A stretch of 64,000 bases of DNA from Candidatus Thiothrix sulfatifontis (GTDB lineage: Bacteria > Pseudomonadota > Gammaproteobacteria > Thiotrichales > Thiotrichaceae), in contig CP094685.1 in NCBI GenBank assembly GCA_022828425.1, positions 744,001-808,000 of the forward strand, written 5' to 3'. Every line of letters starts with the position of its first letter. Positions within the stretch are counted from its first letter, which is position 1. A program made the translations under genes and the position numbers. The notes below the pieces were generated by a model, which worked only from the letters and a program-made list of their open reading frames with translations, did no database searches and was not told the DNA's origin. Of this stretch, positions 1 to 64,000 are shown one piece after another.

Positions 1-368
1 AATTTGTGCGTATGTCGTTTGCACGCGCTGGTATCTCGGTTGAATTCCACGGCGAAGGTGTCGATGAGAAAGGCGTGATTGCTGGTTTTGATCGTGCTGT
101 TTATGAAGTGGCGACCGGTGCGACACCGGAGCAACACGGTTTAGAAGTGGGTCGTGAGATCGTCTCGGTTGATCCGCGTTATTTCCGTCCGACTGAAGTC
201 GAGTTGCTGATTGGCGACCCAACGAAAGCCAAAGAAAAATTGGGCTGGGTTCCTAAGCATGACCTGAATTCACTGGTGAATGACATGATGGAATCTGACC
301 TGAAGCTGATGCTGAAAGAAAAGCATCTGAAAGACCACGGCCACCGCATTATGTCTTACCACGAGTAA
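1..368 (+). CDS. gmd: GDP-mannose 4,6-dehydratase, C-terminal part (5' end outside window)
   Basis: This is the last 120 or so residues of an NDP-sugar dehydratase that converts GDP-D-mannose to GDP-4-keto-6-deoxymannose. The reading frame is open to the left window edge, so the gene starts upstream; the GTG at 6 is internal. Visible family features are the FVRMSF-type stretch, the R-Y-F-R-P-x-E-V motif (the usual nucleotide-sugar-binding R-x-x-E-V region) and the G-D-P-x-K-A-x-x-x-L-G-W motif near the end. fcl follows after 5 bases, so the two consecutive steps of GDP-fucose synthesis are co-transcribed. The assignment rests on motif recognition and this pairing. Confidence 0.9.
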
Positions 369-373
369 TCCGC

Positions 374-1342
374 ATGAAAAAAACCCGTATTTATGTCGCT
401 GGCCATCAGGGAATGGTTGGCTCTGCCTTGGTTCGCCAATTGCAACAACGCCCGGAGGTGGAGTTGGTATTGCGTTCCCGGCAGGAATTGAACCTGAACC
501 GTCAACAGGAGGTTGAGCAATTTTTCCAAACGGAAGCCATTGATCAAGTCTATCTGGCAGCGGCAAAAGTCGGGGGGATTCATGCCAACAGCACGTATCC
601 GGCGGATTTCATTTATGAAAACCTGATGATTGAAAGCAATATCATTCATTCAGCTTGGCAAGCAGGTGTTCAGCACCTGCTTTTCCTCGGCTCATCGTGC
701 ATCTACCCCAAGTTTGCCAAGCAGCCGATGGCTGAATCCGAATTGTTACAGGGTGAGTTGGAAGCGACCAACGAGCCTTACGCGATTGCCAAAATCGCCG
801 GAATCAAATTATGTGAATCGTATAACCGTCAGTATGGTACGCAGTACCGCAGTGTCATGCCGACCAATTTGTACGGTTTTAATGACAATTTTCACCCAGA
901 AAACTCCCACGTCATCCCCGCGCTGATGCGGCGCTTCCATGAAGCGACGGTGGCGCAAGAACCGCAGGTCACGGTCTGGGGTTCGGGGACACCACTGCGC
1001 GAGTTTCTGCATGTGGATGATATGGCAGCGGCTTCCATCCACGTGATGGAAATGGCGGATGCGGAATATCAGGCGCTCGTGCCACAAACCCAATCGCACA
1101 TCAATGTCGGCACCGGCGTGGATTGTAGCATTGCGCAATTGGCGCAACTCATGGCGGAAGTGGTCGGTTTTCAGGGAAATATTGTGTTCGACGCGAGCAA
1201 GCCCGATGGCACTCCGCGCAAATTGCTGGACGTTTCTCGCTTGAAAAGTTTGGGCTGGCAACCTCAAATTGCCTTACCCGATGGGCTTAAATCAACGTAT
1301 GCATGGTTCGTGGATCACCAACGTGATTTCCGACAATCTTAA
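374..1342 (+). CDS. fcl: GDP-L-fucose synthase (epimerase/reductase)
   Basis: This 322-residue SDR-family enzyme turns GDP-4-keto-6-deoxymannose into GDP-L-fucose using NADPH. The N-terminal Rossmann motif G-H-x-G-M-V-G-S-A lies at about residues 10-18. The catalytic Y-x-x-x-K (YAIAK) is at about 136-140, and the G-S-S-C-I-Y-P motif is typical of GDP-fucose synthases. Length matches the family. It sits directly behind gmd, and manC begins 19 bases after its stop, so it is part of a sugar-nucleotide operon feeding exopolysaccharide or O-antigen synthesis. Confidence 0.95.
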
Positions 1343-1361
1343 AATGAAAGAAGGTATAGAG

Positions 1362-2798
1362 ATGGCGACTCCAATCACTCCCGTAATCCTTTCTGGTGGC
1401 TCTGGTTCACGTTTGTGGCCGGTATCGCGCAAATTGCGCCCCAAGCAATTTTTGCCGCTGATTTCTGAAGACCGCACCTTGTTCCAATCAACGCTGGAAC
1501 GTTTGGATGGTTTGGCGAATAAGCAAGCCGCTGTCATTGTCTGTAATGAAGAACACCGTTTTATGGTGGCAGAACAGTTACAGGAGATTAGTCAAGCAAA
1601 CCAAGGCATTTTGCTCGAACCAGTGGGGCGCAATACTGCGCCTGCGGTGGCGGTGGCTGCTTTGTCCCTGCTGGAAAAAAATGGCGCAGATCCGGTGATG
1701 TTGGTATTGCCTGCTGACCATGTAATTCCTGATATTGCTGCGTTCCAGCAAGCCATTATGCAGGCGAGTGCTTTGGCGGAAGACGGTTTTTTGGTGACGT
1801 TTGGGATTACCCCCGTTACACCGGAAATCGGCTACGGTTATATCGAACAAGGCGCTGCGATTGCCGGTTTTGAGAATGCTTGGCAAGTGGCAGCATTTGC
1901 TGAAAAGCCCAGTTTGGAGGTGGCGACTGCGTATCTGAACGGCGGCAAGCACCTGTGGAATTCGGGCATTTTTATGTTCAAAGCCAGCGTTTTCTTGCGT
2001 GAACTGGAAACGTACAAGCCTGATATTCTCGCCGCGTGCGAGAAGACCTTTAAGCACGCGCAACACGATCTGGACTTTATTCGTTTGGATGCGGCGGCGT
2101 TTAAAGATTGCCCTTCCGATTCCATTGACTACGCGGTAATGGAACATACCCGCCACGCAGCGACCGTACCGCTCAATGCCGGTTGGAATGACGTGGGTGC
2201 GTGGTCGGCGGTGTGGGAAGTGAGCGAGCGTGATGCTGCCAATAATGTATTGCGCGGCAATGTCATGACGCATGATGCCAGCAATAACTTGGTGTTTACC
2301 GAAGATCGCTTGGTGACGCTGGTGGGTGTCGATGATTTGATCGTGATCGAAACCAAAGACGCTACCTTGGTTGCACACAAAAGCAAAGCGCAAGACGTGA
2401 AGCGGATTGTGACGGCATTGGAAGCGGAAGGTCGCAGCGAAGCCATTATTCACCGTTTGGTAAACCGTCCGTGGGGTTGCTATGACTCGGTGGATGCGGG
2501 TGAGCGTTTTCAGGTTAAGCGCATTACGGTCAAACCCGGTGCGAAATTGTCGCTGCAAAAACACCATCACCGCGCTGAACACTGGATTGTGGTGAAAGGC
2601 ACGGCTGAAGTGACTTGCGATGACAAAACGTTTTTATTGACCGAAAATCAGTCAACGTACATTCCATTGGGCAGCGTGCACCGCTTGGCGAATCCGGGCA
2701 AAGTGCCACTCGAATTGGTGGAAGTCCAGTCGGGCAGTTATCTTGGGGAAGATGACATCGTTCGTCTGGAAGATCAGTATGGACGCAACGAAGCCTAG
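1362..2798 (+). CDS. manC: Mannose-1-phosphate guanylyltransferase / mannose-6-phosphate isomerase
   Basis: This bifunctional type II PMI-GMP enzyme (478 residues) makes GDP-mannose, the substrate of Gmd. The N-terminal nucleotidyltransferase has the G-G-S-G-S-R-L-W-P signature and the F-A-E-K-P sugar-binding motif. The C-terminal cupin has the P-W-G-x-Y region and a histidine-rich stretch (Q-K-H-H-H-R-A-E-H-W) for metal binding. I chose ATG 1362 over more upstream starts because AAGG lies seven bases before it and the protein then begins at the family's usual position. Upstream starts would overlap fcl. Confidence 0.94.
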   Translation: MATPITPVILSGGSGSRLWPVSRKLRPKQFLPLISEDRTLFQSTLERLDGLANKQAAVIVCNEEHRFMVAEQLQEISQANQGILLEPVGRNTAPAVAVAALSLLEKNGADPVMLVLPADHVIPDIAAFQQAIMQASALAEDGFLVTFGITPVTPEIGYGYIEQGAAIAGFENAWQVAAFAEKPSLEVATAYLNGGKHLWNSGIFMFKASVFLRELETYKPDILAACEKTFKHAQHDLDFIRLDAAAFKDCPSDSIDYAVMEHTRHAATVPLNAGWNDVGAWSAVWEVSERDAANNVLRGNVMTHDASNNLVFTEDRLVTLVGVDDLIVIETKDATLVAHKSKAQDVKRIVTALEAEGRSEAIIHRLVNRPWGCYDSVDAGERFQVKRITVKPGAKLSLQKHHHRAEHWIVVKGTAEVTCDDKTFLLTENQSTYIPLGSVHRLANPGKVPLELVEVQSGSYLGEDDIVRLEDQYGRNEA

Positions 2799-2929
2799 TA
2801 GAATGGTAGTATTGTTTTGAATCACGGCATTTATTGTCGTTATTATGGCGTGTATTATTGTTGATTTAATTTCAGAAATCTCTGTCGGCGGTGACAATAA
2901 CCGGTAGCGGCAATGCTCAAGGAGCGGTG

Positions 2930-5188
2930 ATGGAAAACTATTACGCAAATCAATCGAGAAGTCTCGAAGTGCGCTCGGCGGGGAATGCTCAGGTGGTGGA
3001 GTATATTCCGATCGAAGACGTTGCCCCGCGTGCTCAAGCTGAGGAGTTTGGTTTCGGCGAATTATGGCGGCGGTTAATGCAGCGTAAATGGCTACTGCTG
3101 GGTATTGCTTTAGCCACTTTTTTGCTGACGGCGGTGTTTACCTTTTTGTCACCGGATGTCTACCGCGCGACGACTACCTTGCAAGTAACCCCGGAAGAGG
3201 CACGGGTGTCATTGGGGGATCGGGCAGAGCCTGCCCGCGCCCCGCGCAGTGAGCGTGAATTTTATCAGACTCAAACGGAATTATTGGGTAGCGAACGTCT
3301 CACCAGTGAAACGATTGCGGCACTGAAAATTGCTGACCGTTTTGAAGACAATGATTCCTTACGCGCCCGTGTTTATGCGTGGTTGGCTGAATTTAAACAG
3401 CGCGTTTCTGGCAGTGAACAATCTCAGGAAGCGCAGAGCAATGTTGGTGAGAATTTCCGGCGCAATCTGAGTATTCAAGCGGTAGAAGATTCGCAGATTT
3501 TCAAGATTAGTTACGATCATACCGACCCCAAACTAACGGCTGATATTGTGAATACCTTGGCAGCTAATTATAAGCAGATGAGTTTAAATTTGCGTAATGA
3601 GGCGGTTTCTAATACCAAGGAAACCCTCGACGGTAAATTAAAAGAAGCCAAGCTGAAGTTAGAGAATTCTGAGCGCGAATTGGTTGCCTACGCTAAAAAG
3701 CAAGGCATTATTACGTTGGATGGCGACCGTTCTTCGGCGTCAGGCGTGCTGGATTCCCTCAATTTAGCCTTGACCGATGCCACCAGTGCGCGGATTGCGG
3801 CTGAAGCGTCGCTCAACCGCTCGCAAAATGTCGCGGGTGCTGACCGTACCTTGGAAAACCCAGCCATTCAACGTTTGAAGGAAGAGTTGGCGCGTGTACA
3901 AGCGGAATACCGCGATAAATCCAGCTTGTTTAAAGCGGATTTCCCGGAAATGCAGCAGTTACAAGCACGCATCAATGAACTCAGCAAGGAAGTGCAGCGC
4001 GAATCTTCCAGCATTGACCGCACTGCCCGCAGTAAATTGCAGGCCGAATACGAAGCCGCCAAACAACGTGAAGGCGAGTTGAAGGGTGAAGTCAAAAAGC
4101 AGGAAGCGGTACTCATGGGAAACCGCGATAAATCCGCTGGCTATTTGACCTTGCAACGTGAAGTAGAGGCCGATCGTACTAACTATGAAAGCTTGTTGGC
4201 ACGCTTGAATGAGATTGGTCGTGTTGCCGACAGCAGTGCCAGTAACGTGGCGATTGTTGATGAAGCGAGTGTGCCAACGCGACCTTTCGCGCCGAATATT
4301 CCCTTGAATTTGATGATGGGGGCAGCGTTAGGTTTGCTGCTAGGCTTGTTGGCGGCGATTATGGCTGAAATTATGGATGATCGGTTAAGAAGCGTCGAAG
4401 ACATGCGCCGTGCACTGGGGTCTGTGCCTTTGCTGGGGGTCATTCCTTATATTTCCGGTCGCAACAATAAGAATGTCTTGGCATTACGCGGGCAGGTCGG
4501 CAGCTCGTTTATGTTGGAGGCATTCCGCTCATTGCGTGAAAATATTCTCATGATGAAAGCGCCATCGCAGCAAGGTTTGGCTTTGATCATGAATGTTACT
4601 AGCCCTTCGCCCAGTGAAGGTAAGACCACTACAGCGGTGAATTTGGCTACCGTCTTTGCTTACACGGGTAAAAAAGTGCTGTTAATTGATTGCGACATGC
4701 GTCACCCGGAAGCCCATAATAAACTGGGTTTGGAAAATCGGCTGGGCGTGAGTGATTACCTGTTAGGTGAAAAAGAAAACATCGCTGAATTGATTCAGGA
4801 AACCACGGTACAAAACCTGTCAGCTATTTCTGCCGGTTCTGCCGTGCCTAATCCAACCGAATTATTGGCAGGTGAGCGCTTCACTGAATTATTGAGCGAA
4901 GTGGAAGGCATGTTTGATCATATTATTCTCGATGGCCCACCCGTGATGGGGTTGGCGGATGCCTTGATCATTTCTAACCGCACGGGTAACACCGTGTTTG
5001 TCAGTGCTTACGGTCAGACCCGTAAACGTAATCTGAAAGATGCGGTTGGACGTTTACACCAAGCGCAATGCAATATCATTGGTACAGTATTGACCAAGAT
5101 GAAATCACCGGAAGTGTCGAATAAATACTACGGCTACCCGAACCGCTACCCGCGTAGCAGTCAGACCGCCATGGTCGCTACGCAGTAA
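2930..5188 (+). CDS. Wzc-type polysaccharide biosynthesis tyrosine autokinase
   Basis: This 752-residue inner-membrane protein combines chain-length control and a BY-kinase. It has an N-terminal Wzz domain with a first membrane segment around residues 60-80 (W-L-L-L-G-I-A-L-A), a long coiled-coil periplasmic part, a second membrane segment near residue 465, and a cytoplasmic kinase. Kinase motifs are Walker A S-P-S-P-S-E-G-K-T-T, Walker A' L-L-I-D-C-D-M and Walker B I-I-L-D-G-P-P. The C-terminus carries a small tyrosine cluster (N-K-Y-Y-G-Y-P-N-R-Y), the likely autophosphorylation tail. Start ATG 2930 has AAGGAG five bases upstream; a GTG at 2891 lacks this. It should regulate export of the fucose/mannose-containing polysaccharide. 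Confidence 0.88.
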   Translation: MENYYANQSRSLEVRSAGNAQVVEYIPIEDVAPRAQAEEFGFGELWRRLMQRKWLLLGIALATFLLTAVFTFLSPDVYRATTTLQVTPEEARVSLGDRAEPARAPRSEREFYQTQTELLGSERLTSETIAALKIADRFEDNDSLRARVYAWLAEFKQRVSGSEQSQEAQSNVGENFRRNLSIQAVEDSQIFKISYDHTDPKLTADIVNTLAANYKQMSLNLRNEAVSNTKETLDGKLKEAKLKLENSERELVAYAKKQGIITLDGDRSSASGVLDSLNLALTDATSARIAAEASLNRSQNVAGADRTLENPAIQRLKEELARVQAEYRDKSSLFKADFPEMQQLQARINELSKEVQRESSSIDRTARSKLQAEYEAAKQREGELKGEVKKQEAVLMGNRDKSAGYLTLQREVEADRTNYESLLARLNEIGRVADSSASNVAIVDEASVPTRPFAPNIPLNLMMGAALGLLLGLLAAIMAEIMDDRLRSVEDMRRALGSVPLLGVIPYISGRNNKNVLALRGQVGSSFMLEAFRSLRENILMMKAPSQQGLALIMNVTSPSPSEGKTTTAVNLATVFAYTGKKVLLIDCDMRHPEAHNKLGLENRLGVSDYLLGEKENIAELIQETTVQNLSAISAGSAVPNPTELLAGERFTELLSEVEGMFDHIILDGPPVMGLADALIISNRTGNTVFVSAYGQTRKRNLKDAVGRLHQAQCNIIGTVLTKMKSPEVSNKYYGYPNRYPRSSQTAMVATQ

Positions 5189-8100
5189 TCACTGGGTAGT
5201 TTTCTTCCACAGTTCTTCTAACCGCTTGGCTGATACCGGCCTTGCGGTTCCTAGCTCCTGCGCAAATAGCGATATTCGGAATTCTTCCAACATCCAGCGG
5301 TACTCGTGCCAATTCCCTTCGACTTCGCTCAGGGAACGCCGCCGCTGGCTGAGCGTAGTCGAAGCCGCTTTCCATTGATCCCAGTAGGGTTGTACTTGCA
5401 CCCGTAACACCCTGTCTTTGGTCGGGTTCTCCGCCAATTTTTGCAAACGTCGCTGAATGCCTTTGAGGTAACGCGGAAAGTGCCGCAACTCCTCCGCCGA
5501 TACTGCGTCCAAAAATCCTACGTACACCAAATGGTTCAATTGTTCGCTGATGTCATTCATGGCTTCTAACCATGCCGGTTGCACTTTGCCTTTCAACTGT
5601 TTACGCAAGTCATGGTACAGTGCGAGTATCGGGGTGATCAGACGCGCCGCTTCTTGGGTTTGCGGGAAAATTTGTGAGCGGCATTCGCCCAGTGCGTGGG
5701 TAAAGCTGTCCTGCTTGCGGATGGTGAGGTGGTTTTTAAATGCTTGCCGGAACACGTAGTGGGTGATGCTGTCTTTAAGCTCCTCGCATTTGCCGGTGGC
5801 GGCGTAGTGCAGGCACAAGGTTTGCATTTGCGGCACGTATTTCAGTACGTCTTTCACTTCAGCGGGTAACGCCAGCCAAAACAGGCGCAATACACCCTGC
5901 CAATGGGCGTTGCTGGCATCGGCTTCATTGTCAAATAAGCGAATGCTGACACTGTTGTTGGCATCGACTAAGGCAGGCCAGGTGCGCAATTTCGTGCCGC
6001 CTGCTTCCAGCCAATAGAGTTCGGGTAAATCGCCAAAATCCCACGTCGTAATGCCGCGCCGTTCGATGGATTGCACGGGTTTAGATGCCAGTTCCGCACG
6101 GGTTTGCGCGTGAACTTTACCGCGCAATGTATCCAAATCGCGTCCGCTGCGAATCACGTTGCCTGCTTCATCGGCGACTTCAAAGCGCATTTGCAAGTGT
6201 GTTTCCAGCGTAATGGCTGCCCACGCTTCGGGTGGAATTTGGCTGCCACTCATGCGTAATAGCTGTTTTTCCACCGAGGTTTGCAAGGGCAAGGTGTCGC
6301 TCGGCTCGATGGCTTCCATGCAGGCACGGGCGTAATCCGGTGCGGGTACAAACTGTTTGCGGATGTGTTTGGGCAAGGCACGAATCAGCGCGGTGATTTT
6401 TTCTTCCAACATGCCCGGTACTAAGTACTCGAAGCGGATGGGGTTGAGTTGATTTAGCCCCAGCAAGGGTAAACGCACGGTGACGCCATCGTCTTCGGCC
6501 TTGGGGTCAAAGTGGTAGCTTAACGGCAGAATCATGCCTTGCACCTGCAAGCTGTCGGGGAATTGCCCGCTTTTTTCATGCTCTGCTTCGCGCTGCATCA
6601 GGTAAGCGTGGGTGAGGTGCAGCAATTGGCTGTCGTGCTGTTCGGCTTTTTTGCGCCAGCGCTCGAACGAATGCCCGTTGACAACATGAGCGGGGATGCG
6701 TTGGTCATAAAACGCATACAAACGGTGTTCGTCGGCGAGAATGTCGCGGCGACGCGCTTTCGCTTCCAGCATTTCAATGTCAGCGATGAGTGCGGCATTG
6801 TGTTGGAAAAACGGCGCGGCGGTGCGGTATTCGCCGTATACCAAGGCGTGGCGAATAAAAATTTCGCGACAGGTGACGGGATCAATGCGCCCGTAGCTGA
6901 CTTTGCGGCGCGGGGTGATGGTGATGCCGTAGAGCGAGGTGCGTTCAAACGCGGCGACTTGCGCTTGTTTTTGTTCCCAATGCGGTTCGGTGTAATGATG
7001 GCGCAACAGGTGTTCGGCGAGTTTTTCCACCCATTCGGGCTGAATTTTGGCGATGGTGCGCCCGAATAGGCGCGAGGTTTCCACCAATTCGGCCGCCATG
7101 ACCCATTGCGGTGGCTTTTTGCGCAGGCTGGAGGCGGGGAACAGGTGAAATTTGCGTCCACCCGCGCCCATGTATTCGCGCTCTTCGTCTTTCATGCCGA
7201 TATTGCCGAGCAAGCCGGTCAGCAGGCTGAGGTGAATCGCGTCGTAACTGGCTGCGGTGTCATTTTCCTTGCCACCCATTTCCAAGACCATTTGATGCAG
7301 TTGGGTGTGAATGTCGTGCCATTCGCGCAGGCGCATGTAGGAGAGGAATTCTTTCTGGCACAACTCGCGGAATTTGCGTTGTGACAGGTGCTTGCGTTGC
7401 TCGTGGAAATAATCCCAGAGTTTGAGGAAGCTGAGGAAGTCGGATTGCTCATCCTTGAAACGGGCGTGTTTTTCGTCAGAGGCTTGTTGTTTATCCAGTG
7501 GGCGTTCACGCGGGTCTTGCAACGTTAAGGCGCTGACGATGATCAGCACTTCGCGTAATGCGCCGTTGTCGTTTGCTGCCAGTAACATGCGCCCAAAGCG
7601 GGGGTCGAGTGGCAGTTTGGCGAGTTGATGCCCGCTGCTGGTGACGTTGAAGTTTTTATCGACCGCACCGATTTCAAACAGCAGCTTGTAGCCATCACGA
7701 ATCAGGCGAGTATCCGGTGGTTCGACAAAGGGGAAACCTTCAATGTCCGCCGTCCACATGGTAGCGAGTTGCAGGATAACCGCCGCCAGATTGGTGCGCA
7801 GGATTTCCGGTTCGGTAAACACCGGGCGTTTGTTGTAATCGTCTTCGCTGTAAAGCCGGATAGTGATGCCGTTGCTAACCCGCCCGCAGCGCCCAGAACG
7901 TTGATTCGCCGAGGCTTGTGAGACTTTTTCAATCGGTAAACGCTGCACACCGGCTCGCCATGAATAGCGTGAAATGCGAGCATAACCGCTATCGACGACG
8001 TATTTAATGCCGGGTACAGTAAGGGAGGTTTCCGCGACATTGGTGGCTAACACAATGCGGCGTTGCCCGTGCGGTTCAAAAATGCGGTGCTGCTCTTCGT

Positions 8101-8932
8101 TGGAAAGCCGCGCAAACAGCGGCAGAATTTCGGTGGCAGGCGGGTGGTGTTTGCGCAAGGCTTCGGCAGTTTCACGGATTTCACGTTCGCCGGGCAGAAA
8201 AATCAGAATGTCGCCGGGGGCTTCACGGCCTAATTCATCGACGGCTTCGAGAATGGCTTGGGTTTGATCGCGCTCGAATTCTTCCTCGGCATCCACGTCG
8301 ATCAAGGGGCGGTAGCGGATGTCGACGGGGTAAGTTCGCCCCGACACATTGATGATCGGGGCATTGTCAAAATGGCGGGAAAAGCGTTCCGGGTCAATCG
8401 TTGCCGAGGTAATGATGATTTTCAGATCACGGCGTTTCGGCAACAGCCATTTGAGATAGCCGAGTAGAAAGTCGATATTGAGGCTGCGTTCGTGCGCTTC
8501 GTCGATAATCAGGGTGTCGTATTGGCGCAGGTAGCGGTCTTGCTGAATTTCTGCCAGCAAAATACCGTCGGTCATGAGTTTTATGTAACTGTCCGGCGAG
8601 CAGCGGTCGTGGAAACGCACTTTGTAACCGACTTGCTGACCGAGTTGCGTCTTAAGTTCTTCGGCAATCCGTGCGGCGACACTGCGGGCAGCGATGCGGC
8701 GGGGCTGAGTGTGACCGATAAAGCCATCCACGCCACGCCCCAATTCCAAACACATTTTGGGGAGTTGGGTGGTTTTGCCTGAGCCGGTTTCGCCGCAAAT
8801 AATGATGACTTGATGCGCACTGATGGCGGCGAGGATGTCAGCGCGACGGGCGGCTACCGGAAGTTCTTCGGGGTAAGTTGGCTTGGGCAGATTTTGCAGG
8901 CGCAAAGCGCGGCGTTGAATGAGGTTGCTCAC
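5189..8932 (-). CDS. hrpA: ATP-dependent RNA helicase HrpA
   Basis: This large DEAH/RHA helicase of 1,247 residues is linked in related bacteria to mRNA processing and rescue of stalled ribosomes. Motif I G-E-T-G-S-G-K-T-T is near residue 50, motif II D-E-A-H near 145, motif III S-A-T near 180, and motif VI Q-R-x-G-R-C-G-R near 335. The HA2/OB-fold region and the long HrpA-specific C-terminal domain follow. The apparent start is GTG with no clear ribosome-binding site, so the N-terminus is uncertain; E. coli HrpA is somewhat longer there. A 48-base palindromic element sits in frame near the 3' end (5317-5364). The gene is convergent with the upstream kinase gene and shares no spacer with it. 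Confidence 0.94.
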   Translation of the reverse strand: MSNLIQRRALRLQNLPKPTYPEELPVAARRADILAAISAHQVIIICGETGSGKTTQLPKMCLELGRGVDGFIGHTQPRRIAARSVAARIAEELKTQLGQQVGYKVRFHDRCSPDSYIKLMTDGILLAEIQQDRYLRQYDTLIIDEAHERSLNIDFLLGYLKWLLPKRRDLKIIITSATIDPERFSRHFDNAPIINVSGRTYPVDIRYRPLIDVDAEEEFERDQTQAILEAVDELGREAPGDILIFLPGEREIRETAEALRKHHPPATEILPLFARLSNEEQHRIFEPHGQRRIVLATNVAETSLTVPGIKYVVDSGYARISRYSWRAGVQRLPIEKVSQASANQRSGRCGRVSNGITIRLYSEDDYNKRPVFTEPEILRTNLAAVILQLATMWTADIEGFPFVEPPDTRLIRDGYKLLFEIGAVDKNFNVTSSGHQLAKLPLDPRFGRMLLAANDNGALREVLIIVSALTLQDPRERPLDKQQASDEKHARFKDEQSDFLSFLKLWDYFHEQRKHLSQRKFRELCQKEFLSYMRLREWHDIHTQLHQMVLEMGGKENDTAASYDAIHLSLLTGLLGNIGMKDEEREYMGAGGRKFHLFPASSLRKKPPQWVMAAELVETSRLFGRTIAKIQPEWVEKLAEHLLRHHYTEPHWEQKQAQVAAFERTSLYGITITPRRKVSYGRIDPVTCREIFIRHALVYGEYRTAAPFFQHNAALIADIEMLEAKARRRDILADEHRLYAFYDQRIPAHVVNGHSFERWRKKAEQHDSQLLHLTHAYLMQREAEHEKSGQFPDSLQVQGMILPLSYHFDPKAEDDGVTVRLPLLGLNQLNPIRFEYLVPGMLEEKITALIRALPKHIRKQFVPAPDYARACMEAIEPSDTLPLQTSVEKQLLRMSGSQIPPEAWAAITLETHLQMRFEVADEAGNVIRSGRDLDTLRGKVHAQTRAELASKPVQSIERRGITTWDFGDLPELYWLEAGGTKLRTWPALVDANNSVSIRLFDNEADASNAHWQGVLRLFWLALPAEVKDVLKYVPQMQTLCLHYAATGKCEELKDSITHYVFRQAFKNHLTIRKQDSFTHALGECRSQIFPQTQEAARLITPILALYHDLRKQLKGKVQPAWLEAMNDISEQLNHLVYVGFLDAVSAEELRHFPRYLKGIQRRLQKLAENPTKDRVLRVQVQPYWDQWKAASTTLSQRRRSLSEVEGNWHEYRWMLEEFRISLFAQELGTARPVSAKRLEELWKKTTQ
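5317..5364. repeat. Palindromic element inserted in frame within hrpA
   Basis: Two 16-base arms (5317-5332 and 5349-5364) are inverted repeats with one mismatch, separated by a 16-base loop, exactly 48 bases in total. The arm motif CTTCGACTTCGCTCAG resembles a dispersed palindrome I recall from several bacterial genomes. It encodes about 16 HrpA residues (around L-S-Q-R-R-R-S-L-S-E-V-E-G) in a linker just before the conserved Y-R-W-M-L-E-E-F block, so the reading frame survives. Confidence 0.8.
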
Positions 8933-8967
8933 GGTAAGATCAAAAATCCAGCGTTAGTGTCAGGTGA

Positions 8968-8996
8968 CAAGGCGGGCATTGTAACGCGCCGCCTTG
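8968..8996 (-). terminator. Hairpin downstream of the serine protease gene
   Basis: An eight-base stem (CAAGGCGG with CCGCCTTG) and a 13-base loop lie between the end of the protease gene and the start of hrpA on the same strand. There is no strong U tract, so it may be a weak terminator or an mRNA-stabilising hairpin. Confidence 0.35.
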
Positions 8997-9027
8997 CTGG
9001 ATTCATCTATCGACGCAATCTGTGTGC

Positions 9028-10209
9028 TTATGGCAGTTCTTTGACGGCAGTAATGAGGTCGAACACATCTTGAGAAATGCGCGTGCCCGCATTGGTGCCG
9101 GGAGACAATAAGCTTTCACCGTTGGTGTGAATGCCTAATGACCACGCGGTATCATTGTGTTGTAACCAAATGGGTGCGCCGCTCATGCCGCCGGTCGTGT
9201 CGTTATCGTAATAAAGTTTTGCCGGGGTTGAGCGTGCAATCACCCCAGTGCTGCCCCATTGTTCATTAGCGTCCGCTTTATCACCGGGGTAGCCATTGAT
9301 GGTAATCGCCGTATTATCCGTTTGTGCGGCGACAAAATAGCTGAAATAGCCGGTTGCTTTACCGATAGCGCAATCGAGTTTGATAACCCCAACATCCGCA
9401 TCACTGTCTGCTGAGGTAATCCAGCCATAAGAGGAATAGGTTTCACGGGGTTGGCAAGAGCCGTAGGGCGCATAACCGTCAGAGAATCCAGGGTAAATTT
9501 TGAAAGCACTCGGTGAACCCCAGCGCCCATTAGCGCCGCCACTATGGACGCAGTGTCCGGCTGTTACCAAGGTATCGGCACTGACCAACCAGCCAGTACA
9601 ATGGGTACTGCCATTGTAGGTGATTAAGGATACTGCCCGTTGTGGGTAACCATAGGGGTTGACATGGAAACGGCTATCAAATCCCAATATGGATTCGTTA
9701 ATGATACGTGCGGCGGCGGTGGGTGTTGTGGTTTTGATGGCTGCCAGTTCCGTATCCGTCAGTGGCATTGTATCAGCGCCCAGCGCACCGGATGCTTCCG
9801 GTCTGCCCGCTGCACCGCTTGAGCCTATAGAGACGGTTTTCGTCTGGTTTAAACTACTGGAGTCAACCACTTGACCGCTACTGGAAACAAGACTGAAGCG
9901 TTGACTGGTAGTGGTAGCAGAGTTGGTAACGGTTGCTGCGGCAATAGCAGGTGCATCCACGCTCGGTGCCGCTGCGGTTGCTGGTTGGGGCATAGGTGTT
10001 GCCATTGCTGTTGAGGCTGTCGCTGTCGTTACCGCTGTCGTTACCGCTGCCGCTGCCGCTACGATTGTCGGTGTGACAGGCGTGTTATTGGTATTATCCA
10101 GAGCCGTGGTGCTACTGCTGTTGCACCCACTTAAGTAAGGGGTAATTACTGTAATTAATAATGCAGCCTTTACCCAGTTTCTATAAGAATGAGAATATGT
10201 GTCCGTCAT
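9028..10209 (-). CDS. Lipoprotein trypsin-like (V8-type) serine protease
   Basis: This predicted secreted or membrane-anchored endopeptidase has about 393 residues. A signal peptide ends in a lipobox-like L-S-G-C, then comes a Ser/Thr/Ala-rich linker of about 110 residues, then a chymotrypsin-fold domain. The triad is visible: histidine in V-T-A-G-H-C-V, aspartate in D-A-D-V-G-V-I-K-L, and serine in T-G-G-M-S-G-A-P-I. Start ATG 10209 is favoured because AGGGA lies just upstream; the ATG at 10224 has no such site. It appears monocistronic. The substrate is unknown. Confidence 0.85.
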   Translation of the reverse strand: MTDTYSHSYRNWVKAALLITVITPYLSGCNSSSTTALDNTNNTPVTPTIVAAAAAVTTAVTTATASTAMATPMPQPATAAAPSVDAPAIAAATVTNSATTTSQRFSLVSSSGQVVDSSSLNQTKTVSIGSSGAAGRPEASGALGADTMPLTDTELAAIKTTTPTAAARIINESILGFDSRFHVNPYGYPQRAVSLITYNGSTHCTGWLVSADTLVTAGHCVHSGGANGRWGSPSAFKIYPGFSDGYAPYGSCQPRETYSSYGWITSADSDADVGVIKLDCAIGKATGYFSYFVAAQTDNTAITINGYPGDKADANEQWGSTGVIARSTPAKLYYDNDTTGGMSGAPIWLQHNDTAWSLGIHTNGESLLSPGTNAGTRISQDVFDLITAVKELP

Positions 10210-10367
10210 AAAAATCCCTGCCATCAGCGTATAATAAACTATGTTGATTTATAGGCTGATTGTAGCAATTAATTAAATCAATTTTTTTAAATATTGATAA
10301 CGTAATTTAATCAATCAAGGGTTCATAATTAATCAGGGTGCTCTGCCATAATCATTAAATTTTAATA

Positions 10368-11924
10368 TTAAGCGGATGTCATGAGTTTTTTGATTTCCCC
10401 TAACGTGCCCAATACTTTTTTTAATGCTTCGTGCGAAAAAATAGACCGATTATCGGTATTTGTGGTTTCAATTAATTGCGCATTACTGCGCAATAATTCC
10501 TGAAGCTCTTGCAAGCTACGTACCGTTTGTCCCAGACGAAAGCAACTTACGCTGCGGGCTAATTCACCCCAGTAACCAAAATATTGAATGCGCTCTGCCA
10601 GCACCCATGCGTTCTGGTAGCGCCCCTGATTGAACGCGTGCAGAAAAGGCAACACGTAGTACCAATTAGGTTGCGGAAACGCCAGCGCCATAAGATCACG
10701 AATCGCTTGTATGCCCGCCGCCTGATCGCCAGTCATGTACAACCCGAATCCATACATGTATTCCACCGACGTGTCGAACGGGTTTAGTTGGCGTGCCGTT
10801 TCTAACTCGCAACGGCACAGGGCATTATCGCCGACAAAGTAGCGATTGTGCGCAAAAATGGAATGCGCCTCCGCATTGCCGGGGTCAAGTTTTAAGGCGG
10901 TGCGGGCTGCATGTGTCCAAGTGGTTTCCAGATGCTCAATCAAGTGGTATTGCAGCACGTGATCGTAGCCGCACAAACGCGCCAAAATCACCAACGCTTT
11001 GCCGTCATGCGGAAAGTGTTGCAGGCGTTGTTGGCAGCTCATAACGGCTTTGTGAAAATTCTCGCGGGTAATATCGTGTAAAAAAGCCAGATAATCCACC
11101 AAAGCGGCGTGGTGGGCGGCGATGGGGGCGATCATACTTTGCTGATATTGCGCCCAGTAATACAGCATTCTCCCAGAATGCACGGCAACCGTGTTCGCTG
11201 CCACTTGCGTCCATAATTTGTCCAAATCTTGTTGGCTGGGTTGCGTTGTTAAATGCAAGGTATCTGCCCATACCAGTTCATTGTTGAGCGCGTGAACGAG
11301 CACCACAAACAATTCGACTTCCGTCTCGGTAATTTGCAGATCGCAATCCAAGGTGTAATCGGTTTGGTGAAGTTTGGCTCTGTCTTGCGCATCGCCCGCC
11401 ACCACGCGAATATTGCGGAAACGGTTGAGCACAAACAACAAGTCGTTGCGTAATTTATGGCACAACGGCGCGGCATGAGCAGTCTGAGACGTTTCCAGCA
11501 CTTGGCAGCGCAGCAAGACACGCGGGCCTTCGGTAACTTGCGGCGTCAAGGCAGCGTCGGTCAGTGTCGCTGTCTTAGGCGGGTTATTTCTTAGCACAAA
11601 CGCCGCTTGATACGCACCCTTCGGTATGGTGATCATGACATTACTGGTGTTATCGGCGCTTGCGTAGTGCGTTTTTAACAATTTACGCAGACGCCCGGCT
11701 TCAATGCGCACCACTGGGTTGTAAGCCGGTGAGAAATCCGCCGGTTTGCCAAGGGCGTGGATCGCAATGTTTTGTTGGTTGAGGGCATCGCCGCGCCCGG
11801 CTAAGGTTTCATGCACAACATAGTGTAAAAACCGTTTGATAATTTTTCTGGCGCGAAAGCATGGGCTGGTAAGCAGCGCGTCAAGCTCCGCAATAACGCG
11901 TTCTTTATCAATATTTGTGCTCAT
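10368..11924 (-). CDS. wHTH-like N-terminal domain protein with TPR-like C-terminus
   Basis: The protein has about 518 residues. The first 110 or so (around S-P-x-F-R-x-x-K-I-I-K-R-F-L-H-Y-V-V and N-P-V-V-R-I-E-A-G-R-L-R-K-L-L) match a recurring N-terminal module seen on bacterial adenylate-cyclase-like and TPR regulators, presumed DNA-binding. The middle is a degenerate domain of the TolB-N/cyclase-associated kind. The C-terminal 250 residues contain helical TPR-like repeats. No cyclase catalytic motif is visible. ATG 11924 is preferred to the TTG at 11936. The role is unknown; a signalling or regulatory function is inferred from architecture only. Confidence 0.6.
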   Translation of the reverse strand: MSTNIDKERVIAELDALLTSPCFRARKIIKRFLHYVVHETLAGRGDALNQQNIAIHALGKPADFSPAYNPVVRIEAGRLRKLLKTHYASADNTSNVMITIPKGAYQAAFVLRNNPPKTATLTDAALTPQVTEGPRVLLRCQVLETSQTAHAAPLCHKLRNDLLFVLNRFRNIRVVAGDAQDRAKLHQTDYTLDCDLQITETEVELFVVLVHALNNELVWADTLHLTTQPSQQDLDKLWTQVAANTVAVHSGRMLYYWAQYQQSMIAPIAAHHAALVDYLAFLHDITRENFHKAVMSCQQRLQHFPHDGKALVILARLCGYDHVLQYHLIEHLETTWTHAARTALKLDPGNAEAHSIFAHNRYFVGDNALCRCELETARQLNPFDTSVEYMYGFGLYMTGDQAAGIQAIRDLMALAFPQPNWYYVLPFLHAFNQGRYQNAWVLAERIQYFGYWGELARSVSCFRLGQTVRSLQELQELLRSNAQLIETTNTDNRSIFSHEALKKVLGTLGEIKKLMTSA

Positions 11925-12073
11925 GGAAGCCAGCAATTCCCCGTATTCTTGTGTTTCTTCTAAAAGATTGAGCGCTACTTTATAGCATGTTTTTTATCGA
12001 AGAAAACGCTATTCCATGAAACCGAATGGATTTCTTGTAACAAATTGTAACGAAAAATAAGCAAATTCAGCGT

Positions 12074-13291
12074 TTAAGCGGCGTGGGTGGTGGCGGTTTG
12101 TGGCATGGGCAACTTGATAATGCCTTCGCCACAACTTTCCCTGGCAATTTGGTTGCGTCCGTTACGTTTGGCGCGGTAAAGCGCGCGATCGGCGGCATTC
12201 AAAAGCATCGCCGGGTAAACCACCGCAGTATCATGCAACGATGGCGCTTCATGCACCGCATTTGGTGTGCAACTGGACACGCCAATGCTGATCGTCACAA
12301 TGCGCGGAATTGCGCCATCCGAATGCGGTATGCGTTGATCTTCCACACTCTTGCGCACACGCTCTGCCAATAAAGCGGCATCTTCCAAATGCGTATCCGG
12401 CAATAAAATCACGAATTCTTCACCGCCGTGACGCGCCACAACATCCGATGCCCGCCGTGCCACTGCTTTAATGCACTGCGCGATAATTTGCAGGCATTGA
12501 TCGCCCGCTTGATGCCCGTGCTGGTCGTTGTAACGTTTGAAATGATCGACATCAATCATTAACAGTGACAGGGGTTTTGCGTCGCGAGTGGCACGCCGCC
12601 ATTCCATTTTAAAGGTTGTGTCGAAAAAACGCCGGTTAGAAATCTGCGTAACGGGGTCGGTGTGCGCCTGTTCTTGGACTTGAATCTGGGCGCTGTGCAA
12701 ATCATTCAACAAGCCAGTGATCGAACGCGATACCATTGCCAATAAAACACCTAGCAACGCGATTGCCAGCGCCAGTGATTGTTGCGCAGTGCCGCCCAGC
12801 AACAATAAATTCAAGGCAATCGGCAACAGAATGGCACCGATTTGCAAGTATAAAGCCAAACTGGAAAGCGCCAACACGGGCATGGCGGCAACAATTGCCC
12901 CCGCCAACAACAACACATGCACCGCTTGCATCGAGGGGTCAAATGAGAACAAGATGAAACCTGACACGCCCCACAAGGCACTAATGAGGGTGGAATACAC
13001 CAAGTAGCGTTGCCCTAACTCTTGTAATTCCTCACTGGAATAATGTTGGGAGGGTAAGAAGTGTTGTCCGAACAACCAGCGCATCACATTCATGGCTAAA
13101 ATCGCAGCGAACCACACTAGCAGTAACGCCATGTTTTCGGTGCTTTCCGCCCAGCGCAATAATACAAACAGCGTCGCCGCAAACGCGTTTCCCCACAGCC
13201 AAGTCGCCCCGTGCCGCGAGAGGAAGGTTATCTGTCCCTGAATAATCAGGGGCGATGTGTGTAAGGATGCGCTGAGTTTTTTCTTATTCAT
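12074..13291 (-). CDS. Diguanylate cyclase (GGDEF) with membrane-spanning N-terminus
   Basis: This 405-residue protein should make cyclic di-GMP from two GTP. The N-terminal half has five or six hydrophobic segments, up to about residue 195. The GGDEF domain follows: the D-P-V-T-Q-I-S-N-R-R-F-F start, the D-x-D-x-F-K-x-x-N-D metal/substrate region, and an active-site G-G-E-E-F. No R-x-x-D inhibitory motif is obvious just before it. It stands alone between two unrelated genes. Its sensory input is unknown. Confidence 0.9.
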   Translation of the reverse strand: MNKKKLSASLHTSPLIIQGQITFLSRHGATWLWGNAFAATLFVLLRWAESTENMALLLVWFAAILAMNVMRWLFGQHFLPSQHYSSEELQELGQRYLVYSTLISALWGVSGFILFSFDPSMQAVHVLLLAGAIVAAMPVLALSSLALYLQIGAILLPIALNLLLLGGTAQQSLALAIALLGVLLAMVSRSITGLLNDLHSAQIQVQEQAHTDPVTQISNRRFFDTTFKMEWRRATRDAKPLSLLMIDVDHFKRYNDQHGHQAGDQCLQIIAQCIKAVARRASDVVARHGGEEFVILLPDTHLEDAALLAERVRKSVEDQRIPHSDGAIPRIVTISIGVSSCTPNAVHEAPSLHDTAVVYPAMLLNAADRALYRAKRNGRNQIARESCGEGIIKLPMPQTATTHAA

Positions 13292-13571
13292 TGAAGTTTT
13301 TTCTGGGTTGCAACCATCGGTTTAGTGCGCCTTGGCGTGACGCCCCTGTCAATGCCAAGTCTGAATATAGTGCATCTTGTGAGGGATTGCGCTAGCTAGG
13401 TTGAATGTTTATGGGTTAATAATAGATTTTTTTTATAATAAAAGACAAGCTCAAAAAGTAGGCGCATTTAAGTCGAACGGCTGTTAAGTGACTATCGCCG
13501 GTGATCGCCTTGCAATAAAATGAAGCGGCGCAAAATAATGCTCTACCCGCACACCATCATGGGAACAATAC

Positions 13572-14018
13572 ATGAATAACTGGCAACAGGTCGATGACGA
13601 AGCCGCGATGCTTGCACTGGGCGCCAGCGTTGCCCAACAATTCCCTAGCGGCGGTCTGATTACGCTACACGGTGATTTGGGGGCGGGTAAAACCACGCTG
13701 GTTCGCGGTCTGTTACGCGCCTTGGGGTACACGGGCAATGTCAAAAGTCCCACTTATACCTTGGTTGAACCCTATTATCTGGCGGGACGCGACATTTTTC
13801 ACTTCGATCTGTACCGTTTAGCTGAACCAGAGGAGTTGGAATACATGGGTATCCGCGATTATTTGCGCTCGGATGCACTCTGTCTGGTGGAATGGCCTGA
13901 AAAGGCCGCTGGGATCCTGCCCAAGGCGGATTTGCGTATTCACATACGCTACTGCGGTGAGGCGCGAGAAATCTTTTTAGAAGAGTTTAGCTATTTTAAT
14001 CATGATGTTAGCGCGTAA
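13572..14018 (+). CDS. tsaE: tRNA threonylcarbamoyladenosine biosynthesis ATPase TsaE
   Basis: This 148-residue P-loop ATPase is required with TsaB, TsaC and TsaD for the t6A modification of tRNAs decoding ANN codons. Walker A is G-D-L-G-A-G-K-T-T near residue 36-44, followed by the family motifs S-P-T-Y-T-L-V-E-P-Y, F-D-L-Y-R-L and E-W-P-E. Length is typical. The amidase gene follows 85 bases later, an arrangement (tsaE-amiC) common in gammaproteobacteria. Confidence 0.95.
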   Translation: MNNWQQVDDEAAMLALGASVAQQFPSGGLITLHGDLGAGKTTLVRGLLRALGYTGNVKSPTYTLVEPYYLAGRDIFHFDLYRLAEPEELEYMGIRDYLRSDALCLVEWPEKAAGILPKADLRIHIRYCGEAREIFLEEFSYFNHDVSA

Positions 14019-14103
14019 TGATAAAAATTCACTTGAAAAGTACGCCACGCTGTATTAATACTTATAACTAAGACATGTTTTTCCACCCATTGCGAACTGA
14101 CCC

Positions 14104-15324
14104 ATGAACAGCAAACAATTGAGCCGCCGAGGTTTTATCTTGAAGTTGGGCGCACTGGCCGGAGCGGTCGCCAGCGGATTCAAGAGCGTGTCAGCGTTGG
14201 CTGCCGAAGCCGTCGCCGGACGTTTAACCGGCGCAAACCTGAGCGGAACCGCTGATAAACTGAATTTCTTGCTGCAATTGGATGCGCCAATTGCTTACAA
14301 GGTTTTCACCCTCGACAAGCCGGATCGGGTGGTTATTGATTTAAAAAATACCACCATGCAAGGCAAGCTCAAGCAAGGGGCGCACGATCGTAAGCCAATC
14401 ACGGGGATCCGCTATTCTGACCGCGAAGACGGCAGTTTGCGCGTGGTACTGGACGTTGCAGAGCGAGTCGCCGTCAAATCTTTATTAAGCGTAGACGGCG
14501 TTAATCATCTGCTTACCGTCAGCCTCAGCCCCACTGGGAAAGGCAGCAGCGGCAGTGGCAAATCGAAGACGCCCAAAAAATCCGCTCCAGAAGCAGACAA
14601 ACCGGCGGGCTCTGAACCTTCTAAGGGCAAATTTATAGTGGTGATCGACCCTGGTCATGGTGGTAAAGATCCCGGTGCGGTTGGTGCTAACGGCACGCAG
14701 GAGAAAGAGGTGGTGTTGCAAGTTGCCCGCAAATTGAAAGCACGGATTGATCGTGAAAAAGGCATGAAAGCCATCCTCACCCGTGACAGTGATAAATTCA
14801 TCCCCCTGCGTGAACGCATGGATATTGCGCATAAACACAAAGCCGATTTGTTTGTATCGGTACACGCGGATGCCAATCCCAGCTCGCGGGTCAGTGGCTC
14901 CTCGGTATATATTCTGTCTGAAAATGGTGCATCTAGCGAGGCGGCGCGGGTGCTGGCAGAAAGTGAAAACTCTTACGAATTAAAATTTGGCGGGCGCCAT
15001 ACCAGCGATAGAATTGCTTCCGTTTTGCTGGATTTGAGCCAGAATGCGATGATGGATCGCAGCTTGAGCTTGGCAAAAGGCGTGCTGAACGAACTCACCA
15101 AAGTGAATAACCCGTTGCGCCGCCGTGTTGAAAGTGCCCGCTTTGTGGTGTTACGCTCACCGGATATTCCATCGATGTTGGTAGAAACCGCATTTATCAG
15201 CAATCCTACGGAAGAAAAGCGCCTACGCACGGCTGAATACCAACAAAAGTTGGCGAGCGCGATGTTTCAAGGCATCAAGCGCTACCAGATTGCGTATGCG
15301 GACAGTGGGCGAGCCAATACCTGA
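14104..15324 (+). CDS. amiC: N-acetylmuramoyl-L-alanine amidase with AMIN domain
   Basis: This 406-residue periplasmic amidase cleaves septal peptidoglycan. The N-terminus (S-R-R-G-F-I-L-K-L-G followed by an Ala-rich hydrophobic stretch) is a twin-arginine signal peptide, as in AmiA/AmiC. An AMIN domain (about residues 45-145) for septal localisation is followed by a Ser/Lys-rich linker and an Amidase_3 domain. That domain has I-D-P-G-H-G-G-K-D-P-G, S-V-H-A-D-A and V-E-T-A-F-I-S-N. It lies downstream of tsaE and 10 bases before nadA, and may be co-transcribed with both. Confidence 0.93.
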   Translation: MNSKQLSRRGFILKLGALAGAVASGFKSVSALAAEAVAGRLTGANLSGTADKLNFLLQLDAPIAYKVFTLDKPDRVVIDLKNTTMQGKLKQGAHDRKPITGIRYSDREDGSLRVVLDVAERVAVKSLLSVDGVNHLLTVSLSPTGKGSSGSGKSKTPKKSAPEADKPAGSEPSKGKFIVVIDPGHGGKDPGAVGANGTQEKEVVLQVARKLKARIDREKGMKAILTRDSDKFIPLRERMDIAHKHKADLFVSVHADANPSSRVSGSSVYILSENGASSEAARVLAESENSYELKFGGRHTSDRIASVLLDLSQNAMMDRSLSLAKGVLNELTKVNNPLRRRVESARFVVLRSPDIPSMLVETAFISNPTEEKRLRTAEYQQKLASAMFQGIKRYQIAYADSGRANT

Positions 15325-15334
15325 GCATTAATTT

Positions 15335-16381
15335 ATGAGCAAACCAATTACCATTCCGCTGATTAAAGTGCCGCTCACGGCACACATTGAAGCGCTGAAT
15401 CCGCATTATAACCCTGAGCAAAAGCGTCTGGTTAAAGAGCAAATTAAACAAAAGCTCAGGGAACAAGACGCGGTATTGGTGGCGCATTACTATGTCGAAC
15501 GCGATTTGCAGGAATTAGCCGAAGAAACGGGCGGTTATGTTTCCGACTCATTGGATATGGCACGCTTTGGCAATGAACACCCTGCGAAAACCCTGATTGT
15601 AGCGGGTGTGCGTTTCATGGGCGAAACCGCCAAAATTCTCAATCCAGAAAAGCGCGTGCTAATGCCGACCTTGGAAGCCGAATGTTCCTTGGATTTGGAA
15701 TGTCCCGCTGACCAGTTTATCCCGTTTTGCGACGAACACCCCGACCGCACTGTGGTGGTGTATTCCAATACCAGTGCTGAGGTCAAAGCCCGCGCCGATT
15801 ACGTGGTGACCTCAAGTATCGCGGTCGATTTGGTCACATGGTTGGATGAACAGGGTAAGAAAATCCTGTGGGCACCCGACAAGCACTTAGGGCGTTATAT
15901 TCAACGCTTGACCGGGGCAGATATGTTGCTGTGGCAAGCGGCTTGCGTGGTGCATGACGAATTCAAATTTCGGGCATTGGGCGAGATGTTGGAGAAATAC
16001 CCTGATGCAGGCGTCTTGGTGCACCCTGAATCCCCGGAAGAGGTTATTCGGTTGGCGGATGCGGTGGGTTCCACCTCGCAATTGATCAAAGCTGCGCAAA
16101 CGTTGCCCCATCAGCGTTTTATTGTGGCGACGGATAGCGGGATTTTTTACAAAATGCAGCAAGCGGCACCCGGTAAAGAGTTTATTGCTGCGCCCACTAT
16201 GGGCGAGGGAGCAACTTGCAAAAGTTGTGCGCATTGCCCGTGGATGGCGATGAATGGCTTACACAATCTGCTAAGCGTATTGGAGACCGGGGGCAATGAA
16301 ATTTTGGTGGAAGAAAATGTGCGCGTAAACGCCTTGCGCTCAACCCAGCGGATGCTGGATTTTGCCAAGATGCGCCGCTAA
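15335..16381 (+). CDS. nadA: Quinolinate synthase A
   Basis: This 348-residue iron-sulfur enzyme condenses iminoaspartate with dihydroxyacetone phosphate to quinolinate in NAD synthesis. The H-Y-Y-V-x-R-D motif is near residue 50, and cysteines fit the three cluster ligands: one in E-C-S-L-D-L-E-C, one in Q-A-A-C-V-V-H, and one in the [13 protein letters not shown] motif near the C-terminus. Length matches the family. It is the last gene of the tsaE-amiC-nadA run. Confidence 0.96.
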
Positions 16382-16393
16382 CCAGTGTGAGTA

Positions 16394-16424
16394 TTGACAC
16401 GCCCTAGCCCTTTACGAGTAAAAT
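16394..16424 (+). promoter_or_regulatory. Candidate sigma-70 promoter for the TusE/DsrC-like gene
   Basis: A consensus -35 TTGACA (16394-16399) and a -10-like TAAAAT (16419-16424) lie 40 bases before the start codon. The spacer is 19 bases, longer than ideal. A GAGGAG-type ribosome-binding site follows at about 16450. Confidence 0.5.
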
Positions 16425-16464
16425 AGTTTACTAAATTACTAGGCAATTTGAGGAGACTCTGACA

Positions 16465-16764
16465 ATGAGTGTAGAAATCCCCGCACGCGATGGTGACGGC
16501 TACTTAATTAGCATGGATGACTGGACACCTGAAATTGGTAAAGCCATGGCTGAAGCCGATGGCGTCGATCTGACCGATGCCAAGTGGGAACAGATCATGA
16601 AAGCGCGTGAATATTACGACGATCAAGCTGTCGTACCCCCGATTCGCAAGTTCTCTAAATTCATTAACATGGATCAAAAAGAACTGTTTGCGCAATGGAA
16701 AACCGGCCCGATGAAGCCGATTACCAAATACGGCGGTTTGCCGAAGCCGACTGGCTGCGTGTAA
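16465..16764 (+). CDS. TusE/DsrC-like sulfur carrier protein
   Basis: This 99-residue protein of the DsrC/TusE family accepts sulfur as a persulfide on a C-terminal cysteine. The C-terminus ends K-P-T-G-C-V, giving the invariant penultimate cysteine. The second cysteine that true DsrC carries ten residues earlier is absent: the matching stretch is M-K-P-I-T-K-Y-G-G-L and this protein has no other Cys. It is therefore the TusE-like, tRNA thiolation or sulfur-trafficking type rather than canonical DsrC. It is monocistronic, with a possible promoter just upstream and a strong hairpin just downstream. Confidence 0.85.
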   Translation: MSVEIPARDGDGYLISMDDWTPEIGKAMAEADGVDLTDAKWEQIMKAREYYDDQAVVPPIRKFSKFINMDQKELFAQWKTGPMKPITKYGGLPKPTGCV

Positions 16765-16773
16765 GTCTTTGGG

Positions 16774-16801
16774 GTGCGGGGTTAAGCATATTGCCCCGCA
16801 C
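16774..16801. terminator. Bidirectional terminator hairpin
   Basis: The perfect arms GTGCGGGG (16774-16781) and CCCCGCAC (16794-16801) flank a 12-base loop between the convergent tusE-like and flavoprotein genes. They overlap the last codons of the flavoprotein gene. No strong U run is present. Confidence 0.55.
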
Positions 16802-17972
16802 ACCAACCCGACGCCCACGCCCACTGAAAATTATACCCCCCCAACCAGCCGGTGACATCCACGGTTTCACCAATGAAATACAGCCCCGGCACTTTGCGGG
16901 CTTCCAGTGTTTTAGACGATAACTCGCGCGTATCCACCCCACCCAAACTCACTTCAGCCGTGCGCATTCCTTCGGTACCCGCCGGGGTTAATTCCCATGC
17001 GTGCAATTGCGCGGCAATCGACTGAAGCATTTTATCGCCGTATTGCCCTAACGGTCGGTTAGGAAACACGGTTTCGCACAGCCGTTGTGCCAAGCGATTG
17101 GGCAAGACTTCGGCTAACAGCGTTTTCAATTCCGCTTTTGGGCGTTGCTGTTGCACCGTTTGTAGCCACGCATAAGCATCTAGCCCCGGTAGCAAGTCAA
17201 TCTGCACTGCCGCCCCTGTTTGCCAATACGATGAAATTTGCAACATTGCCGGGCCACTCAAGCCTCGATGCGTAAACAGCATCTGTTCGCGAAAATAACC
17301 GTCCCCGCAACTGACTGCCACTGGGGTGCTAACACCTGCCAAGCCCGCAAATAAGCCTTCTAATAAAGTCTGGTCAAAGGTGAACGGCACGAGTGCAGGC
17401 GAAAACGGAATGTTTTTCAAGCCAAACTGCTTGGCGATGTGGCTGCCGAAATCGGTTGCCCCCATGCGTGGAATCGAGGGGCCGCCGGTGGCAATCACCA
17501 GTGACGCTGCTTGGAACGCTCCTTGCGTGGTGTGCAGGTGAAATTGCGCGTCTGCTCGCTGAATCTGAGTGACATCGGTATTGAGGCGTAAGGTGACAGC
17601 GGCTTGTTGACACTCTGTCCACAACATCTCCACGATCGCGGGGGCTTTTTGGTCACAGAACAGTTGCCCCAAGGTTTTTTCATGCCAGCTCAAGTGGTAA
17701 TGACGCATCAAATCGAGGAAATCGTTGGCGGTGTAGCGTGCCAGTGCGGATTTACAAAAGTGGGGATTCTGCGACAAATAAGCGGCTGGGTTGACGTGCA
17801 AGTTGGTGAAATTACAACGTCCGCCACCGGAGATGAGAATTTTTTTGCCGATTTTGTCGGCTTTATCGAGCAATAGCACGCGCCGCCCGCGTTTTCCGGC
17901 TATCGCTGCACACATTAATCCCGCCGCGCCTGCGCCGAGAATTACCACATCATAAGTTTCTGGAATTTGCAT
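16782..17972 (-). CDS. HI0933/YhiN-family flavoprotein (NAD(P)/FAD-dependent oxidoreductase)
   Basis: This 396-residue member of the HI0933-like (BaiN/YhiN) flavoproteins has an N-terminal FAD-binding G-A-G-A-A-G-L-M-C-A and the family hallmark G-G-G-R-C-N-F-T-N near residue 50. A C-terminal G-G-V-D-T-x-E-L-S-S-K-T-L-E block and the final G-x-x-x-D-V-x-G-x-x-G-G-Y-N-x-Q-W-A-W-x-S-G motif complete the fold. The physiological substrate of this family is not settled. It is convergent with the TusE-like gene. Confidence 0.88.
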   Translation of the reverse strand: MQIPETYDVVILGAGAAGLMCAAIAGKRGRRVLLLDKADKIGKKILISGGGRCNFTNLHVNPAAYLSQNPHFCKSALARYTANDFLDLMRHYHLSWHEKTLGQLFCDQKAPAIVEMLWTECQQAAVTLRLNTDVTQIQRADAQFHLHTTQGAFQAASLVIATGGPSIPRMGATDFGSHIAKQFGLKNIPFSPALVPFTFDQTLLEGLFAGLAGVSTPVAVSCGDGYFREQMLFTHRGLSGPAMLQISSYWQTGAAVQIDLLPGLDAYAWLQTVQQQRPKAELKTLLAEVLPNRLAQRLCETVFPNRPLGQYGDKMLQSIAAQLHAWELTPAGTEGMRTAEVSLGGVDTRELSSKTLEARKVPGLYFIGETVDVTGWLGGYNFQWAWASGWCAGQYA

Positions 17973-18001
17973 GAGCGCATAATAAGCGTTTGTTTGCCAA
18001 G

Positions 18002-18029
18002 AAAAAAGCCCGCGATAGGTGCGGGCTTT
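18002..18029 (-). terminator. Rho-independent terminator after the 3D-domain gene
   Basis: On the minus strand a nine-base stem (AAAGCCCGC with GCGGGCTTT, seven-base loop) runs into a T tract, 26 bases beyond the stop of the 3D-domain gene. Confidence 0.75.
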
Positions 18030-18055
18030 GAGTAATCCTTCGATCGTGAGTGTTA

Positions 18056-18460
18056 TTACCAGTGAATGCTAACGTTGCGTTTTCCCCAACGTTTTGCTTT
18101 GCGCACGTCTATCCCCATGTAAATGTCGATTTTTTTGCGCCAGCGGGCATTCATTTTATCCATAACGATGTATTCGCCGTCGAGGTATTCACCATCGGGG
18201 CTTTTGATTTTTACTTTATCGCCGTATCTGAGGCCGTGTTGTTTCAACAAATCTCTGGAAATGGCGATGGCTTTTAAGCCAGGTGTTAAGCGATCGCCCC
18301 ATGCGGCGATGTCTGGAGTGTTATCCGTTTGTGCAGGAACTGAATTATAAGCAGTCGCGGTTACATGAAGGCTGTTTGGCCGTTTCTGCCCAGCCGAGGC
18401 GATTCCAACCATGTTAATGGTTAGAAGAACCACTGTCAGGAGACGTTTTACAGTAAACAT
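18056..18460 (-). CDS. Secreted 3D-domain (double-psi barrel) protein
   Basis: This 134-residue exported protein has a signal peptide of about 23 residues (hydrophobic V-V-L-L-T-I-N-M-V-G-I-A-S-A) followed by a 3D domain as in MltA C-termini and resuscitation-type proteins. It shows V-T-A-T-A-Y-N at the start, W-G-D-R-L in the middle, and the aspartates in V-M-D-K-M and D-I-Y-M-G-I-D. A cell-wall role is likely from the family; whether it has lytic activity is unknown. It has its own terminator downstream. Confidence 0.75.
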   Translation of the reverse strand: MFTVKRLLTVVLLTINMVGIASAGQKRPNSLHVTATAYNSVPAQTDNTPDIAAWGDRLTPGLKAIAISRDLLKQHGLRYGDKVKIKSPDGEYLDGEYIVMDKMNARWRKKIDIYMGIDVRKAKRWGKRNVSIHW

Positions 18461-18835
18461 AAATTAACCTAAATTTTTGATTTAATAAGAAACTTTAGTA
18501 AAATTGATTGAAGGATTAAAAAAGAGATTAGCATATCAAGATATTCTAATAAAGGGTGCGCACCCGTGCGACTGACCAACGGCACGTTTTGCAGTGATAA
18601 ATGAGGGGCGACACTAATCAACTTCACTGTATCTATATAACAACATACTATAGAGTACTGGAGTGTATATCAGAGACAGTATGTTGTCATTTTTTTGCTA
18701 CTAAAAAGTTCCATTGTTTATTATATAAATTAATAAATATTTTTTATAATTTATGTTAAACAGTGGCTTAGCCTTGGATTTGCTCTTGTTGGTCAGTTAA
18801 TCAGAAATTTAAATGGATAAAATACGATTTTAATT
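18461..18835. other. 375-base intergenic region with an inverted repeat
   Basis: This is an AT-rich spacer between divergent genes. It holds a 10-base inverted repeat (ACAACATACT at 18640-18649, AGTATGTTGT at 18678-18687) with a 28-base loop and a T-rich run directly after the right arm. It could be a terminator, an operator or an RNA structure. I see no open reading frame and cannot place promoters with confidence. Confidence 0.5.
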
Positions 18836-20353
18836 ATGGTAAACACTATTATTATTGCCACTTTGAATGCACGCTACACCCATGCCTCGTTGGGTTTACG
18901 CTACTTATTAGCCAATCAGGGTGAGTGGCAAGCGCAAACAAAAATCATGGAATTTACGATCGCAATGCGCCCGTTGGATATTGCCGAGCAATTATTAATC
19001 GGTCGACCGCGCATCATCGGTTTGAGGGTGTATATCTGGAATATCACCGAAACCACCGCCTTAGTAGCGTTGCTCAAAGCACTCGCCCCAGACGTGGTAA
19101 TCGTGTTGGGCGGCCCGGAAGTCAGTTACGAAACCGCGCAACAAACAATTGTGCAGCAGGCGGATTACGTGATTACCGGGGCGGGCGAGGTGAGTTTCCG
19201 GCAGTTGTGCGGGCAATTGCTGCACGGGCAAAAGCCTTTGAATAAAGTTATTGCGGGTGAACAAGTGCCGTTGGCGCAGTTGATGCTACCGTATACGCAA
19301 TACACCGAGGATGATTTGGCGACACGCTCGATTTACGTGGAAGCCTCACGCGGGTGCCCGTTCAAATGCGAGTTTTGCTTGTCGGCTTTGGATAAAACCG
19401 CGTTGCCGTTTGAATTACAAAACTTTTTGGCGGAAATGGATCGGCTGTGGCAGCGGGGTTTGCGTCAGTTTCGCTTTGTGGATCGCACCTTTAATCTGAA
19501 AATTGCCACGACGGTGGCGATTCTGGACTTTTTCTTGGAACGCTTGGATGCGGCAACGTTTTTGCATTTTGAGCTGATTCCCGACCATTTGCCGGACGCA
19601 CTTAAGGAACGGATTACCCGTTTTCCACCCGGTTCTTTGCAGTTTGAAATTGGCATCCAAACCTTTAACCCAGAGGTACAGGCGCTGATTAGCCGCAAGC
19701 AAGACAATGCAAAATCGGCGGAAAATATCCGCTGGTTGCGGGAACATTCTGCCGCGCATTTGCACACCGATCTGATTTTTGGGTTGCCGGGGGAAGATTT
19801 GCCGAGTTTTGGGGCGGGTTTTGACCGTTTGATGGCCTTGAATCCGCATGAAATTCAGGTGGGTATCCTCAAGCGTTTACGCGGTACGCCGATTATTCGC
19901 CATACCGAGGCGTTTGGGATGGTGTATAACCCACAGCCGCCGTACAACATTTTGCGTACCGATCGGGTGGATTTCGACACCATGCAACAGATGAATCGGT
20001 TTGCCCGCTATTGGGACATGATCGCCAATTCCGGGCGGTTTGCGCACACCTTGCCGTTGTTGTTGGGGGATGCACCGTTTGCGCGTTTCTGGGCATTATC
20101 GGCTTGGATTTATGCGCAAGTGCAACAAACGCATCAAATTGCGTTGCCGCGTTTATTCGTGTTGGTGCATGGCGGCGGGCAGGCAGTGTTGGGGATTGAG
20201 CTAAGCGTGTTGGAAGACGCTTTGCTGCAAGATTATGCGGTCACGGGGCAGAAAGGGCAGATTCCATTTTTGAGCGAAGCCCGTAAAAACCGGGCAACGC
20301 CACAGGATGGCGGCAAAAGTGGCAATCAGCGCCAATTACGCTTTCTGAATTAG
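18836..20353 (+). CDS. B12-binding radical SAM protein (DUF4080-type)
   Basis: This 505-residue protein has an N-terminal cobalamin-binding-like Rossmann domain (V-L-G-G-P-E-V-S near 90-97), then a radical SAM core with C-P-F-K-C-E-F-C near residues 178-185. The C-terminal extension is of the DUF4080 type. Such proteins are predicted anaerobic-style methylases or rearranging enzymes whose substrates are mostly unknown. It overlaps the end of the convergent lipoprotein gene by four bases. No partner gene indicates the substrate. Confidence 0.8.
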   Translation: MVNTIIIATLNARYTHASLGLRYLLANQGEWQAQTKIMEFTIAMRPLDIAEQLLIGRPRIIGLRVYIWNITETTALVALLKALAPDVVIVLGGPEVSYETAQQTIVQQADYVITGAGEVSFRQLCGQLLHGQKPLNKVIAGEQVPLAQLMLPYTQYTEDDLATRSIYVEASRGCPFKCEFCLSALDKTALPFELQNFLAEMDRLWQRGLRQFRFVDRTFNLKIATTVAILDFFLERLDAATFLHFELIPDHLPDALKERITRFPPGSLQFEIGIQTFNPEVQALISRKQDNAKSAENIRWLREHSAAHLHTDLIFGLPGEDLPSFGAGFDRLMALNPHEIQVGILKRLRGTPIIRHTEAFGMVYNPQPPYNILRTDRVDFDTMQQMNRFARYWDMIANSGRFAHTLPLLLGDAPFARFWALSAWIYAQVQQTHQIALPRLFVLVHGGGQAVLGIELSVLEDALLQDYAVTGQKGQIPFLSEARKNRATPQDGGKSGNQRQLRFLN

Positions 20354-21174
20354 GACTTGCTGCACACTTCTTTGGCAAACGTGGGGTAATCGACAATTTT
20401 GGCGCTTTCGCAGGCAATCTTGCAGCGCCGCCCGAACGATTCCCCAACAAAGCCGGGGTGTTCACCTACCGCCGCGACCCCGCGTGTCAGGTAGCCGGGG
20501 AAACTGGCTTGCGGGTCGGCGCAGTTGCCATCGGTTTCGCGGTGTTCTTTGCACGCGCCTAGGGCTTCTTCGTACAACCAGCGGCAGTTTTCTTCGCCAA
20601 CAAAGCTTTTGGGCACGGTTTCGAGTTCAATGCCCAATTGACTGCCTTGCAGTACCGCATTTTTGTGTTTGCCCGCTTGGAAACCCAGATCCAGCAATAA
20701 GCGTTCGCCATCGACATTCACGGTGAGATCTTCTGGCACCGCGTTGAAATCGGGATGGCTCACCATGATGGGGTCAGCGTCTTCCTCCAACAGCAGGAAA
20801 TGGAACTGGTTTTGCGGGCAAGCCGTGCCGCCGCAATTCGTACCAAACAGCACCACATCGCGGTTATTTTGTTTAATGTAGTAGTGCAGCGACAGGTAAA
20901 AACCTTCTTGTTGGAAAATCTTCTTATCATTCAGCAGCAAGGAGTCTGGGGGGGAGTCGGGCTGGCTGTGGGTGATTTGTAATTTGCCAAACCGGGTATC
21001 CAGCGTCTCATTTTCCAGCTCCAAGGCTTGGATATAGGTTTCCAAGACGGTGACGTTGGAGGAGGGCGAGGCTGCTGGGTTTTCGGGAGCGTTATCGCAG
21101 CCTGCTAACAGTAACAGCAGGCTACAGGCGCTTACCCAACTTAAATGTGCCAGATACTTCAGCATAATAATCAT
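20350..21174 (-). CDS. Lipoprotein of unknown function
   Basis: This 274-residue (or 271 if ATG 21165 is used) exported lipoprotein has a hydrophobic signal ending L-L-A-G-C. The mature part is acidic and contains at least eight cysteines, many in the C-terminal 90 residues, which suggests disulfides in the periplasm. I recognise no domain. It is convergent with the radical SAM gene (four-base overlap), and lies 27 bases beyond the hipA start-distal end, so it could be read from the hipBA side only if a promoter lies close by. Confidence 0.65.
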   Translation of the reverse strand: MIIMLKYLAHLSWVSACSLLLLLAGCDNAPENPAASPSSNVTVLETYIQALELENETLDTRFGKLQITHSQPDSPPDSLLLNDKKIFQQEGFYLSLHYYIKQNNRDVVLFGTNCGGTACPQNQFHFLLLEEDADPIMVSHPDFNAVPEDLTVNVDGERLLLDLGFQAGKHKNAVLQGSQLGIELETVPKSFVGEENCRWLYEEALGACKEHRETDGNCADPQASFPGYLTRGVAAVGEHPGFVGESFGRRCKIACESAKIVDYPTFAKEVCSKS

Positions 21175-21201
21175 TAATCCGGTGAGGTTCAGGTTTGGAT
21201 A

Positions 21202-22455
21202 CTAATGGATAGCCATCAGTTCGGCAATTCCTTGTTTCCAAACGGTTTGCATCCGTTCACCGATTGCGGTGAAGGCGGGGTTTTGGTGTTGATAGGCTTG
21301 TAATTCCGGCAAGGTGCTTTCCAAGCCGTGCGCCACCCATTCCAGCAGGTGTTTGGCGCGACGCTCGTTGATATTGCAAAACTGGCGGGCAAAGGCCAAC
21401 AGTGCTTTGCGTTCCGGGAAGGCTTTGCTGCCCCCAAATAACAGTGCCAAGGTGTCATTGGGGATGTACGGCGTGGTGGAAACAATATCGAATGCGGGTG
21501 CAAAGCGCACTTCGCCTTCCGGGTCATTGTAGAGTACCCCGAAGTTTTTCAGGTGTGCATCGCCATTGCGCACCGCACAGGTTAGCGCTAACGAGAGGAA
21601 AAACTGCTCCAATGCTTCGTGTACCCGTGTGGGGGACACAAATTGGCGGATGCGTTGCGCAATATCTTGATAACTGCCAACGTATTTGTCATCAGTGGCC
21701 AAACCGTTCAGCACACAGAAATCTTCAAAACCGAGGTAGCCGCCATTGGCATCCAGATCGAAACGTTTGACGATTAACAGACGCCCTTGCGCGGCGAGTT
21801 CCACATCGGGGGTTTCCAGCCCGGCTTTGCGTGCGGCTTGCATACAGAAATATTCGTTGGCAGCAAGTTGTGGGAAGCGGTCGGGGTTCCAGCCTTTGAC
21901 AATGTGGGTGGCATCGCGGTAACTGAATTGCTCCAATTGCGCGGCGGTGGCGACAGTATCGGCATCGCGCACTAATACTTTGGGTTGCACACCGGAAATA
22001 CCTGAATAGCGAGCGTAACGTTGCAATAAATCAGCGAATAAATCTTCTGTGCCGGAATAGGTGCGCAATTCCTGCATGTCTTGCAGCGGCATCGCATCGG
22101 GCAGTGTTCCTGCGGGGGTAATGCGGATGCGCCCGATTTGCGAATGCCCCACGATGCTCAATAAGGCGAGGTCGTCAAAATTCTGCACGGTTTTTTGGAA
22201 ACGGTTACGCAATAATTCGCGCAGTTCGCCTTCGGGCAGATTCATTTGAAAAATCGGGTGTACCCCTTGTTGATAGCCGTATTGGTCGGGCATGACCGGC
22301 ATGGTGAGCGACACCGCTTGCGCAGGCGCGGTATCGGGTGAATAAGCAAACACGTAATTGAGCGCTCGCAGCGCACTGCGCCCTAGCGTGCCACTGCATT
22401 GGTTTTGCACGTAAATATCGAGGCTGCTTGGTGCGGTCGGTGCGGGGGTGCTCAT
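21202..22455 (-). CDS. hipA: HipA-type serine/threonine kinase toxin
   Basis: This 417-residue kinase is of the HipA family, whose best-known member phosphorylates GltX to trigger growth arrest. An N-terminal subdomain (to about residue 110) is followed by the G-loop-like S-G-V-Q-P-K, H-I-V-K with the ATP-binding lysine, the catalytic N-G-D-A-H-L-K-N, and F-D-I-V-S-T as the metal-binding motif. All key residues appear present. It overlaps the hipB stop codon by four bases, as in classical hipBA operons. The target in this organism is unknown. Confidence 0.88.
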   Translation of the reverse strand: MSTPAPTAPSSLDIYVQNQCSGTLGRSALRALNYVFAYSPDTAPAQAVSLTMPVMPDQYGYQQGVHPIFQMNLPEGELRELLRNRFQKTVQNFDDLALLSIVGHSQIGRIRITPAGTLPDAMPLQDMQELRTYSGTEDLFADLLQRYARYSGISGVQPKVLVRDADTVATAAQLEQFSYRDATHIVKGWNPDRFPQLAANEYFCMQAARKAGLETPDVELAAQGRLLIVKRFDLDANGGYLGFEDFCVLNGLATDDKYVGSYQDIAQRIRQFVSPTRVHEALEQFFLSLALTCAVRNGDAHLKNFGVLYNDPEGEVRFAPAFDIVSTTPYIPNDTLALLFGGSKAFPERKALLAFARQFCNINERRAKHLLEWVAHGLESTLPELQAYQHQNPAFTAIGERMQTVWKQGIAELMAIH

Positions 22456-22718
22456 GAGGTGCGGCCTGTTTTGCGTTGGGTAATCTCATCCACCAGCGTG
22501 TGCAAGGTGGGGCGGCGCGGCGCGATGGGTTGAACGAGTAATTCCAAGCCCAACACGGAGCAGAGGGCGAGTATTTTGCGAATGCCGACTTCGGGAATCG
22601 TGCCATTTTCGATTCCAGAGAGCGTAGCACGGCTCATGCCGACTTTTGCGCTTAAATCGGCTTGGGTAAAACGGCGTTGTTTGCGGGCGTCGCGCAAGGC
22701 TTGCCCTAATAATGTCAT
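22452..22718 (-). CDS. hipB: HipB-type XRE antitoxin
   Basis: This 88-residue protein has a single helix-turn-helix of the Cro/CI type (A-R-K-Q-R-R-F-T-Q-A-D-L-S-A-K-V-G-M-S-R around residues 10-30) and a C-terminal tail. It should neutralise HipA and repress the operon. ATG 22718 is chosen because AGG is seven bases upstream; ATG 22724 and the TTG at 22742 are less well placed. It overlaps hipA by four bases. Two repeats 40 bases apart upstream are candidate operators. Confidence 0.87.
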   Translation of the reverse strand: MTLLGQALRDARKQRRFTQADLSAKVGMSRATLSGIENGTIPEVGIRKILALCSVLGLELLVQPIAPRRPTLHTLVDEITQRKTGRTS

Positions 22719-22730
22719 GTCCATGCCTAG

Positions 22731-22781
22731 TATATAGTGCAAATTAATGCTTTTAACAAGTTATGCATTATATACAGTGCA
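22731..22781. promoter_or_regulatory. Candidate HipB operators (two repeats, 40 bp apart)
   Basis: TATATAGTGCA (22731-22741) and TATACAGTGCA (22771-22781) are near-identical direct repeats whose starts are exactly 40 bp apart, about four helical turns. The second lies in an imperfect palindrome beginning TGCATTATATA. They sit between hipB and the divergent XRE-Ig gene. Confidence 0.5.
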
Positions 22782-22866
22782 TAACAAAAATGGTGTATTC
22801 TCTATCGTATTGATTTCCTTTCTGTTAAATTAATAAACGTCAGTTGATCATTGAGGAATAATAAAC

Positions 22867-23475
22867 ATGTCTGCATTAGATTTGGCAGATTACTTGCGTT
22901 TGCGTCTGCGTGCCATGCAGATGACAACCACGGAAGCTGCAAAACGTTCTGGTATTTCACGCCAAACATGGCACAAGCTGTTGCGTGCCGAAATTGGTGA
23001 AGCACGCTTATCCACCCTGACGCAGGTGGCGGATACGCTGGAAACACACCCATTAAGCATGTTGCGCATCTTTTTTAGTGGGCGCGAAGTGTCACTGGCC
23101 GGGCGTAGAGGCGGTAGCACGGCTTTTGTGCTGGGTTTTGTGGCGGATGTAACCTTCCCCGACAATAGCCAGGTTCGCGTCGGGGAAGAGTTTGAGAAAA
23201 CCTGGGAAGTTACCAATTTAGGCAAAGAAGCTTGGATTGGTTGGCATTTGCAATGCGTGAGCGTTGACGGCGACGCGAGCCTGTTGCCAATGCGTGAAAA
23301 TGTGCCGATTCCTGATACTCAGCCGGGTGAGCAGGTGCGTTTAACGGTGCGTTTGCGTGCACCCAATACACCGTGCAGTGCCGTGATTTCGCATTGGAAA
23401 TGTGTCAATGCGGCGGGTGAAATAGCCATTCCTTCTCATGCTGGGCTGTATTGCATGGTTAAAGTAGTGGCTTGA
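22867..23475 (+). CDS. XRE helix-turn-helix protein fused to an NBR1-like Ig domain
   Basis: This is a 202-residue two-domain protein. Residues 1-72 form a Cro/CI-like DNA-binding domain (T-T-E-A-A-K-R-S-G-I-S-R-Q-T-W-H-K-L). Residues 88-202 match the central immunoglobulin-like fold of the NBR1 family: A-D-V-T-F-P-D near the start, then K-T-W-E-V-T-N-L-G, P-G-E-Q-V-R-L-T-V-R-L-R-A-P, and a final Y-C-M-V-K-V. A GAGGAATAA-type ribosome site precedes the ATG. A short paralogue lacking the Ig domain lies at 26013-26285. The function is unknown; a regulator with a protein-binding module is plausible. Confidence 0.8.
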   Translation: MSALDLADYLRLRLRAMQMTTTEAAKRSGISRQTWHKLLRAEIGEARLSTLTQVADTLETHPLSMLRIFFSGREVSLAGRRGGSTAFVLGFVADVTFPDNSQVRVGEEFEKTWEVTNLGKEAWIGWHLQCVSVDGDASLLPMRENVPIPDTQPGEQVRLTVRLRAPNTPCSAVISHWKCVNAAGEIAIPSHAGLYCMVKVVA

Positions 23476-23511
23476 GATTGCTAATCCAGTGATGGTGGCT
23501 TGTCTGCCAGC

Positions 23512-23539
23512 GTAGAGACGCAACTTTTTGCGTCTCTAC
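23512..23539. repeat. 28-bp palindrome between convergent genes, copy 1
   Basis: The arms GTAGAGACGCAA and TTGCGTCTCTAC are perfect 12-base inverted repeats around a four-base loop. It lies between the convergent XRE-Ig and reductase genes, so it may act as a bidirectional terminator. A second copy is at 25930-25957. Confidence 0.8.
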
Positions 23540-23566
23540 CTCAAACGAATGAAGGTCGATTCACCA

Positions 23567-24598
23567 TCACCCCTGCATCGCTTTCAGCCTATCCGGGCTG
23601 TATTCAAACGAATCGTAAAACAATTGCGCCTCCGGCAAACCCTGCGCCAAAAACGCCATTTGCGCCGCATTCACCATCGGTGGCGGCCCGCTCAAATACA
23701 CATCATGCCCCGCCGAATCCGGGAAATCACGCGCCACCGCATCGTGTACCCAGCCCGTGCGCCCCGCCCAAGCATCTTCCGGCAACGGCTCCGATAACAC
23801 CGGCACATAAGTCAACAACGGGTGACGCGACACCCAACTGCGCACCACGCTATCCATGTACAAATCTGCCTTAGCCCGCACGCCCCAATACAAGTGCACT
23901 GGCTTCTCCAAGCCTTGCGCCATCATCTGTTCCAACATGCCTTTTAGCGGCGCAAACCCCGTGCCACCGCCCATCAAAATCAGCGGGCGTTCGGATTCGC
24001 GGATATAAAAACTTCCCAACGGCCCCTCAATGCGTAACAAAGCCTTTTCTTTCATCTCATTGAACACATGGCTGGTGAAATAACCACCTGGCACATGGCG
24101 AATATGCAATTCCAGAAACTGATCGTTAAACGGCGCATTCGCCAGCGAAAAACCGCGCCGCTTGCCATCTTTCAGCAAAATGTCGACGTATTGCCCCGCC
24201 CGAAACCGCAAGCGTTCGGACGCGGGCAATTTCAGCGTCAACTCCATCACATCCGCCGCCAATTTGCGCAGCTTTTCAACCCGCACTGGCAAGGCTTTGA
24301 TTTCAATGTCCGGCTCCAGCCCCACACGCGGCGCATCAATTTCCAGATCGCTCAACGCCGCAGCCATGCACAAAAACGCTTTGCCACGTTCTTCCTCATA
24401 CGGCGCAAGCCCTTGCGGTTCACCAAACGGGTAATGCACCTGCCCACTCAGCACGGTGGCAGCGCACGAACCACACACCCCGCCACGACAACCGTAAGGC
24501 AACGCCACGCCTTGGCGCAAACCCGCCTCCAAAATTGCCTCGTTAGCTTCTGCCCAAAATGTGTGTCCCGAAGGTTGAACCGTTACCTTGAAAGTCAT
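23567..24598 (-). CDS. 2Fe-2S/FAD reductase (CDP-6-deoxy-glucoseen reductase-like)
   Basis: This 343-residue electron-transfer flavoprotein has a plant-type ferredoxin domain first, with C-R-G-G-V-C-G-S-C near residues 38-46 and a fourth cysteine (F-L-C-M-A) near 77. A ferredoxin-NADP reductase module follows, with R-G-F-S-L-A-N-A-P for FAD and [10 protein letters not shown] for NAD(P). The layout is that of AscD/Fre-type or oxygenase reductases. No oxygenase or sugar-dehydratase partner is adjacent, so the substrate is not clear. It is divergent from purT. Confidence 0.82.
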
Positions 24599-24703
24599 TG
24601 CTGTATCCCTAAAAATCTCGAATCGGCAGAGTGTAACGCGCCGGAATCGCTTGTGCTATTCTCCAGACTTTTCCGCCCACTTGTTGCCACTCGGAGGCCA
24701 TTC

Positions 24704-25900
24704 ATGCGCATCGGAACCCCGCTTTCCCCCTCAGCCACCCGCGTCATGCTGCTTGGCAGCGGCGAACTCGGCAAAGAAGTCATCATTGCCCTGCAACGCT
24801 TAGGCGTGGAAGTGATCGCGGTTGACCGTTACGCCGATGCGCCGGGGCATCCCGTTGCACACCGCGCCCACGCCATCAATATGGCAGACCCGCAAGCCTT
24901 ACGCGCCTTGGTGGAAGCCGAACAGCCGCATTTTATCGTGCCGGAAATCGAAGCGATTGCCACCGACGAACTCGCCGCGATTGAAGCCGCCGGTTTAGCA
25001 GAAGTGATTCCTACCGCACGCGCCACGCAACTGACCATGAACCGCGAAGGCATCCGCCGGTTGGCAGCGGAAACCTTGGGTTTGCCGACTTCGCGCTACC
25101 ACTTCGCCTCCAGCTTGGCAGAGATGCAAGCCGCCGCCGCTGACGTGGGCTACCCCTGTTTCGTCAAGCCGGTGATGTCATCCTCCGGCAAAGGCCAGTC
25201 GATGCTAAAAAGCGCGGACGAGGTGGAAGCCGCGTGGGAATACGCGCTGTCAGCGGGGCGGGTGAATCATGGGCGGGTGATTGTGGAAGAATGCATCCAT
25301 TTTGATTACGAAATCACCTTGCTTACCGTGCGAGCGGTGGGGGAAAACGGCGCAATCGCTACCCATTTCTGCGACCCGATTGGGCATCGCCAAGTCAAAG
25401 GCGATTACGTCGAAAGCTGGCAGCCGCAAGCCATGAGCGCCAGCGCCCTTGCCAAAGCGGAAGACATTGCCGCGAAAATTACGGATAACCTCGGCGGGCG
25501 CGGCTTGTTTGGGGTGGAATTATTCGTGCGTGGCGATGAGGTGTATTTCTCCGAAGTCAGCCCGCGCCCGCACGACACCGGCATGGTGACAATGGCAACG
25601 CAATTCCAGAACGAATTCGAGCTACATGCCCGCGCTATCCTCGGTTTGCCGGTGAATACTGCATTGCATTCCACGGGCGCAAGTGCGGTAATTTACGGCG
25701 GGCTGGAAGCGGAAGGCATTGCGTTTGAAGGCGTGGAACACGCGCTGCAAGTGCCAGAAAGCGACGTGCGCTTATTCGGCAAGCCGGTGGCGTTCGAGCG
25801 GCGGCGCATGGGCGTGGCGTTAGCGCGGGGCAAAGATACGGATGAAGCGCGAGCACGAGCGGCAGAAGCGGCAGGGCGCGTGAAGCCAATTAAAAATTAA
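24704..25900 (+). CDS. purT: Formate-dependent phosphoribosylglycinamide formyltransferase
   Basis: This 398-residue ATP-grasp enzyme performs the folate-independent third step of purine synthesis, using formate and ATP. The N-terminal G-S-G-E-L-G-K-E-V motif, ATP-grasp residues ([15 protein letters not shown]) and the late [13 protein letters not shown] block are visible. The start is ATG 24704, with CGGAGG six bases upstream. The frame is open much further upstream, but that part is antisense to the reductase gene and unlike the family. Confidence 0.95.
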
Positions 25901-25929
25901 CCTCCTAAATGTGCAAATACCACATCACC

Positions 25930-25957
25930 GTAGAGACGCAAAATTTTGCGTCTCTAC
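25930..25957. repeat. 28-bp palindrome between convergent genes, copy 2
   Basis: The arms GTAGAGACGCAAAA and TTTTGCGTCTCTAC form a perfect 14+14 inverted repeat with no loop. It sits between purT and the short XRE gene, which are convergent. It shares its outer 12 bases per arm with copy 1 at 23512. Confidence 0.8.
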
Positions 25958-26012
25958 ATTCGCAGACCCTGGCAACAAATTCATGCGCTACCCCTCCATC
26001 CCCAGCTTGCAA

Positions 26013-26285
26013 TTAGACTGTCGCGCCACCTGCCGAATACTGCTTCCACTGATGATTCGATGCCCCATTCGATTGGAAATACACCTCCAATAAATCGGGA
26101 ACCGAAGTCCGCAACGTCGCCGCCACTTTGATTAAGGTCGACACTTTCGCCTCCTGAATCTCGGCGCGCATTAGCTTGTGCCATGTTTGCCGCGAAAGCC
26201 CCGAACGCTCTGCCACGTCTTTGATGCTGAGACCCAACACCTGCATCCGGCGTTGCACGTAATTGGCTAAATCCATTGATGACAT
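26013..26285 (-). CDS. Short XRE helix-turn-helix protein (paralogue of the XRE-Ig protein)
   Basis: This 90-residue protein is the DNA-binding half of the XRE-Ig protein at 22867. Both begin M-S-x-x-D-L-A-x-Y and share S-R-Q-T-W-H-K-L-x-R-A-E-I-x-E-A-x-x-S-T-L. The tail after the HTH is short and there is no Ig domain. ATG 26285 is chosen because it aligns with the paralogue and has purine-rich GAGGGAACAGGGG upstream. It is divergent from the LuxR-type gene, with two palindromes between them. Confidence 0.75.
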   Translation of the reverse strand: MSSMDLANYVQRRMQVLGLSIKDVAERSGLSRQTWHKLMRAEIQEAKVSTLIKVAATLRTSVPDLLEVYFQSNGASNHQWKQYSAGGATV

Positions 26286-26350
26286 CCCCTGTTCCCTCGA
26301 TAACACCCAATAATGGCATTGAGTTTCACGGTTTGGGCGTGGGGCAACAA

Positions 26351-26366
26351 GGTAGAAATTTCCACC
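26351..26366. promoter_or_regulatory. Candidate operator palindrome 1 between XRE and LuxR-type genes
   Basis: A 16-bp imperfect palindrome (GGTAGAAATTTCCACC; one mismatched pair) sits in the divergent spacer. It is an operator candidate for either regulator. Confidence 0.4.
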
Positions 26367-26388
26367 CTTGACGATGCCGCTTGAGCGT

Positions 26389-26402
26389 GGCAGTCGACTG
26401 CC
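26389..26402. promoter_or_regulatory. Candidate operator palindrome 2 between XRE and LuxR-type genes
   Basis: A perfect 14-bp palindrome (GGCAGTCGACTGCC) lies about 55 bases before the LuxR-type start, in the position expected for an activator or autorepressor site. Confidence 0.45.
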
Positions 26403-26455
26403 GTTAGACTAGTGGTACTAACACCCAAAGCCCAGTTGCTGGGAAGTCTGGATTT

Positions 26456-27226
26456 ATGCGCCCTCATCAATATTTACTCGGTGACTTTGTTAATACACTG
26501 TTTTCCAAACCCTCGTTTCAAGAACGCTTCACGCTTTACGTCAACTTCATCGAAACGCTGGGGTTTGAGGGGCGGGTTGTCTACACCTACTTGCCGCTGT
26601 TGAGCCTGGAACGCGAAGGCAAGCTATTCCCAGCCACGCCAGAATTCACGCATACCCATGATTACCCGGTTAATTTTCTGCAACACTACGTCGCTGAAAA
26701 TTTGGATCGCTGCGACATCAGCGTCAAAAAAATCAAAAACAACGATTTTTCACTGACAAACTACCGCGAACACGCTGAAACCATCGGACTGAAACCTGAT
26801 GAAAATCATTTTGATAAGTTAGCCACGCAATTATACGGCTGCGTGAATGCCCTCAGTATTCCCGCTGCGGGGGCAATCGGCATTTCCACCATCAATATTA
26901 TCAGCAGCGAACACCCTGATATTTTTAACCATTTAATGCGCGAACGCGCCGAACTGTTGTTGCAGATGACGCAGATATTCCACAGTTTGGTATTATCCGA
27001 CCCGCAAACCTGCACGCGGTTTACCTCGCCGTTTTTGCCAAGCTTAAATGAGACCGAAATTACCATTTTACGCTACGCAGCCACGGGTAAGCCCTTCAAA
27101 AACATTCAAGATCACACGGGGATTTCGTATCGCTACGCCAGCAAGGTGCTGGATAAACTGCGCGATAAATTAGGGGGAATTAATCGGGATAGATTGTTCT
27201 ATTTAGCCGGATTATTGCATTTGTGA
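26456..27226 (+). CDS. LuxR-type transcriptional regulator
   Basis: This 256-residue protein has a LuxR-type helix-turn-helix in the last 65 residues: L-N-E-T-E-I-T-I-L-R-Y-A-A-T-G-K, then N-I-Q-D-H-T-G-I-S-Y-R-Y-A-S-K-V-L-D-K-L. The N-terminal 180 residues may be a ligand domain of the autoinducer-binding shape, but I do not see the conserved tryptophan/aspartate set clearly. No luxI-type synthase is adjacent, so it would be an orphan regulator. A small gene follows seven bases after the stop. Confidence 0.7.
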   Translation: MRPHQYLLGDFVNTLFSKPSFQERFTLYVNFIETLGFEGRVVYTYLPLLSLEREGKLFPATPEFTHTHDYPVNFLQHYVAENLDRCDISVKKIKNNDFSLTNYREHAETIGLKPDENHFDKLATQLYGCVNALSIPAAGAIGISTINIISSEHPDIFNHLMRERAELLLQMTQIFHSLVLSDPQTCTRFTSPFLPSLNETEITILRYAATGKPFKNIQDHTGISYRYASKVLDKLRDKLGGINRDRLFYLAGLLHL

Positions 27227-27233
27227 ACCAGCA

Positions 27234-27653
27234 ATGAAAGCAACAACACCCTATCTCAACACTGACCTTGACCTGATTGCCGAGCAGGATTTGACGCTTC
27301 TGGTGCAGGCGTTGGAAGCCAGCGGTTTGTATTCATTGCACGCGGGTGTTGGTGATGACGGCAAATGGTATGCAACGTTGGAAGTCAATGAAGCGGCTGA
27401 CGAGGCATTGCACCTGCGCCAGCCTGAGCTGACTATTGTGCTCATGCTTGATGCTATCGAAGCACTGGATGCTCCAGCCCGTGCCATTTGGGACGCTTGC
27501 ATGACCAAAACATTGGACATTGGTTATCAATGCGGCGGGTTACGGGTCAGAAATGGGCTGACAAATGTAACCCTAACCCGCATGACCGCTTTGGGGGTGG
27601 ATATGTCTATCTCGCTGTATCCGTGCGAATTAGATAACATCAGGAATCATTAA
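27234..27653 (+). CDS. Hypothetical protein downstream of LuxR-type gene
   Basis: This 139-residue soluble acidic protein has no signal peptide or membrane segment and no recognised domain. It starts seven bases after the LuxR-type stop, so it is probably translated from the same message. Its 3' end overlaps the convergent gene at 27630 by 24 bases. The function is unknown. Confidence 0.6.
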   Translation: MKATTPYLNTDLDLIAEQDLTLLVQALEASGLYSLHAGVGDDGKWYATLEVNEAADEALHLRQPELTIVLMLDAIEALDAPARAIWDACMTKTLDIGYQCGGLRVRNGLTNVTLTRMTALGVDMSISLYPCELDNIRNH

Positions 27654-28355
27654 TGGTCTATCAATAAGGCAAAAATCTTCCTGTTCATGCTTTTTTAATG
27701 TCGCAACAAATTGATCTCTTAATACACCTGCATCTTGACCAGCCGCGCGTAGTGCCAAGGTTTCTTTTGCATAAAGCGGGGCTATTGCCAACATACGTAC
27801 ATCCCCATAAGGTGTTGAAAAAACAGCGGGAATGCTCGGTGATGAATAACCTAGAATAACGCCAACATGCCCCTCATCTGTTGTATGGTAAACTTCAGGC
27901 ATACAAGGGGCAGGAGATTCGAGGGACAGACAGGAATAATGCTTAAACAGATTCAGGTTAGCAGGCTCATAAGCAATATCATCAGACACTGCTTTGACAA
28001 GTCTGAATAAGCAGGATGACATTGCCTCCTCAATGTTTAGATTTCCTGGCATTTCCGCGCAAATTTCCACCCCAAAACCAAGGGGTGTGCCGTCATCCCA
28101 GTAGGTGTCACTCATGCCGTCAGTGGCAATGATGACGGAATGAGGACGATTAATGATTGTCCAAGCGGGTTTTTCTCCGGGCCAGACGGAGCCATCGCCC
28201 AAGAAACAGGGATGATTAATGGGTGTCAGAACAAAAGGACATACCTCGCCAAGGCTGGCATAGAACGTGGCACGCGCTTTCTCTGTTTGTACACTGGTAT
28301 CGGTATCTATGGTTTCACAAGATTGTTCGTTCATGTCCATTGTTTGTCTATCCAT
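27630..28355 (-). CDS. Hypothetical protein, weakly like bacterial suppressor-of-fused domains
   Basis: A protein of up to 241 residues, cytosolic by appearance. The central region (I-I-A-T-D-G-M-S-D-T-Y-W then F-G-V-E-I-C) and the late P-Y-G-D-V-R-M-L-A-I-A-P-L-Y block recall the bacterial SUFU-domain proteins, some of which act as immunity proteins. This is a weak visual match. Start choice is uncertain between ATG 28355, 28340 and 28334; none has a strong ribosome site. It ends opposite the small LuxR-linked gene and starts about 60 bases from rtcB tail copy A. Confidence 0.45.
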   Translation of the reverse strand: MDRQTMDMNEQSCETIDTDTSVQTEKARATFYASLGEVCPFVLTPINHPCFLGDGSVWPGEKPAWTIINRPHSVIIATDGMSDTYWDDGTPLGFGVEICAEMPGNLNIEEAMSSCLFRLVKAVSDDIAYEPANLNLFKHYSCLSLESPAPCMPEVYHTTDEGHVGVILGYSSPSIPAVFSTPYGDVRMLAIAPLYAKETLALRAAGQDAGVLRDQFVATLKKHEQEDFCLIDRPLMIPDVI

Positions 28356-28412
28356 TCGTAATGTTAAGAATTCACCTATCCTTAAACATACGTTATTTTT
28401 AGGCAAATAGGG

Positions 28413-28547
28413 ATCACCCCTTCACACATACCATCTGCTTCAGCATATGCAGCACTTCCACCAAATCGCTCTGCGCCGCCATCACCTTATCAATCGGCTT
28501 GTAAGCCGACGGCGTTTCGTCAATCACACTGTCTCTACGCGGCATTT
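28413..28547 (-). pseudogene. rtcB 3'-end fragment, copy A
   Basis: About 135 bases match the last 45 codons of rtcB (34941 onward), in the same orientation and ending at the same stop codon (...V-C-V-K-G-stop). Compared with intact rtcB it changes T to M and V to M near the end but stays in frame until its 5' break near 28547. It has no start and cannot be expressed as RtcB. It bounds the left side of the module encoding the DUF3313-like, nitroreductase and MarR genes. Confidence 0.85.
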
Positions 28548-28573
28548 TTATTAATGCTGACTAAAAAGTACTG

Positions 28574-28620
28574 TTGACAATAGTTAGTATGCTTACTATA
28601 TTAAGGTAAGCTTACTTACT
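28574..28620 (+). promoter_or_regulatory. Promoter with MarR-type operator
   Basis: Consensus -35 TTGACA (28574-28579) and TATATT (28597-28602) are 17 bases apart. A near-palindrome TAGTATGCTTACTA (28585-28598) covers the spacer and -10, and a perfect palindrome GTAAGCTTAC (28606-28615) lies over the likely start of transcription. The three-gene operon it drives ends with a MarR-family gene, the likely repressor. Confidence 0.72.
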
Positions 28621-28646
28621 ATCATCAACGCTACTGGAGATCGACC

Positions 28647-29249
28647 ATGAAAAAGTTAATAGCCGCAACCATTGCCAGTTTGGTTTTATTGAGCGCGTGC
28701 TCGAACCTAGAAACGACACGCTCAGGTTTTCTTAACAACTACGAACAGATGCAGCCCAATGGAAAAGGCACACTAACCTATAGCAATTCCCTTGCACAAA
28801 AACGCTACACTGCGTTTTTAGTCGATGACGTGCAGTATTCTCAGGGCGATAAAGGCGAAGTGTTGAATGCAGAACAAATTGCCACACTAAAAGACACCTA
28901 CCGTAACGCCGTTACCAAAGCTTTTTCAGACAAATACACCTTGGTATCGACACCCGCCGCCAACGTGATGCGGGTGCGCCTTTCTATCACCAGTGTCAAC
29001 AAATCAACCGTGCCGCTTAACTATGTTTCAACACTAGTGCTGTTGACACCGGTATCAAACGGCGGAATTAGCACCGAGAGTGAGATTGTTGATGCACTGA
29101 CGGGGGAACGCCTATCCGCCTTAAGCACCCATAGCAACCCCACTGTTTTTGATGGGAAATTTTCTGGCTACTTTAACCCAATTGGTCACGCGCAAGCGGC
29201 GTTAGAAAGTCACGCCACCCAACTTCGTGAAACCGTTGCACCTCGCTAA
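28647..29249 (+). CDS. DUF3313-like lipoprotein
   Basis: This 200-residue outer-membrane-type lipoprotein has an N-terminal M-K-K signal and lipobox L-L-S-A-C-S. The mature sequence (S-G-F-L-N-N-Y-E-Q-M-Q near the start, E-S-E-I-V-D-A-L-T-G-E-R-L in the second half) fits the DUF3313 lipoproteins of proteobacteria, whose role is unknown. It is first in a three-gene run with a nitroreductase-like protein and a MarR regulator, under a promoter with MarR-like palindromes. Confidence 0.75.
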   Translation: MKKLIAATIASLVLLSACSNLETTRSGFLNNYEQMQPNGKGTLTYSNSLAQKRYTAFLVDDVQYSQGDKGEVLNAEQIATLKDTYRNAVTKAFSDKYTLVSTPAANVMRVRLSITSVNKSTVPLNYVSTLVLLTPVSNGGISTESEIVDALTGERLSALSTHSNPTVFDGKFSGYFNPIGHAQAALESHATQLRETVAPR

Positions 29250-29267
29250 AACAGAAGGAAAAAACGC

Positions 29268-30425
29268 ATGAATCGTAGAAAATTTATAACGATAGTAGGC
29301 TCGTCCGCGATTGTGTTGGCTGCGGCTGGTTTTGAAGGCTATGGCTGGGTTAAAACACGTAGACCCGACAGAGCCTTGGCACCATGGGATAATGCAGGCA
29401 ATGCTTCGTACCGTGACCCACGAATGAAAGCCCTGTCTTATGCCATATTAGCCCCCAACCCGCATAATCGACAGCCGTGGTTAGTGGATTTGAAAACACC
29501 GAATCGCGTGGTGCTGTACTGCGACCTTGAGCGCTTGCTGCCGCAAACTGACCCGTTTAACCGTCAAATTCTGATGGGGCACGGCTGCTTTCTTGAGCTG
29601 TTGGATATTGCGGCGCGTGAGTTAGGTTTTACGGTAACGATCACGCCGTTTCCTGATGGATTTTCCGATGAAGCACTCGATAAACGCCCGATTGCGCTTA
29701 TCGACTTTACGTTGGATACAGCCGCCGATAAAGACCCCTTGTTTCAGCAAATCACGAAAAGACGCACGAATAAAGAAACATACGATACCAACCGCCCTGT
29801 CGATCAAGCGAAAGTAGCCGCCATCTGCGAAGCCGTCAGCCAAGGCGTATCCTCTGACTTTACGTTAGACAGTGGCTTAGTATCGCGCTTGCGTGATTTA
29901 ACCCTACGCGCCCATTTGGTGGAATTTACGACCCCGCGCACTTGGAAAGAAACCGTCGATTTAATGCGCATTGGCAAAGAAGAAATTGAAAGAAATCCTG
30001 ACGGCGTTGACTTGGGTGGCGCGTTTTTAGAAGGCTTAAGCGCACTTGGGCAAATATCCCGTGAACAAATGACCGATGTTAACAGCACCGCGTTTAAGCA
30101 GGGACTTGATATATATAAAGAAAAAATAGCATCCTCGATGGGATTCGTGTGGATTACTACGCCAACCAACACCCGGTTTGAGCAAATCAACGCGGGGCGT
30201 AGCTGGGTACGCATGAATTTAAAAGCAACAGAACTGGGTGTTTCGGTCAATCCGCACAGTCAGGCGTTGCAAGAGTTCCCAGAGATGCAGGAACTATTTG
30301 TTGAATTGCATCAAGAATTACACCTAGAATCACCCAGCCGTTTGCAAATGTTTGCCCGCATTGGCTATGGCCCCGTTGTTGACGTTTCACCGCGTTGGCG
30401 CATCGACAGCAAAATAATGACCTGA
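29268..30425 (+). CDS. Twin-arginine-exported nitroreductase-family protein
   Basis: The protein has 385 residues. The N-terminus M-N-R-R-K-F-I followed by a hydrophobic stretch is a Tat signal, so a folded FMN-type protein is exported. The body has L-A-P-N-P-H-N-R-Q-P-W near residue 65 and R-R-T-N-K near 160, as in Acg-like nitroreductases. A possible role is periplasmic reduction of quinones or nitro compounds under MarR control; this is inference from the family and neighbours. It starts 18 bases after the lipoprotein gene and ends just before the marR gene. Confidence 0.75.
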   Translation: MNRRKFITIVGSSAIVLAAAGFEGYGWVKTRRPDRALAPWDNAGNASYRDPRMKALSYAILAPNPHNRQPWLVDLKTPNRVVLYCDLERLLPQTDPFNRQILMGHGCFLELLDIAARELGFTVTITPFPDGFSDEALDKRPIALIDFTLDTAADKDPLFQQITKRRTNKETYDTNRPVDQAKVAAICEAVSQGVSSDFTLDSGLVSRLRDLTLRAHLVEFTTPRTWKETVDLMRIGKEEIERNPDGVDLGGAFLEGLSALGQISREQMTDVNSTAFKQGLDIYKEKIASSMGFVWITTPTNTRFEQINAGRSWVRMNLKATELGVSVNPHSQALQEFPEMQELFVELHQELHLESPSRLQMFARIGYGPVVDVSPRWRIDSKIMT

Positions 30426-30429
30426 CCAT

Positions 30430-30912
30430 GTGGATATGAATGTGCAGCACGATACACAAACTTCGTTAGCTAATATTGACGGGGTGTTTCAACTGTTTGT
30501 TGAAGTCAACATCACCCAGATGTTGGCGACGACTGAAATGACGCGTGTACTGCCGCATAAGCTGACATTTTCTCAGTTTTCGCTGTTAAGCCATTTCAGC
30601 CGCACCGAAAATTTGCAACGCAGCATCGTTGATCTGGCTCGTATTTTCCAAGTGACTAAACCCAGCATGGGGGAGACTGTAGACAAACTACTCAGCAAAG
30701 GATTTGTCAAGGTCGAAGCGAATCCTGCCGACCGCCGCGAAAAAATAGTATCGCTGACGGAACAGGGTGCTGCGGCTAAACTGGATGCCGAAAAAGCGAT
30801 TTATCCCTTGCTTGAAGCCATGCTTGCACAGATGGGTGTAGCGCAGTTTGAAGCTGCCTACACCGCTCTCAAACCCATCCGGCAATGGTTGGATGACAAT
30901 AGAAACGTTTAG
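30430..30912 (+). CDS. MarR-family transcriptional regulator
   Basis: This 160-residue winged-helix regulator has the recognition region (D-L-A-R-I-F-Q-V-T-K-P-S-M-G-E-T-V-D-K-L) and wing D-R-R-E-K in typical MarR order. The start is GTG 30430 or ATG 30436. It is the last gene of the operon beginning at 28647 and probably represses it through the palindromes at 28585-28615. It ends 16 bases before rtcB tail copy B. Confidence 0.85.
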   Translation: MDMNVQHDTQTSLANIDGVFQLFVEVNITQMLATTEMTRVLPHKLTFSQFSLLSHFSRTENLQRSIVDLARIFQVTKPSMGETVDKLLSKGFVKVEANPADRREKIVSLTEQGAAAKLDAEKAIYPLLEAMLAQMGVAQFEAAYTALKPIRQWLDDNRNV

Positions 30913-30927
30913 CAAAGCACCGATAAA

Positions 30928-31035
30928 CTCACCCCTTCACACATACCACCTGCTTCAGCGTATGCACAATCTCCACCAAATCGCGCTGCGTTGCCATCAC
31001 CTTGTCAATTGGCTTGTAAGCGGACGGCACGTTTT
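30928..31035 (-). pseudogene. rtcB 3'-end fragment, copy B
   Basis: About 105 bases correspond to the last 34 or so codons of rtcB in the same orientation, ending with the V-C-V-K-G-stop. The inferred peptide carries four conservative changes against intact rtcB (A-T, S-R, V-I, L-V in the M-A-x-Q-x-D-L-V-E-x-x-H stretch), more than copies A or C. This looks like a tail from a different rtcB lineage. Homology stops after the S-A-Y-K-P-I-D-K-V-M region, near 31031. Confidence 0.8.
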
Positions 31036-31157
31036 CTTGCAGACCCTAAAGTGGCTAGTATTCCTTCCTGTATTAATATATAACACAGTTGTGTCACATG
31101 TAAGCGACACTATCACCTCATCCATCATTATATTTTCCATTGAATCAGGATTTTTAT

Positions 31158-31535
31158 ATGAAAAAATACTTCCTTTTGGTCACATCAATATTTGCTTTCT
31201 CAGGTTACGCTATTGCAGGAACGGGCTTGCCCTGTGGAGAGATGGCTAAATCTGATAGTTTCCAAACTGACGGCGAGTTCAGTCAGTGCTTAACTCAAAC
31301 AGATCAGGAGTTAAATGGCTCTTTCGAGGCTCTTAAGAAAAAAATGAAAGACAGAAATGTTGCGGCTGATCTTAAAAATATGCAATTGGGCTGGATAAAA
31401 ATGCGCGATGCTCAATGCACCGTAGAAGCAATGACTGCCAATCTAGCCAATGGCATGGAAAATCGCGCAAAAACCTGCAAAATTCGCATGACGAGCGAGC
31501 GTACTGCTGAGCTGGATGCTATCGCGGATATGTGA
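31158..31535 (+). CDS. LprI-family periplasmic protein (lysozyme-inhibitor-like)
   Basis: This 125-residue exported protein has a signal peptide to about residue 22 (Y-F-L-L-V-T-S-I-F-A-F-S-G-Y-A-I-A). The mature part contains four cysteines and the DUF1311/LprI pattern: C-L-T-Q-T-D-Q-E-L-N near the front, then L-G-W-I-K-M-R-D-A-Q-C and a final K-x-C-K-I-R-M-T-S-E-R-T-A-E-L. Some family members inhibit lysozyme. ATG 31158 has CAGGA upstream; the ATG at 31140 would spoil the signal. It is the only gene between rtcB tails B and C. Confidence 0.75.
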   Translation: MKKYFLLVTSIFAFSGYAIAGTGLPCGEMAKSDSFQTDGEFSQCLTQTDQELNGSFEALKKKMKDRNVAADLKNMQLGWIKMRDAQCTVEAMTANLANGMENRAKTCKIRMTSERTAELDAIADM

Positions 31536-31639
31536 ATCCAAGGTAAATGCGTAAGTCCTAAATTAATTCAGGAAGATGGTGATACGCTCCATCTTCCTGG
31601 TTATGCCAGATTCGCGGATTGCTGGCGCATCTGCCCTTA

Positions 31640-31920
31640 CTCACCTCTTCACACACACCACCTGCTTCAGCGTATGCAGCACTTCCACCAAATCACTCTG
31701 CGCCGCCATCACCTTGTCAATCGGCTTGTAAGCCGACGGCGTTTCGTCGATCACACTTTCATCCACGCGGCATTCCACCCCGGCAACAGCGCGTTTATGC
31801 TCCTCCAGCGACACGCGGCGTTTCGCCTCAGTACGCGACATCACGCGCCCCGCGCCGTGGCTACAACTGCAAAAACTTTCGGCATTACCCAGTCCGCGCA
31901 CGATGAACGATTTCGCTCCC
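31640..31920 (-). pseudogene. rtcB 3'-end fragment, copy C
   Basis: This 281-base copy covers the last 90 or so codons of rtcB, with 11 base differences by my count (about 96% identity). Ten are synonymous; the only amino-acid change is the last residue (R for G). Homology ends abruptly at the V-R-G-L-G-N region, where the sequence turns into an AAAGATA...TATCTTT hairpin and hipB-like operator DNA. An 86-codon frame is open, but its ATG is just an internal codon of rtcB. Confidence 0.9.
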
Positions 31921-31950
31921 TAAAAAGATAAAAGTCCTATCTTTCAATTT

Positions 31951-32020
31951 GTTCCTGCTTTAACAGGAACAACTTTGCATCCTGTCCCCAATACGCTATT
32001 ATTCCTTGAATAGCAGGAAC
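31951..32020. promoter_or_regulatory. Candidate operators of the second hipB-like gene (50 bp apart)
   Basis: A palindrome GTTCCTG-N6-CAGGAAC (31951-31970) and a related site ATTCCT-N8-CAGGAAC (32001-32020) start exactly 50 bp apart, five helical turns, just upstream of the XRE gene. The layout mirrors the 40-bp repeat pair before the other hipB. Confidence 0.6.
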
Positions 32021-32034
32021 AATGGTAATCCCAT

Positions 32035-32310
32035 ATGGCAAGACCCCTGACCCCACTTCCCACCCCGCAACAATCCGGCGCACTCACCCCGGAATTGCTG
32101 GGGCAATTCATCCGCGCCAAGCGCACCCAATCCGGTTTGCGGATTGACGATGCTGCCGCGTTACTCGGTGTTGCCAAGGACACCTTGAGCAAGCTGGAAC
32201 GCGGGCATTCCGGCGTGCAACTCGGTACGTTGCTGCAAGTGCTCAACGGCCTTGGCATTGCGCTAAAAGTGGAGCCGTGGACGGAAGGTGGCGACGATGA
32301 CTGGGTATGA
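32035..32310 (+). CDS. HipB-like XRE antitoxin
   Basis: This 91-residue protein has a Cro/CI helix-turn-helix (A-K-R-T-Q-S-G-L-R-I-D-D-A-A-A-L-L-G-V-A-K-D-T-L-S-K-L-E) and a short C-terminal tail, as in HipB. It overlaps the start of a hipA-like gene by 14 bases. Since hipA is broken, this may now be an orphan repressor. Operator-like palindromes lie 15-84 bases upstream. Confidence 0.82.
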   Translation: MARPLTPLPTPQQSGALTPELLGQFIRAKRTQSGLRIDDAAALLGVAKDTLSKLERGHSGVQLGTLLQVLNGLGIALKVEPWTEGGDDDWV

Positions 32311-33590
32311 ACACCGCCTGCGGGTTTGCTTGGGGGAACAGCCCATCGGTTTCCTGCTGGCAGATGTGCAATGGCAATTGACGCTGGAATACACACCGGC
32401 ATGGCAGGCCAGTGGTTTCGCCATTTCGCCACACTTGCCGTTGACCTCAGTCGCGAACCATCAGGTGCTGCAACGTTTCCTGCGTAACTTGCTGCCCGAA
32501 GGTCAGGGTTTCGACATCCTGCTGGAAAACTACCGACTTAGCCGTGCCAATACCTTTGGCATTATTCGTGCGTTGGGAACAGATACGCCCGGTGCATTGC
32601 AGTTCTTGCCCGAAACGCTTGAACCCATCCAGCCCGCCCACTTGCGCCCGATCCTGCCTGCTGAATTGCTGGAGCGGCTCGACAATCAACCCGCCCGCAA
32701 CCTGATTGTGTGGGATGGTCGCCCGCGCCTGTCGGTGGCAGGCGTTCAGCATAAAATCAATGTGTTGGCGGATGCACAAGGCGGGCTGGCATTTGGCGAA
32801 GGCAGCTTGTGTTCCACCCATATCCTCAAATTCGAGCCAGCCAACCAGAACCATGTGGTGCTGAATGAATACCTCTTGTGCTCAATCCATCGGTTTGCCC
32901 GTCGCAGCGGTGGAATTGCGGCGTTTCGGGCAGCATCGTGCGTTGCTGGTGACGCGCTTCGATCGCAAACGCCAGGGCGATACGGTATTGCGCCGCCATC
33001 TGCTTGACGGTTGCCAGGCACTCGATTTGCAGCCTGAATACAAATACGAGCGCAATTTTGGTAACAGCCCCGATGTGGCGGCTATCCGTGACGGCGCAAG
33101 TTTGCCGCGTTTATTCGCCTTCTGCGCCCATTGCCGTTCGCCTGCGCTTGCCCGCAAATACGTGCTGGACTGGGTGCTGTTCAATCTCATCATCAGCAAT
33201 TGGGATGCGCACGGCAAAAACATCAGCTTTTTCGTCGGCAAAAACGGTATCGAACCCGCGCCTTGCTACGATCTGGTCAATATCGCGGTGTATCCCGAAT
33301 ACCAGCAGGAGCTGGCGATGGCGTTGGGGGATGATTTCGATACCCGTGTCTCCGCCTTTCAATTGGCAGATTTTGCCGCGAGTTGTGGTCTGTCGCGCTC
33401 ACTGGTGCAGGCAACACTTACCGCGATGTGCAAGCAGGTCGTGGAACAATTGCCCCGCGTGTGGGCGGCGTGTGTATTGAAAACCCCGGCAGAACAGCAG
33501 TTTGCTGCAAACTTGCGGGATAGCATCCAGCAGCAGACAAGCCGCTTGCTGGAACATGCAGGCATGATGCAGGATGTGGAGATTCAGTGA
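32297..33590 (+). pseudogene. hipA: HipA-like kinase gene split by a frameshift
   Basis: Two overlapping frames together spell one HipA. The first (to stop 33007) has the N-terminal subdomain, the V-A-G-V-Q-H-K-I loop and H-I-L-K with the ATP lysine. The second (ATG at 32865 to 33590) has G-L-P-V-A-A-V-E-L, the catalytic N-W-D-A-H-G-K-N and Y-D-L-V. The switch falls after N-E-Y-L-L-C, where the spacing to G-L-P-V is about eight bases shorter than in relatives, so a small deletion is likely. ATG 32297 has GGAAGG eight bases upstream. The break is inside the kinase core, not at the N-terminal boundary seen in three-part HipBST systems. Confidence 0.75.
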
Positions 33591-33594
33591 ATGC

Positions 33595-34014
33595 TTACCG
33601 CCGCCACTCACTGACAATTTCCTCGTATTTCGCATCGACCAAACCCTGCTCATCAGCACACGCAGACAATGCCACTTGCAGCGCAGAATATTGCTGGGGG
33701 TAAGCACGCAATTGCTCCATGATGTGAATAACTTCCGCATCGCTCAAAAACTGTCGTTGAATCAATGCCAAACTCGCGGGTTCAACGATGTCTTGCATGG
33801 GGTGAGAAAACGCCACTTTCCAGTAAGCATACATCGCCAAGTGTTGTTCAAGATTCAGGGTGACGGATGTAGGCAAGCGGCAAATTTCATGCAACACCAG
33901 AAACGGCGCATCGCCACCGATTTCTAGGGATTGCGCAATGAGTTGCTGCCATGCGGCTGTGTCGTGATAGGGGAAACGGCAGTCGATGTGGTCGTAGAAT
34001 TCTTGGTAGGTCAT
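33595..34014 (-). CDS. Hypothetical protein in the rtcB-flanked accessory region
   Basis: This 139-residue cytosolic-looking, mostly helical acidic protein has no recognised domain. It is convergent with the broken hipA gene, four bases apart, and divergent from the UPF0175 gene with 26 bases between starts. The function is unknown. Confidence 0.6.
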   Translation of the reverse strand: MTYQEFYDHIDCRFPYHDTAAWQQLIAQSLEIGGDAPFLVLHEICRLPTSVTLNLEQHLAMYAYWKVAFSHPMQDIVEPASLALIQRQFLSDAEVIHIMEQLRAYPQQYSALQVALSACADEQGLVDAKYEEIVSEWRR

Positions 34015-34040
34015 GCGGAAATCTCACGTTATGATGGAGT

Positions 34041-34328
34041 ATGGAAACGCAAATACAGGTGTCTGACATGCAAATTATACTGGATATACCCGAAGACTTC
34101 GGGCGTGACACGCTTCCCGAACTGGAAAAGCAAATCAAGCTGGAGGCGGGCATTGCACTGTTTCATGCAGGGAAAATATCTGCTGGATTTGCTTGCGAGT
34201 TTGTAGGTATAGATCGTTACCGCTTTTACGAAGAATGCGCCAAACGCGATATTCCGGTAGTTAACTACGATCCCGGCGAACTCGAAGCGGAGTTGGAATA
34301 TTTGCGTAGTGATGACACTCTTGCTTGA
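34041..34328 (+). CDS. UPF0175-family protein (putative antitoxin)
   Basis: This protein has 95 residues (86 if the ATG at 34068 is used). The pattern L-D-I-P-E-D-F then L-E-x-E-I/L-K-L-E-A-G-I-A-L-F-H-A-G-K-I-S-A-G-F-A-C-E-F-V-G-I-D-R-Y-R-F-Y is that of UPF0175, a short ribbon/HTH-like family that usually pairs with PIN-type toxins as antitoxin. No PIN gene is next to it here. Its last 64 bases overlap the convergent gene at 34265. Confidence 0.8.
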   Translation: METQIQVSDMQIILDIPEDFGRDTLPELEKQIKLEAGIALFHAGKISAGFACEFVGIDRYRFYEECAKRDIPVVNYDPGELEAELEYLRSDDTLA

Positions 34329-34873
34329 AAAAGTCTCTGAAACTCTTCTTGTAACCACATACCTGTTCTTGTATGGCAATGCATATCAAAATCAGTGACT
34401 TGGATGTCATAGAAGCTTTTTGGATGAGTCAAACGATTACGTGCCCATTTCGCCGTAAGAAACTCATTGAATTCATTATCTTGTGTTGAGAGTTGAAAAT
34501 CTATGTTCCAAATTTTCGCTGCCAGTTTGAAGGTTCGTTGAACATTTTGCTCCAATGATAAAAATTTTCTATGCGAAGTTCCTACGATGGTTAATGAACC
34601 CAGTGTTTCCCGTTCTTTTGCCGAGAGTGGGTTGGAGTATTTTCTAGTCCGAATTGTTGATCGCAGCTCAACCTTTATGCACTCAATCAAAGCCTCTACG
34701 TAAGAAAAGACTGCGCGAACAACGCAACGACGTAAGTATTGTGACTGCCGATCCGTTTCCAAAATTTCATAGGCAGCATCAATATCAGCACGTAATTCTT
34801 GGAGAAGATCATAAGTACGAATAAGACCTTCACCTTTGTCGATACGTGGATGGCTTGGCATTTTGTTGTTCAA
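34265..34873 (-). CDS. Hypothetical protein with a HEPN-like R-x4-H motif
   Basis: This 202-residue helical protein has no signal peptide. Near residue 150 it contains W-A-R-N-R-L-T-H-P-K, which fits the R-x4-H catalytic motif of HEPN RNases (often R-N-x-x-x-H). The overall all-helical composition also fits. This is a motif-level guess. It overlaps the UPF0175 gene tail to tail by 64 bases. It lies just downstream of rtcB on the same strand, 67 bases away. Confidence 0.5.
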   Translation of the reverse strand: MNNKMPSHPRIDKGEGLIRTYDLLQELRADIDAAYEILETDRQSQYLRRCVVRAVFSYVEALIECIKVELRSTIRTRKYSNPLSAKERETLGSLTIVGTSHRKFLSLEQNVQRTFKLAAKIWNIDFQLSTQDNEFNEFLTAKWARNRLTHPKSFYDIQVTDFDMHCHTRTGMWLQEEFQRLFQARVSSLRKYSNSASSSPGS

Positions 34874-34940
34874 TCCTTGGTAGTTACTGTCGCTTAAATT
34901 TCTATTGGGTTAGATCGGTAGAGTTGGGTGAGTATTAAAC

Positions 34941-36173
34941 TCACCCCTTCACACACACCACCTGCTTCAACGTATGCAGCACTTCCACCAAATCGCTCTG
35001 CGCCGCCATCACCTTATCAATCGGTTTGTAAGCCGACGGCGTTTCGTCGATCACGCTTTCATCCACGCGGCATTCCACCCCCGCAACAGCGCGTTTATGC
35101 TCCTCCAGCGACACGCGGCGTTTCGCCTCAGTACGTGACATCACGCGCCCCGCGCCGTGGCTGCAACTGCAAAAACTTTCGGCATTACCCAGCCCGCGCA
35201 CGATGAACGATTTCGCCCCCATGCTGCCCGGAATAATCCCAAGCTGACCTTTTTGCGCACTCACCGCCCCTTTGCGCGTCACCCACACATCCTTGCCGTA
35301 ATGGTGTTCGCGGTTGATGTAGTTGTGGTGGCAATTCACCGCCTCCACGTCCGCCGTGAACGGGATCGGCAATACCTCGCGGATCGCCTGCAAAGTACGC
35401 GCCATCATCACCTCGCGGTTGGCTTGCGCGAAATCCTGCGCCCACGCCACCGCCGCCACGTAGTCGCGGAAATGCGGGCTACCTTCGGGGATGTACGCCA
35501 AATCCTTATCCGGCAAGTTGATGAAATAGCGTTCCATATCCTTTTTCGCCTGCTCGATAAAGTGCGTACCGATGGCATTGCCCACCCCGCGTGAACCGCT
35601 GTGCAACATCACCCACACGGTTTGGGTTTCATCCAGACACACCTCGATGAAATGGTTGCCCGTACCCAGCGTCCCCAAATGCTTCAAGTTATTGGTGTTT
35701 TTCAGGAACGGGTGCTTCTCGCACAACCGCTGGAAACCCGCACTCAACGCCAGCCATTTTTCCAGTACATCGTCCGGCGGATCACCCCAACTTCCGGTAT
35801 CGCGTTTACCGCGAGTCGCCACGCGCCCATGCGGAACAACCTTCTCAATCTTGCTACGCATCGCTTCCAACGAATCGGGCAAATCGGCTGCGGTCAAGGT
35901 GGTTTTCGCCGCCATCATCCCGCAACCCAAATCCACGCCCACCGCCGCCGGAATAATCGCCCCCACGGTCGGGATCACGCTGCCAATGGTTGCACCTTTC
36001 CCCAAATGCACATCCGGCATCGCCGCTACCCACTGGTGAATAAACGGCATCTGCGCAATGTTCAGCAATTGCTTTTTGGAGTTGTCGTCGAAAGGCACGC
36101 CTTTTGTCCACGCTTTAACGGGCGCGTGACCGGCTTCGTGGAGGACTTCGTAGGGAGTGGCGGTAGTGCTCAT
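34941..36173 (-). CDS. rtcB: RNA 3'-phosphate/2',3'-cyclic phosphate ligase RtcB
   Basis: This 410-residue GTP- and Mn-dependent ligase joins RNA 2',3'-cyclic phosphate (via 3'-phosphate) to 5'-OH ends. Family features include D-V-H-L-G-K-G-A-T-I-G, D-L-G-C-G-M (metal-binding cysteine), G-T-L-G-T-G-N-H-F-I-E, H-S-G-S-R-G, H-H-N-Y and the active-site histidine region C-S-H-G-A-G-R-x-M-S-R. A near-perfect sigma-54 promoter lies about 40-55 bases upstream, as expected for rtc genes controlled by RtcR. No rtcR or rtcA is in the window. Three truncated copies of its 3' end lie to the left. Confidence 0.96.
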   Translation of the reverse strand: MSTTATPYEVLHEAGHAPVKAWTKGVPFDDNSKKQLLNIAQMPFIHQWVAAMPDVHLGKGATIGSVIPTVGAIIPAAVGVDLGCGMMAAKTTLTAADLPDSLEAMRSKIEKVVPHGRVATRGKRDTGSWGDPPDDVLEKWLALSAGFQRLCEKHPFLKNTNNLKHLGTLGTGNHFIEVCLDETQTVWVMLHSGSRGVGNAIGTHFIEQAKKDMERYFINLPDKDLAYIPEGSPHFRDYVAAVAWAQDFAQANREVMMARTLQAIREVLPIPFTADVEAVNCHHNYINREHHYGKDVWVTRKGAVSAQKGQLGIIPGSMGAKSFIVRGLGNAESFCSCSHGAGRVMSRTEAKRRVSLEEHKRAVAGVECRVDESVIDETPSAYKPIDKVMAAQSDLVEVLHTLKQVVCVKG

Positions 36174-36212
36174 GGTGTTTTCCTTGCTTGTCGTTGGTTA
36201 CGCCGCAAGCAT

Positions 36213-36228
36213 TGCAAGGGGTGTGCCA
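36213..36228 (-). promoter_or_regulatory. Sigma-54 promoter of rtcB
   Basis: On the minus strand the -24/-12 elements read TGGCAC-N5-TTGCA, matching the consensus TGGCAC-N5-TTGCW. Expected transcription start is roughly 12 bases further, giving a short leader before ATG 36173. RtcR-dependent sigma-54 control of rtc operons is established in E. coli. Confidence 0.85.
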
Positions 36229-36406
36229 ACCACAAGAAAATATCAAAAGAATGCTATAAGCACTTGAAAATAAAAAGATAAAATTTTATTTATGCTTTTA
36301 AAGCCAAAAAATTAGCTCCGAGTTGCTATCTAAATAAATAAAAATCTATCTTTTAATTTATTACCACGTTAATAAAATAAGGTATATTCTGCGATCTACT
36401 TATCAA

Positions 36407-36440
36407 CAAAAAAGCTGGACAAGTGAGTACCTTGCCCAGC
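36407..36440 (-). terminator. Rho-independent terminator of the repeat-rich protein gene
   Basis: On the minus strand GCTGGGCAAG pairs with CTTGTCCAGC (one mismatch) and is followed by six T residues, about 55 bases beyond the stop of the gene ending at 36496. Confidence 0.8.
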
Positions 36441-36495
36441 CTGTATTTACTGTTACGGCATTAGATGATGAATCTGTTACCAACCGACGCAGTAT

Positions 36496-37548
<1,053 letters not shown>

Positions 37549-38003
37549 TTTTCGCTCCTACACTAAATGATTAAACGCTAAAAGATCATGGATCAGCTAA
37601 CGTCCTGACTGTTTACTGTTTTCCTATGGAGTCAGTAAAACAAGCCCCACATTATGGTTGTACCCTCTGAAGGTATAAATTGAAGCAAGGACAAACGCTC
37701 AAAATTTTCTTATAAGTGGCACGATAAAGAGTTTTATCCCAAACATCACCTTGATCGACTACTACATCTGTGGGTCATTGTGTTGCAACAGTTGGATGAT
37801 GGTCAGTAATTCTCATTTTAAACGAATGGTTGGCAGTGTAATCAATATGTTAAAAATCATGACCATTTTTTATGTGTTTTCAGTGCCTTGATTCATAAAG
37901 CATATTTTTCAAAATGAGAATTGCTGGATGATGGTTCGATTGTGCATACAATTACAATATAGGCGTAAAATTGATAAGTGTAGTATAGAATATTACGCCC
38001 ATA
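37549..38003. other. 455-base intergenic region with nested repeats
   Basis: No gene is evident. A 16-base inverted repeat with one mismatch (37804-37819 and 37911-37926, core AATTCTCATTTT) is flanked by a 10-base direct repeat TGGATGATGG (37793-37802 and 37925-37934). The pair encloses about 90 AT-rich bases. This could be a relic of a small mobile element or a regulatory structure. Confidence 0.6.
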
Positions 38004-38891
38004 TTAGCCTATCTCTGCCAACAGCATCTCCGTCATCCGCGCCGCCTGCTCCCCATACCCACTGCCAAACAAGTTGAAGTGGTTGAGGATGTGGTACAAG
38101 TTATACAACGTCTTGCGCACCGCATAGCCCGAATCCAACGCCCAAGCCGCGTTATACGCTGCATAAAAGTCTGCCCCAAACCCGCCAAACAGCTCGGTCA
38201 TCGCCAGATCGGTTTCGCGGTCGCCGTAATACACCGCTGGGTCATACACCACCGGGCTGCCATCCGGCAAATACGCCAAATTCCCACCCCACAAATCACC
38301 GTGCAACAACGAAGTCACCGGCTGATAATCGGTAAACAATGCGCCAATGCTTTCTTGCAAGCGCAAGCCTTGCTCATAAGAACGCGGCGGATAGCCATTA
38401 CGCCGCGCCCGTTCAAGTTGAAACCCCAGTCGTTCCTGTTGCCAGAACGCCACCCAGTCGTGTGTTTGAGTATTAAGCTGCGGGCTTGCGCCGATGGTAT
38501 TGCTACGAAACCACCCGTGTTGTGCAGCCGTGTGGCGGTGCATGGCAGCGAGTTGCGTACCCGCTTGTTGCTGATCACCGTGTTCTTGCAGCGGCAAATA
38601 TTCCAGCAACACATACGCCTGTTGCCCTTGCACCCCATAGCCCAGCGGCTCAGGCGCACGCAGGCTGGCACTGGCGCGGATTGCATTCAACCCATCCACT
38701 TCCGCCGCAAACATTTCCAGCAAACTCGCCTGATTTACTTTGAGGAAATAGCGGCTGCCATCGGCAAGTGTTACCGTACTGGTTTGGTTAATACAGCCGC
38801 CGCTGGCAGCGTCGACACGCGCAATCGCAATGCCCGTACCAAGGTGTTGCTGGAGCATCGGTAAGATCAAATCGGCGTTGCTGGATTTCAT
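38004..38891 (-). CDS. Fructosamine kinase family protein
   Basis: This 295-residue member of the fructosamine-3-kinase/YniA family has a phosphotransferase fold. It has S-G-G-C-I-N-Q-T near residue 27, K-V-N-Q in the N-lobe, catalytic L-L-H-G-D-L-W-G-G-N, and Y-D-P-A-V-Y-Y-G-D-R-E-T-D-L-A with the metal-binding aspartate. These kinases phosphorylate glycated amines so that the modification falls off, a protein-repair step. ATG 38891 fits the family start. It is divergent from the MipA gene, with 23 bases between starts. Confidence 0.9.
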   Translation of the reverse strand: MKSSNADLILPMLQQHLGTGIAIARVDAASGGCINQTSTVTLADGSRYFLKVNQASLLEMFAAEVDGLNAIRASASLRAPEPLGYGVQGQQAYVLLEYLPLQEHGDQQQAGTQLAAMHRHTAAQHGWFRSNTIGASPQLNTQTHDWVAFWQQERLGFQLERARRNGYPPRSYEQGLRLQESIGALFTDYQPVTSLLHGDLWGGNLAYLPDGSPVVYDPAVYYGDRETDLAMTELFGGFGADFYAAYNAAWALDSGYAVRKTLYNLYHILNHFNLFGSGYGEQAARMTEMLLAEIG

Positions 38892-38914
38892 TACATTTGA
38901 ACCGGGGATATAAC

Positions 38915-39640
38915 ATGAAGTATGCATTGTGTGCCGCACTCGCGCTGTTAGCAACCGCGCAAATACCTGCCGCCAGCGCCGAACCGCGCCAGTGGAATGT
39001 CGGCCTTGCCGCTACCGCCGACCAATCGCCATTCGTGGGGGGCGACACGCAAACCGGCGTCAAACCCGTCATCATTAAGGAAAACGGCTTTGATATTGCA
39101 GGCCCTGCATGGTCATTCAACGCCACTCCCGAACGTGAATTTTATGTGGGGGCAGGGCTGGATGAATGGGATCACGAACGCGGTGACAGCCCCGCATTGC
39201 AAGACATGGCGGAGCTGGATCGCGCCATCAATCTGCGGGCGGGCGGGGCTTGGAAACTCGCCACCGGCACGGTTGCCGCCGACCTTGCGCAAGATGTCGC
39301 CGCTCACGAAGGCGCCCAAGCCAAACTGCGCTACACCCATCACCTCGATACGCCCCTCAAGCTGCGCCCGTATGCGGAACTGCAATGGCTTTCTGCCGAC
39401 CTGACCGACTACTACGTGGGTGTCGATGCTGCCGAAGCCAAAGCAGACCGCCCTGCTTACCAAGCTGACGCCGCCCTCGCGCTGAAACTTGGCGTTACCT
39501 TGGAGAAACCCATCAATGAGCGCCTAACCTTGGTGGGTGGCGTGAATGCGACTGGCTATGACAGCGCGATTGCTGACAGCCCCATTATCGACAGCAGCAC
39601 GGTTTGGGGCGGGTATGCAGGCGCGGCCTACCGTTGGTAA
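38915..39640 (+). CDS. MipA/OmpV-family outer-membrane protein
   Basis: This 241-residue predicted beta-barrel has a signal peptide cleaved after about residue 22 (A-Q-I-P-A-A-S-A). The mature sequence is rich in alternating beta patterns and ends in ...G-A-A-Y-R-W, an aromatic C-terminus typical of barrels. Family features include V-G-G-D-T-Q-T-G-V-K-P and the final Y-A-G-A-A-Y. MipA scaffolds murein enzymes in E. coli; the role here is unknown. ATG 38915 has GGGGA seven bases upstream. An AIM24-like gene follows after 29 bases. Confidence 0.82.
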   Translation: MKYALCAALALLATAQIPAASAEPRQWNVGLAATADQSPFVGGDTQTGVKPVIIKENGFDIAGPAWSFNATPEREFYVGAGLDEWDHERGDSPALQDMAELDRAINLRAGGAWKLATGTVAADLAQDVAAHEGAQAKLRYTHHLDTPLKLRPYAELQWLSADLTDYYVGVDAAEAKADRPAYQADAALALKLGVTLEKPINERLTLVGGVNATGYDSAIADSPIIDSSTVWGGYAGAAYRW

Positions 39641-39669
39641 CACCTTTGCAATAATCGGAGAGTTTATCC

Positions 39670-40380
39670 ATGACAGTGTTTACAATAACCGGCGACGTTG
39701 ACCCGTTTTTACACGTTGCCATGCAAAAAGGCGACAAAATCTACTGCGAATCGGGCGCGATGGTGATGATGGAGGCCAATCTTGAGCTGAAAGGCCGCAT
39801 GACCGGCGGGCTAGGCAGTGCTCTAATGCGGCGTTTCACCAACGGCGAATCCCTGTTTCAGCAACACATCGAAGCCACACGCGGGGACGGTGATTGCCTG
39901 CTTTCCCCCGCGCTGCCCGGTGGCATGGAAATCATCGACGTGGGCGCCCGCCAATATTTGCTGAATGATGGCGCGTTCGTCGCCGCCACCTCCGGCACAG
40001 AAATGAAAGTGCGTACCCAAAGCATCGGCAATGCCTTGTTCGCGCAATCCGGCGGCTTTTTCGTCATGGAAACAGCGGGGACAGGGCAGGTTGCCGTATC
40101 CGGTTTTGGCTCAATGTTTTCGCTCGATGTGGAACCGGGCAACGATCTCACCATTGATAACGCCCATGTTGTGTGCTGGGACAGTGCCTTGCACTACGAA
40201 ATTTCTGTCGCCACCAGCAGTTCTGGCGGCGGTTTAGGTGGCATGTTTGGCAATCTGGTCAACAGCGTCACTAGCGGCGAAGGCGTGGTGTTGCGCTTCA
40301 GCGGGCGCGGCAAAGTGCATATTTGTTCGCGCAACCCCGCCTCATTTGCCGCCTTGGTGCAAAAAGGCATGACAGCCTGA
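39670..40380 (+). CDS. TIGR00266/AIM24-family protein
   Basis: This 236-residue protein matches the AIM24 family: the opening M-Q-K-G-D-K-I-Y-C-E-S-G-A-M-V-M-M, G-G-L-G-S-A-L-M-R-R-F near residue 45, and G-S-M-F-S-L-D-V-E-P-G mid-protein. The family forms beta-prism trimers; its biochemical role is not known. A GGAG ribosome site precedes the ATG. It probably shares a transcript with the MipA gene. Confidence 0.88.
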   Translation: MTVFTITGDVDPFLHVAMQKGDKIYCESGAMVMMEANLELKGRMTGGLGSALMRRFTNGESLFQQHIEATRGDGDCLLSPALPGGMEIIDVGARQYLLNDGAFVAATSGTEMKVRTQSIGNALFAQSGGFFVMETAGTGQVAVSGFGSMFSLDVEPGNDLTIDNAHVVCWDSALHYEISVATSSSGGGLGGMFGNLVNSVTSGEGVVLRFSGRGKVHICSRNPASFAALVQKGMTA

Positions 40381-40397
40381 GTCAGCAATGGGGGTGA

Positions 40398-40994
40398 CTA
40401 ACGCAACCGCAATTGCTGCCCTGCATTGATGTTATTGGAGGCGGTCAACTGATTCAGCGAAACCAGACGCTCGATGCTGACCCCTGTTTGGCGCGAAATC
40501 GCATACAGCGTTTCGCCAACCTTGACCACGTACCGATCCACCGCAGCCTCCGCAGAGCTGACATTAGCCATTGGCAGCATTTCTTTGTCAGGCGTCTTCC
40601 GAGGCTGTGCGGTATTAGGCAGATCAAAAAGCTTCAGCGGCTGACCTTCTTTCAGATTATTCAGGGAAGGCAGTTGGTTAAGGACAATCAAATTCTTAAT
40701 CGGAACGCCAGATTTACGCATAATCGCGTATAGCGTATCGCCTTTCTGCACAATATAAAAATTATCAGCAGCACTTGGGCTACTGCTGGCAGGCGCAGTT
40801 GGTGGAGAAATCGCCAACTGATTGGCAATGATTTGATCAAAATACGCAGAATCTGTCGGACTGGAACCTCCCTTCAGGGGAACGCAGTTGTAAGTATCCT
40901 CAGCAGCCAGTGTTGCTCCGCTGGTCATCGCACAGGCCAACAAAAACGACTGCCCTAGTCGTACCTTCTCAATCAGAAAATTATCGGCAAACAT
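40398..40994 (-). CDS. Protein with two LysM domains
   Basis: This 198-residue protein has an N-terminal hydrophobic stretch (F-L-L-A-C-A-M-T-S-G-A-T-L-A-A) acting as a signal. Two LysM repeats follow: Y-I-V-Q-K-G-D-T-L-Y-A-I near residue 80 and Y-V-V-K-V-G-E-T-L-Y-A-I near 155. LysM binds peptidoglycan. No catalytic domain is present, so it is probably a cell-wall tether or adaptor. It is divergent from rlpA. Confidence 0.85.
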   Translation of the reverse strand: MFADNFLIEKVRLGQSFLLACAMTSGATLAAEDTYNCVPLKGGSSPTDSAYFDQIIANQLAISPPTAPASSSPSAADNFYIVQKGDTLYAIMRKSGVPIKNLIVLNQLPSLNNLKEGQPLKLFDLPNTAQPRKTPDKEMLPMANVSSAEAAVDRYVVKVGETLYAISRQTGVSIERLVSLNQLTASNNINAGQQLRLR

Positions 40995-41312
40995 TATAAA
41001 ACCCCTTTTTTATTATACGCTTGTATACATACTGTAATGCTACGGACGCTGACAGCAATCCCACCAAGGGTTGGTTGCATTATCCATTAGACAAATATAT
41101 CAGCATCTGTGACGAATGCCCATTTGAATTGTAGGCAACGCCGCTCATCCGCCATTATCGGCACTTTTTCTACCGCTTATCTGCTCTCAGCGACCGTCAG
41201 TTGCGGTTATCGCCCGCGTTTTTGCGCCTGTCTAGGGGGCGCGTTTCTATTAGTTCGCTTTATGAAAATATGGACACATCAAATAACAAACATTCAAAAA
41301 GCGAGATCACCC
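40995..41312. other. 318-base divergent spacer between LysM and RlpA genes
   Basis: The region must hold two divergent promoters. I see no convincing -35/-10 pair, repeat or RNA structure. The rlpA frame is open across part of it, but without a ribosome site or signal-peptide-like sequence until ATG 41313. Confidence 0.4.
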
Positions 41313-41789
41313 ATGAAAAACAACAAATTAATCAAATCTTTAGCCCATTTCATTGGATGCACTTTCGTTTGCTTACAACTGTTTGGCGGCGTCGCCAATG
41401 CCGACTATCTTGTTTATCAAGTGAGCAACGTACAGCAATACGACCTCTACGAAAAACCGCAAGCCGCTTATCAGCCAGCACCTGAACAAACTAACCGCTC
41501 GTCAAATATCGGCAAAGCCTCCTACTATGGAACCCAATACCACGGACGCCCAACCGCGAGTGGCGAAACCTACGATATGTATGCCATGACTGCTGCACAC
41601 CCCAACTTGCCTTTCGGTACACTTATTCGTGTTACCAATCTGCAAACGGGGCAATCTGTCACGGTGCGCGTTAATGACCGTGGCCCATTCAAACCGGGTC
41701 GTATCGTGGATGTTTCACAAGCCGCCGCCGAACAGTTAGGGTTGCTCCTCAATGGCACTGCTGACGTACAACTGGACATCGTTGGTTAA
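41313..41789 (+). CDS. rlpA: RlpA-like septal/cell-wall protein
   Basis: This 158-residue exported protein has a signal peptide ending around V-A-N-A and a double-psi beta-barrel: [19 protein letters not shown], then F-G-T-L-I-R-V-T-N, then V-N-D-R-G-P-F and [14 protein letters not shown]. These are RlpA hallmarks, including the catalytic-type D-R-G-P region. There is no SPOR domain, so it is a short RlpA. ATG 41313 gives a normal signal sequence; a longer frame from 41109 does not. Its stop overlaps the leuA stop by four bases. Confidence 0.88.
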
Positions 41790-43465
41790 TAAGCTTCACC
41801 CACCAAGCGATTTGCCCCGCTGACCAAGGCTTTGATGGAGGCGGTAATGATATTGCCATCAATCCCCACGCCGTAACATTCGGCACTGCTGCCCACACCC
41901 GCCTGCCGCAATTCAATGAAAGCGCAGGCTTGCGCATCACCCGCATCCACGCTTGCGCCAATAGAACGCTCCTCGTAACTGCGCACTTGCACCCGAATCC
42001 CCGCCCCTTGCAAAGCATGAACTGCCGCATCAATCGGCCCATTCCCCGTCCCCGTGAGTTCGTGTCGAATGCCATCGCGCTCAATCACCAAGCGAATGCC
42101 TTGCGCATCACCCTGTTCAAACAAATGGTGTGCGCAATAACGCACGGGCGTAGCAGTCTCCAAATACGTCGCAGCAAAAATGCCCCAGATGTCGCTGGCA
42201 TTCACTTCGCAACCGTGCTGATCGGTGTGGTCTTTCACCACGCTGGAAAATTCGACCTGCAAGCGGCGCGGCATCACAATGCCATAAGCACTTTCCAGCA
42301 AGTACGCAATGCCGCCTTTACCCGACTGGCTGTTGACGCGAATCACCGAATCGTAACTGCGCCCCACGTCCGCCGGATCAATCGGCAAGTACGGCACGTT
42401 CCAGAACGATTCCGCCGTTTGCACCGCCAAGCCTTTCTTGATCGCATCCTGATGCGAGCCGGAAAACGCGGTAAACACCAAATCGCCCACATACGGGTGA
42501 CGCGGATGAATCGGCAATTGCGTGCAATATTCCGCCGTCCGCGCCACTGCGTTGATGTCGGAAAAATCCAAACCGGGCGCAATGCCTTGGGTGTAGAGGT
42601 TGAGTGCCAAGGTCACGATGTCAACGTTGCCGGTGCGTTCGCCGCTGCCGAACAAGCAACCTTCGACCCGATCAGCACCCGCCAACAACGCCAATTCTGT
42701 CGCTGCTACCGCTGTGCCTCGGTCATTGTGTGGATGCACACTGAGGATCACGCTGTCGCGGCGGGCAAGCTGGCGGTGCATCCATTCAATCTGGTCGGCG
42801 TACACATTCGGCGTTGCCATTTCGACAGTCGCGGGCAAGTTGATGATCACCGGATTGGTGGGGGTTGCGCCCCATGCAGCGGTCACGGCATCGCATACTT
42901 CACGAGCAAATTCCAATTCGGTGGCGCTGAAGGTTTCCGGGCTGTATTCCAACACCCATTCGGTTTCCGGTTGGTCGGCTGCCAAGTGCTTGATCAATTC
43001 CACCGCCGACACTGCCATGCCCAACACATCCGCCTTGCTCATCCCAAACACGGTGTCGCGGAACGGCTGAGAAGTGGCGTTGTAGACGTGCACAATCGCC
43101 CGCCGTGCGCCGCGCAAGGATTCCATTGTGCGCCGAATCAAATGCTCCCGCGCCTGCGTCAACACCTCGATGGTGACATCGGCGGGAATGTGCTTGCCTT
43201 CGATCAGCTCGCGCACAAAATCAAAATCGGTTTGTGACGCGGAAGGAAACGCCACCTCAATTTCCTTGAAACCGATGGTGCAGAGGGTGTGGAACATGCG
43301 CATCTTACGTTCCCCATTCATCGGCTCGAACAGTGATTGATTGCCATCGCGCAAATCGGTACTCATCCAGATCGGCGGCTGGGTAAGGGAACGGCTCGGC
43401 CATTGGCGGTCAGTCAAGGCGACGGGCGGGAACGGACGGTATTTGGTGGAAGGCTGTTTCAACAT
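41786..43465 (-). CDS. leuA: 2-Isopropylmalate synthase
   Basis: This 559-residue enzyme makes 2-isopropylmalate from acetyl-CoA and 2-oxoisovalerate, the committed step of leucine synthesis. The catalytic start [10 protein letters not shown] and the metal/HMGL motif [11 protein letters not shown] are visible, along with [14 protein letters not shown]-terminal LeuA allosteric dimer domain is present (from about residue 430). The length and N-terminus (K-Y-R-P-F-P-P-V) fit the long bacterial type. It is divergent from an Lrp/AsnC gene, a natural candidate regulator. Confidence 0.95.
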
Positions 43466-43594
43466 GGCACGCTGCTCTAGTGGTTAATGCGCTTAGTTTA
43501 AAAGAAAGGGCGTGGCAGGCGATTGCGTTTTGCGGGATAAAAACCTATCGTATTGGCAGTAAATTGCTAACAAAAACTCAATTATGGAATAATA

Positions 43595-44089
43595 ATGCAA
43601 CTCGACCGCTACGACTGGCACATCCTGCAAGTGCTGCAAGACAACGGCTGTATAAGCAATCAGGATTTGGCTGACCGCATTGGGCTGTCACCTTCGCCCT
43701 GTTTGCGGCGGGTACGGCTGCTGCAAGAGGCGGGTTTCATCACCGGCTATCGGGCGTTGCTGGATGCGAAAAAGCTCGGTCTGTCGTTGATGGCGTTAAT
43801 CCACATTTCGATGGATCAGCACACGCCGGAACGTTTCGACACCTTTGAAACCCGCATCGCTGACATTCCCGAAATACTCGAATGCCTGCTGATCACCGGG
43901 CAATCCGCCGATTACCAGCTCAAGGTGGTGGTGAAAGATATGGATGCGTATCAGGCATTGCTGCTCAACCGCATTACGCGCATACCGGGGGTGAGCGGGG
44001 TGCATTCCAGCTTTGTGTTGCGGCGGGTGGTGGATAAGGCGGCGTTGCCTATTGCCACCATCACAACCGATCCCACTCTGGCACGTTAG
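43595..44089 (+). CDS. Lrp/AsnC-family regulator
   Basis: This 164-residue leucine-responsive-type regulator has an N-terminal HTH (I-S-N-Q-D-L-A-D-R-I-G-L-S-P-S-P-C-L-R-R-V-R) and a C-terminal RAM ligand domain (about residues 70-150, including L-L-I-T-G-Q-S-A-D-Y-Q-L-K-V-V-V-K-D). The divergent neighbour is leuA, 129 bases apart, so regulation of leucine synthesis by an amino acid is plausible but not shown. Confidence 0.92.
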   Translation: MQLDRYDWHILQVLQDNGCISNQDLADRIGLSPSPCLRRVRLLQEAGFITGYRALLDAKKLGLSLMALIHISMDQHTPERFDTFETRIADIPEILECLLITGQSADYQLKVVVKDMDAYQALLLNRITRIPGVSGVHSSFVLRRVVDKAALPIATITTDPTLAR

Positions 44090-44243
44090 GATTGTGTGGC
44101 ACTTTATCCAACAATGACGCAATTTTCTGCTTCAAGTCGCCGAGGTTTTTAGTGCGCAACCGTTGCTCGATACCCGCAAAAGTTTCAAGCTGGCTTAATT
44201 GCGTTGTTAGCAAGTAGTTGGCAAGGCTATTCCGTGAACCCAT
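44061..44243 (-). CDS. Possible small hypothetical protein
   Basis: A 60-residue frame (M-G-S-R-N-S-L-A-N-Y-L-L-T-T ... W-D-R-L) has sensible amino-acid composition and is divergent from mazE, 24 bases apart. Its end overlaps the Lrp gene by 29 bases. No ribosome site is visible. It could be a small regulator or chance. Confidence 0.35.
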   Translation of the reverse strand: MGSRNSLANYLLTTQLSQLETFAGIEQRLRTKNLGDLKQKIASLLDKVPHNPNVPEWDRL

Positions 44244-44267
44244 GTTAATATAGCTATAATCATCCAC

Positions 44268-44513
44268 ATGGAAACCACTATGCGAACCTTGCAAATGACC
44301 TTTGATGACGATCTGGTAGCTGAACTTGATCAGGTTGTTCAGGAAAACCACACCAACCGTTCCGCCTTCACTCGCGAAGCCTTGCGCATCGCAATTGCAC
44401 TCTATCACCAACGCAAATTGGTAGAAAAACACCGCGCTGGCTACTTGCGCCACCCTGTTGCCCCCGACGAATTTTCAGTGTGGGAAGAAGAACAGGCATG
44501 GGGTGATGAATGA
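44268..44513 (+). CDS. Ribbon-helix-helix antitoxin (MazE-like partner of a broken MazF)
   Basis: This 81-residue protein, or 77 from ATG 44280, has a ribbon-helix-helix core (M-T-F-D-D-D-L-V-A-E-L-D-Q-V-V then R-S-A-F-T-R-E-A-L-R-I-A-I). The acidic C-terminus (F-S-V-W-E-E-E-Q-A-W-G-D-E) is typical of antitoxins that wrap around a toxin. It overlaps the start of the toxin gene by four bases (ATGA). A TATAAT box at 44255-44260 is only eight bases from the first ATG, so the message may be leaderless or begin at the second ATG. Confidence 0.82.
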   Translation: METTMRTLQMTFDDDLVAELDQVVQENHTNRSAFTREALRIAIALYHQRKLVEKHRAGYLRHPVAPDEFSVWEEEQAWGDE

Positions 44514-44584
44514 AGCGTGGCGAAATTCATTGGTATACCTTCAAAGAGCCGGATAAACGCATCTCCTTATACACAAGTCCCTAA
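44510..44584 (+). pseudogene. MazF/PemK-type toxin gene truncated by an IS
   Basis: The first 17 codons read M-K-R-G-E-I-H-W-Y-T-F-K-E-P-D-K-R, the usual start of a MazF/PemK endoribonuclease. The frame then runs into the left end of the IS element and stops after 25 codons. No matching toxin remainder is found beyond the right IS end, so the rest was lost. Confidence 0.85.
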
Positions 44585-45965
44585 GCTGATGTAGGATAAG
44601 CAATTTTCACCCATGAACTGGTCATCTACCGAACTCACCGATCTTGATTTGGGAGACAAGCGTCTCGAAACACGCGCTGCCCATATCCTCAACGCCATGC
44701 TAAAAGCCCCCCAATCGAGCATCCCGAAAGCTTGTCAAAGTTGGTCAAGCACCTTGGCGACGTACCGTTTCTTCTGGAATGAAGCGGTGAGCCATGATGC
44801 TTTGATGGCATCCCACTTTGAAGCGACCGAGTGTCGAATCCGTCAGCAAGATTCGCGGATTATCCTGTGTATTCAAGACACCACCGAACTGGATTTCAAT
44901 GGGCAGGAAACCGAGGGTTTGGGGCGTTTATCCTACGATAAGCAACGCGGGATGTACCTGCATCCGACCTTGTGTATCACCCCAGACCGTCTGCCACTGG
45001 GGATCACCGATACGTGGATGTGGTCACGGGGCTTGAGCAAAGCGGCGGATCTTGCCAACCCCGGCATCAAAGAAAGCCGTCGCTGGATTGAAGGGTATGA
45101 ACGGGTAGCCGAACTGGCGGCACGCTGCCCTGAACACCGCCTCATCTATACGGGCGACCGTGAAAGCGACTTTTATGACTTACTCAAACGGGCGCAAGCC
45201 TTGGATTACCCGGCTGACCTGCTGATACGGGCGCAACATAACCGCGCCTTGGGGGATGACCTCAAACTGTGGGATGCCATTGATCAACAACAGGCGTTGA
45301 CTCGTATCACTTTTACCAAACCGCGCAAGCAGGGTGAAAAGCCTCGCAAAGTGGTACAAGAAATCAAGGTGTTACGTTACACCCTGCGTCCCAAAAGTAA
45401 GCATCCGATGCTATTGACCTTGGTTCAAGCCAAAGAAATCAACCCACCCGCCGGAAAATCGTCCCTCATTTGGCGTTTAGTCACCAACCGTTGTGTAGAG
45501 ACCGCCGATGCCGCCTGTGAACTCATCGACTGGTATCGGGCGCGTTGGGAAATCGAGATGTTTTTTGATGTCCTGAAAGTCGGCTGTCGCGTCGAAAAAC
45601 TGCAACTGGACACTAAAGAGCGCATCGAAAAAGCCCTCGCGCTCTACATCATGGTGGCCTGGCGGATTATGTTTCTGATGCGGTTGGGGCGTACCTGCCC
45701 AGAACTTCCGGCTGATCTGGTGTTTGACCCGCTGGAATGGAAAGTATCCTTCCGGCTCGGCAAAAAAGCACTACCCGATGGCATACCTACCCTCAATCAA
45801 GTGATCCGCAATCTAGCGGAACTGGGGGGCTTTTTGGGCAGAAAATGCGATGGCGAACCGGGGGCTAAAAGTATCTGGCTTGGCTACTCAAGGGTGCTGG
45901 ACTGTATTTATGGGATTCAGATGGCTAGTGAGTTGGGGGAGGACTGATTTGTGTATAAAGAGATG
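44560..45965. mobile_element. IS4-family (IS50/Tn5-like) insertion sequence
   Basis: A 1,406-bp element. The left terminal repeat CATCTCCTTATACACAAGT (44560-44578) pairs with the right terminal repeat (45947-45965), whose complement is CATCTCTTTATACACAAAT; two of 19 bases differ. The inner TTATACACAAGT is identical to the Tn5 outer-end core as I recall it. The nine bases outside each end differ (GGATAAACG and CTCTTTAAT), so there is no target duplication. A recombination or adjacent deletion followed insertion. Confidence 0.9.
44613..45947 (+). CDS. IS4-family transposase
   Basis: This 444-residue DDE transposase has the Tn5-like N-terminal DNA-binding domain (S-S-T-E-L-T-D-L-D-L-G-D-K-R-L) and catalytic aspartates in I-Q-D-T-T-E-L-D-F and Y-T-G-D-R-E-S-D-F-Y-D. 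The IS4 signature Y-(2)-R-(3)-E-(6)-K is present as Y-R-A-R-W-E-I-E-M-F-F-D-V-L-K. The gene looks intact and its stop codon overlaps the right terminal repeat, so the element may still be active. Confidence 0.94.
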   Translation: MNWSSTELTDLDLGDKRLETRAAHILNAMLKAPQSSIPKACQSWSSTLATYRFFWNEAVSHDALMASHFEATECRIRQQDSRIILCIQDTTELDFNGQETEGLGRLSYDKQRGMYLHPTLCITPDRLPLGITDTWMWSRGLSKAADLANPGIKESRRWIEGYERVAELAARCPEHRLIYTGDRESDFYDLLKRAQALDYPADLLIRAQHNRALGDDLKLWDAIDQQQALTRITFTKPRKQGEKPRKVVQEIKVLRYTLRPKSKHPMLLTLVQAKEINPPAGKSSLIWRLVTNRCVETADAACELIDWYRARWEIEMFFDVLKVGCRVEKLQLDTKERIEKALALYIMVAWRIMFLMRLGRTCPELPADLVFDPLEWKVSFRLGKKALPDGIPTLNQVIRNLAELGGFLGRKCDGEPGAKSIWLGYSRVLDCIYGIQMASELGED

Positions 45966-46502
45966 CTCTTTAATCTATTCTGAATATGGTGATTATAATA
46001 CTGCTCTCAATTATTTTGAAAAATCACTTGCTATAACACTTGAAATTGGTGACAAATTTGGCGAGGGTAGAACTCGCTGTAATATTTCAATAATTTATTC
46101 TGGACGTGGTGACTACGATATTGCCATAAACCACCTTAATAAAGCACGTACTATTCAACAGAAAATCGGTGACATGGATGGTTTATGTAATACATTTTTT
46201 AGAATGGGGCATGTATGCTTGAAAAAAAAGATATAACAAGTGCCATGCGATTTTGGTTGGAAGTCTATGTTATAGCTACAAAAATTTGCAATAGGGATGC
46301 ACTAAATCAACTTGAAAATCTGGCGAAGGATATAGGCTTAATTGGTGGTTTGCAAGGTTGGGGTGCGTTATATTTATCGGAATGTTCTCGTAAATATAAA
46401 ACTCTTTCCACTTGCGTCATGGGAAATCAAACATCAGTGCAAATTAATCACTACGAAATATTCAGTATTTCAATCGGTGAAATGCATTATTCATTGGTAT
46501 AA
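45966..46502 (+). pseudogene. Remnant of a TPR protein, 5' end removed and frameshifted
   Basis: Just right of the IS the sequence reads TPR units (Y-S-E-Y-G-D-Y-N-T-A-L-N-Y-F-E-K-S-L then Y-S-G-R-G-D-Y-D-I-A-I-N-H-L) with no start of its own. The frame ends at 46236, and the family-like continuation (L-E-K-K-D-I-T-S-A-M-R-F-W) is in another frame from 46215 to 46502. The switch is near an A8 run (46222-46229). It is AT-richer than its surroundings. Confidence 0.75.
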
Positions 46503-46571
46503 AAAATAAAGGCATTAATGATGATTTCGAATCATCTTCCATACTTTCTGTTCGTAGTGCCAGTGTTTATA

Positions 46572-46971
46572 TTACTCCGCCAAATTAATAAAATATAGAA
46601 TATCTGTTTCGCTAAAGTCATTACCTTTGAACAGCAACGGTTCAGTGCAAGCTACCGCTGCGGCATACGAAAAGCAGTCACCAAAATTGAGTTTGGCGGG
46701 ATGCCTGCTTTTTCCATAACGTTCGTAAGCCTGCCGTGCCAATGTCGCTTGTTCAGGTGTCACCGCAATGGTTTCAATAACTGCTTCCTGCAAAAAAGCA
46801 TCCAGTTCAGCAACTCCGGCTTCACCCCGGCGGTTCAGAGTGACAATGCTGGTTTCCCACTGATACTGCTGAAATCAGATGTACCGGGTCATAGGCAATC
46901 GCCTCAATCAAGCGTGCTGCTTCTGGCTCATTTTCAAGGATGGCAATCAAAACCTACGAATCAATCATCAT
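46572..46971 (-). pseudogene. vapC: VapC-type PIN toxin, broken by a stop codon and a frameshift
   Basis: Reading from ATG 46971 gives M-M-I-D-S-stop-V-L-I-A-I-L-E-N-E, where codon 6 is TAG (46954-46956). After S-A-V-S-V the frame shifts, near 46851. The rest (E-T-S-I-V-T-L-N-R-R-G-E, then the C-terminal A-K-L-N-F-G-D-C-F-S-Y-A-A-A with PIN acidic residues) continues in a second frame to 46572. The start overlaps the vapB stop (ATGA). Two independent lesions make it non-functional. Confidence 0.85.
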
Positions 46972-47144
46972 GCACTTGGCATCCCATAATAGTCGTAACC
47001 CAGAATTTCATCCGGTGTGCGACGGTCAAACAGGGGCAATGCGGCGCAGCGTTTGGCAATGGTTAACAAACGTTCTTTGAGTGCTGCTTGAGAGGGCGCT
47101 TGTGCCGGTTCCGTTTTTTCAGGCATCAGCATGATTACCTTCAT
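46968..47144 (-). CDS. vapB: VapB-type antitoxin
   Basis: This 58-residue protein starts M-K-V-I-M-L-M-P-E-K and ends in D-R-R-T-P-D-E-I-L-G-Y-D-Y-Y-G-M-P. The R-T-x-x-E-I-L-G-Y-D-x-x-G-L/M-P ending is characteristic of VapB antitoxins paired with PIN toxins. The frame is intact although vapC is dead, so it is an orphan antitoxin. The gene is too short for default gene finders set at 60 residues. Confidence 0.8.
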   Translation of the reverse strand: MKVIMLMPEKTEPAQAPSQAALKERLLTIAKRCAALPLFDRRTPDEILGYDYYGMPSA

Positions 47145-47199
47145 AATCGTTTACCTATCAAGGGTGTCCGATGATGATACTACGCTGATTGGTTTGCGG

Positions 47200-49587
47200 C
47201 TATCTACCACCGCGCTGCTTGGGCTTGCTGGTCGGCTTCGGTTTACCGCCAAAATCCGCCCACGCCTTCGGTGGCAACCCCGTATGCTGCGTCAACATCT
47301 TCCCACTCTGCGGTTTACCCGCATTCGGTTTATTCGCTGCCGCTTGCGCAGGTTTGCCAGTATTGGGTTTACCAGCCGCTGCACTTTGCACAGGTTTACC
47401 ATAATTCGGTTTCCCCACTGCCGCTTGCGCAGGTTTCCCCACCCGCTTCTGATGCTCCCCGCCCTTATTCTTGCGCCGATGCGCCTCATACACCAACTGT
47501 TCCTCACCCGCCTTGTAATGCGGGATCAACTGATTTTCGCCATCGCCGATCAGTTCCTGCCGTCCCATCTCCGCCATCGCTTTGCGCAGCAGCGGCCAGT
47601 TTTTCGGGTCGTGCCAGCGCAAAAACGCTTTGTGCAGCTTGCGCTGTTCCGGTGATTTCGCGGTGGCGACTTTTTCGCTCTTGTAGGTAACTTTGTGCAG
47701 CGGGTTTTTGTCGGTGTGGTACATGGTGGTGGCGGATGCCATCGGCGAGGGGTAAAACGCCTGCACTTGGTCGGCGCGGAAGCCGTGTTTCTTTAGCCAC
47801 AGCGCGAGGTTGAGCATGTCTTCGTCGGACGTGCCGGGGTGCGCGGCGATGAAATACGGGATCAAATATTGTTCTTTGCCCGCTTCCTTGGTGTATTTCT
47901 CGAACAGGCGTTTGAATTCGTCATACGCGCCGATGCCCGGTTTCATCATTTTGGACAGGGGCGATTCTTCGGTGTGTTCCGGGGCGATTTTTAAATAGCC
48001 ACCGACGTGGTGCGTCACCAATTCTTTGACGTATTCGGGGTCTTTGATGGCAAGGTCATAGCGCACCCCTGAACCGATCAGGATTTTCTTGATGCCGGGT
48101 AAGGTACGCGCTTCGCGGTACAACTCCTTCAAGGCGGCGTGGTCGGTGTTGAGGTTGTGGCACACATCGGGGTAAACGCACGCGGGTTTGCGGCACGCGG
48201 CTTCGATCTTTGGGTCTTTGCAGGCGAGGCGGTACATATTCGCCGTGGGGCCGCCAAGGTCGGAAATTACCCCGGTAAATCCCGGTACTTTGTCGCGGAT
48301 TTCTTCGACTTCGCGGATGATGGATTCTTTGGAACGGCTTTGGATAATGCGCCCTTCGTGTTCGGTAATCGAACAGAAGGTGCAGCCGCCAAAGCAGCCG
48401 CGCATGATATTCACCGAGAAACGGATCATGTCATAGGCGGGGATTTTTACGCCGTTATAGGACGGGTGCGGCAAGCGAGCGTAGGGCAGCCCGAACACGA
48501 AATCCATTTCCGGCGTGGTCAGCGGAATCGGTGGCGGGTTCAGCCACACGTCGATATTGCCGTGTTTTTGCACCAAGGCGCGGGCGTTGCCGGGGTTGGT
48601 TTCCAAGTGCAGCACGCGGTTGGCGTGGGCGTACAAGGCTTTGTCTTTGCTGACTTTTTCGTAAGACGGCAGGCGAATCACGGTGGTGTCGCGGTCTAAA
48701 CGGGCGCGGGGGTGGAAGATCAGTTGGTGTTCGTCGGGGCGTTTGCTGCGCGGGTCTTCGTACTCAAACCATTGCACGTTGCGCTTTTCGACTTCGCATT
48801 CACTCATCTCGGTGGTGTTGAGGTAGGGGTTGATAATGCGGTCGATTTTGCCCGGTTGGTCGATGCGGCTGGAGTCGATTTCCATCCAGCCTTGCGGGGT
48901 GTCGCGGCGGATGAAGGCCGTGCCGCGCACGTCGGTGATTTGGGAAACGGGTTCGCCGGAGGCAATGCGGTGTGCGACTTCCACCACGGCGCGTTCGGCA
49001 TTGCCGTATAGCAGCAGGTCGGCGGCGGCATCCAGCAGGATCGAGGTGCGCACTTTTTCTTGCCAGTAATCGAAGTGCGCAATGCGCCGCAACGAGGCTT
49101 CGATCCCGCCGATAATGATCGGCACGTCGGGGTAGGCTTCGCGGCAGCGGTGCGTGTACACCAGCGTGGCGCGGTCGGGGCGTTTGCCTGCCATGCCGCC
49201 GGGGGTGTAAACGTCGTCGGAGCGCGTTTTGCGGTCGGCGGTGTAGCGGTTGATCATCGAGTCCATATTGCCCGCCGCCACGCCGAAGAACAGGTTGGGT
49301 GCGCCCAGTGCCATGAACGGGTCTTTGGAATGCCAATCGGGTTGCGCAATGATGCCGACACGGAAACCTTGTGCTTCCAGCATCCGCCCGATGACTGCCA
49401 TGCCGAACGAGGGGTGGTCTACATAAGCGTCACCCGTGACGATAATAATGTCGCAGGAATCCCAGCCCAGCGTGTCCATTTCCGCACGACTCATGGGGAG
49501 ATAGGGCGAGGTGTCGTAGCATTCCGCCCAGTATTTGGGGTGGTCGAACAGGGCGACAGGTACGTGGGGATTGGTATTCGGCGACAT
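47200..49587 (-). CDS. YgiQ-family radical SAM protein
   Basis: This 795-residue protein has the long N-terminal domain of the UPF0313/YgiQ family and a radical SAM core with C-F-G-G-C-T-F-C near residue 405. A C-terminal domain and a basic, repetitive tail follow ([24 protein letters not shown]). The function of YgiQ is not established. The Lys-Pro tail could bind nucleic acid or another polyanion; that is a guess. The N-terminal frame starts at ATG 49587. Confidence 0.92.
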
Positions 49588-49645
49588 GGGGCAGTTTCGT
49601 CAGGTCTCAAATTGGCTATTCTAACGCAAATCACAAATCCCATCT

Positions 49646-50782
49646 CTATCTTGTAAATAACCCAAGGTATTCCCTAAACACAAACAACCGATTCCGCCGC
49701 TGCCCGGTGATTTCAGCCAACACACCATAACTAACCAAGTCATCAACCAGCGACCCTGCCGTTTTTTGCGTGGTTTCCAAAAGCTCCGTAACCGTTTTAA
49801 CATCAACAACCGGCTTCCGGTAGAGGTAGCGCATAAGCTGTTGCGCATTCTCCTGCCGCCGTACACCGAAGCGTGGCAATACATCCCTGTCGATACGCTC
49901 TTTGAGCAGCAATATGCTTTTGAATACAGCAATAGAGGATTGTGCCGTTTCCGCCACGCCATGCAAAAAGAACAGCAGCCATTCACGCAGGTGGTTGCCT
50001 TGCCTGACTGCCATCAGGTGGTCGACATAAGCCGTCTTGTTGCGCTCGAAATAATCCGACAAATACAACGCGGGTTTGGCAAGAATCTGTTCAGATGCCA
50101 GAAACAACGGAATCAGCAAACGCCCTAAGCGCCCATTACCATCCAGAAACGGGTGAATCGTTTCAAACTGGTAATGTGCAATCGCAATCTTGAGCAGCGG
50201 TGATACATAGTGCGTGTCGTCGTGCAGGAATTTTTCCAGATCACTCATTAACTCGCCAACCCGCTCATGGTGCGGGGGAACAAACACCGCATTTTTCAGG
50301 CTAATGCCAATCCAGTTCTGGCTGGTGCGAAATTCACCGGGTTGTTTGGTTGCGCCCTTGATACCTTGCAACAGAGTGGCGTGTGCCTCCCGCAACAAGC
50401 GGTTGGAGAGGGGCAGGGTTTCCAGCCGCGCCACCGCATAATTCAGCGCCTGAATGTAGTTCTGCACTTCCGCCCAGTCGTCACGTTTCTCTGGCGCGAC
50501 ATCAGCAGCATCCTTGAAAGCGTCTTCGACATTCGTTTGCGTGCCTTCAATGCGGCTTGAGTAAGTCGCTTCCTTGGCAACATACATCTGGATGAAAAAG
50601 TCGACATTCGGCACTAATTGCGAAAACGCATTCAGCTCACCCAATGCACGGTCAGCCTGACTCAGTAGGTGCGACAGGGCAGGATCAGCGATCACCCAAG
50701 GATGATTGATTAGGGATGGCATGAAGCTCCGGTACTCATATTGAGCTTCATAATGACCAGATTGATACTCAGATAGATTCAT
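49646..50782 (-). CDS. Fic-domain AMP-transferase family protein
   Basis: This 378-residue protein has the Fic core H-P-F-L-D-G-N-G-R-L-G-R (family motif H-P-F-x-x-G-N-G-R-x-x-R) around residue 203. An upstream class II inhibitory helix contains S-S-R-I-E-G (S-x-x-x-E-G), near residue 75. The enzyme is therefore expected to be auto-inhibited. A winged-helix-like C-terminus follows. It stands alone; no antitoxin gene adjoins. It is probably an AMPylator with unknown target. Confidence 0.9.
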   Translation of the reverse strand: MNLSEYQSGHYEAQYEYRSFMPSLINHPWVIADPALSHLLSQADRALGELNAFSQLVPNVDFFIQMYVAKEATYSSRIEGTQTNVEDAFKDAADVAPEKRDDWAEVQNYIQALNYAVARLETLPLSNRLLREAHATLLQGIKGATKQPGEFRTSQNWIGISLKNAVFVPPHHERVGELMSDLEKFLHDDTHYVSPLLKIAIAHYQFETIHPFLDGNGRLGRLLIPLFLASEQILAKPALYLSDYFERNKTAYVDHLMAVRQGNHLREWLLFFLHGVAETAQSSIAVFKSILLLKERIDRDVLPRFGVRRQENAQQLMRYLYRKPVVDVKTVTELLETTQKTAGSLVDDLVSYGVLAEITGQRRNRLFVFREYLGLFTR

Positions 50783-50924
50783 ATTTTAGAAAGTGGCATG
50801 GTTTCTACAATAAGAAAAACTATAATGGAGATTCTCCCCGTAGCCAAGTTCTTATTGGAGAAAAGTAATAACTTTCTACAATATAATCTCTCTCCTCATT
50901 CCATTTCCATCCACAAGGCGCAAC

Positions 50925-51548
50925 ATGCTCGAAACCATTCTCAAAGGCGCGATGATCGCCAGCGGTCTAATCGTCGCCATCGGCGCACAAAACGCCTTCG
51001 TCCTAAAACAAGGATTAGCCCGCCACCACATTTTCTGGGTCGCGCTGATCTGCTTCCTGTGCGATGCGGTATTAATGTCGGCAGGCGTATTAGGTTTAGG
51101 CACGTTAATCAAGGACAGCACCATCGCAACGTGCAGCCTCGCGCTGTTGGGTTCAGCCTTCCTATTCTGGTACGGCTTCAACGCCTTCCGCAGTGCTTAC
51201 CAAGCCACCAGCCATCTCGAAGCCGCCGCCAGCCATGCCAACACCGCCAGCCTCGCAGCCGTCATCACCACCACGTTCGCGCTAACCTTGCTGAATCCGC
51301 ACGTATACCTCGATACCGTCGTCATCCTCGGCAGTGTCGCTGGCACATTGCCTTCACACGAAAAGTATTGGTTTCTGCTCGGCGCAGTCAGTGTGTCGGG
51401 CATCTGGTTTTTCGGGCTAGGCTACGGCGCAAGATTACTCTCACCGCTTTTCCAAAAGCCCAGAACATGGCAAATCCTCGACATCCTAATCGGCATCATT
51501 ATGTGGACAATCGCGTGGGGACTACTTCAAGCCGACCTGTGTTGGTAA
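50925..51548 (+). CDS. LysE/ArgO-family amino-acid exporter
   Basis: This 207-residue membrane protein with six hydrophobic segments resembles LysE/ArgO (G-A-Q-N-A-F-V-L-K-Q-G near residue 22-32, N-P-H-V-Y-L-D-T near 122). It exports basic amino acids in relatives. It is convergent with the ABC permease at 51527, overlapping by 22 bases. It lies beside an importer for similar substrates, so it may balance uptake. Confidence 0.85.
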   Translation: MLETILKGAMIASGLIVAIGAQNAFVLKQGLARHHIFWVALICFLCDAVLMSAGVLGLGTLIKDSTIATCSLALLGSAFLFWYGFNAFRSAYQATSHLEAAASHANTASLAAVITTTFALTLLNPHVYLDTVVILGSVAGTLPSHEKYWFLLGAVSVSGIWFFGLGYGARLLSPLFQKPRTWQILDILIGIIMWTIAWGLLQADLCW

Positions 51549-52219
51549 GCATTCAGACGCTTTTCCAGCAAGCGAAACGCATACACCAGCGCATACGTCA
51601 TGATCAGATACAGCACCGCCGCCGTCAGATACATTTCATACACCGCAAAGGTTTTGGAACGGATCAAATCCGCCGCGCCCGTCAAATCAATCACCGTAAT
51701 CGCGCTCACTAACGACGTAGCTTGCAGCAAAAACACCACCTCATTGCCATACGCAGGCAACGCAATCCGAAAGGCTTTCGGCAAAGTCACACGTCGGAAC
51801 AGCAACCAACCCGACATCCCAAACGCCTTGCCCGCCTCAATCTCGCCACGCGGCACGGCTTGAATCGCGCCACGGAAAATTTCCGCCGTATACGCCGCCG
51901 TATTCAGTGTCAGGGTCAGCACCGCGCAAAACCATGCATTGCGAAAATACGTCCACAACCCCATGTCACTCAACACGTCACGGAATTGCCCACTGCCGTA
52001 ATAGATCAGGAATAATTGCACCAATAACGGCGTGCCCCGAAAATAAAACACAAACCCCGCCGTCGGATACTTCAGCAAGGGATTGTGTGACAACCGCGCC
52101 AATGCCAGCGGCACAGCCAACAGCAAACCGATAGCAAGGCTGAACAAGGTCAGTTGCACCGTGACACCCGTCCCCGCCAACAATTTCGGCAAACTCTCGC
52201 CGATCAATTCCCAATTCAT
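51527..52219 (-). CDS. Polar amino-acid ABC transporter permease (HisM/ArtM type)
   Basis: This 230-residue inner-membrane permease has five predicted membrane segments and the EAA loop (E-I-E-A-G-K-A-F-G-M-S) that docks with the ATPase. It overlaps the preceding permease gene by four bases, so the two are translationally coupled. Relatives form HisQM-type heterodimers. Confidence 0.9.
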   Translation of the reverse strand: MNWELIGESLPKLLAGTGVTVQLTLFSLAIGLLLAVPLALARLSHNPLLKYPTAGFVFYFRGTPLLVQLFLIYYGSGQFRDVLSDMGLWTYFRNAWFCAVLTLTLNTAAYTAEIFRGAIQAVPRGEIEAGKAFGMSGWLLFRRVTLPKAFRIALPAYGNEVVFLLQATSLVSAITVIDLTGAADLIRSKTFAVYEMYLTAAVLYLIMTYALVYAFRLLEKRLNAYQHRSA

Positions 52220-52902
52220 ACGCGCACCCCGCGTTTTGCCCAGGTTTCGGCACGCTTCAACACCAACGTCGACACCAAGGTAATCGCAAGGAACAACAGG
52301 GAGGCGAGGAAATAAAAGGTAAACGGCTGATGCGTGGCGGTGGCGGCCAGTTTGGCGTTACGCATCAATTCATCCAACTGAATCAAGGAAATCAGCGCGG
52401 TGGCTTTGATCAATACCATCCACACATTGCCCAAACCCGGCAATGCCATGCGCATCGCCAACGGCAATTGCACCCGCCGGAACGCCAGCGCTTTGCTCAT
52501 GCCAATCGCTCGCGCCGCTTCCATCTGCCCACGCGGCACGGACAAAAACGCCCCGCGCAGCACTTCGGTACAAAATGCGCCGTAGATAAAACCGATAGTC
52601 ATAAAACCCGCCACAAACGGGTTGAGGTCGAGCCGCAACTCATACCCCAATGCCGCTGCACCATCCTGAATCAGCTTCGGCACACCGTAATACACCAACA
52701 ACAGCAGGATCAGCTCCGGCACGCCGCGCACCACGGTGGTGTAGGTATCCGCCGCCCAATTCGCCAACCGTGAGTGCGAAAACTTGCCCCACGCGCCCAG
52801 CAACCCGAACAGGATTGCCATGAACATGGCGCACAATCCTACCAGCACGGTCATTTGCAGACCTTGGAGCAGCAGCCAGCCGTAACCCTGTAAATCCAGC
52901 AA
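52216..52902 (-). CDS. Polar amino-acid ABC transporter permease (HisQ/ArtQ type)
   Basis: This 228-residue permease has the EAA loop Q-M-E-A-A-R-A-I-G-M-S and about five membrane segments. It is the partner of the permease at 51527. It follows the binding-protein gene after a 116-base spacer holding a long hairpin, which may lower its expression relative to the binding protein. Confidence 0.9.
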   Translation of the reverse strand: MLDLQGYGWLLLQGLQMTVLVGLCAMFMAILFGLLGAWGKFSHSRLANWAADTYTTVVRGVPELILLLLVYYGVPKLIQDGAAALGYELRLDLNPFVAGFMTIGFIYGAFCTEVLRGAFLSVPRGQMEAARAIGMSKALAFRRVQLPLAMRMALPGLGNVWMVLIKATALISLIQLDELMRNAKLAATATHQPFTFYFLASLLFLAITLVSTLVLKRAETWAKRGVRV

Positions 52903-52916
52903 TGTGTATCTCCTCG

Positions 52917-53020
52917 AAGACCCTCACCCCCCAGCCCCCTCTCCCAGAGGTAGAGGGGGAGCAAGAGTGTATTTTTCTTAGCCCCTCTACCTCTGGGAGA
53001 GGGGTTGGGGTGAGGGTCTT
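52917..53020. repeat. Long intercistronic palindrome in the ABC operon
   Basis: About 104 bases with arms of roughly 40 bases (CCCTCACCCC...CTCTCCCAGAGG and the complementary right half) can fold into one extended hairpin between the binding-protein and first permease genes. The sequence resembles a common dispersed palindrome seen in other genomes. Such hairpins in malE-malF-type operons stabilise the upstream message. Confidence 0.8.
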
Positions 53021-53798
53021 ATTCCCCGTACAAATCAAAGTCGAAATATTTCTTATTAATCTCCGCGTAAGTGCCATCTTCACGGATTTTAGCAATCGCC
53101 TTATTCAGCTTCTCCGCGAGTGCCGTATCACCTTTGCGAATACCAATGCCCACGCCTTCCCCGACGAATTCAACATCCTTGAAATCGCCGCCCACAAATT
53201 CGATTTTACCCGCGTTCTTTTCATCCTTGATAACGGGCGCAAGCACGACCGAATCCGCACACACCAAATCCACGCGCCCTGCCAGCAAATCCATATTGGC
53301 TTCGTCTTGGGTTTTGTACGCAGTGACTTCCACGATGTCTTTGAATTTGCCGCGCACGAAATTGTCCGCTACCACACCGCTTTGCACGCCGACCATTTTG
53401 CCTTTGAGTTTGGCGGTGTCGGTCGGGTCAACGTCCGTACCGACAGCGCGGATGCACTGAATCGGGGTGGTGTAATATTTTTTGGTGAAGTCGATTTTTT
53501 CCTTGCGCTCCGCCGTGATCGACATGGAAGCAACAATGGCATCAAACTTTTTCGCATCCAACGCCGGAATCAAACCGTCCCAGTCCGATGTCACCCATTC
53601 GCACTCGGTTGCCATCGCTTTGCAGAGCGCATTGCCGATGTCGATGTCAAAACCTGCTAACTTGCCGTCCTTGTCCACGGTATTGAACGGGGCATACGCG
53701 CCTTCTGTGCCGAGACGCAGTTTGTCTTCGGCTTGGGCAGTCCCGGCAACAGCCAGTGCCAGTACAGCGCTCGACAGTAAGGTGGTGAGTAGTTTCAT
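53019..53798 (-). CDS. Periplasmic amino-acid-binding protein (ArgT/HisJ type)
   Basis: This 259-residue protein has a signal peptide cut after A-Q-A near residue 23. The mature start E-D-K-L-R-L-G-T-E-G-A-Y-A-P-F-N is the classic SBP_bac_3 entry. D-W-D-G-L-I-P-A-L and S-I-T-A-E-R fit ligand-binding positions of lysine/arginine/ornithine/histidine-binding proteins. It is encoded after the ATPase gene and before the permeases. Confidence 0.92.
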   Translation of the reverse strand: MKLLTTLLSSAVLALAVAGTAQAEDKLRLGTEGAYAPFNTVDKDGKLAGFDIDIGNALCKAMATECEWVTSDWDGLIPALDAKKFDAIVASMSITAERKEKIDFTKKYYTTPIQCIRAVGTDVDPTDTAKLKGKMVGVQSGVVADNFVRGKFKDIVEVTAYKTQDEANMDLLAGRVDLVCADSVVLAPVIKDEKNAGKIEFVGGDFKDVEFVGEGVGIGIRKGDTALAEKLNKAIAKIREDGTYAEINKKYFDFDLYGE

Positions 53799-53815
53799 GG
53801 TTGTCTCCTGTTAGG

Positions 53816-54589
53816 TTATTTAAGCTGGGTGGCAAGAAATTGCTGGCAACGTTCCGAACGCGGGTTGTTGAAGACTTGTGCAGGGCTGCCTTGTTCTTCG
53901 ATTTGCCCTTGGTGCAAAAAGATCACTTGTGAGGATACTTCCCGCGCAAAACCCATTTCGTGGGTCACGACCAGCATGGTCATGCCTTCGTCAGCAAGCT
54001 GGCGCATGACGCGCAGCACTTCGCCAACCAATTCGGGGTCGAGGGCGGAAGTGGGTTCGTCGAAGAGCATCACGGCGGGTTTCATCGCCAGCGCTCGCGC
54101 AATCGCCACGCGCTGCTGTTGTCCGCCGGATAAGTGATCGGGATAGCTATCGGCTTTATTGGCAATGCCGACTTTGTGCAGCAATTCGAGGGCGTATTCT
54201 TTGGCTTCGGCTTTGGGAATGCCGAGCACATGCACGGGTGCTTCGATAATATTTTCCAGAATGGTGCGGTGACTCCACAGGTTAAAACCTTGGAATACCA
54301 TGCCTAAGCGGGTGCGGATGTGATCGACTTGTTTCTGGCTTTTGGGGAAGGTTTTGCCGTGGCGGTCGCGGGTCATTTCGATGCGTTCGCCAGTGACGTA
54401 AACATCGCCTTCGTCGGGCGTTTCTAACAGGTTGATGCAGCGTAACAAAGTGCTTTTGCCAGAGCCGCTAGAGCCGAGGAGGGAGATCACATCGCCTTTG
54501 TCGGCGGTTAGTGAGATGCCATTGAGGACGGCTAAATCACCGAAGCGTTTTTTGATATGACGGACGACAAGGGCGTGTTCCGGGGGCAT
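53816..54589 (-). CDS. Amino-acid ABC transporter ATPase (HisP type)
   Basis: This 257-residue ATPase has Walker [10 protein letters not shown], signature [13 protein letters not shown] and Walker [14 protein letters not shown]. It is the first gene of the operon; the binding-protein gene starts 17 bases after its stop. A sigma-54-like sequence lies about 65-80 bases upstream. Confidence 0.93.
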
Positions 54590-54653
54590 GAAGTAAATTT
54601 CTCGCTGGGCTAATCACGAATGCACAAAGCAATAATCCAATCGTGTCAATAAA

Positions 54654-54668
54654 GCAAGTGATTGCCCA
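54654..54668 (-). promoter_or_regulatory. Weak sigma-54-like promoter for the amino-acid ABC operon
   Basis: On the minus strand TGGGCA-N5-TTGC has correct GG to GC spacing but an imperfect -24 box. It sits upstream of the ATPase gene and faces away from the TorF-like gene. Confidence 0.35.
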
Positions 54669-54723
54669 CCATTCAACTAGAAATTGCTTGAATTGCGCTT
54701 GCTAGAACAGGCATAAAGACTAC

Positions 54724-54740
54724 TTGCCTTGAAATGGTGC
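54724..54740 (+). promoter_or_regulatory. NtrC-like site upstream of the TorF-like porin gene
   Basis: TTGC-N7-TGGTGC matches the spacing of the NtrC-binding site at glnA as I recall it, about 55 bases before the sigma-54-like promoter. It could also serve the divergent ABC operon. Confidence 0.5.
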
Positions 54741-54794
54741 GGGATACGTTTGGCTTGCACACATCTGATGCTCAATAATTCAGGCTGATATTGC

Positions 54795-54810
54795 TGGCAT
54801 GGATATTGCT
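54795..54810 (+). promoter_or_regulatory. Sigma-54-like promoter of the TorF-like porin gene
   Basis: TGGCAT-N5-TTGCT has the conserved GG and GC with correct spacing. It lies about 80 bases before the start codon at 54891. Confidence 0.6.
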
Positions 54811-54890
54811 TTGGATTTAACAGCCAATGTCCTGTTACTTTTCAAGGTGATGTGGTTGGTTCCTATTTGTAATTACGTTTGAGGTGTTGT

Positions 54891-55556
54891 ATGCATACTA
54901 AAAAAACGCTTGCTAGTGGTCTGCTGGTGATGTTGTCTGCGGCTGCGTTGACCGCACCCGTTGCTCATGCGGGTTCTGGTGCAGAAGTGTCTGCTTCTGC
55001 CGGGGTCGCTAACATGTATTTGTGGCGCGGTTTTGATCTGGGTGATGGCGACGCGGCTGTCTATGGTGATCTGAAAGTAAAACACGGTTCCGGTGCGTAT
55101 GCAGGCATCTGGGGTTCTTCCGGCGACGCTACCTTGGGTACAGAGTATGACTTGTATGCTGGTTGGGCGGGAAAAGTAGGCAGTTTAGACGTTGACACAG
55201 CGCTTTGGAGCTACGTTTATCCTGATTCTGGCAAAGGCAACATCGACCCAGGCGAATTGGTTGATGCAGTGGTGTCTGTTGGCTCTGGCCCTGCAAATGT
55301 CACGTTGTATGAAGCACTGGAAGGTGACGATGCGAATGAATACCGCTATGTCACCGCTAAATACACGAAAGATAAATATTCAGCCATGTACGGTCAGCAC
55401 ATGTATGAAGAAGGTGCCAGCCCAGGTCACATCCAGCTTGGCTACCAGTACAATGACAACCTCGGCTTTGCGGTGAGCCAGTTTGTCGTGGATAACGAAG
55501 AAGTCGATGACAATCCACAGTTTTTGGTGAACTACACCTTGCCACTGACTAAATAA
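54891..55556 (+). CDS. TorF-family putative porin
   Basis: This 221-residue outer-membrane protein has a signal peptide (hydrophobic S-G-L-L-V-M-L-S-A-A-A-L-T) cut near A-H-A, residues 20-25. The mature start E-V-S-A-S-A-G-V-A-N-M-Y-L-W-R-G-F-D is the family signature of TIGR02001 (TorF). The beta-rich sequence ends ...F-L-V-N-Y-T-L-P-L-T-K. GAGGT precedes ATG 54891. Its location beside urtABCDE and its sigma-54/NtrC-like signals suggest it admits urea or another small nitrogen source; this is inference. Confidence 0.8.
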   Translation: MHTKKTLASGLLVMLSAAALTAPVAHAGSGAEVSASAGVANMYLWRGFDLGDGDAAVYGDLKVKHGSGAYAGIWGSSGDATLGTEYDLYAGWAGKVGSLDVDTALWSYVYPDSGKGNIDPGELVDAVVSVGSGPANVTLYEALEGDDANEYRYVTAKYTKDKYSAMYGQHMYEEGASPGHIQLGYQYNDNLGFAVSQFVVDNEEVDDNPQFLVNYTLPLTK

Positions 55557-55578
55557 ACTCCATTTAATGGTTTTGAAG

Positions 55579-55603
55579 AGGGATGCTACGGCATCCCTTT
55601 TTT
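55579..55603 (+). terminator. Rho-independent terminator after the porin gene
   Basis: The stem AGGGATGC with GCATCCCT and a TACG tetraloop is followed by T6, starting 22 bases after the stop. Confidence 0.9.
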
Positions 55604-55651
55604 ATGCCTGTCGTTTTCGCAAACGTCATTAATGGTGCAAATGTTGTTTTA

Positions 55652-55668
55652 TTGCATCGGTTTGGTGC
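55652..55668 (+). promoter_or_regulatory. NtrC-like site upstream of urtA
   Basis: TTGC-N7-TGGTGC has the same architecture as the site before the porin gene. It is 23 bases before the sigma-54 promoter, closer than usual for an enhancer. Another TGGTGC half-site is at 55633-55638. Confidence 0.6.
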
Positions 55669-55691
55669 GTAATTACCACAGCCAAATACTC

Positions 55692-55707
55692 TGGCACGCT
55701 TTGTGCT
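55692..55707 (+). promoter_or_regulatory. Sigma-54 promoter of urtABCDE
   Basis: TGGCAC-N5-GTGCT has a perfect -24 box and the GC of the -12 box at correct spacing. urtA starts at 55756. Nitrogen control of urt genes is known in other bacteria. Confidence 0.7.
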
Positions 55708-55755
55708 TAATCCTGAACAGAATAAATTTTTCATCCATCCTTCAGGAGTGACCCA

Positions 55756-57066
55756 ATGTTTCTTAAAAACGTTTTCAAACAAACTTTGTTGGTTGTGAGC
55801 ATGGCGGCGGCGCTGGGGACATCCAGCTTGGCAATGGCTGCTGATGACACCATCAAGGTAGGCGTGTTGCATTCCCTCTCCGGCACGATGGCGATCAGTG
55901 AAACCACCCTGAAAGACACCATGCTGATGCTGATTGATGAGCAAAACAAAAAAGGCGGCGTACTGGGCAAGCAACTCGAAGCCGTGGTGGTTGACCCTGC
56001 CTCCAACTGGCCTTTGTTTGCGGAAAAAGCCCGTGACCTGATCGAAAAAGACAAAGTAGCGGCGACCTTCGGTTGCTGGACATCGGTTTCCCGCAAATCC
56101 GTGCTGCCCGTGTTTGAAGAGAAAAACAGCCTGCTGTTCTACCCGGTGCAATACGAAGGTGAAGAGTCTTCCAAAAACGTATTCTACACAGGTGCTGCGC
56201 CGAACCAGCAAGCCATCCCCGCCGTTGATTACCTGATGAAAGAAGGCGAAGTGAAACGCTGGGTATTGGCAGGCACAGACTACGTTTACCCACGCACCAC
56301 CAACAAGATTCTGGAAGCGTATCTGAAATCCAAAGGTGTCGATGAAAAAGACATCATGATCAACTACACCCCGTTCGGTCATTCTGACTGGCAGTCCATC
56401 GTGGCTGACATCAAGAAATTCGGCGGCGAAGGCAAGAAAACTGCCGTGGTTTCCACCATCAACGGCGATGCTAACGTACCGTTCTACAAAGAACTGGGCA
56501 ACCAGGGCATTTCCGCAGAAGACATCCCCGTCGTCGCGTTCTCCGTGGGCGAAGAAGAACTCTCCGGTATCGACACCAAACCATTGGTTGGTCATTTGGC
56601 GGCGTGGAACTACTTCATGAGCGTTGAAAACGACGGCAATAAAGAATTCATCAAGCAGTGGAAGGCATACACCAAAAACGACAAGCGCGTCACCAACGAC
56701 CCAATGGAAGCACACGTCATCGGCTTCAAGATGTGGGTAAAAGCAGTCGAGCAAGCCAAATCCACCGACACCGATAAAGTCGCCGAAGCGATGATTGGTC
56801 AGGAAGTGCCGAACCTCACCGGCGGTACGGCGAAAATGCTGCCGAACCACCACTTGACCAAACCGGTGCTGATTGGCGAAATCCAAGAAAACGGTCAGTT
56901 TGAGGTCGTCTCCAAAACCCCAGAAGTTGCGGGTGACGCATGGTCTGACTTCCTGCCTGACTCCAAAAACATCGTCGCGGATTGGACAGGTAAGGAAACG
57001 GGCGGCAAACCGTGCGGCAACTACAACACTGAAACCAAGAAGTGTTCCGGGCAGAAGTACGAATAA
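55756..57066 (+). CDS. urtA: Urea ABC transporter substrate-binding protein UrtA
   Basis: This 436-residue periplasmic protein has a signal peptide near residues 1-28 (ends A-M-A). The mature start D-D-T-I-K-V-G-V-L-H-S-L-S-G-T-M-A-I-S-E is typical of UrtA, with F-G-C-W-T-S-V-S-R-K-S-V-L-P-V and Y-P-V-Q-Y-E-G near residues 110-135. The C-terminal P-C-G-N-Y-N tail also fits. It is first in the urtABCDE operon and binds urea with high affinity in relatives. A hairpin separates it from urtB. Confidence 0.95.
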   Translation: MFLKNVFKQTLLVVSMAAALGTSSLAMAADDTIKVGVLHSLSGTMAISETTLKDTMLMLIDEQNKKGGVLGKQLEAVVVDPASNWPLFAEKARDLIEKDKVAATFGCWTSVSRKSVLPVFEEKNSLLFYPVQYEGEESSKNVFYTGAAPNQQAIPAVDYLMKEGEVKRWVLAGTDYVYPRTTNKILEAYLKSKGVDEKDIMINYTPFGHSDWQSIVADIKKFGGEGKKTAVVSTINGDANVPFYKELGNQGISAEDIPVVAFSVGEEELSGIDTKPLVGHLAAWNYFMSVENDGNKEFIKQWKAYTKNDKRVTNDPMEAHVIGFKMWVKAVEQAKSTDTDKVAEAMIGQEVPNLTGGTAKMLPNHHLTKPVLIGEIQENGQFEVVSKTPEVAGDAWSDFLPDSKNIVADWTGKETGGKPCGNYNTETKKCSGQKYE

Positions 57067-57082
57067 ATACCCCCATCCCCAA

Positions 57083-57107
57083 CCCTTCCCCCGCAAGGGG
57101 TGAAGGG
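57083..57107 (+). repeat. Intercistronic hairpin between urtA and urtB
   Basis: CCCTTC...CCCC pairs with GGGGTGAAGGG around a short loop, with outer arms CCCCATC and GATGGGG extending it. It may protect the urtA message, as the hairpin in the amino-acid ABC operon may do for its binding protein. Confidence 0.65.
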
Positions 57108-57154
57108 AGCAAGAAGGAAGATGGGGAACTCTTTCTCGGTATTCAGGAAATAGT

Positions 57155-58717
57155 ATGCTGAAAACGACTGATTTCACCCGCCTGTTGCTATTGAGCGTGT
57201 TGTTGTGGCTTTGCCCACCGCTACAAGCTGAGCAGCAAAGTGCAACCCTCACCCAAGCAGCCCCGTTATTTCAGGAAGCCTCTTTCGACAAAACCCGCGA
57301 AGCGGTGGATTTATTGGCTGCCAGCGGTGACGCGGAAGCCGTGCCGTATTTGCAAGCCTTGTTGGATGGGCAACTCTACCAACATAAAGCACAAGGAACG
57401 CTGGTCATCGCCAAGGATGGCAACACTGGCGATGAGTTACGCAAGATTCCCACCAACAACAGTTTGCGCAAATACGTGCGCGGCGCGATTGGGCAACTCA
57501 GTTTAAGCCACCCTGATGCAGCGGTGCGCCTCACCTCCGCCAACGGATTGCTGGAAACGGTCACGCCGGAAATGGCAGGGCAATTACGCGGCTTGCTGGA
57601 CAAAGAAACCGATTCTGCCGTCAAAGAAGCCTTGTCACTCGGCTTGGCAATGGCGGATTTGAATGCAGCGGAACAGCCTGTGCGGTTGGCAGCGATTGAA
57701 TCACTGGCGGGCAATTTACACCCCGGCGTGCGCAATCGCTTGACTACGATGACGACCGATAGCGATGCCGAAGTTGCCAAAGCCGCGCAGGAAGCCTTGC
57801 GCAGTATTGAAGACACCGCAGCGTTGTACGGGCATGTTGAAACGCTGTTTTTCGGCTTGAGCTTGGGTTCGGTGCTGGTGCTGGCGGCGATTGGCTTGGC
57901 GATTACTTTTGGGGTGATGGGCGTGATTAATATGGCGCACGGCGAGCTAATCATGCTGGGGGCGTATACCACTTACATTGTGCAGCAATTGATGCCCAAC
58001 TTTATTGATTACTCGCTGTTTGTGGCAGTGCCTGCGGCGTTCATTGTGTCGGGGTTAATGGGGATTTTGATCGAACGTACCGTGATCCGCCATTTGTACG
58101 GGCGACCGCTGGAAACCTTGCTGGCAACGTTTGGGATTAGCCTGATTCTGCAACAACTGGTGCGCACGGTGATTTCGCCGCAAAACGTGCCGGTTTCCAA
58201 CCCGTCGTGGATGTCGGGTTCGCTGGAAATCAATAGCGTGTTGTCGTTGACCTACAACCGCCTGTATATCGTGCTGTTTTGCCTGATGGTGTTTGCGCTG
58301 CTGTATTTTGTGTTGCGCAAGACCAATCTGGGTTTGCAGGTACGGGCAGTGTCGCAGAATCGGGCAATGGCGCGGGCAATGGGGGTGCGTTCGGCGCGGG
58401 TCGATGCTCTCACCTTCGGGCTGGGTTCGGGGATTGCGGGTGTCGCAGGTGTCGCGCTCAGTCAGTTGACCAACGTGGGGCCGAATCTGGGGCAGGCTTA
58501 CATCATTGATTCGTTCATGGTGGTGGTATTCGGCGGGGTCGGCAATTTGTGGGGAACGTTGGTGGCTGGCTTGTCGCTGGGCGTGGTCAACAAGGTGCTA
58601 GAACCGTGGGCGGGGGCAGTGCTTGCCAAAATTCTGGTGCTGGTTTTCATTATTTTATTCATCCAGAAACGACCGCGTGGGCTATTCCCGCAAAAAGGTC
58701 GGGCAGCGGGGGATTAA
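57155..58717 (+). CDS. urtB: Urea ABC transporter permease UrtB (with HEAT-like N-terminal domain)
   Basis: This 520-residue protein has a signal-like start (L-L-L-L-S-V-L-L-W-L) and an N-terminal periplasmic domain of about 220 residues with alpha-helical repeats (E-A-V-P-Y-L-Q-A-L-L-D ...). A branched-chain-type permease with about eight membrane segments follows (F-G-V-M-G-V-I-N-M-A-H-G-E-L and G-S-G-I-A-G-V-A-G-V-A). This long form is usual in proteobacterial UrtB. It forms the membrane channel with UrtC. Confidence 0.93.
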   Translation: MLKTTDFTRLLLLSVLLWLCPPLQAEQQSATLTQAAPLFQEASFDKTREAVDLLAASGDAEAVPYLQALLDGQLYQHKAQGTLVIAKDGNTGDELRKIPTNNSLRKYVRGAIGQLSLSHPDAAVRLTSANGLLETVTPEMAGQLRGLLDKETDSAVKEALSLGLAMADLNAAEQPVRLAAIESLAGNLHPGVRNRLTTMTTDSDAEVAKAAQEALRSIEDTAALYGHVETLFFGLSLGSVLVLAAIGLAITFGVMGVINMAHGELIMLGAYTTYIVQQLMPNFIDYSLFVAVPAAFIVSGLMGILIERTVIRHLYGRPLETLLATFGISLILQQLVRTVISPQNVPVSNPSWMSGSLEINSVLSLTYNRLYIVLFCLMVFALLYFVLRKTNLGLQVRAVSQNRAMARAMGVRSARVDALTFGLGSGIAGVAGVALSQLTNVGPNLGQAYIIDSFMVVVFGGVGNLWGTLVAGLSLGVVNKVLEPWAGAVLAKILVLVFIILFIQKRPRGLFPQKGRAAGD

Positions 58718-58720
58718 GCC

Positions 58721-59842
58721 ATGTTCATCACACGTATTCTGCAAAACGATCGGGGTGGGCAAATCATGCTGGCGGTACTCGCGCTGGTGTTGGTGCTAGT
58801 TCCCGTCTTGAATTTGCTCGTGCCAGAAGGCAGTTTTCTGCACATGCCGACGTATTTGGTGACGTTGCTCGGCAAGTATTTGACCTACGCCTTGTTAGCC
58901 GTGGCGGTGGATTTGGTGTGGGGTTATCTGGGAATCCTCAGCCTTGGACACGGGGCATTCTTTGCCCTTGGCGGTTACGCGATGGGCATGTATTTGATGC
59001 GCCAGATCGGGGATCGCGGGGTGTATGGCAACCCGGAATTGCCGGATTTCATGGTGTTTTTGAGCTGGAAAGAACTGCCGTGGTTTTGGCAGGGCTTTGA
59101 TATGTTTTGGTTTGCGATGCTGATGGCGTTGCTCGTGCCGGGACTGCTGGCGTTTGTGTTTGGTTGGTTGGCGTTCCGCTCAAGGGTGACGGGGGTGTAT
59201 TTGTCGATCATTACCCAAGCACTGACTTACGCGCTATTGCTGGCATTTTTCCGCAATGAAATGGGCTTTGGCGGGAATAATGGCTTGACCGATTTCAAGG
59301 ATATTTTGGGTTTCAGCCTGCAATCTGATGGGACGCGCATGACGCTGTTCGTGCTGTCGGGACTGGCATTGGCGGGTGGGTATTTGTTGTGCCGTTACAT
59401 TATCAACTCTAAGCTGGGGCGGATTGTGGTCGCTATCCGTGATGCGGAAAGTCGCACGCGCTTTGTTGGCTACCGCGTCGAGCATTACAAGGTGTGGGTG
59501 TTTACCGTGTCGGCGATGCTGGCGGGTGTCGCGGGCGCGTTGTACGTGCCGCAAGTGGGCATTATCAACCCCGGCGAATTTTCCCCGCTCAACTCGATTG
59601 AAATCGTGATTTGGGTGGCGATTGGCGGGCGTGCCACGCTGTACGGCGCGGTGCTGGGCGCGATTCTGGTCAACTACGCCAAAACGGTGTTCACCGGACT
59701 GATGCCGGAATCGTGGATTTTCATGCTGGGCGCGTTATTCGTGCTGGTCACGCTGTATTTGCCGCAAGGCTTGGCGGGACTGGTGAAAAACATCAAGGAA
59801 AACCGCTGGTTACACAAATTTAGCAGGAGGGCGCAAGCATGA
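58721..59842 (+). CDS. urtC: Urea ABC transporter permease UrtC
   Basis: This 373-residue permease starts three bases after urtB. Membrane segments and the permease motifs G-Y-L-G-I-L-S-L-G-H-G-A-F-F-A-L-G-G-Y and A-I-R-D-A-E-S-R-T-R-F-V-G-Y are typical. Its stop overlaps urtD by four bases. Confidence 0.94.
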   Translation: MFITRILQNDRGGQIMLAVLALVLVLVPVLNLLVPEGSFLHMPTYLVTLLGKYLTYALLAVAVDLVWGYLGILSLGHGAFFALGGYAMGMYLMRQIGDRGVYGNPELPDFMVFLSWKELPWFWQGFDMFWFAMLMALLVPGLLAFVFGWLAFRSRVTGVYLSIITQALTYALLLAFFRNEMGFGGNNGLTDFKDILGFSLQSDGTRMTLFVLSGLALAGGYLLCRYIINSKLGRIVVAIRDAESRTRFVGYRVEHYKVWVFTVSAMLAGVAGALYVPQVGIINPGEFSPLNSIEIVIWVAIGGRATLYGAVLGAILVNYAKTVFTGLMPESWIFMLGALFVLVTLYLPQGLAGLVKNIKENRWLHKFSRRAQA

Positions 59843-60630
59843 GCGAAGGCGCACATTTACGCCAGACTGAGGCGGGGCAACCGGATGCCAGCCACAAGGC
59901 GATTCTGTATCTGGAAGATTTGAACGTTAGCTTCGACGGTTTCAAGGCGATTAATAACCTGACGCTGTACATTGATTCCGGCGAATTGCGTTGCATCATC
60001 GGCCCCAACGGTGCGGGCAAAACCACCATGATGGACATTATCACCGGCAAAACCCGCCCCAACAGCGGGCAGGCGTGGTTTGGGCAAACGGTGGATTTGC
60101 TGAAACTCTCCGAACCCGAAATTGCCAACGCCGGTATCGGGCGCAAATTCCAGAAGCCCACCGTGTTTGAATCGCACAGCGTCGCCGAAAATCTGGAACT
60201 GGCGATGCACGGCAATAAAAGCGTGTGGTACAGCCTCCGCGCCCGTTTGAGCGGCGAACAGCACGCCTTGATTGATGAAACCTTGCAAACCATCGGCTTG
60301 ACCGAGAACTACCATAAGCAAGCAGGCGCGTTATCGCACGGGCAAAAGCAATGGCTGGAAATCGGCATGTTGCTGGTGCAAAAACCGCATTTGCTGCTGG
60401 TTGACGAACCTGTTGCCGGGATGACGCATCAGGAAATGGAGCGTACTGCCGAATTGCTCACCTCGTTGGCTGGCAAGCATTCGGTGGTGGTAGTGGAACA
60501 TGACATGGATTTCGTGCGTTCCATCGCCAACAAGGTCACGGTGTTACACCAAGGCAGCGTGTTAGCCGAAGGCACAATGGATGAAGTGCAAAACGATCAG
60601 CGCGTGATCGAAGTGTATCTGGGGGAATAA
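59839..60630 (+). CDS. urtD: Urea ABC transporter ATPase UrtD
   Basis: This 263-residue ATPase has Walker A G-P-N-G-A-G-K-T-T, the modified signature L-S-H-G-Q-K-Q-W-L-E-I (typical of UrtD) and Walker B L-L-L-V-D-E-P-V-A-G-M. It begins inside the end of urtC and is followed immediately by urtE. Confidence 0.95.
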   Translation: MSEGAHLRQTEAGQPDASHKAILYLEDLNVSFDGFKAINNLTLYIDSGELRCIIGPNGAGKTTMMDIITGKTRPNSGQAWFGQTVDLLKLSEPEIANAGIGRKFQKPTVFESHSVAENLELAMHGNKSVWYSLRARLSGEQHALIDETLQTIGLTENYHKQAGALSHGQKQWLEIGMLLVQKPHLLLVDEPVAGMTHQEMERTAELLTSLAGKHSVVVVEHDMDFVRSIANKVTVLHQGSVLAEGTMDEVQNDQRVIEVYLGE

Positions 60631-61326
60631 ATGCTCAAAGTCGAACAACTCAACCAGTATTACGGCGAAAGCCACACGCTGTGGGATCTGGAAATGCACG
60701 TCCCGGAAGGACAATGCACCGTGCTGATGGGGCGCAATGGCGTGGGTAAAACCACCTTGCTCCAGTGCATCATGGGTTTGATCAAAGCGCGGGATGGCGT
60801 GATTCAGTATCAGGGACAAAACCTGCTGGGGATGGATGCGGAAAAGCGTGCCAACCTCGGCATTGGCTACGTACCACAAGGGCGGCAGATTTTCCCGCTG
60901 CTGACGGTGGAAGAGAATTTGCTGATTGGTTTGCCAGCGCGGCGTGACAAGGTGCGCAGCATTCCGCCGTTCATTTTTGAGCTGTTTCCGGTGTTGAAGG
61001 AAATGCTGGGGCGGCGCGGCGGCGACTTGTCCGGCGGGCAACAGCAGCAATTGGCGATTGGGCGGGCATTGGTGCTTGACCCGAAACTGCTGATTCTCGA
61101 TGAACCGACCGAAGGCATTCAGCCGAATATCGTGGCGGAAATCGGCGACATTATCCGCAAGCTCAACAAAGACATTGGGCTGACGGTGTTGCTGGTGGAA
61201 CAGAAATTGCCGTTTGCGCGGAAAGTGGGGGATCGGTTTTGTATTCTGGATCGCGGGCGGCGTGTGGCGGAGGGGGAGATGCATACGCTGGATGATGGGT
61301 TGATTCAGCGGTATTTGACGGTATAA
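60631..61326 (+). CDS. urtE: Urea ABC transporter ATPase UrtE
   Basis: This 231-residue ATPase has Walker A G-R-N-G-V-G-K-T-T, signature L-S-G-G-Q-Q-Q-Q-L-A-I-G-R and Walker B L-L-I-L-D-E-P-T-E-G-I. It starts on the base after the urtD stop codon, so it is coupled to it. No urease genes are in the window. Confidence 0.95.
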   Translation: MLKVEQLNQYYGESHTLWDLEMHVPEGQCTVLMGRNGVGKTTLLQCIMGLIKARDGVIQYQGQNLLGMDAEKRANLGIGYVPQGRQIFPLLTVEENLLIGLPARRDKVRSIPPFIFELFPVLKEMLGRRGGDLSGGQQQQLAIGRALVLDPKLLILDEPTEGIQPNIVAEIGDIIRKLNKDIGLTVLLVEQKLPFARKVGDRFCILDRGRRVAEGEMHTLDDGLIQRYLTV

Positions 61327-61357
61327 CGCCGCCAAATACCTGACTTTTGCATGAACG

Positions 61358-64000
61358 TTACTGAAACCGCCGGAAGTCGGTTAGCTGGCGGTCTTCACGT
61401 ACTTCATCGTGCGGAATCAGCAAATAACGCCACGGTTTCGTGCCTTGCTCTCGCGCATAATCTGAGGCATGGCTGCACCAGCGTCTTGCCGCATCCGCCT
61501 TGGCTTGCACGTCAGGTGCTTCCATATCGGTTTTTGCCTTGGTTTCCACCATAAAAATCACGTTATCCGTTTCAGCGACAAAATCCGGCACGTATTCCGG
61601 CTGTTCTGTCCCCAGCTTGTAGTAAATCTGGAATTGCCCTTTGGCGGGCTTGAACCATTTTTGCGCGTCACGCTCCAGCAGCACCGCAAAACGGCGTTCC
61701 GTGTCGGAATCAAACTTCTGTAAAGGGTACAAACATTTCTCAAAGCCACCAAACAGCATTTGCTTGATCTTGCCAGTTTCCGTCACGGTTTCGCGGTAGG
61801 AGCGCGGCGGCTGGTTAGCGTTGGCGGTGAAGTTGCAGGATTTTAGTGGGGTAAAACCACGGCTGACTTGCACCTCGTAACCGCTGGCTTTTTCCCAAAA
61901 ATGTTTGAGCATTTGCGCATGGATTTCGCGGGCAATCAGTTTGCGGTCTTTGTTCAGTACATTATGCGCCTCGTCTTCGGACAGGTAAGAACGCAAGTGC
62001 TGCACCATCTGTCCTGCAAGGTCGTAGAGAATTTCTTTCTGGCTGAAGTAATCAATGTCGTCGTGATCCAGCAGGGCGAATACGATGTAATCTTCCAGCC
62101 GTTCTTCCTGTTTGCCAGCGGCGGCTTTGAGATGGAATTGTTCGTGGGTGCGTAGCATCTGCCCGACCAGTTCGCGGTCGCCCGGTTGCAGGTGCAAGCC
62201 GCTCACATCCAGTTTGAAGGGGTGGAAGCCGGTTTCAACTTCGCCGGTTGGGTTGACCAGTATACGCGGGATGTCGATGGTTTGTTGCACCATGACGGTG
62301 GTGGTTTTGGCAACGATGGCGGCGAGGTCGGCGGCATAGTCAGCGGTGAAGAGTGCGCCTTGTTGGGGGGTCATGCGTTCGCGGACTGCGGCGGCGATGG
62401 CTTGTTGCACGTCTGCTTTGAGCAGGGCATTGCTGGTGGGGACGAAATCGCGTTTGGCGGCGTAGTTGGCAGCGACTTCGGCGACGACACGGGCGGTTGT
62501 ACGTTCGGCTTCGGTTTTGAACAGGGGTTCATGGGTTGGAATGGTAGCGGCATTTTCAGCCAGCCGCTGGATTTTAAAATAGTTGGTATCGTCAATAATA
62601 ACACCAACATTGGACGGAATTTCGATGCTGATCTTTTTGTCGTCGGGCGTGGGAGCATCCAGAATGATGCGCTGGAGACGGATCGGCGAGTCGCCTTTGT
62701 TGGCTTCGTCGATGATTTCCTGAAAGCGGTCGTGGGCGACGATATTGAGGCGGTCTACGGCATCATTGCCCGTGCGTTTGCCGTAGGGCAGGCGCAAGCC
62801 GCGCCCGATGGATTGCTCAATCAGGGTGCGGGCGTTGGCGGCACGCAAGGGCACGATGGTGTAGAGGTTGGTCACGTCCCAGCCTTCTTTGAGCATATTG
62901 ACGTGGATAACGATTTCGGTAGGTTCGTTGACACTTTCCACTGCCAGCAGGCGGGTGATCATTTCCTCTTCTTCCGCGCCGGATTTGCTGCTATCCACCT
63001 GAATCGCTTTGCCTTGGTAACGCCCCTCGAACAGGGTTTGTACTGTTGTGAGCAATTGCGCGGCGTGGGTGGTATCGCGGGCGATGACCAGCATGAACGG
63101 TTTGACGATGGCAACGCCGTTTTCGCGGGCGTAAGTGATCAGCTCCACCTTGGTGATTTCGTGCAGGCGGATGCCGTCTTCCAGCTTGATGCGCTCAATG
63201 TCTTCGGGGTTGTGGTCAGCGGCATTGAATCCGCGCTGGGTGACAACAGCGGGTTCTTTCACAAAGCCGTCTGCCATTGCCCGCGCTAAGGGGTAATCCA
63301 TCACAACATTTTTGAACGGCACGGGGCCACGGCTGGTTTCCACGAAGGGGGTGGCGGTGAGTTCCAGCCCAAACAGCGGTTTGAGTTCGTTGATGGAACG
63401 CACTCCGGCACTGGCACGGTAGCGGTGGGATTCATCCATCAGCAGCACGAGGTCGGGCAGCGTTGCCAGATAGTTGAAATAGCTGTCGCCCAGCACTTCT
63501 TTCATGCGCTTGATGCGCGGTTCTTTGCCACCGCGCACTTCCGAGTTGATCTTGGCAATGTTGAAAATATTGATGGTAACGGGTGACAGCAGGCTGCTTT
63601 GCACTTGTGCGGCGCGGTAGTCGTAGTTTTCGCCCGTGATGATTTCCGGCGGCTGGAACACGAAATGGTGGATGCCCTTGAACACGTATTTGGGCGTATT
63701 CGGGGTGAAATCGGCAATCAGCTTGTTGTAAATCGTGAGGTTCGGCGCAAGCACGAAGAAGTTATTGATGCCGTAAGCCTGATGCAAATAGGTGATGAAC
63801 GCGCCCATCAAGCGGGTTTTGCCGACACCTGTTGCCAGCGCGAAACACAGTGAGGGGAATTCGCGCTCGAAATCTGCCAGCGTAGGGAACTGCGCTTGCA
63901 GGCTTGCCAGAATGCCGTTGAGGTCACGTTCGCCCGTTTGGTTCATGGCGGGGGCAGTTTCCAGCGCGGTTGCCAGCTTTTGCAGCGATTCGGCTTGCGG
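61358..64000 (-). CDS. DEAD/DEAH helicase with C-terminal PD-(D/E)xK nuclease (type III restriction-like), 5' end outside window
   Basis: The frame is open to the right edge, with 880 residues visible; the ATG at 63946 is internal. Helicase motifs are A-T-G-V-G-K-T-R (I), L-L-M-D-E-S-H-R (II), E-L-T-A-T-P (III) and Q-S-I-G-R-G-L-R (VI). The C-terminus has V-P-D-F ... M-V-E-T-K-A-K, a PD-(D/E)xK nuclease motif, as in Res subunits of type III restriction systems. Its methylase partner would lie outside the window, so a stand-alone defence nuclease cannot be ruled out. Confidence 0.85.
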   Translation of the reverse strand, partial: PQAESLQKLATALETAPAMNQTGERDLNGILASLQAQFPTLADFEREFPSLCFALATGVGKTRLMGAFITYLHQAYGINNFFVLAPNLTIYNKLIADFTPNTPKYVFKGIHHFVFQPPEIITGENYDYRAAQVQSSLLSPVTINIFNIAKINSEVRGGKEPRIKRMKEVLGDSYFNYLATLPDLVLLMDESHRYRASAGVRSINELKPLFGLELTATPFVETSRGPVPFKNVVMDYPLARAMADGFVKEPAVVTQRGFNAADHNPEDIERIKLEDGIRLHEITKVELITYARENGVAIVKPFMLVIARDTTHAAQLLTTVQTLFEGRYQGKAIQVDSSKSGAEEEEMITRLLAVESVNEPTEIVIHVNMLKEGWDVTNLYTIVPLRAANARTLIEQSIGRGLRLPYGKRTGNDAVDRLNIVAHDRFQEIIDEANKGDSPIRLQRIILDAPTPDDKKISIEIPSNVGVIIDDTNYFKIQRLAENAATIPTHEPLFKTEAERTTARVVAEVAANYAAKRDFVPTSNALLKADVQQAIAAAVRERMTPQQGALFTADYAADLAAIVAKTTTVMVQQTIDIPRILVNPTGEVETGFHPFKLDVSGLHLQPGDRELVGQMLRTHEQFHLKAAAGKQEERLEDYIVFALLDHDDIDYFSQKEILYDLAGQMVQHLRSYLSEDEAHNVLNKDRKLIAREIHAQMLKHFWEKASGYEVQVSRGFTPLKSCNFTANANQPPRSYRETVTETGKIKQMLFGGFEKCLYPLQKFDSDTERRFAVLLERDAQKWFKPAKGQFQIYYKLGTEQPEYVPDFVAETDNVIFMVETKAKTDMEAPDVQAKADAARRWCSHASDYAREQGTKPWRYLLIPHDEVREDRQLTDFRRFQ

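Follow-up and report, generated by a model that had tools for sequence, protein, structure and literature searches.

The XRE-FW gene and its protein

The stretch of DNA analysed here, 64,000 nucleotides of the genome of Candidatus Thiothrix sulfatifontis (contig CP094685.1, positions 744,001 to 808,000), is referred to below as the window, and coordinates are window positions unless stated otherwise. At 22867..23475 (+), the ORF list of the window contains a 202-aa reading frame that begins with ATG and has a GAGGA motif upstream (22853-22857). Its Pfam matches (HTH_26/HTH_31 and N_BRCA1_IG) and its orthologues in the genus mark it as an XRE-FW gene, i.e. a gene for an XRE-type helix-turn-helix (HTH) joined to an FW domain—the Ig-like domain by which the autophagy receptor NBR1 reads protein ends. 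Within the genus, orthologues align with the window protein over the full length at identities of 94 and 93%, falling to 52% in the most distant one.

The HTH occupies residues 1-80 (22867..23106, +) and is matched by Pfam within residues 6-61 (HTH_26 with 27.8 bits at a cut-off of 22, HTH_31 with 27 bits at a cut-off of 27). The FW, or NBR1 Ig, domain follows at residues 84-202 (23116..23472, +), where N_BRCA1_IG (PF16158) covers residues 96-185 with an E-value of 9.6e-15 and 55.5 bits against a cut-off of 28; conservation supports it as well. A sequence search of the PDB, using a profile built from 24 family members, retrieved the Chaetomium Nbr1 FW domain (1.2e-13), human NBR1 (2.3e-12) and human ILRUN (2.8e-12) for the C-terminal part, and XRE-type repressors from 4.9e-7 for the HTH part. 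An AlphaFold2 model calculated from 20 sequences (mean pLDDT 76.8, pTM 0.52, with pLDDT below 50 in the linker region at residues 72-86 and 89-93) was then compared with PDB folds. Approximately residues 80-202 best match the FW domain of ILRUN (Z 13.6, rmsd 2.1 over 107), followed by NBR1 (Z 12.9, rmsd 3.6 over 112) and the Nbr1 FW domain in 7vqo (Z 11.9, rmsd 1.9 over 101); modelled residues 1-80 match XRE proteins, XRE repressors among them.

Since Pfam, PDB profile search and predicted fold agree, the domain observation of the first-pass annotation, which described an XRE-type HTH fused to an NBR1-like Ig domain in a cytosolic protein of 202 residues, holds in both its parts. Profile and structure comparison of residues 88-202 with a view to other β-sandwich families likewise left the NBR1-type FW assignment standing. 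The gene is intact, and its product belongs to the XRE-FW family.

For conservation, 33 soluble XRE-FW proteins were aligned (20 from the genus and 13 others, some of them near copies of each other), leaving out the broken gene of genome G010, the partial L072, and FW proteins of membrane or secreted type. At the start of the recognition helix, S31 is kept in 30 and R32 in all 33 of these proteins. No transmembrane stretch was found in the window protein, whose best 19-residue hydropathy is 1.06; among eight relatives outside the soluble set, seven reach 1.53-2.55 and the eighth (L130) 1.01. These two observations bear on a reading in which the HTH binds no DNA and the protein is a RodZ-like scaffold. 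The layout of RodZ includes a transmembrane segment after the HTH, and XRE proteins of actinobacteria and others in which a hydrophobic stretch precedes FW do resemble it. The window protein does not share that stretch and retains the recognition-helix residues, which makes such a scaffold very unlikely. The protein is very probably a DNA-binding regulator, as its HTH predicts.

Genes around the XRE-FW gene

Immediately upstream lies a divergent HipB-like XRE gene (22452..22742, −; couple_hipB, E 5.2e-14, below the curated cut-off) and, beyond it, a HipA-like gene (21202..22455, −; HipA_C, 1.9e-47). Further downstream, the window encodes a short XRE paralogue without FW (26013..26306, −), 47% identical to the XRE-FW protein over residues 1-74 of the latter, and a LuxR-type regulator (26456..27226, +) with an Autoind_bind match below cut-off (E 0.0017). 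LuxR-type homologues beside other XRE-FW or short XRE genes match the same family at 2.1e-14 and 1.1e-14. No receptor or exporter gene was found beside the XRE-FW gene of the window.

The window gene and its closest relatives form group 1, the window group, with 12 loci. A LuxR-type gene lies in the region of 8 of these, and short XRE paralogues are found near several, so that both recur as neighbours within the genus. As a basis for interpretation, the LuxR linkage was set aside: in G004 and G005, the genes most similar to the window's LuxR gene sit at other loci, and the count of 8/12 mixes distant subfamilies. In the close congeners L034 and L035, the block made up of a ferredoxin-type reductase gene, a gene that we take to be purT-like, the short XRE gene and the LuxR gene (23567-27226) is inverted relative to XRE-FW, from which we conclude that an inversion occurred beside the XRE-FW gene. 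Other features of these regions are recorded here in their own right. A FeeM-type N-acyl amino acid synthase gene (L041:10531-11226, E 2.5e-14) adjoins a LuxR-type gene near XRE-FW, and L042 has a shorter homologue; a weak SUFU match (E 0.0013, below cut-off) lies at 27630-28406 (−) of the window; and XRE-FW paralogues of group 3 (L049, L050 and L051) adjoin an AAA-ATPase_like/PDDEXK_9 gene in three of four loci, though not in the own genome (Pfam on L049).

The hipBA pair raises the question of whether the XRE-FW gene is an extra regulator of the adjacent HipBA toxin-antitoxin locus. Divergent hipB and hipA do adjoin it, with 124 bases and a palindrome in between, and a hipA-like ORF, whole or interrupted, is found nearby in 5 of the 12 window-group loci. 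In the other seven, as in the other genus groups compared, no ORF clusters with hipA, and the XRE-FW gene, being on the opposite strand, is no member of the hipBA operon. We regard a role in HipBA control as most improbable. The palindrome itself, GTTATGCATTATATACAGTGCATAAC at 22760..22785, was picked up by upstream-region repeat searches and locus alignment and is perhaps the HipB operator. In L034 and L035, no ORF clusters with hipA, yet a palindrome resembling that of the window's hipB/XRE-FW interval persists upstream of the XRE-FW gene.

Upstream elements and palindromes

A block conserved upstream of the window-group orthologues (22800..22832, +), aligned across 10 of the 12 loci with L043 and L044 left out, is a candidate promoter or operator; a genome scan found it only once in the own genome within three mismatches. 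Its position directly upstream of the XRE-FW gene would suit a self-regulating repressor, a reading to which we return below. No operator or motif common to the whole XRE-FW family was found: for 14 further XRE-FW genes, the starts of which were partly guessed, the inverted repeats in the upstream regions have nothing convincing in common, and 12 Pseudomonas upstream regions contain a loose GTTGT/ACAAC-like pair.

The short XRE gene has a palindrome of its own, with the consensus AAGGTGGAAATTTCCACCTT, at 26349..26368 (two mismatches; none in 100 shuffles); in genes of this kind it lies some 50-70 bases upstream of the likely start. Within five mismatches it is kept in 8 of 9 aligned loci, the copy of L166 being more degenerate than the others, and no copy within five mismatches was found at L167 and L168, which represent more distant short XRE matches. 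In the own genome, sites amount to the window copy and one with three mismatches. With two mismatches allowed, a shorter core is found 5-16 times in each of 15 genomes, as compared with 0-3 times for a reversed control; in G003, the genome without an XRE match, the core is seen once and the reversed control three times. This conservation upstream of the gene, together with the near absence of the core in G003, suggests that the short XRE protein is an autoregulated regulator. AAGGTGGAAATTTCCACCTT was also considered as the XRE-FW operator and rejected, because across 28 genus loci each of the nine matches with up to three mismatches sits upstream of a short XRE gene, and none adjoins XRE-FW. 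Lastly, a palindrome with perfect arms, GTAGAGACGCAA-N4-TTGCGTCTCTAC, is present in two copies (23512-23539 and 25930-25957; none in 100 shuffles) and is possibly a terminator-like element or a dispersed repeat.

Distribution of XRE-FW genes

Bacterial FW domains have been on record since 2012. In that year, Marchbank et al. (2012, PMC3357945) gave the name XRE-FW to bacterial proteins in which the FW domain comes directly after an XRE motif, listing examples from Halorhodospira, Methylomonas, Kribbella and Variovorax. XRE-FW proteins are also mentioned by Zhang et al. (2022, PMC9233695), who solved the complex of the Nbr1 FW domain with Ams1, and one Rhodococcus member is named by Rasmussen et al. 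(2022, PMC9582228). The novelty that the first-pass annotation implied for the fusion does not survive these descriptions; it is a known arrangement and ordinary for its kind. Among the matches listed in our literature search, whose coverage excludes most subscription journals, we found no experiment on bacterial XRE-FW proteins and no function for them.

The 3.69-Mb own genome, which is of Thiothrix type, carries three FW genes, all three of them XRE-FW by alignment. Full-length matches to the window protein occur in 12 of 16 genus genomes, with internal stops in the copy of G010, and matches to at least the HTH in 15 of 16. Beyond the genus the family thins out: any FW domain is present in 15 of 369 class genomes, and XRE-FW at an E-value of 1e-10 in 4 of 398 Pseudomonadota genomes, the own genome included. 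Thirteen of 249 Pseudomonas genomes and 3 of 116 genomes of another family have it as well. Further FW architectures exist, namely XRE plus a hydrophobic segment plus FW, and FW in tandem within larger proteins. No phage record matches the window protein; plasmid matches are limited to four distant FW genes of actinobacteria, none of which covers 80% of the query. In Rhodococcus fascians and Gordonia hongkongensis (loci L169 and L170), the plasmid NBR1-Ig gene is divergent from a DUF2690 gene.

TonB-dependent receptors linked to XRE-FW genes

In group 2 of the genus, which includes a paralogue from the own genome (genome position 2144730), a TonB-dependent receptor gene lies directly downstream of XRE-FW in four of five loci, L045 being the one without. 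Outside the genus, a receptor gene is directly adjacent in a Methylococcales genome, in Marinospirillum celere, in the gammaproteobacterium of L069, and in G668 and G839. Taken together, adjacency is seen in 6 of 17 lineages (the own genome's paralogue plus five others), with gaps of −8 to 124 bases and a gene order that differs between loci, one being receptor-first and one convergent. In this count, neighbouring ORFs were clustered mechanically, with the XRE-FW ORFs of L067 and L220 identified outside that clustering; L069, L134 and L164 stem from one genome and count once; and absence of a receptor elsewhere was judged by clustering with the linked receptors plus Pfam on some neighbours. 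All six linked receptors examined with Pfam are TonB receptors, L066 by its plug domain alone. The siderophore-type family TIGR01783 is the best NCBIfam match of all four linked receptors tested and exceeds the cut-off in two. By eye, the own linked receptor (L161:4741-6705, −) and those of G013 and G014 lack an obvious signal peptide at the called start, unlike that of L047.

Three lines of evidence concur that a single receptor clade travels with XRE-FW genes. First, the best match of the own linked receptor is the linked receptor in each of seven other genomes, two of them congeners. Used as a query, it matches the linked receptor of G668 at 1.5e-100 and the next receptor at 1.3e-8; the margin is weakest in Marinospirillum (1.4e-23 versus 2.8e-10) and elsewhere mostly spans many orders of magnitude. 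Second, 25 of 369 class genomes match this receptor at 1e-20, and with at most three candidates scored per genome, matches better than 1e-42 were confined to the own genome and G127, both of which have a linked XRE-FW gene. Third, a tree was built from seven linked receptors and the top-matching receptors of ten other class genomes, chosen for closeness rather than drawn at random; a branch supported at 100/100 sets the linked receptors apart from these. In 1.5-kb flanks around the ten unlinked receptors, no match to XRE-FW was found. A chance estimate for 6 of 17 lineages, assuming 20-60 receptors per genome, gives 2e-8 to 3e-5, but the lineages are only partly independent of one another. Because of that partial dependence (L066 and L214 are sisters), the case for specificity rests on best matches, class-genome scan and tree. 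A literature search showed no publication pairing an FW domain with TonB-dependent receptors among the matches listed, and the linkage was thus not seen there.

In a tree of XRE-FW proteins, those linked to a receptor do not group together, which requires at least two changes. Group 1 and group 2 unite in one clade (96/98), so that the window copy and the receptor-linked paralogue stem from a duplication; the window group itself lies on one side of a branch with a support of only 58/35, and group 2 could lie inside it. The receptor module is a property of the own paralogue at 2144730, and not of the window gene.

Transport genes recur in a second setting. In all 13 Pseudomonas loci, a divergent LysE-type gene lies within about 1.1 kb upstream of XRE-FW (assigned by Pfam on two representatives and by similarity for the rest). 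Eight of the loci have a second, convergent LysE-type gene downstream, and in seven, a gene with a sub-cut-off match to 2OG-Fe(II) oxygenases separates the first LysE-type gene from XRE-FW. As congeners share descent, these 13 loci represent one lineage. The proposal that the window gene encodes a regulator, already supported by its HTH, thus gains indirect support from the neighbourhoods of its homologues.

The FW pocket

In Chaetomium, the Nbr1 FW domain uses F651, D654, D658, W672, L762 and W763 to hold Ams1 by its free amine and its two leading glycines, and it strictly needs Gly-Gly in its ligand (PMC9233695). Sequence alignments place F91, D94, D99, W113, L194 and Y195 of the window protein at these positions, i.e. 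five of six are identical and the sixth, W763, is a tyrosine. Across the 33 soluble proteins, F91, D94, D99 and W113 are kept in 32, 32, 33 and 33, and L194 in 30, while position 195 varies (Tyr 15, Ser 7, Trp 4, Thr 3, His 3, Met 1). With the amine end and the floor of the pocket fixed and one wall variable, the pattern fits ligands that differ between members; judged from these alignments, the largely kept pocket would suit an amine-bearing ligand, be it the N-terminus of a protein, a peptide or something else. FW proteins of the membrane and secreted types, inspected by eye, also keep the pocket residues, and for this reason the conservation may be structural. Two cysteines, C130 and C196, are present in all 20 genus rows and missing from 5 and 4 of the 13 other rows, respectively; a redox role was set aside.

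The pocket bears on two further readings. FW might be a mere multimerisation or assembly module in a ligand-free, self-regulating XRE repressor akin to SinR or CI. Dimerisation is one of the two options, next to binding of a small signal, that Marchbank et al. (2012, PMC3357945) offered as a guess, and the conserved block upstream of the window gene points the same way. Speaking against it are the four acidic or aromatic pocket residues, kept at 97-100% over 33 proteins, and the linkage to uptake and export genes, which suggests a ligand; we rate assembly alone as rather unlikely. Alternatively, as the first-pass annotation proposed, FW may recruit a specific cytosolic protein, much as fungal Nbr1 takes Ams1 by its N-terminus, with the regulator answering to its partner. 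Fold and pocket do match the protein-binding Nbr1 FW domain, and the LuxR-type and short XRE neighbours in the genus would offer partners. Across the lineages examined, however, XRE-FW genes have no single partner gene in common as a neighbour, and the receptors that do recur are outer-membrane proteins rather than obvious cytosolic partners, leaving recruitment unlikely. Dimerisation and protein recruitment are both live rivals to ligand sensing.

A possible ligand-responsive regulator of transport

Our preferred reading, to which we assign about an even chance, is that XRE-FW proteins are local one-component regulators in which FW binds a ligand, probably amine-bearing, and thereby controls a neighbouring transport gene. 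The N-terminal HTH would bind an operator close to its own gene, probably as a dimer; the acidic, aromatic pocket of the C-terminal FW effector domain would take up an amine-bearing ligand, whether a peptide, the N-terminus of a protein or a compound resembling an amino acid; and the bound ligand would switch DNA binding. Where a neighbour recurs, the regulated genes would be those for transport, be it the dedicated TonB-dependent receptor clade or the LysE-type exporters of Pseudomonas. The window gene, a duplicate of the receptor-linked paralogue with no receptor beside it, would belong to a small group of local regulators together with the short XRE and LuxR-type proteins. In this scheme, we infer dimerisation, DNA binding, the type of ligand and the direction of regulation and, for the window copy, the same mode of action as in its linked relatives. 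Several findings count against this reading: the window gene adjoins neither receptor nor exporter, and only 6 of 17 XRE-FW lineages have the adjacent receptor; no operator is common to the family; gene order varies among linked loci; FW proteins of the membrane and secreted types keep the pocket residues too; and the fourth wall of the pocket, a Trp in Nbr1, is replaced by Tyr in the window protein and varies among Ser, Trp, Thr, His and Met in other members.

A broader version, which we consider rather doubtful, holds that the bacterial FW domain is a ligand-reading effector that senses the free amine on a peptide or siderophore-like compound, that each XRE-FW protein controls its own uptake receptor or exporter, and that the cargo domain of the autophagy receptor descends from, or shares ancestry with, a bacterial nutrient-sensing domain. 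The receptor clade, rather than the fusion itself, is the part worth following, as it offers a concrete handle: which compound passes through the receptor, and does FW bind it? If FW did, the cargo-recognition domain of an early autophagy receptor would have a bacterial counterpart, the ligand of which could be found by ordinary biochemistry.

Comparison with known systems

As in the XRE-FW proteins of Marchbank et al. (2012), FW is the C-terminal domain of the window protein and directly adjoins the XRE HTH; no essential difference sets the window protein apart from them. The four Trp positions that characterise FW, rarely swapped for another aromatic residue (PMC3357945), are represented by W113, W123 and W177, present in 33 of 33 proteins, and by the aromatic Y195 of the window protein in place of the fourth. 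Gene neighbours are not a topic in that paper's section on these proteins.

Autophagy receptors of the NBR1 type are defined by a PB1 or ZZ domain beside FW (PMC9582228). Apart from FW, the Pfam matches within the 202 residues of the window protein are HTH families and weak extras, and the protein is therefore no such receptor: unlike Nbr1, NBR1 and ILRUN, it has no PB1, ZZ or UBA domain, and its FW is joined to a DNA-binding domain. With the Nbr1 FW domain (7vqo, 4ole) and ILRUN (6vhi) it nevertheless shares the Ig-like fold (Z 11.9-13.6), and the N-terminal-amine pocket of Nbr1 is mostly kept.

The repressors SinR, 434 Cro and P22 c2, each with its own kind of C-terminal part, have the same HTH fold and a DNA-binding activity that the window protein likely shares; it carries FW where they have those C-terminal parts. 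The membrane- and secreted-type FW proteins of Actinomadura, Micromonospora, Caulobacterales and Chloroflexi also combine FW, often, with XRE, but place a hydrophobic segment before FW or carry tandem FW domains in larger proteins, and are probably extracytosolic, in contrast to the soluble two-domain protein of the window.
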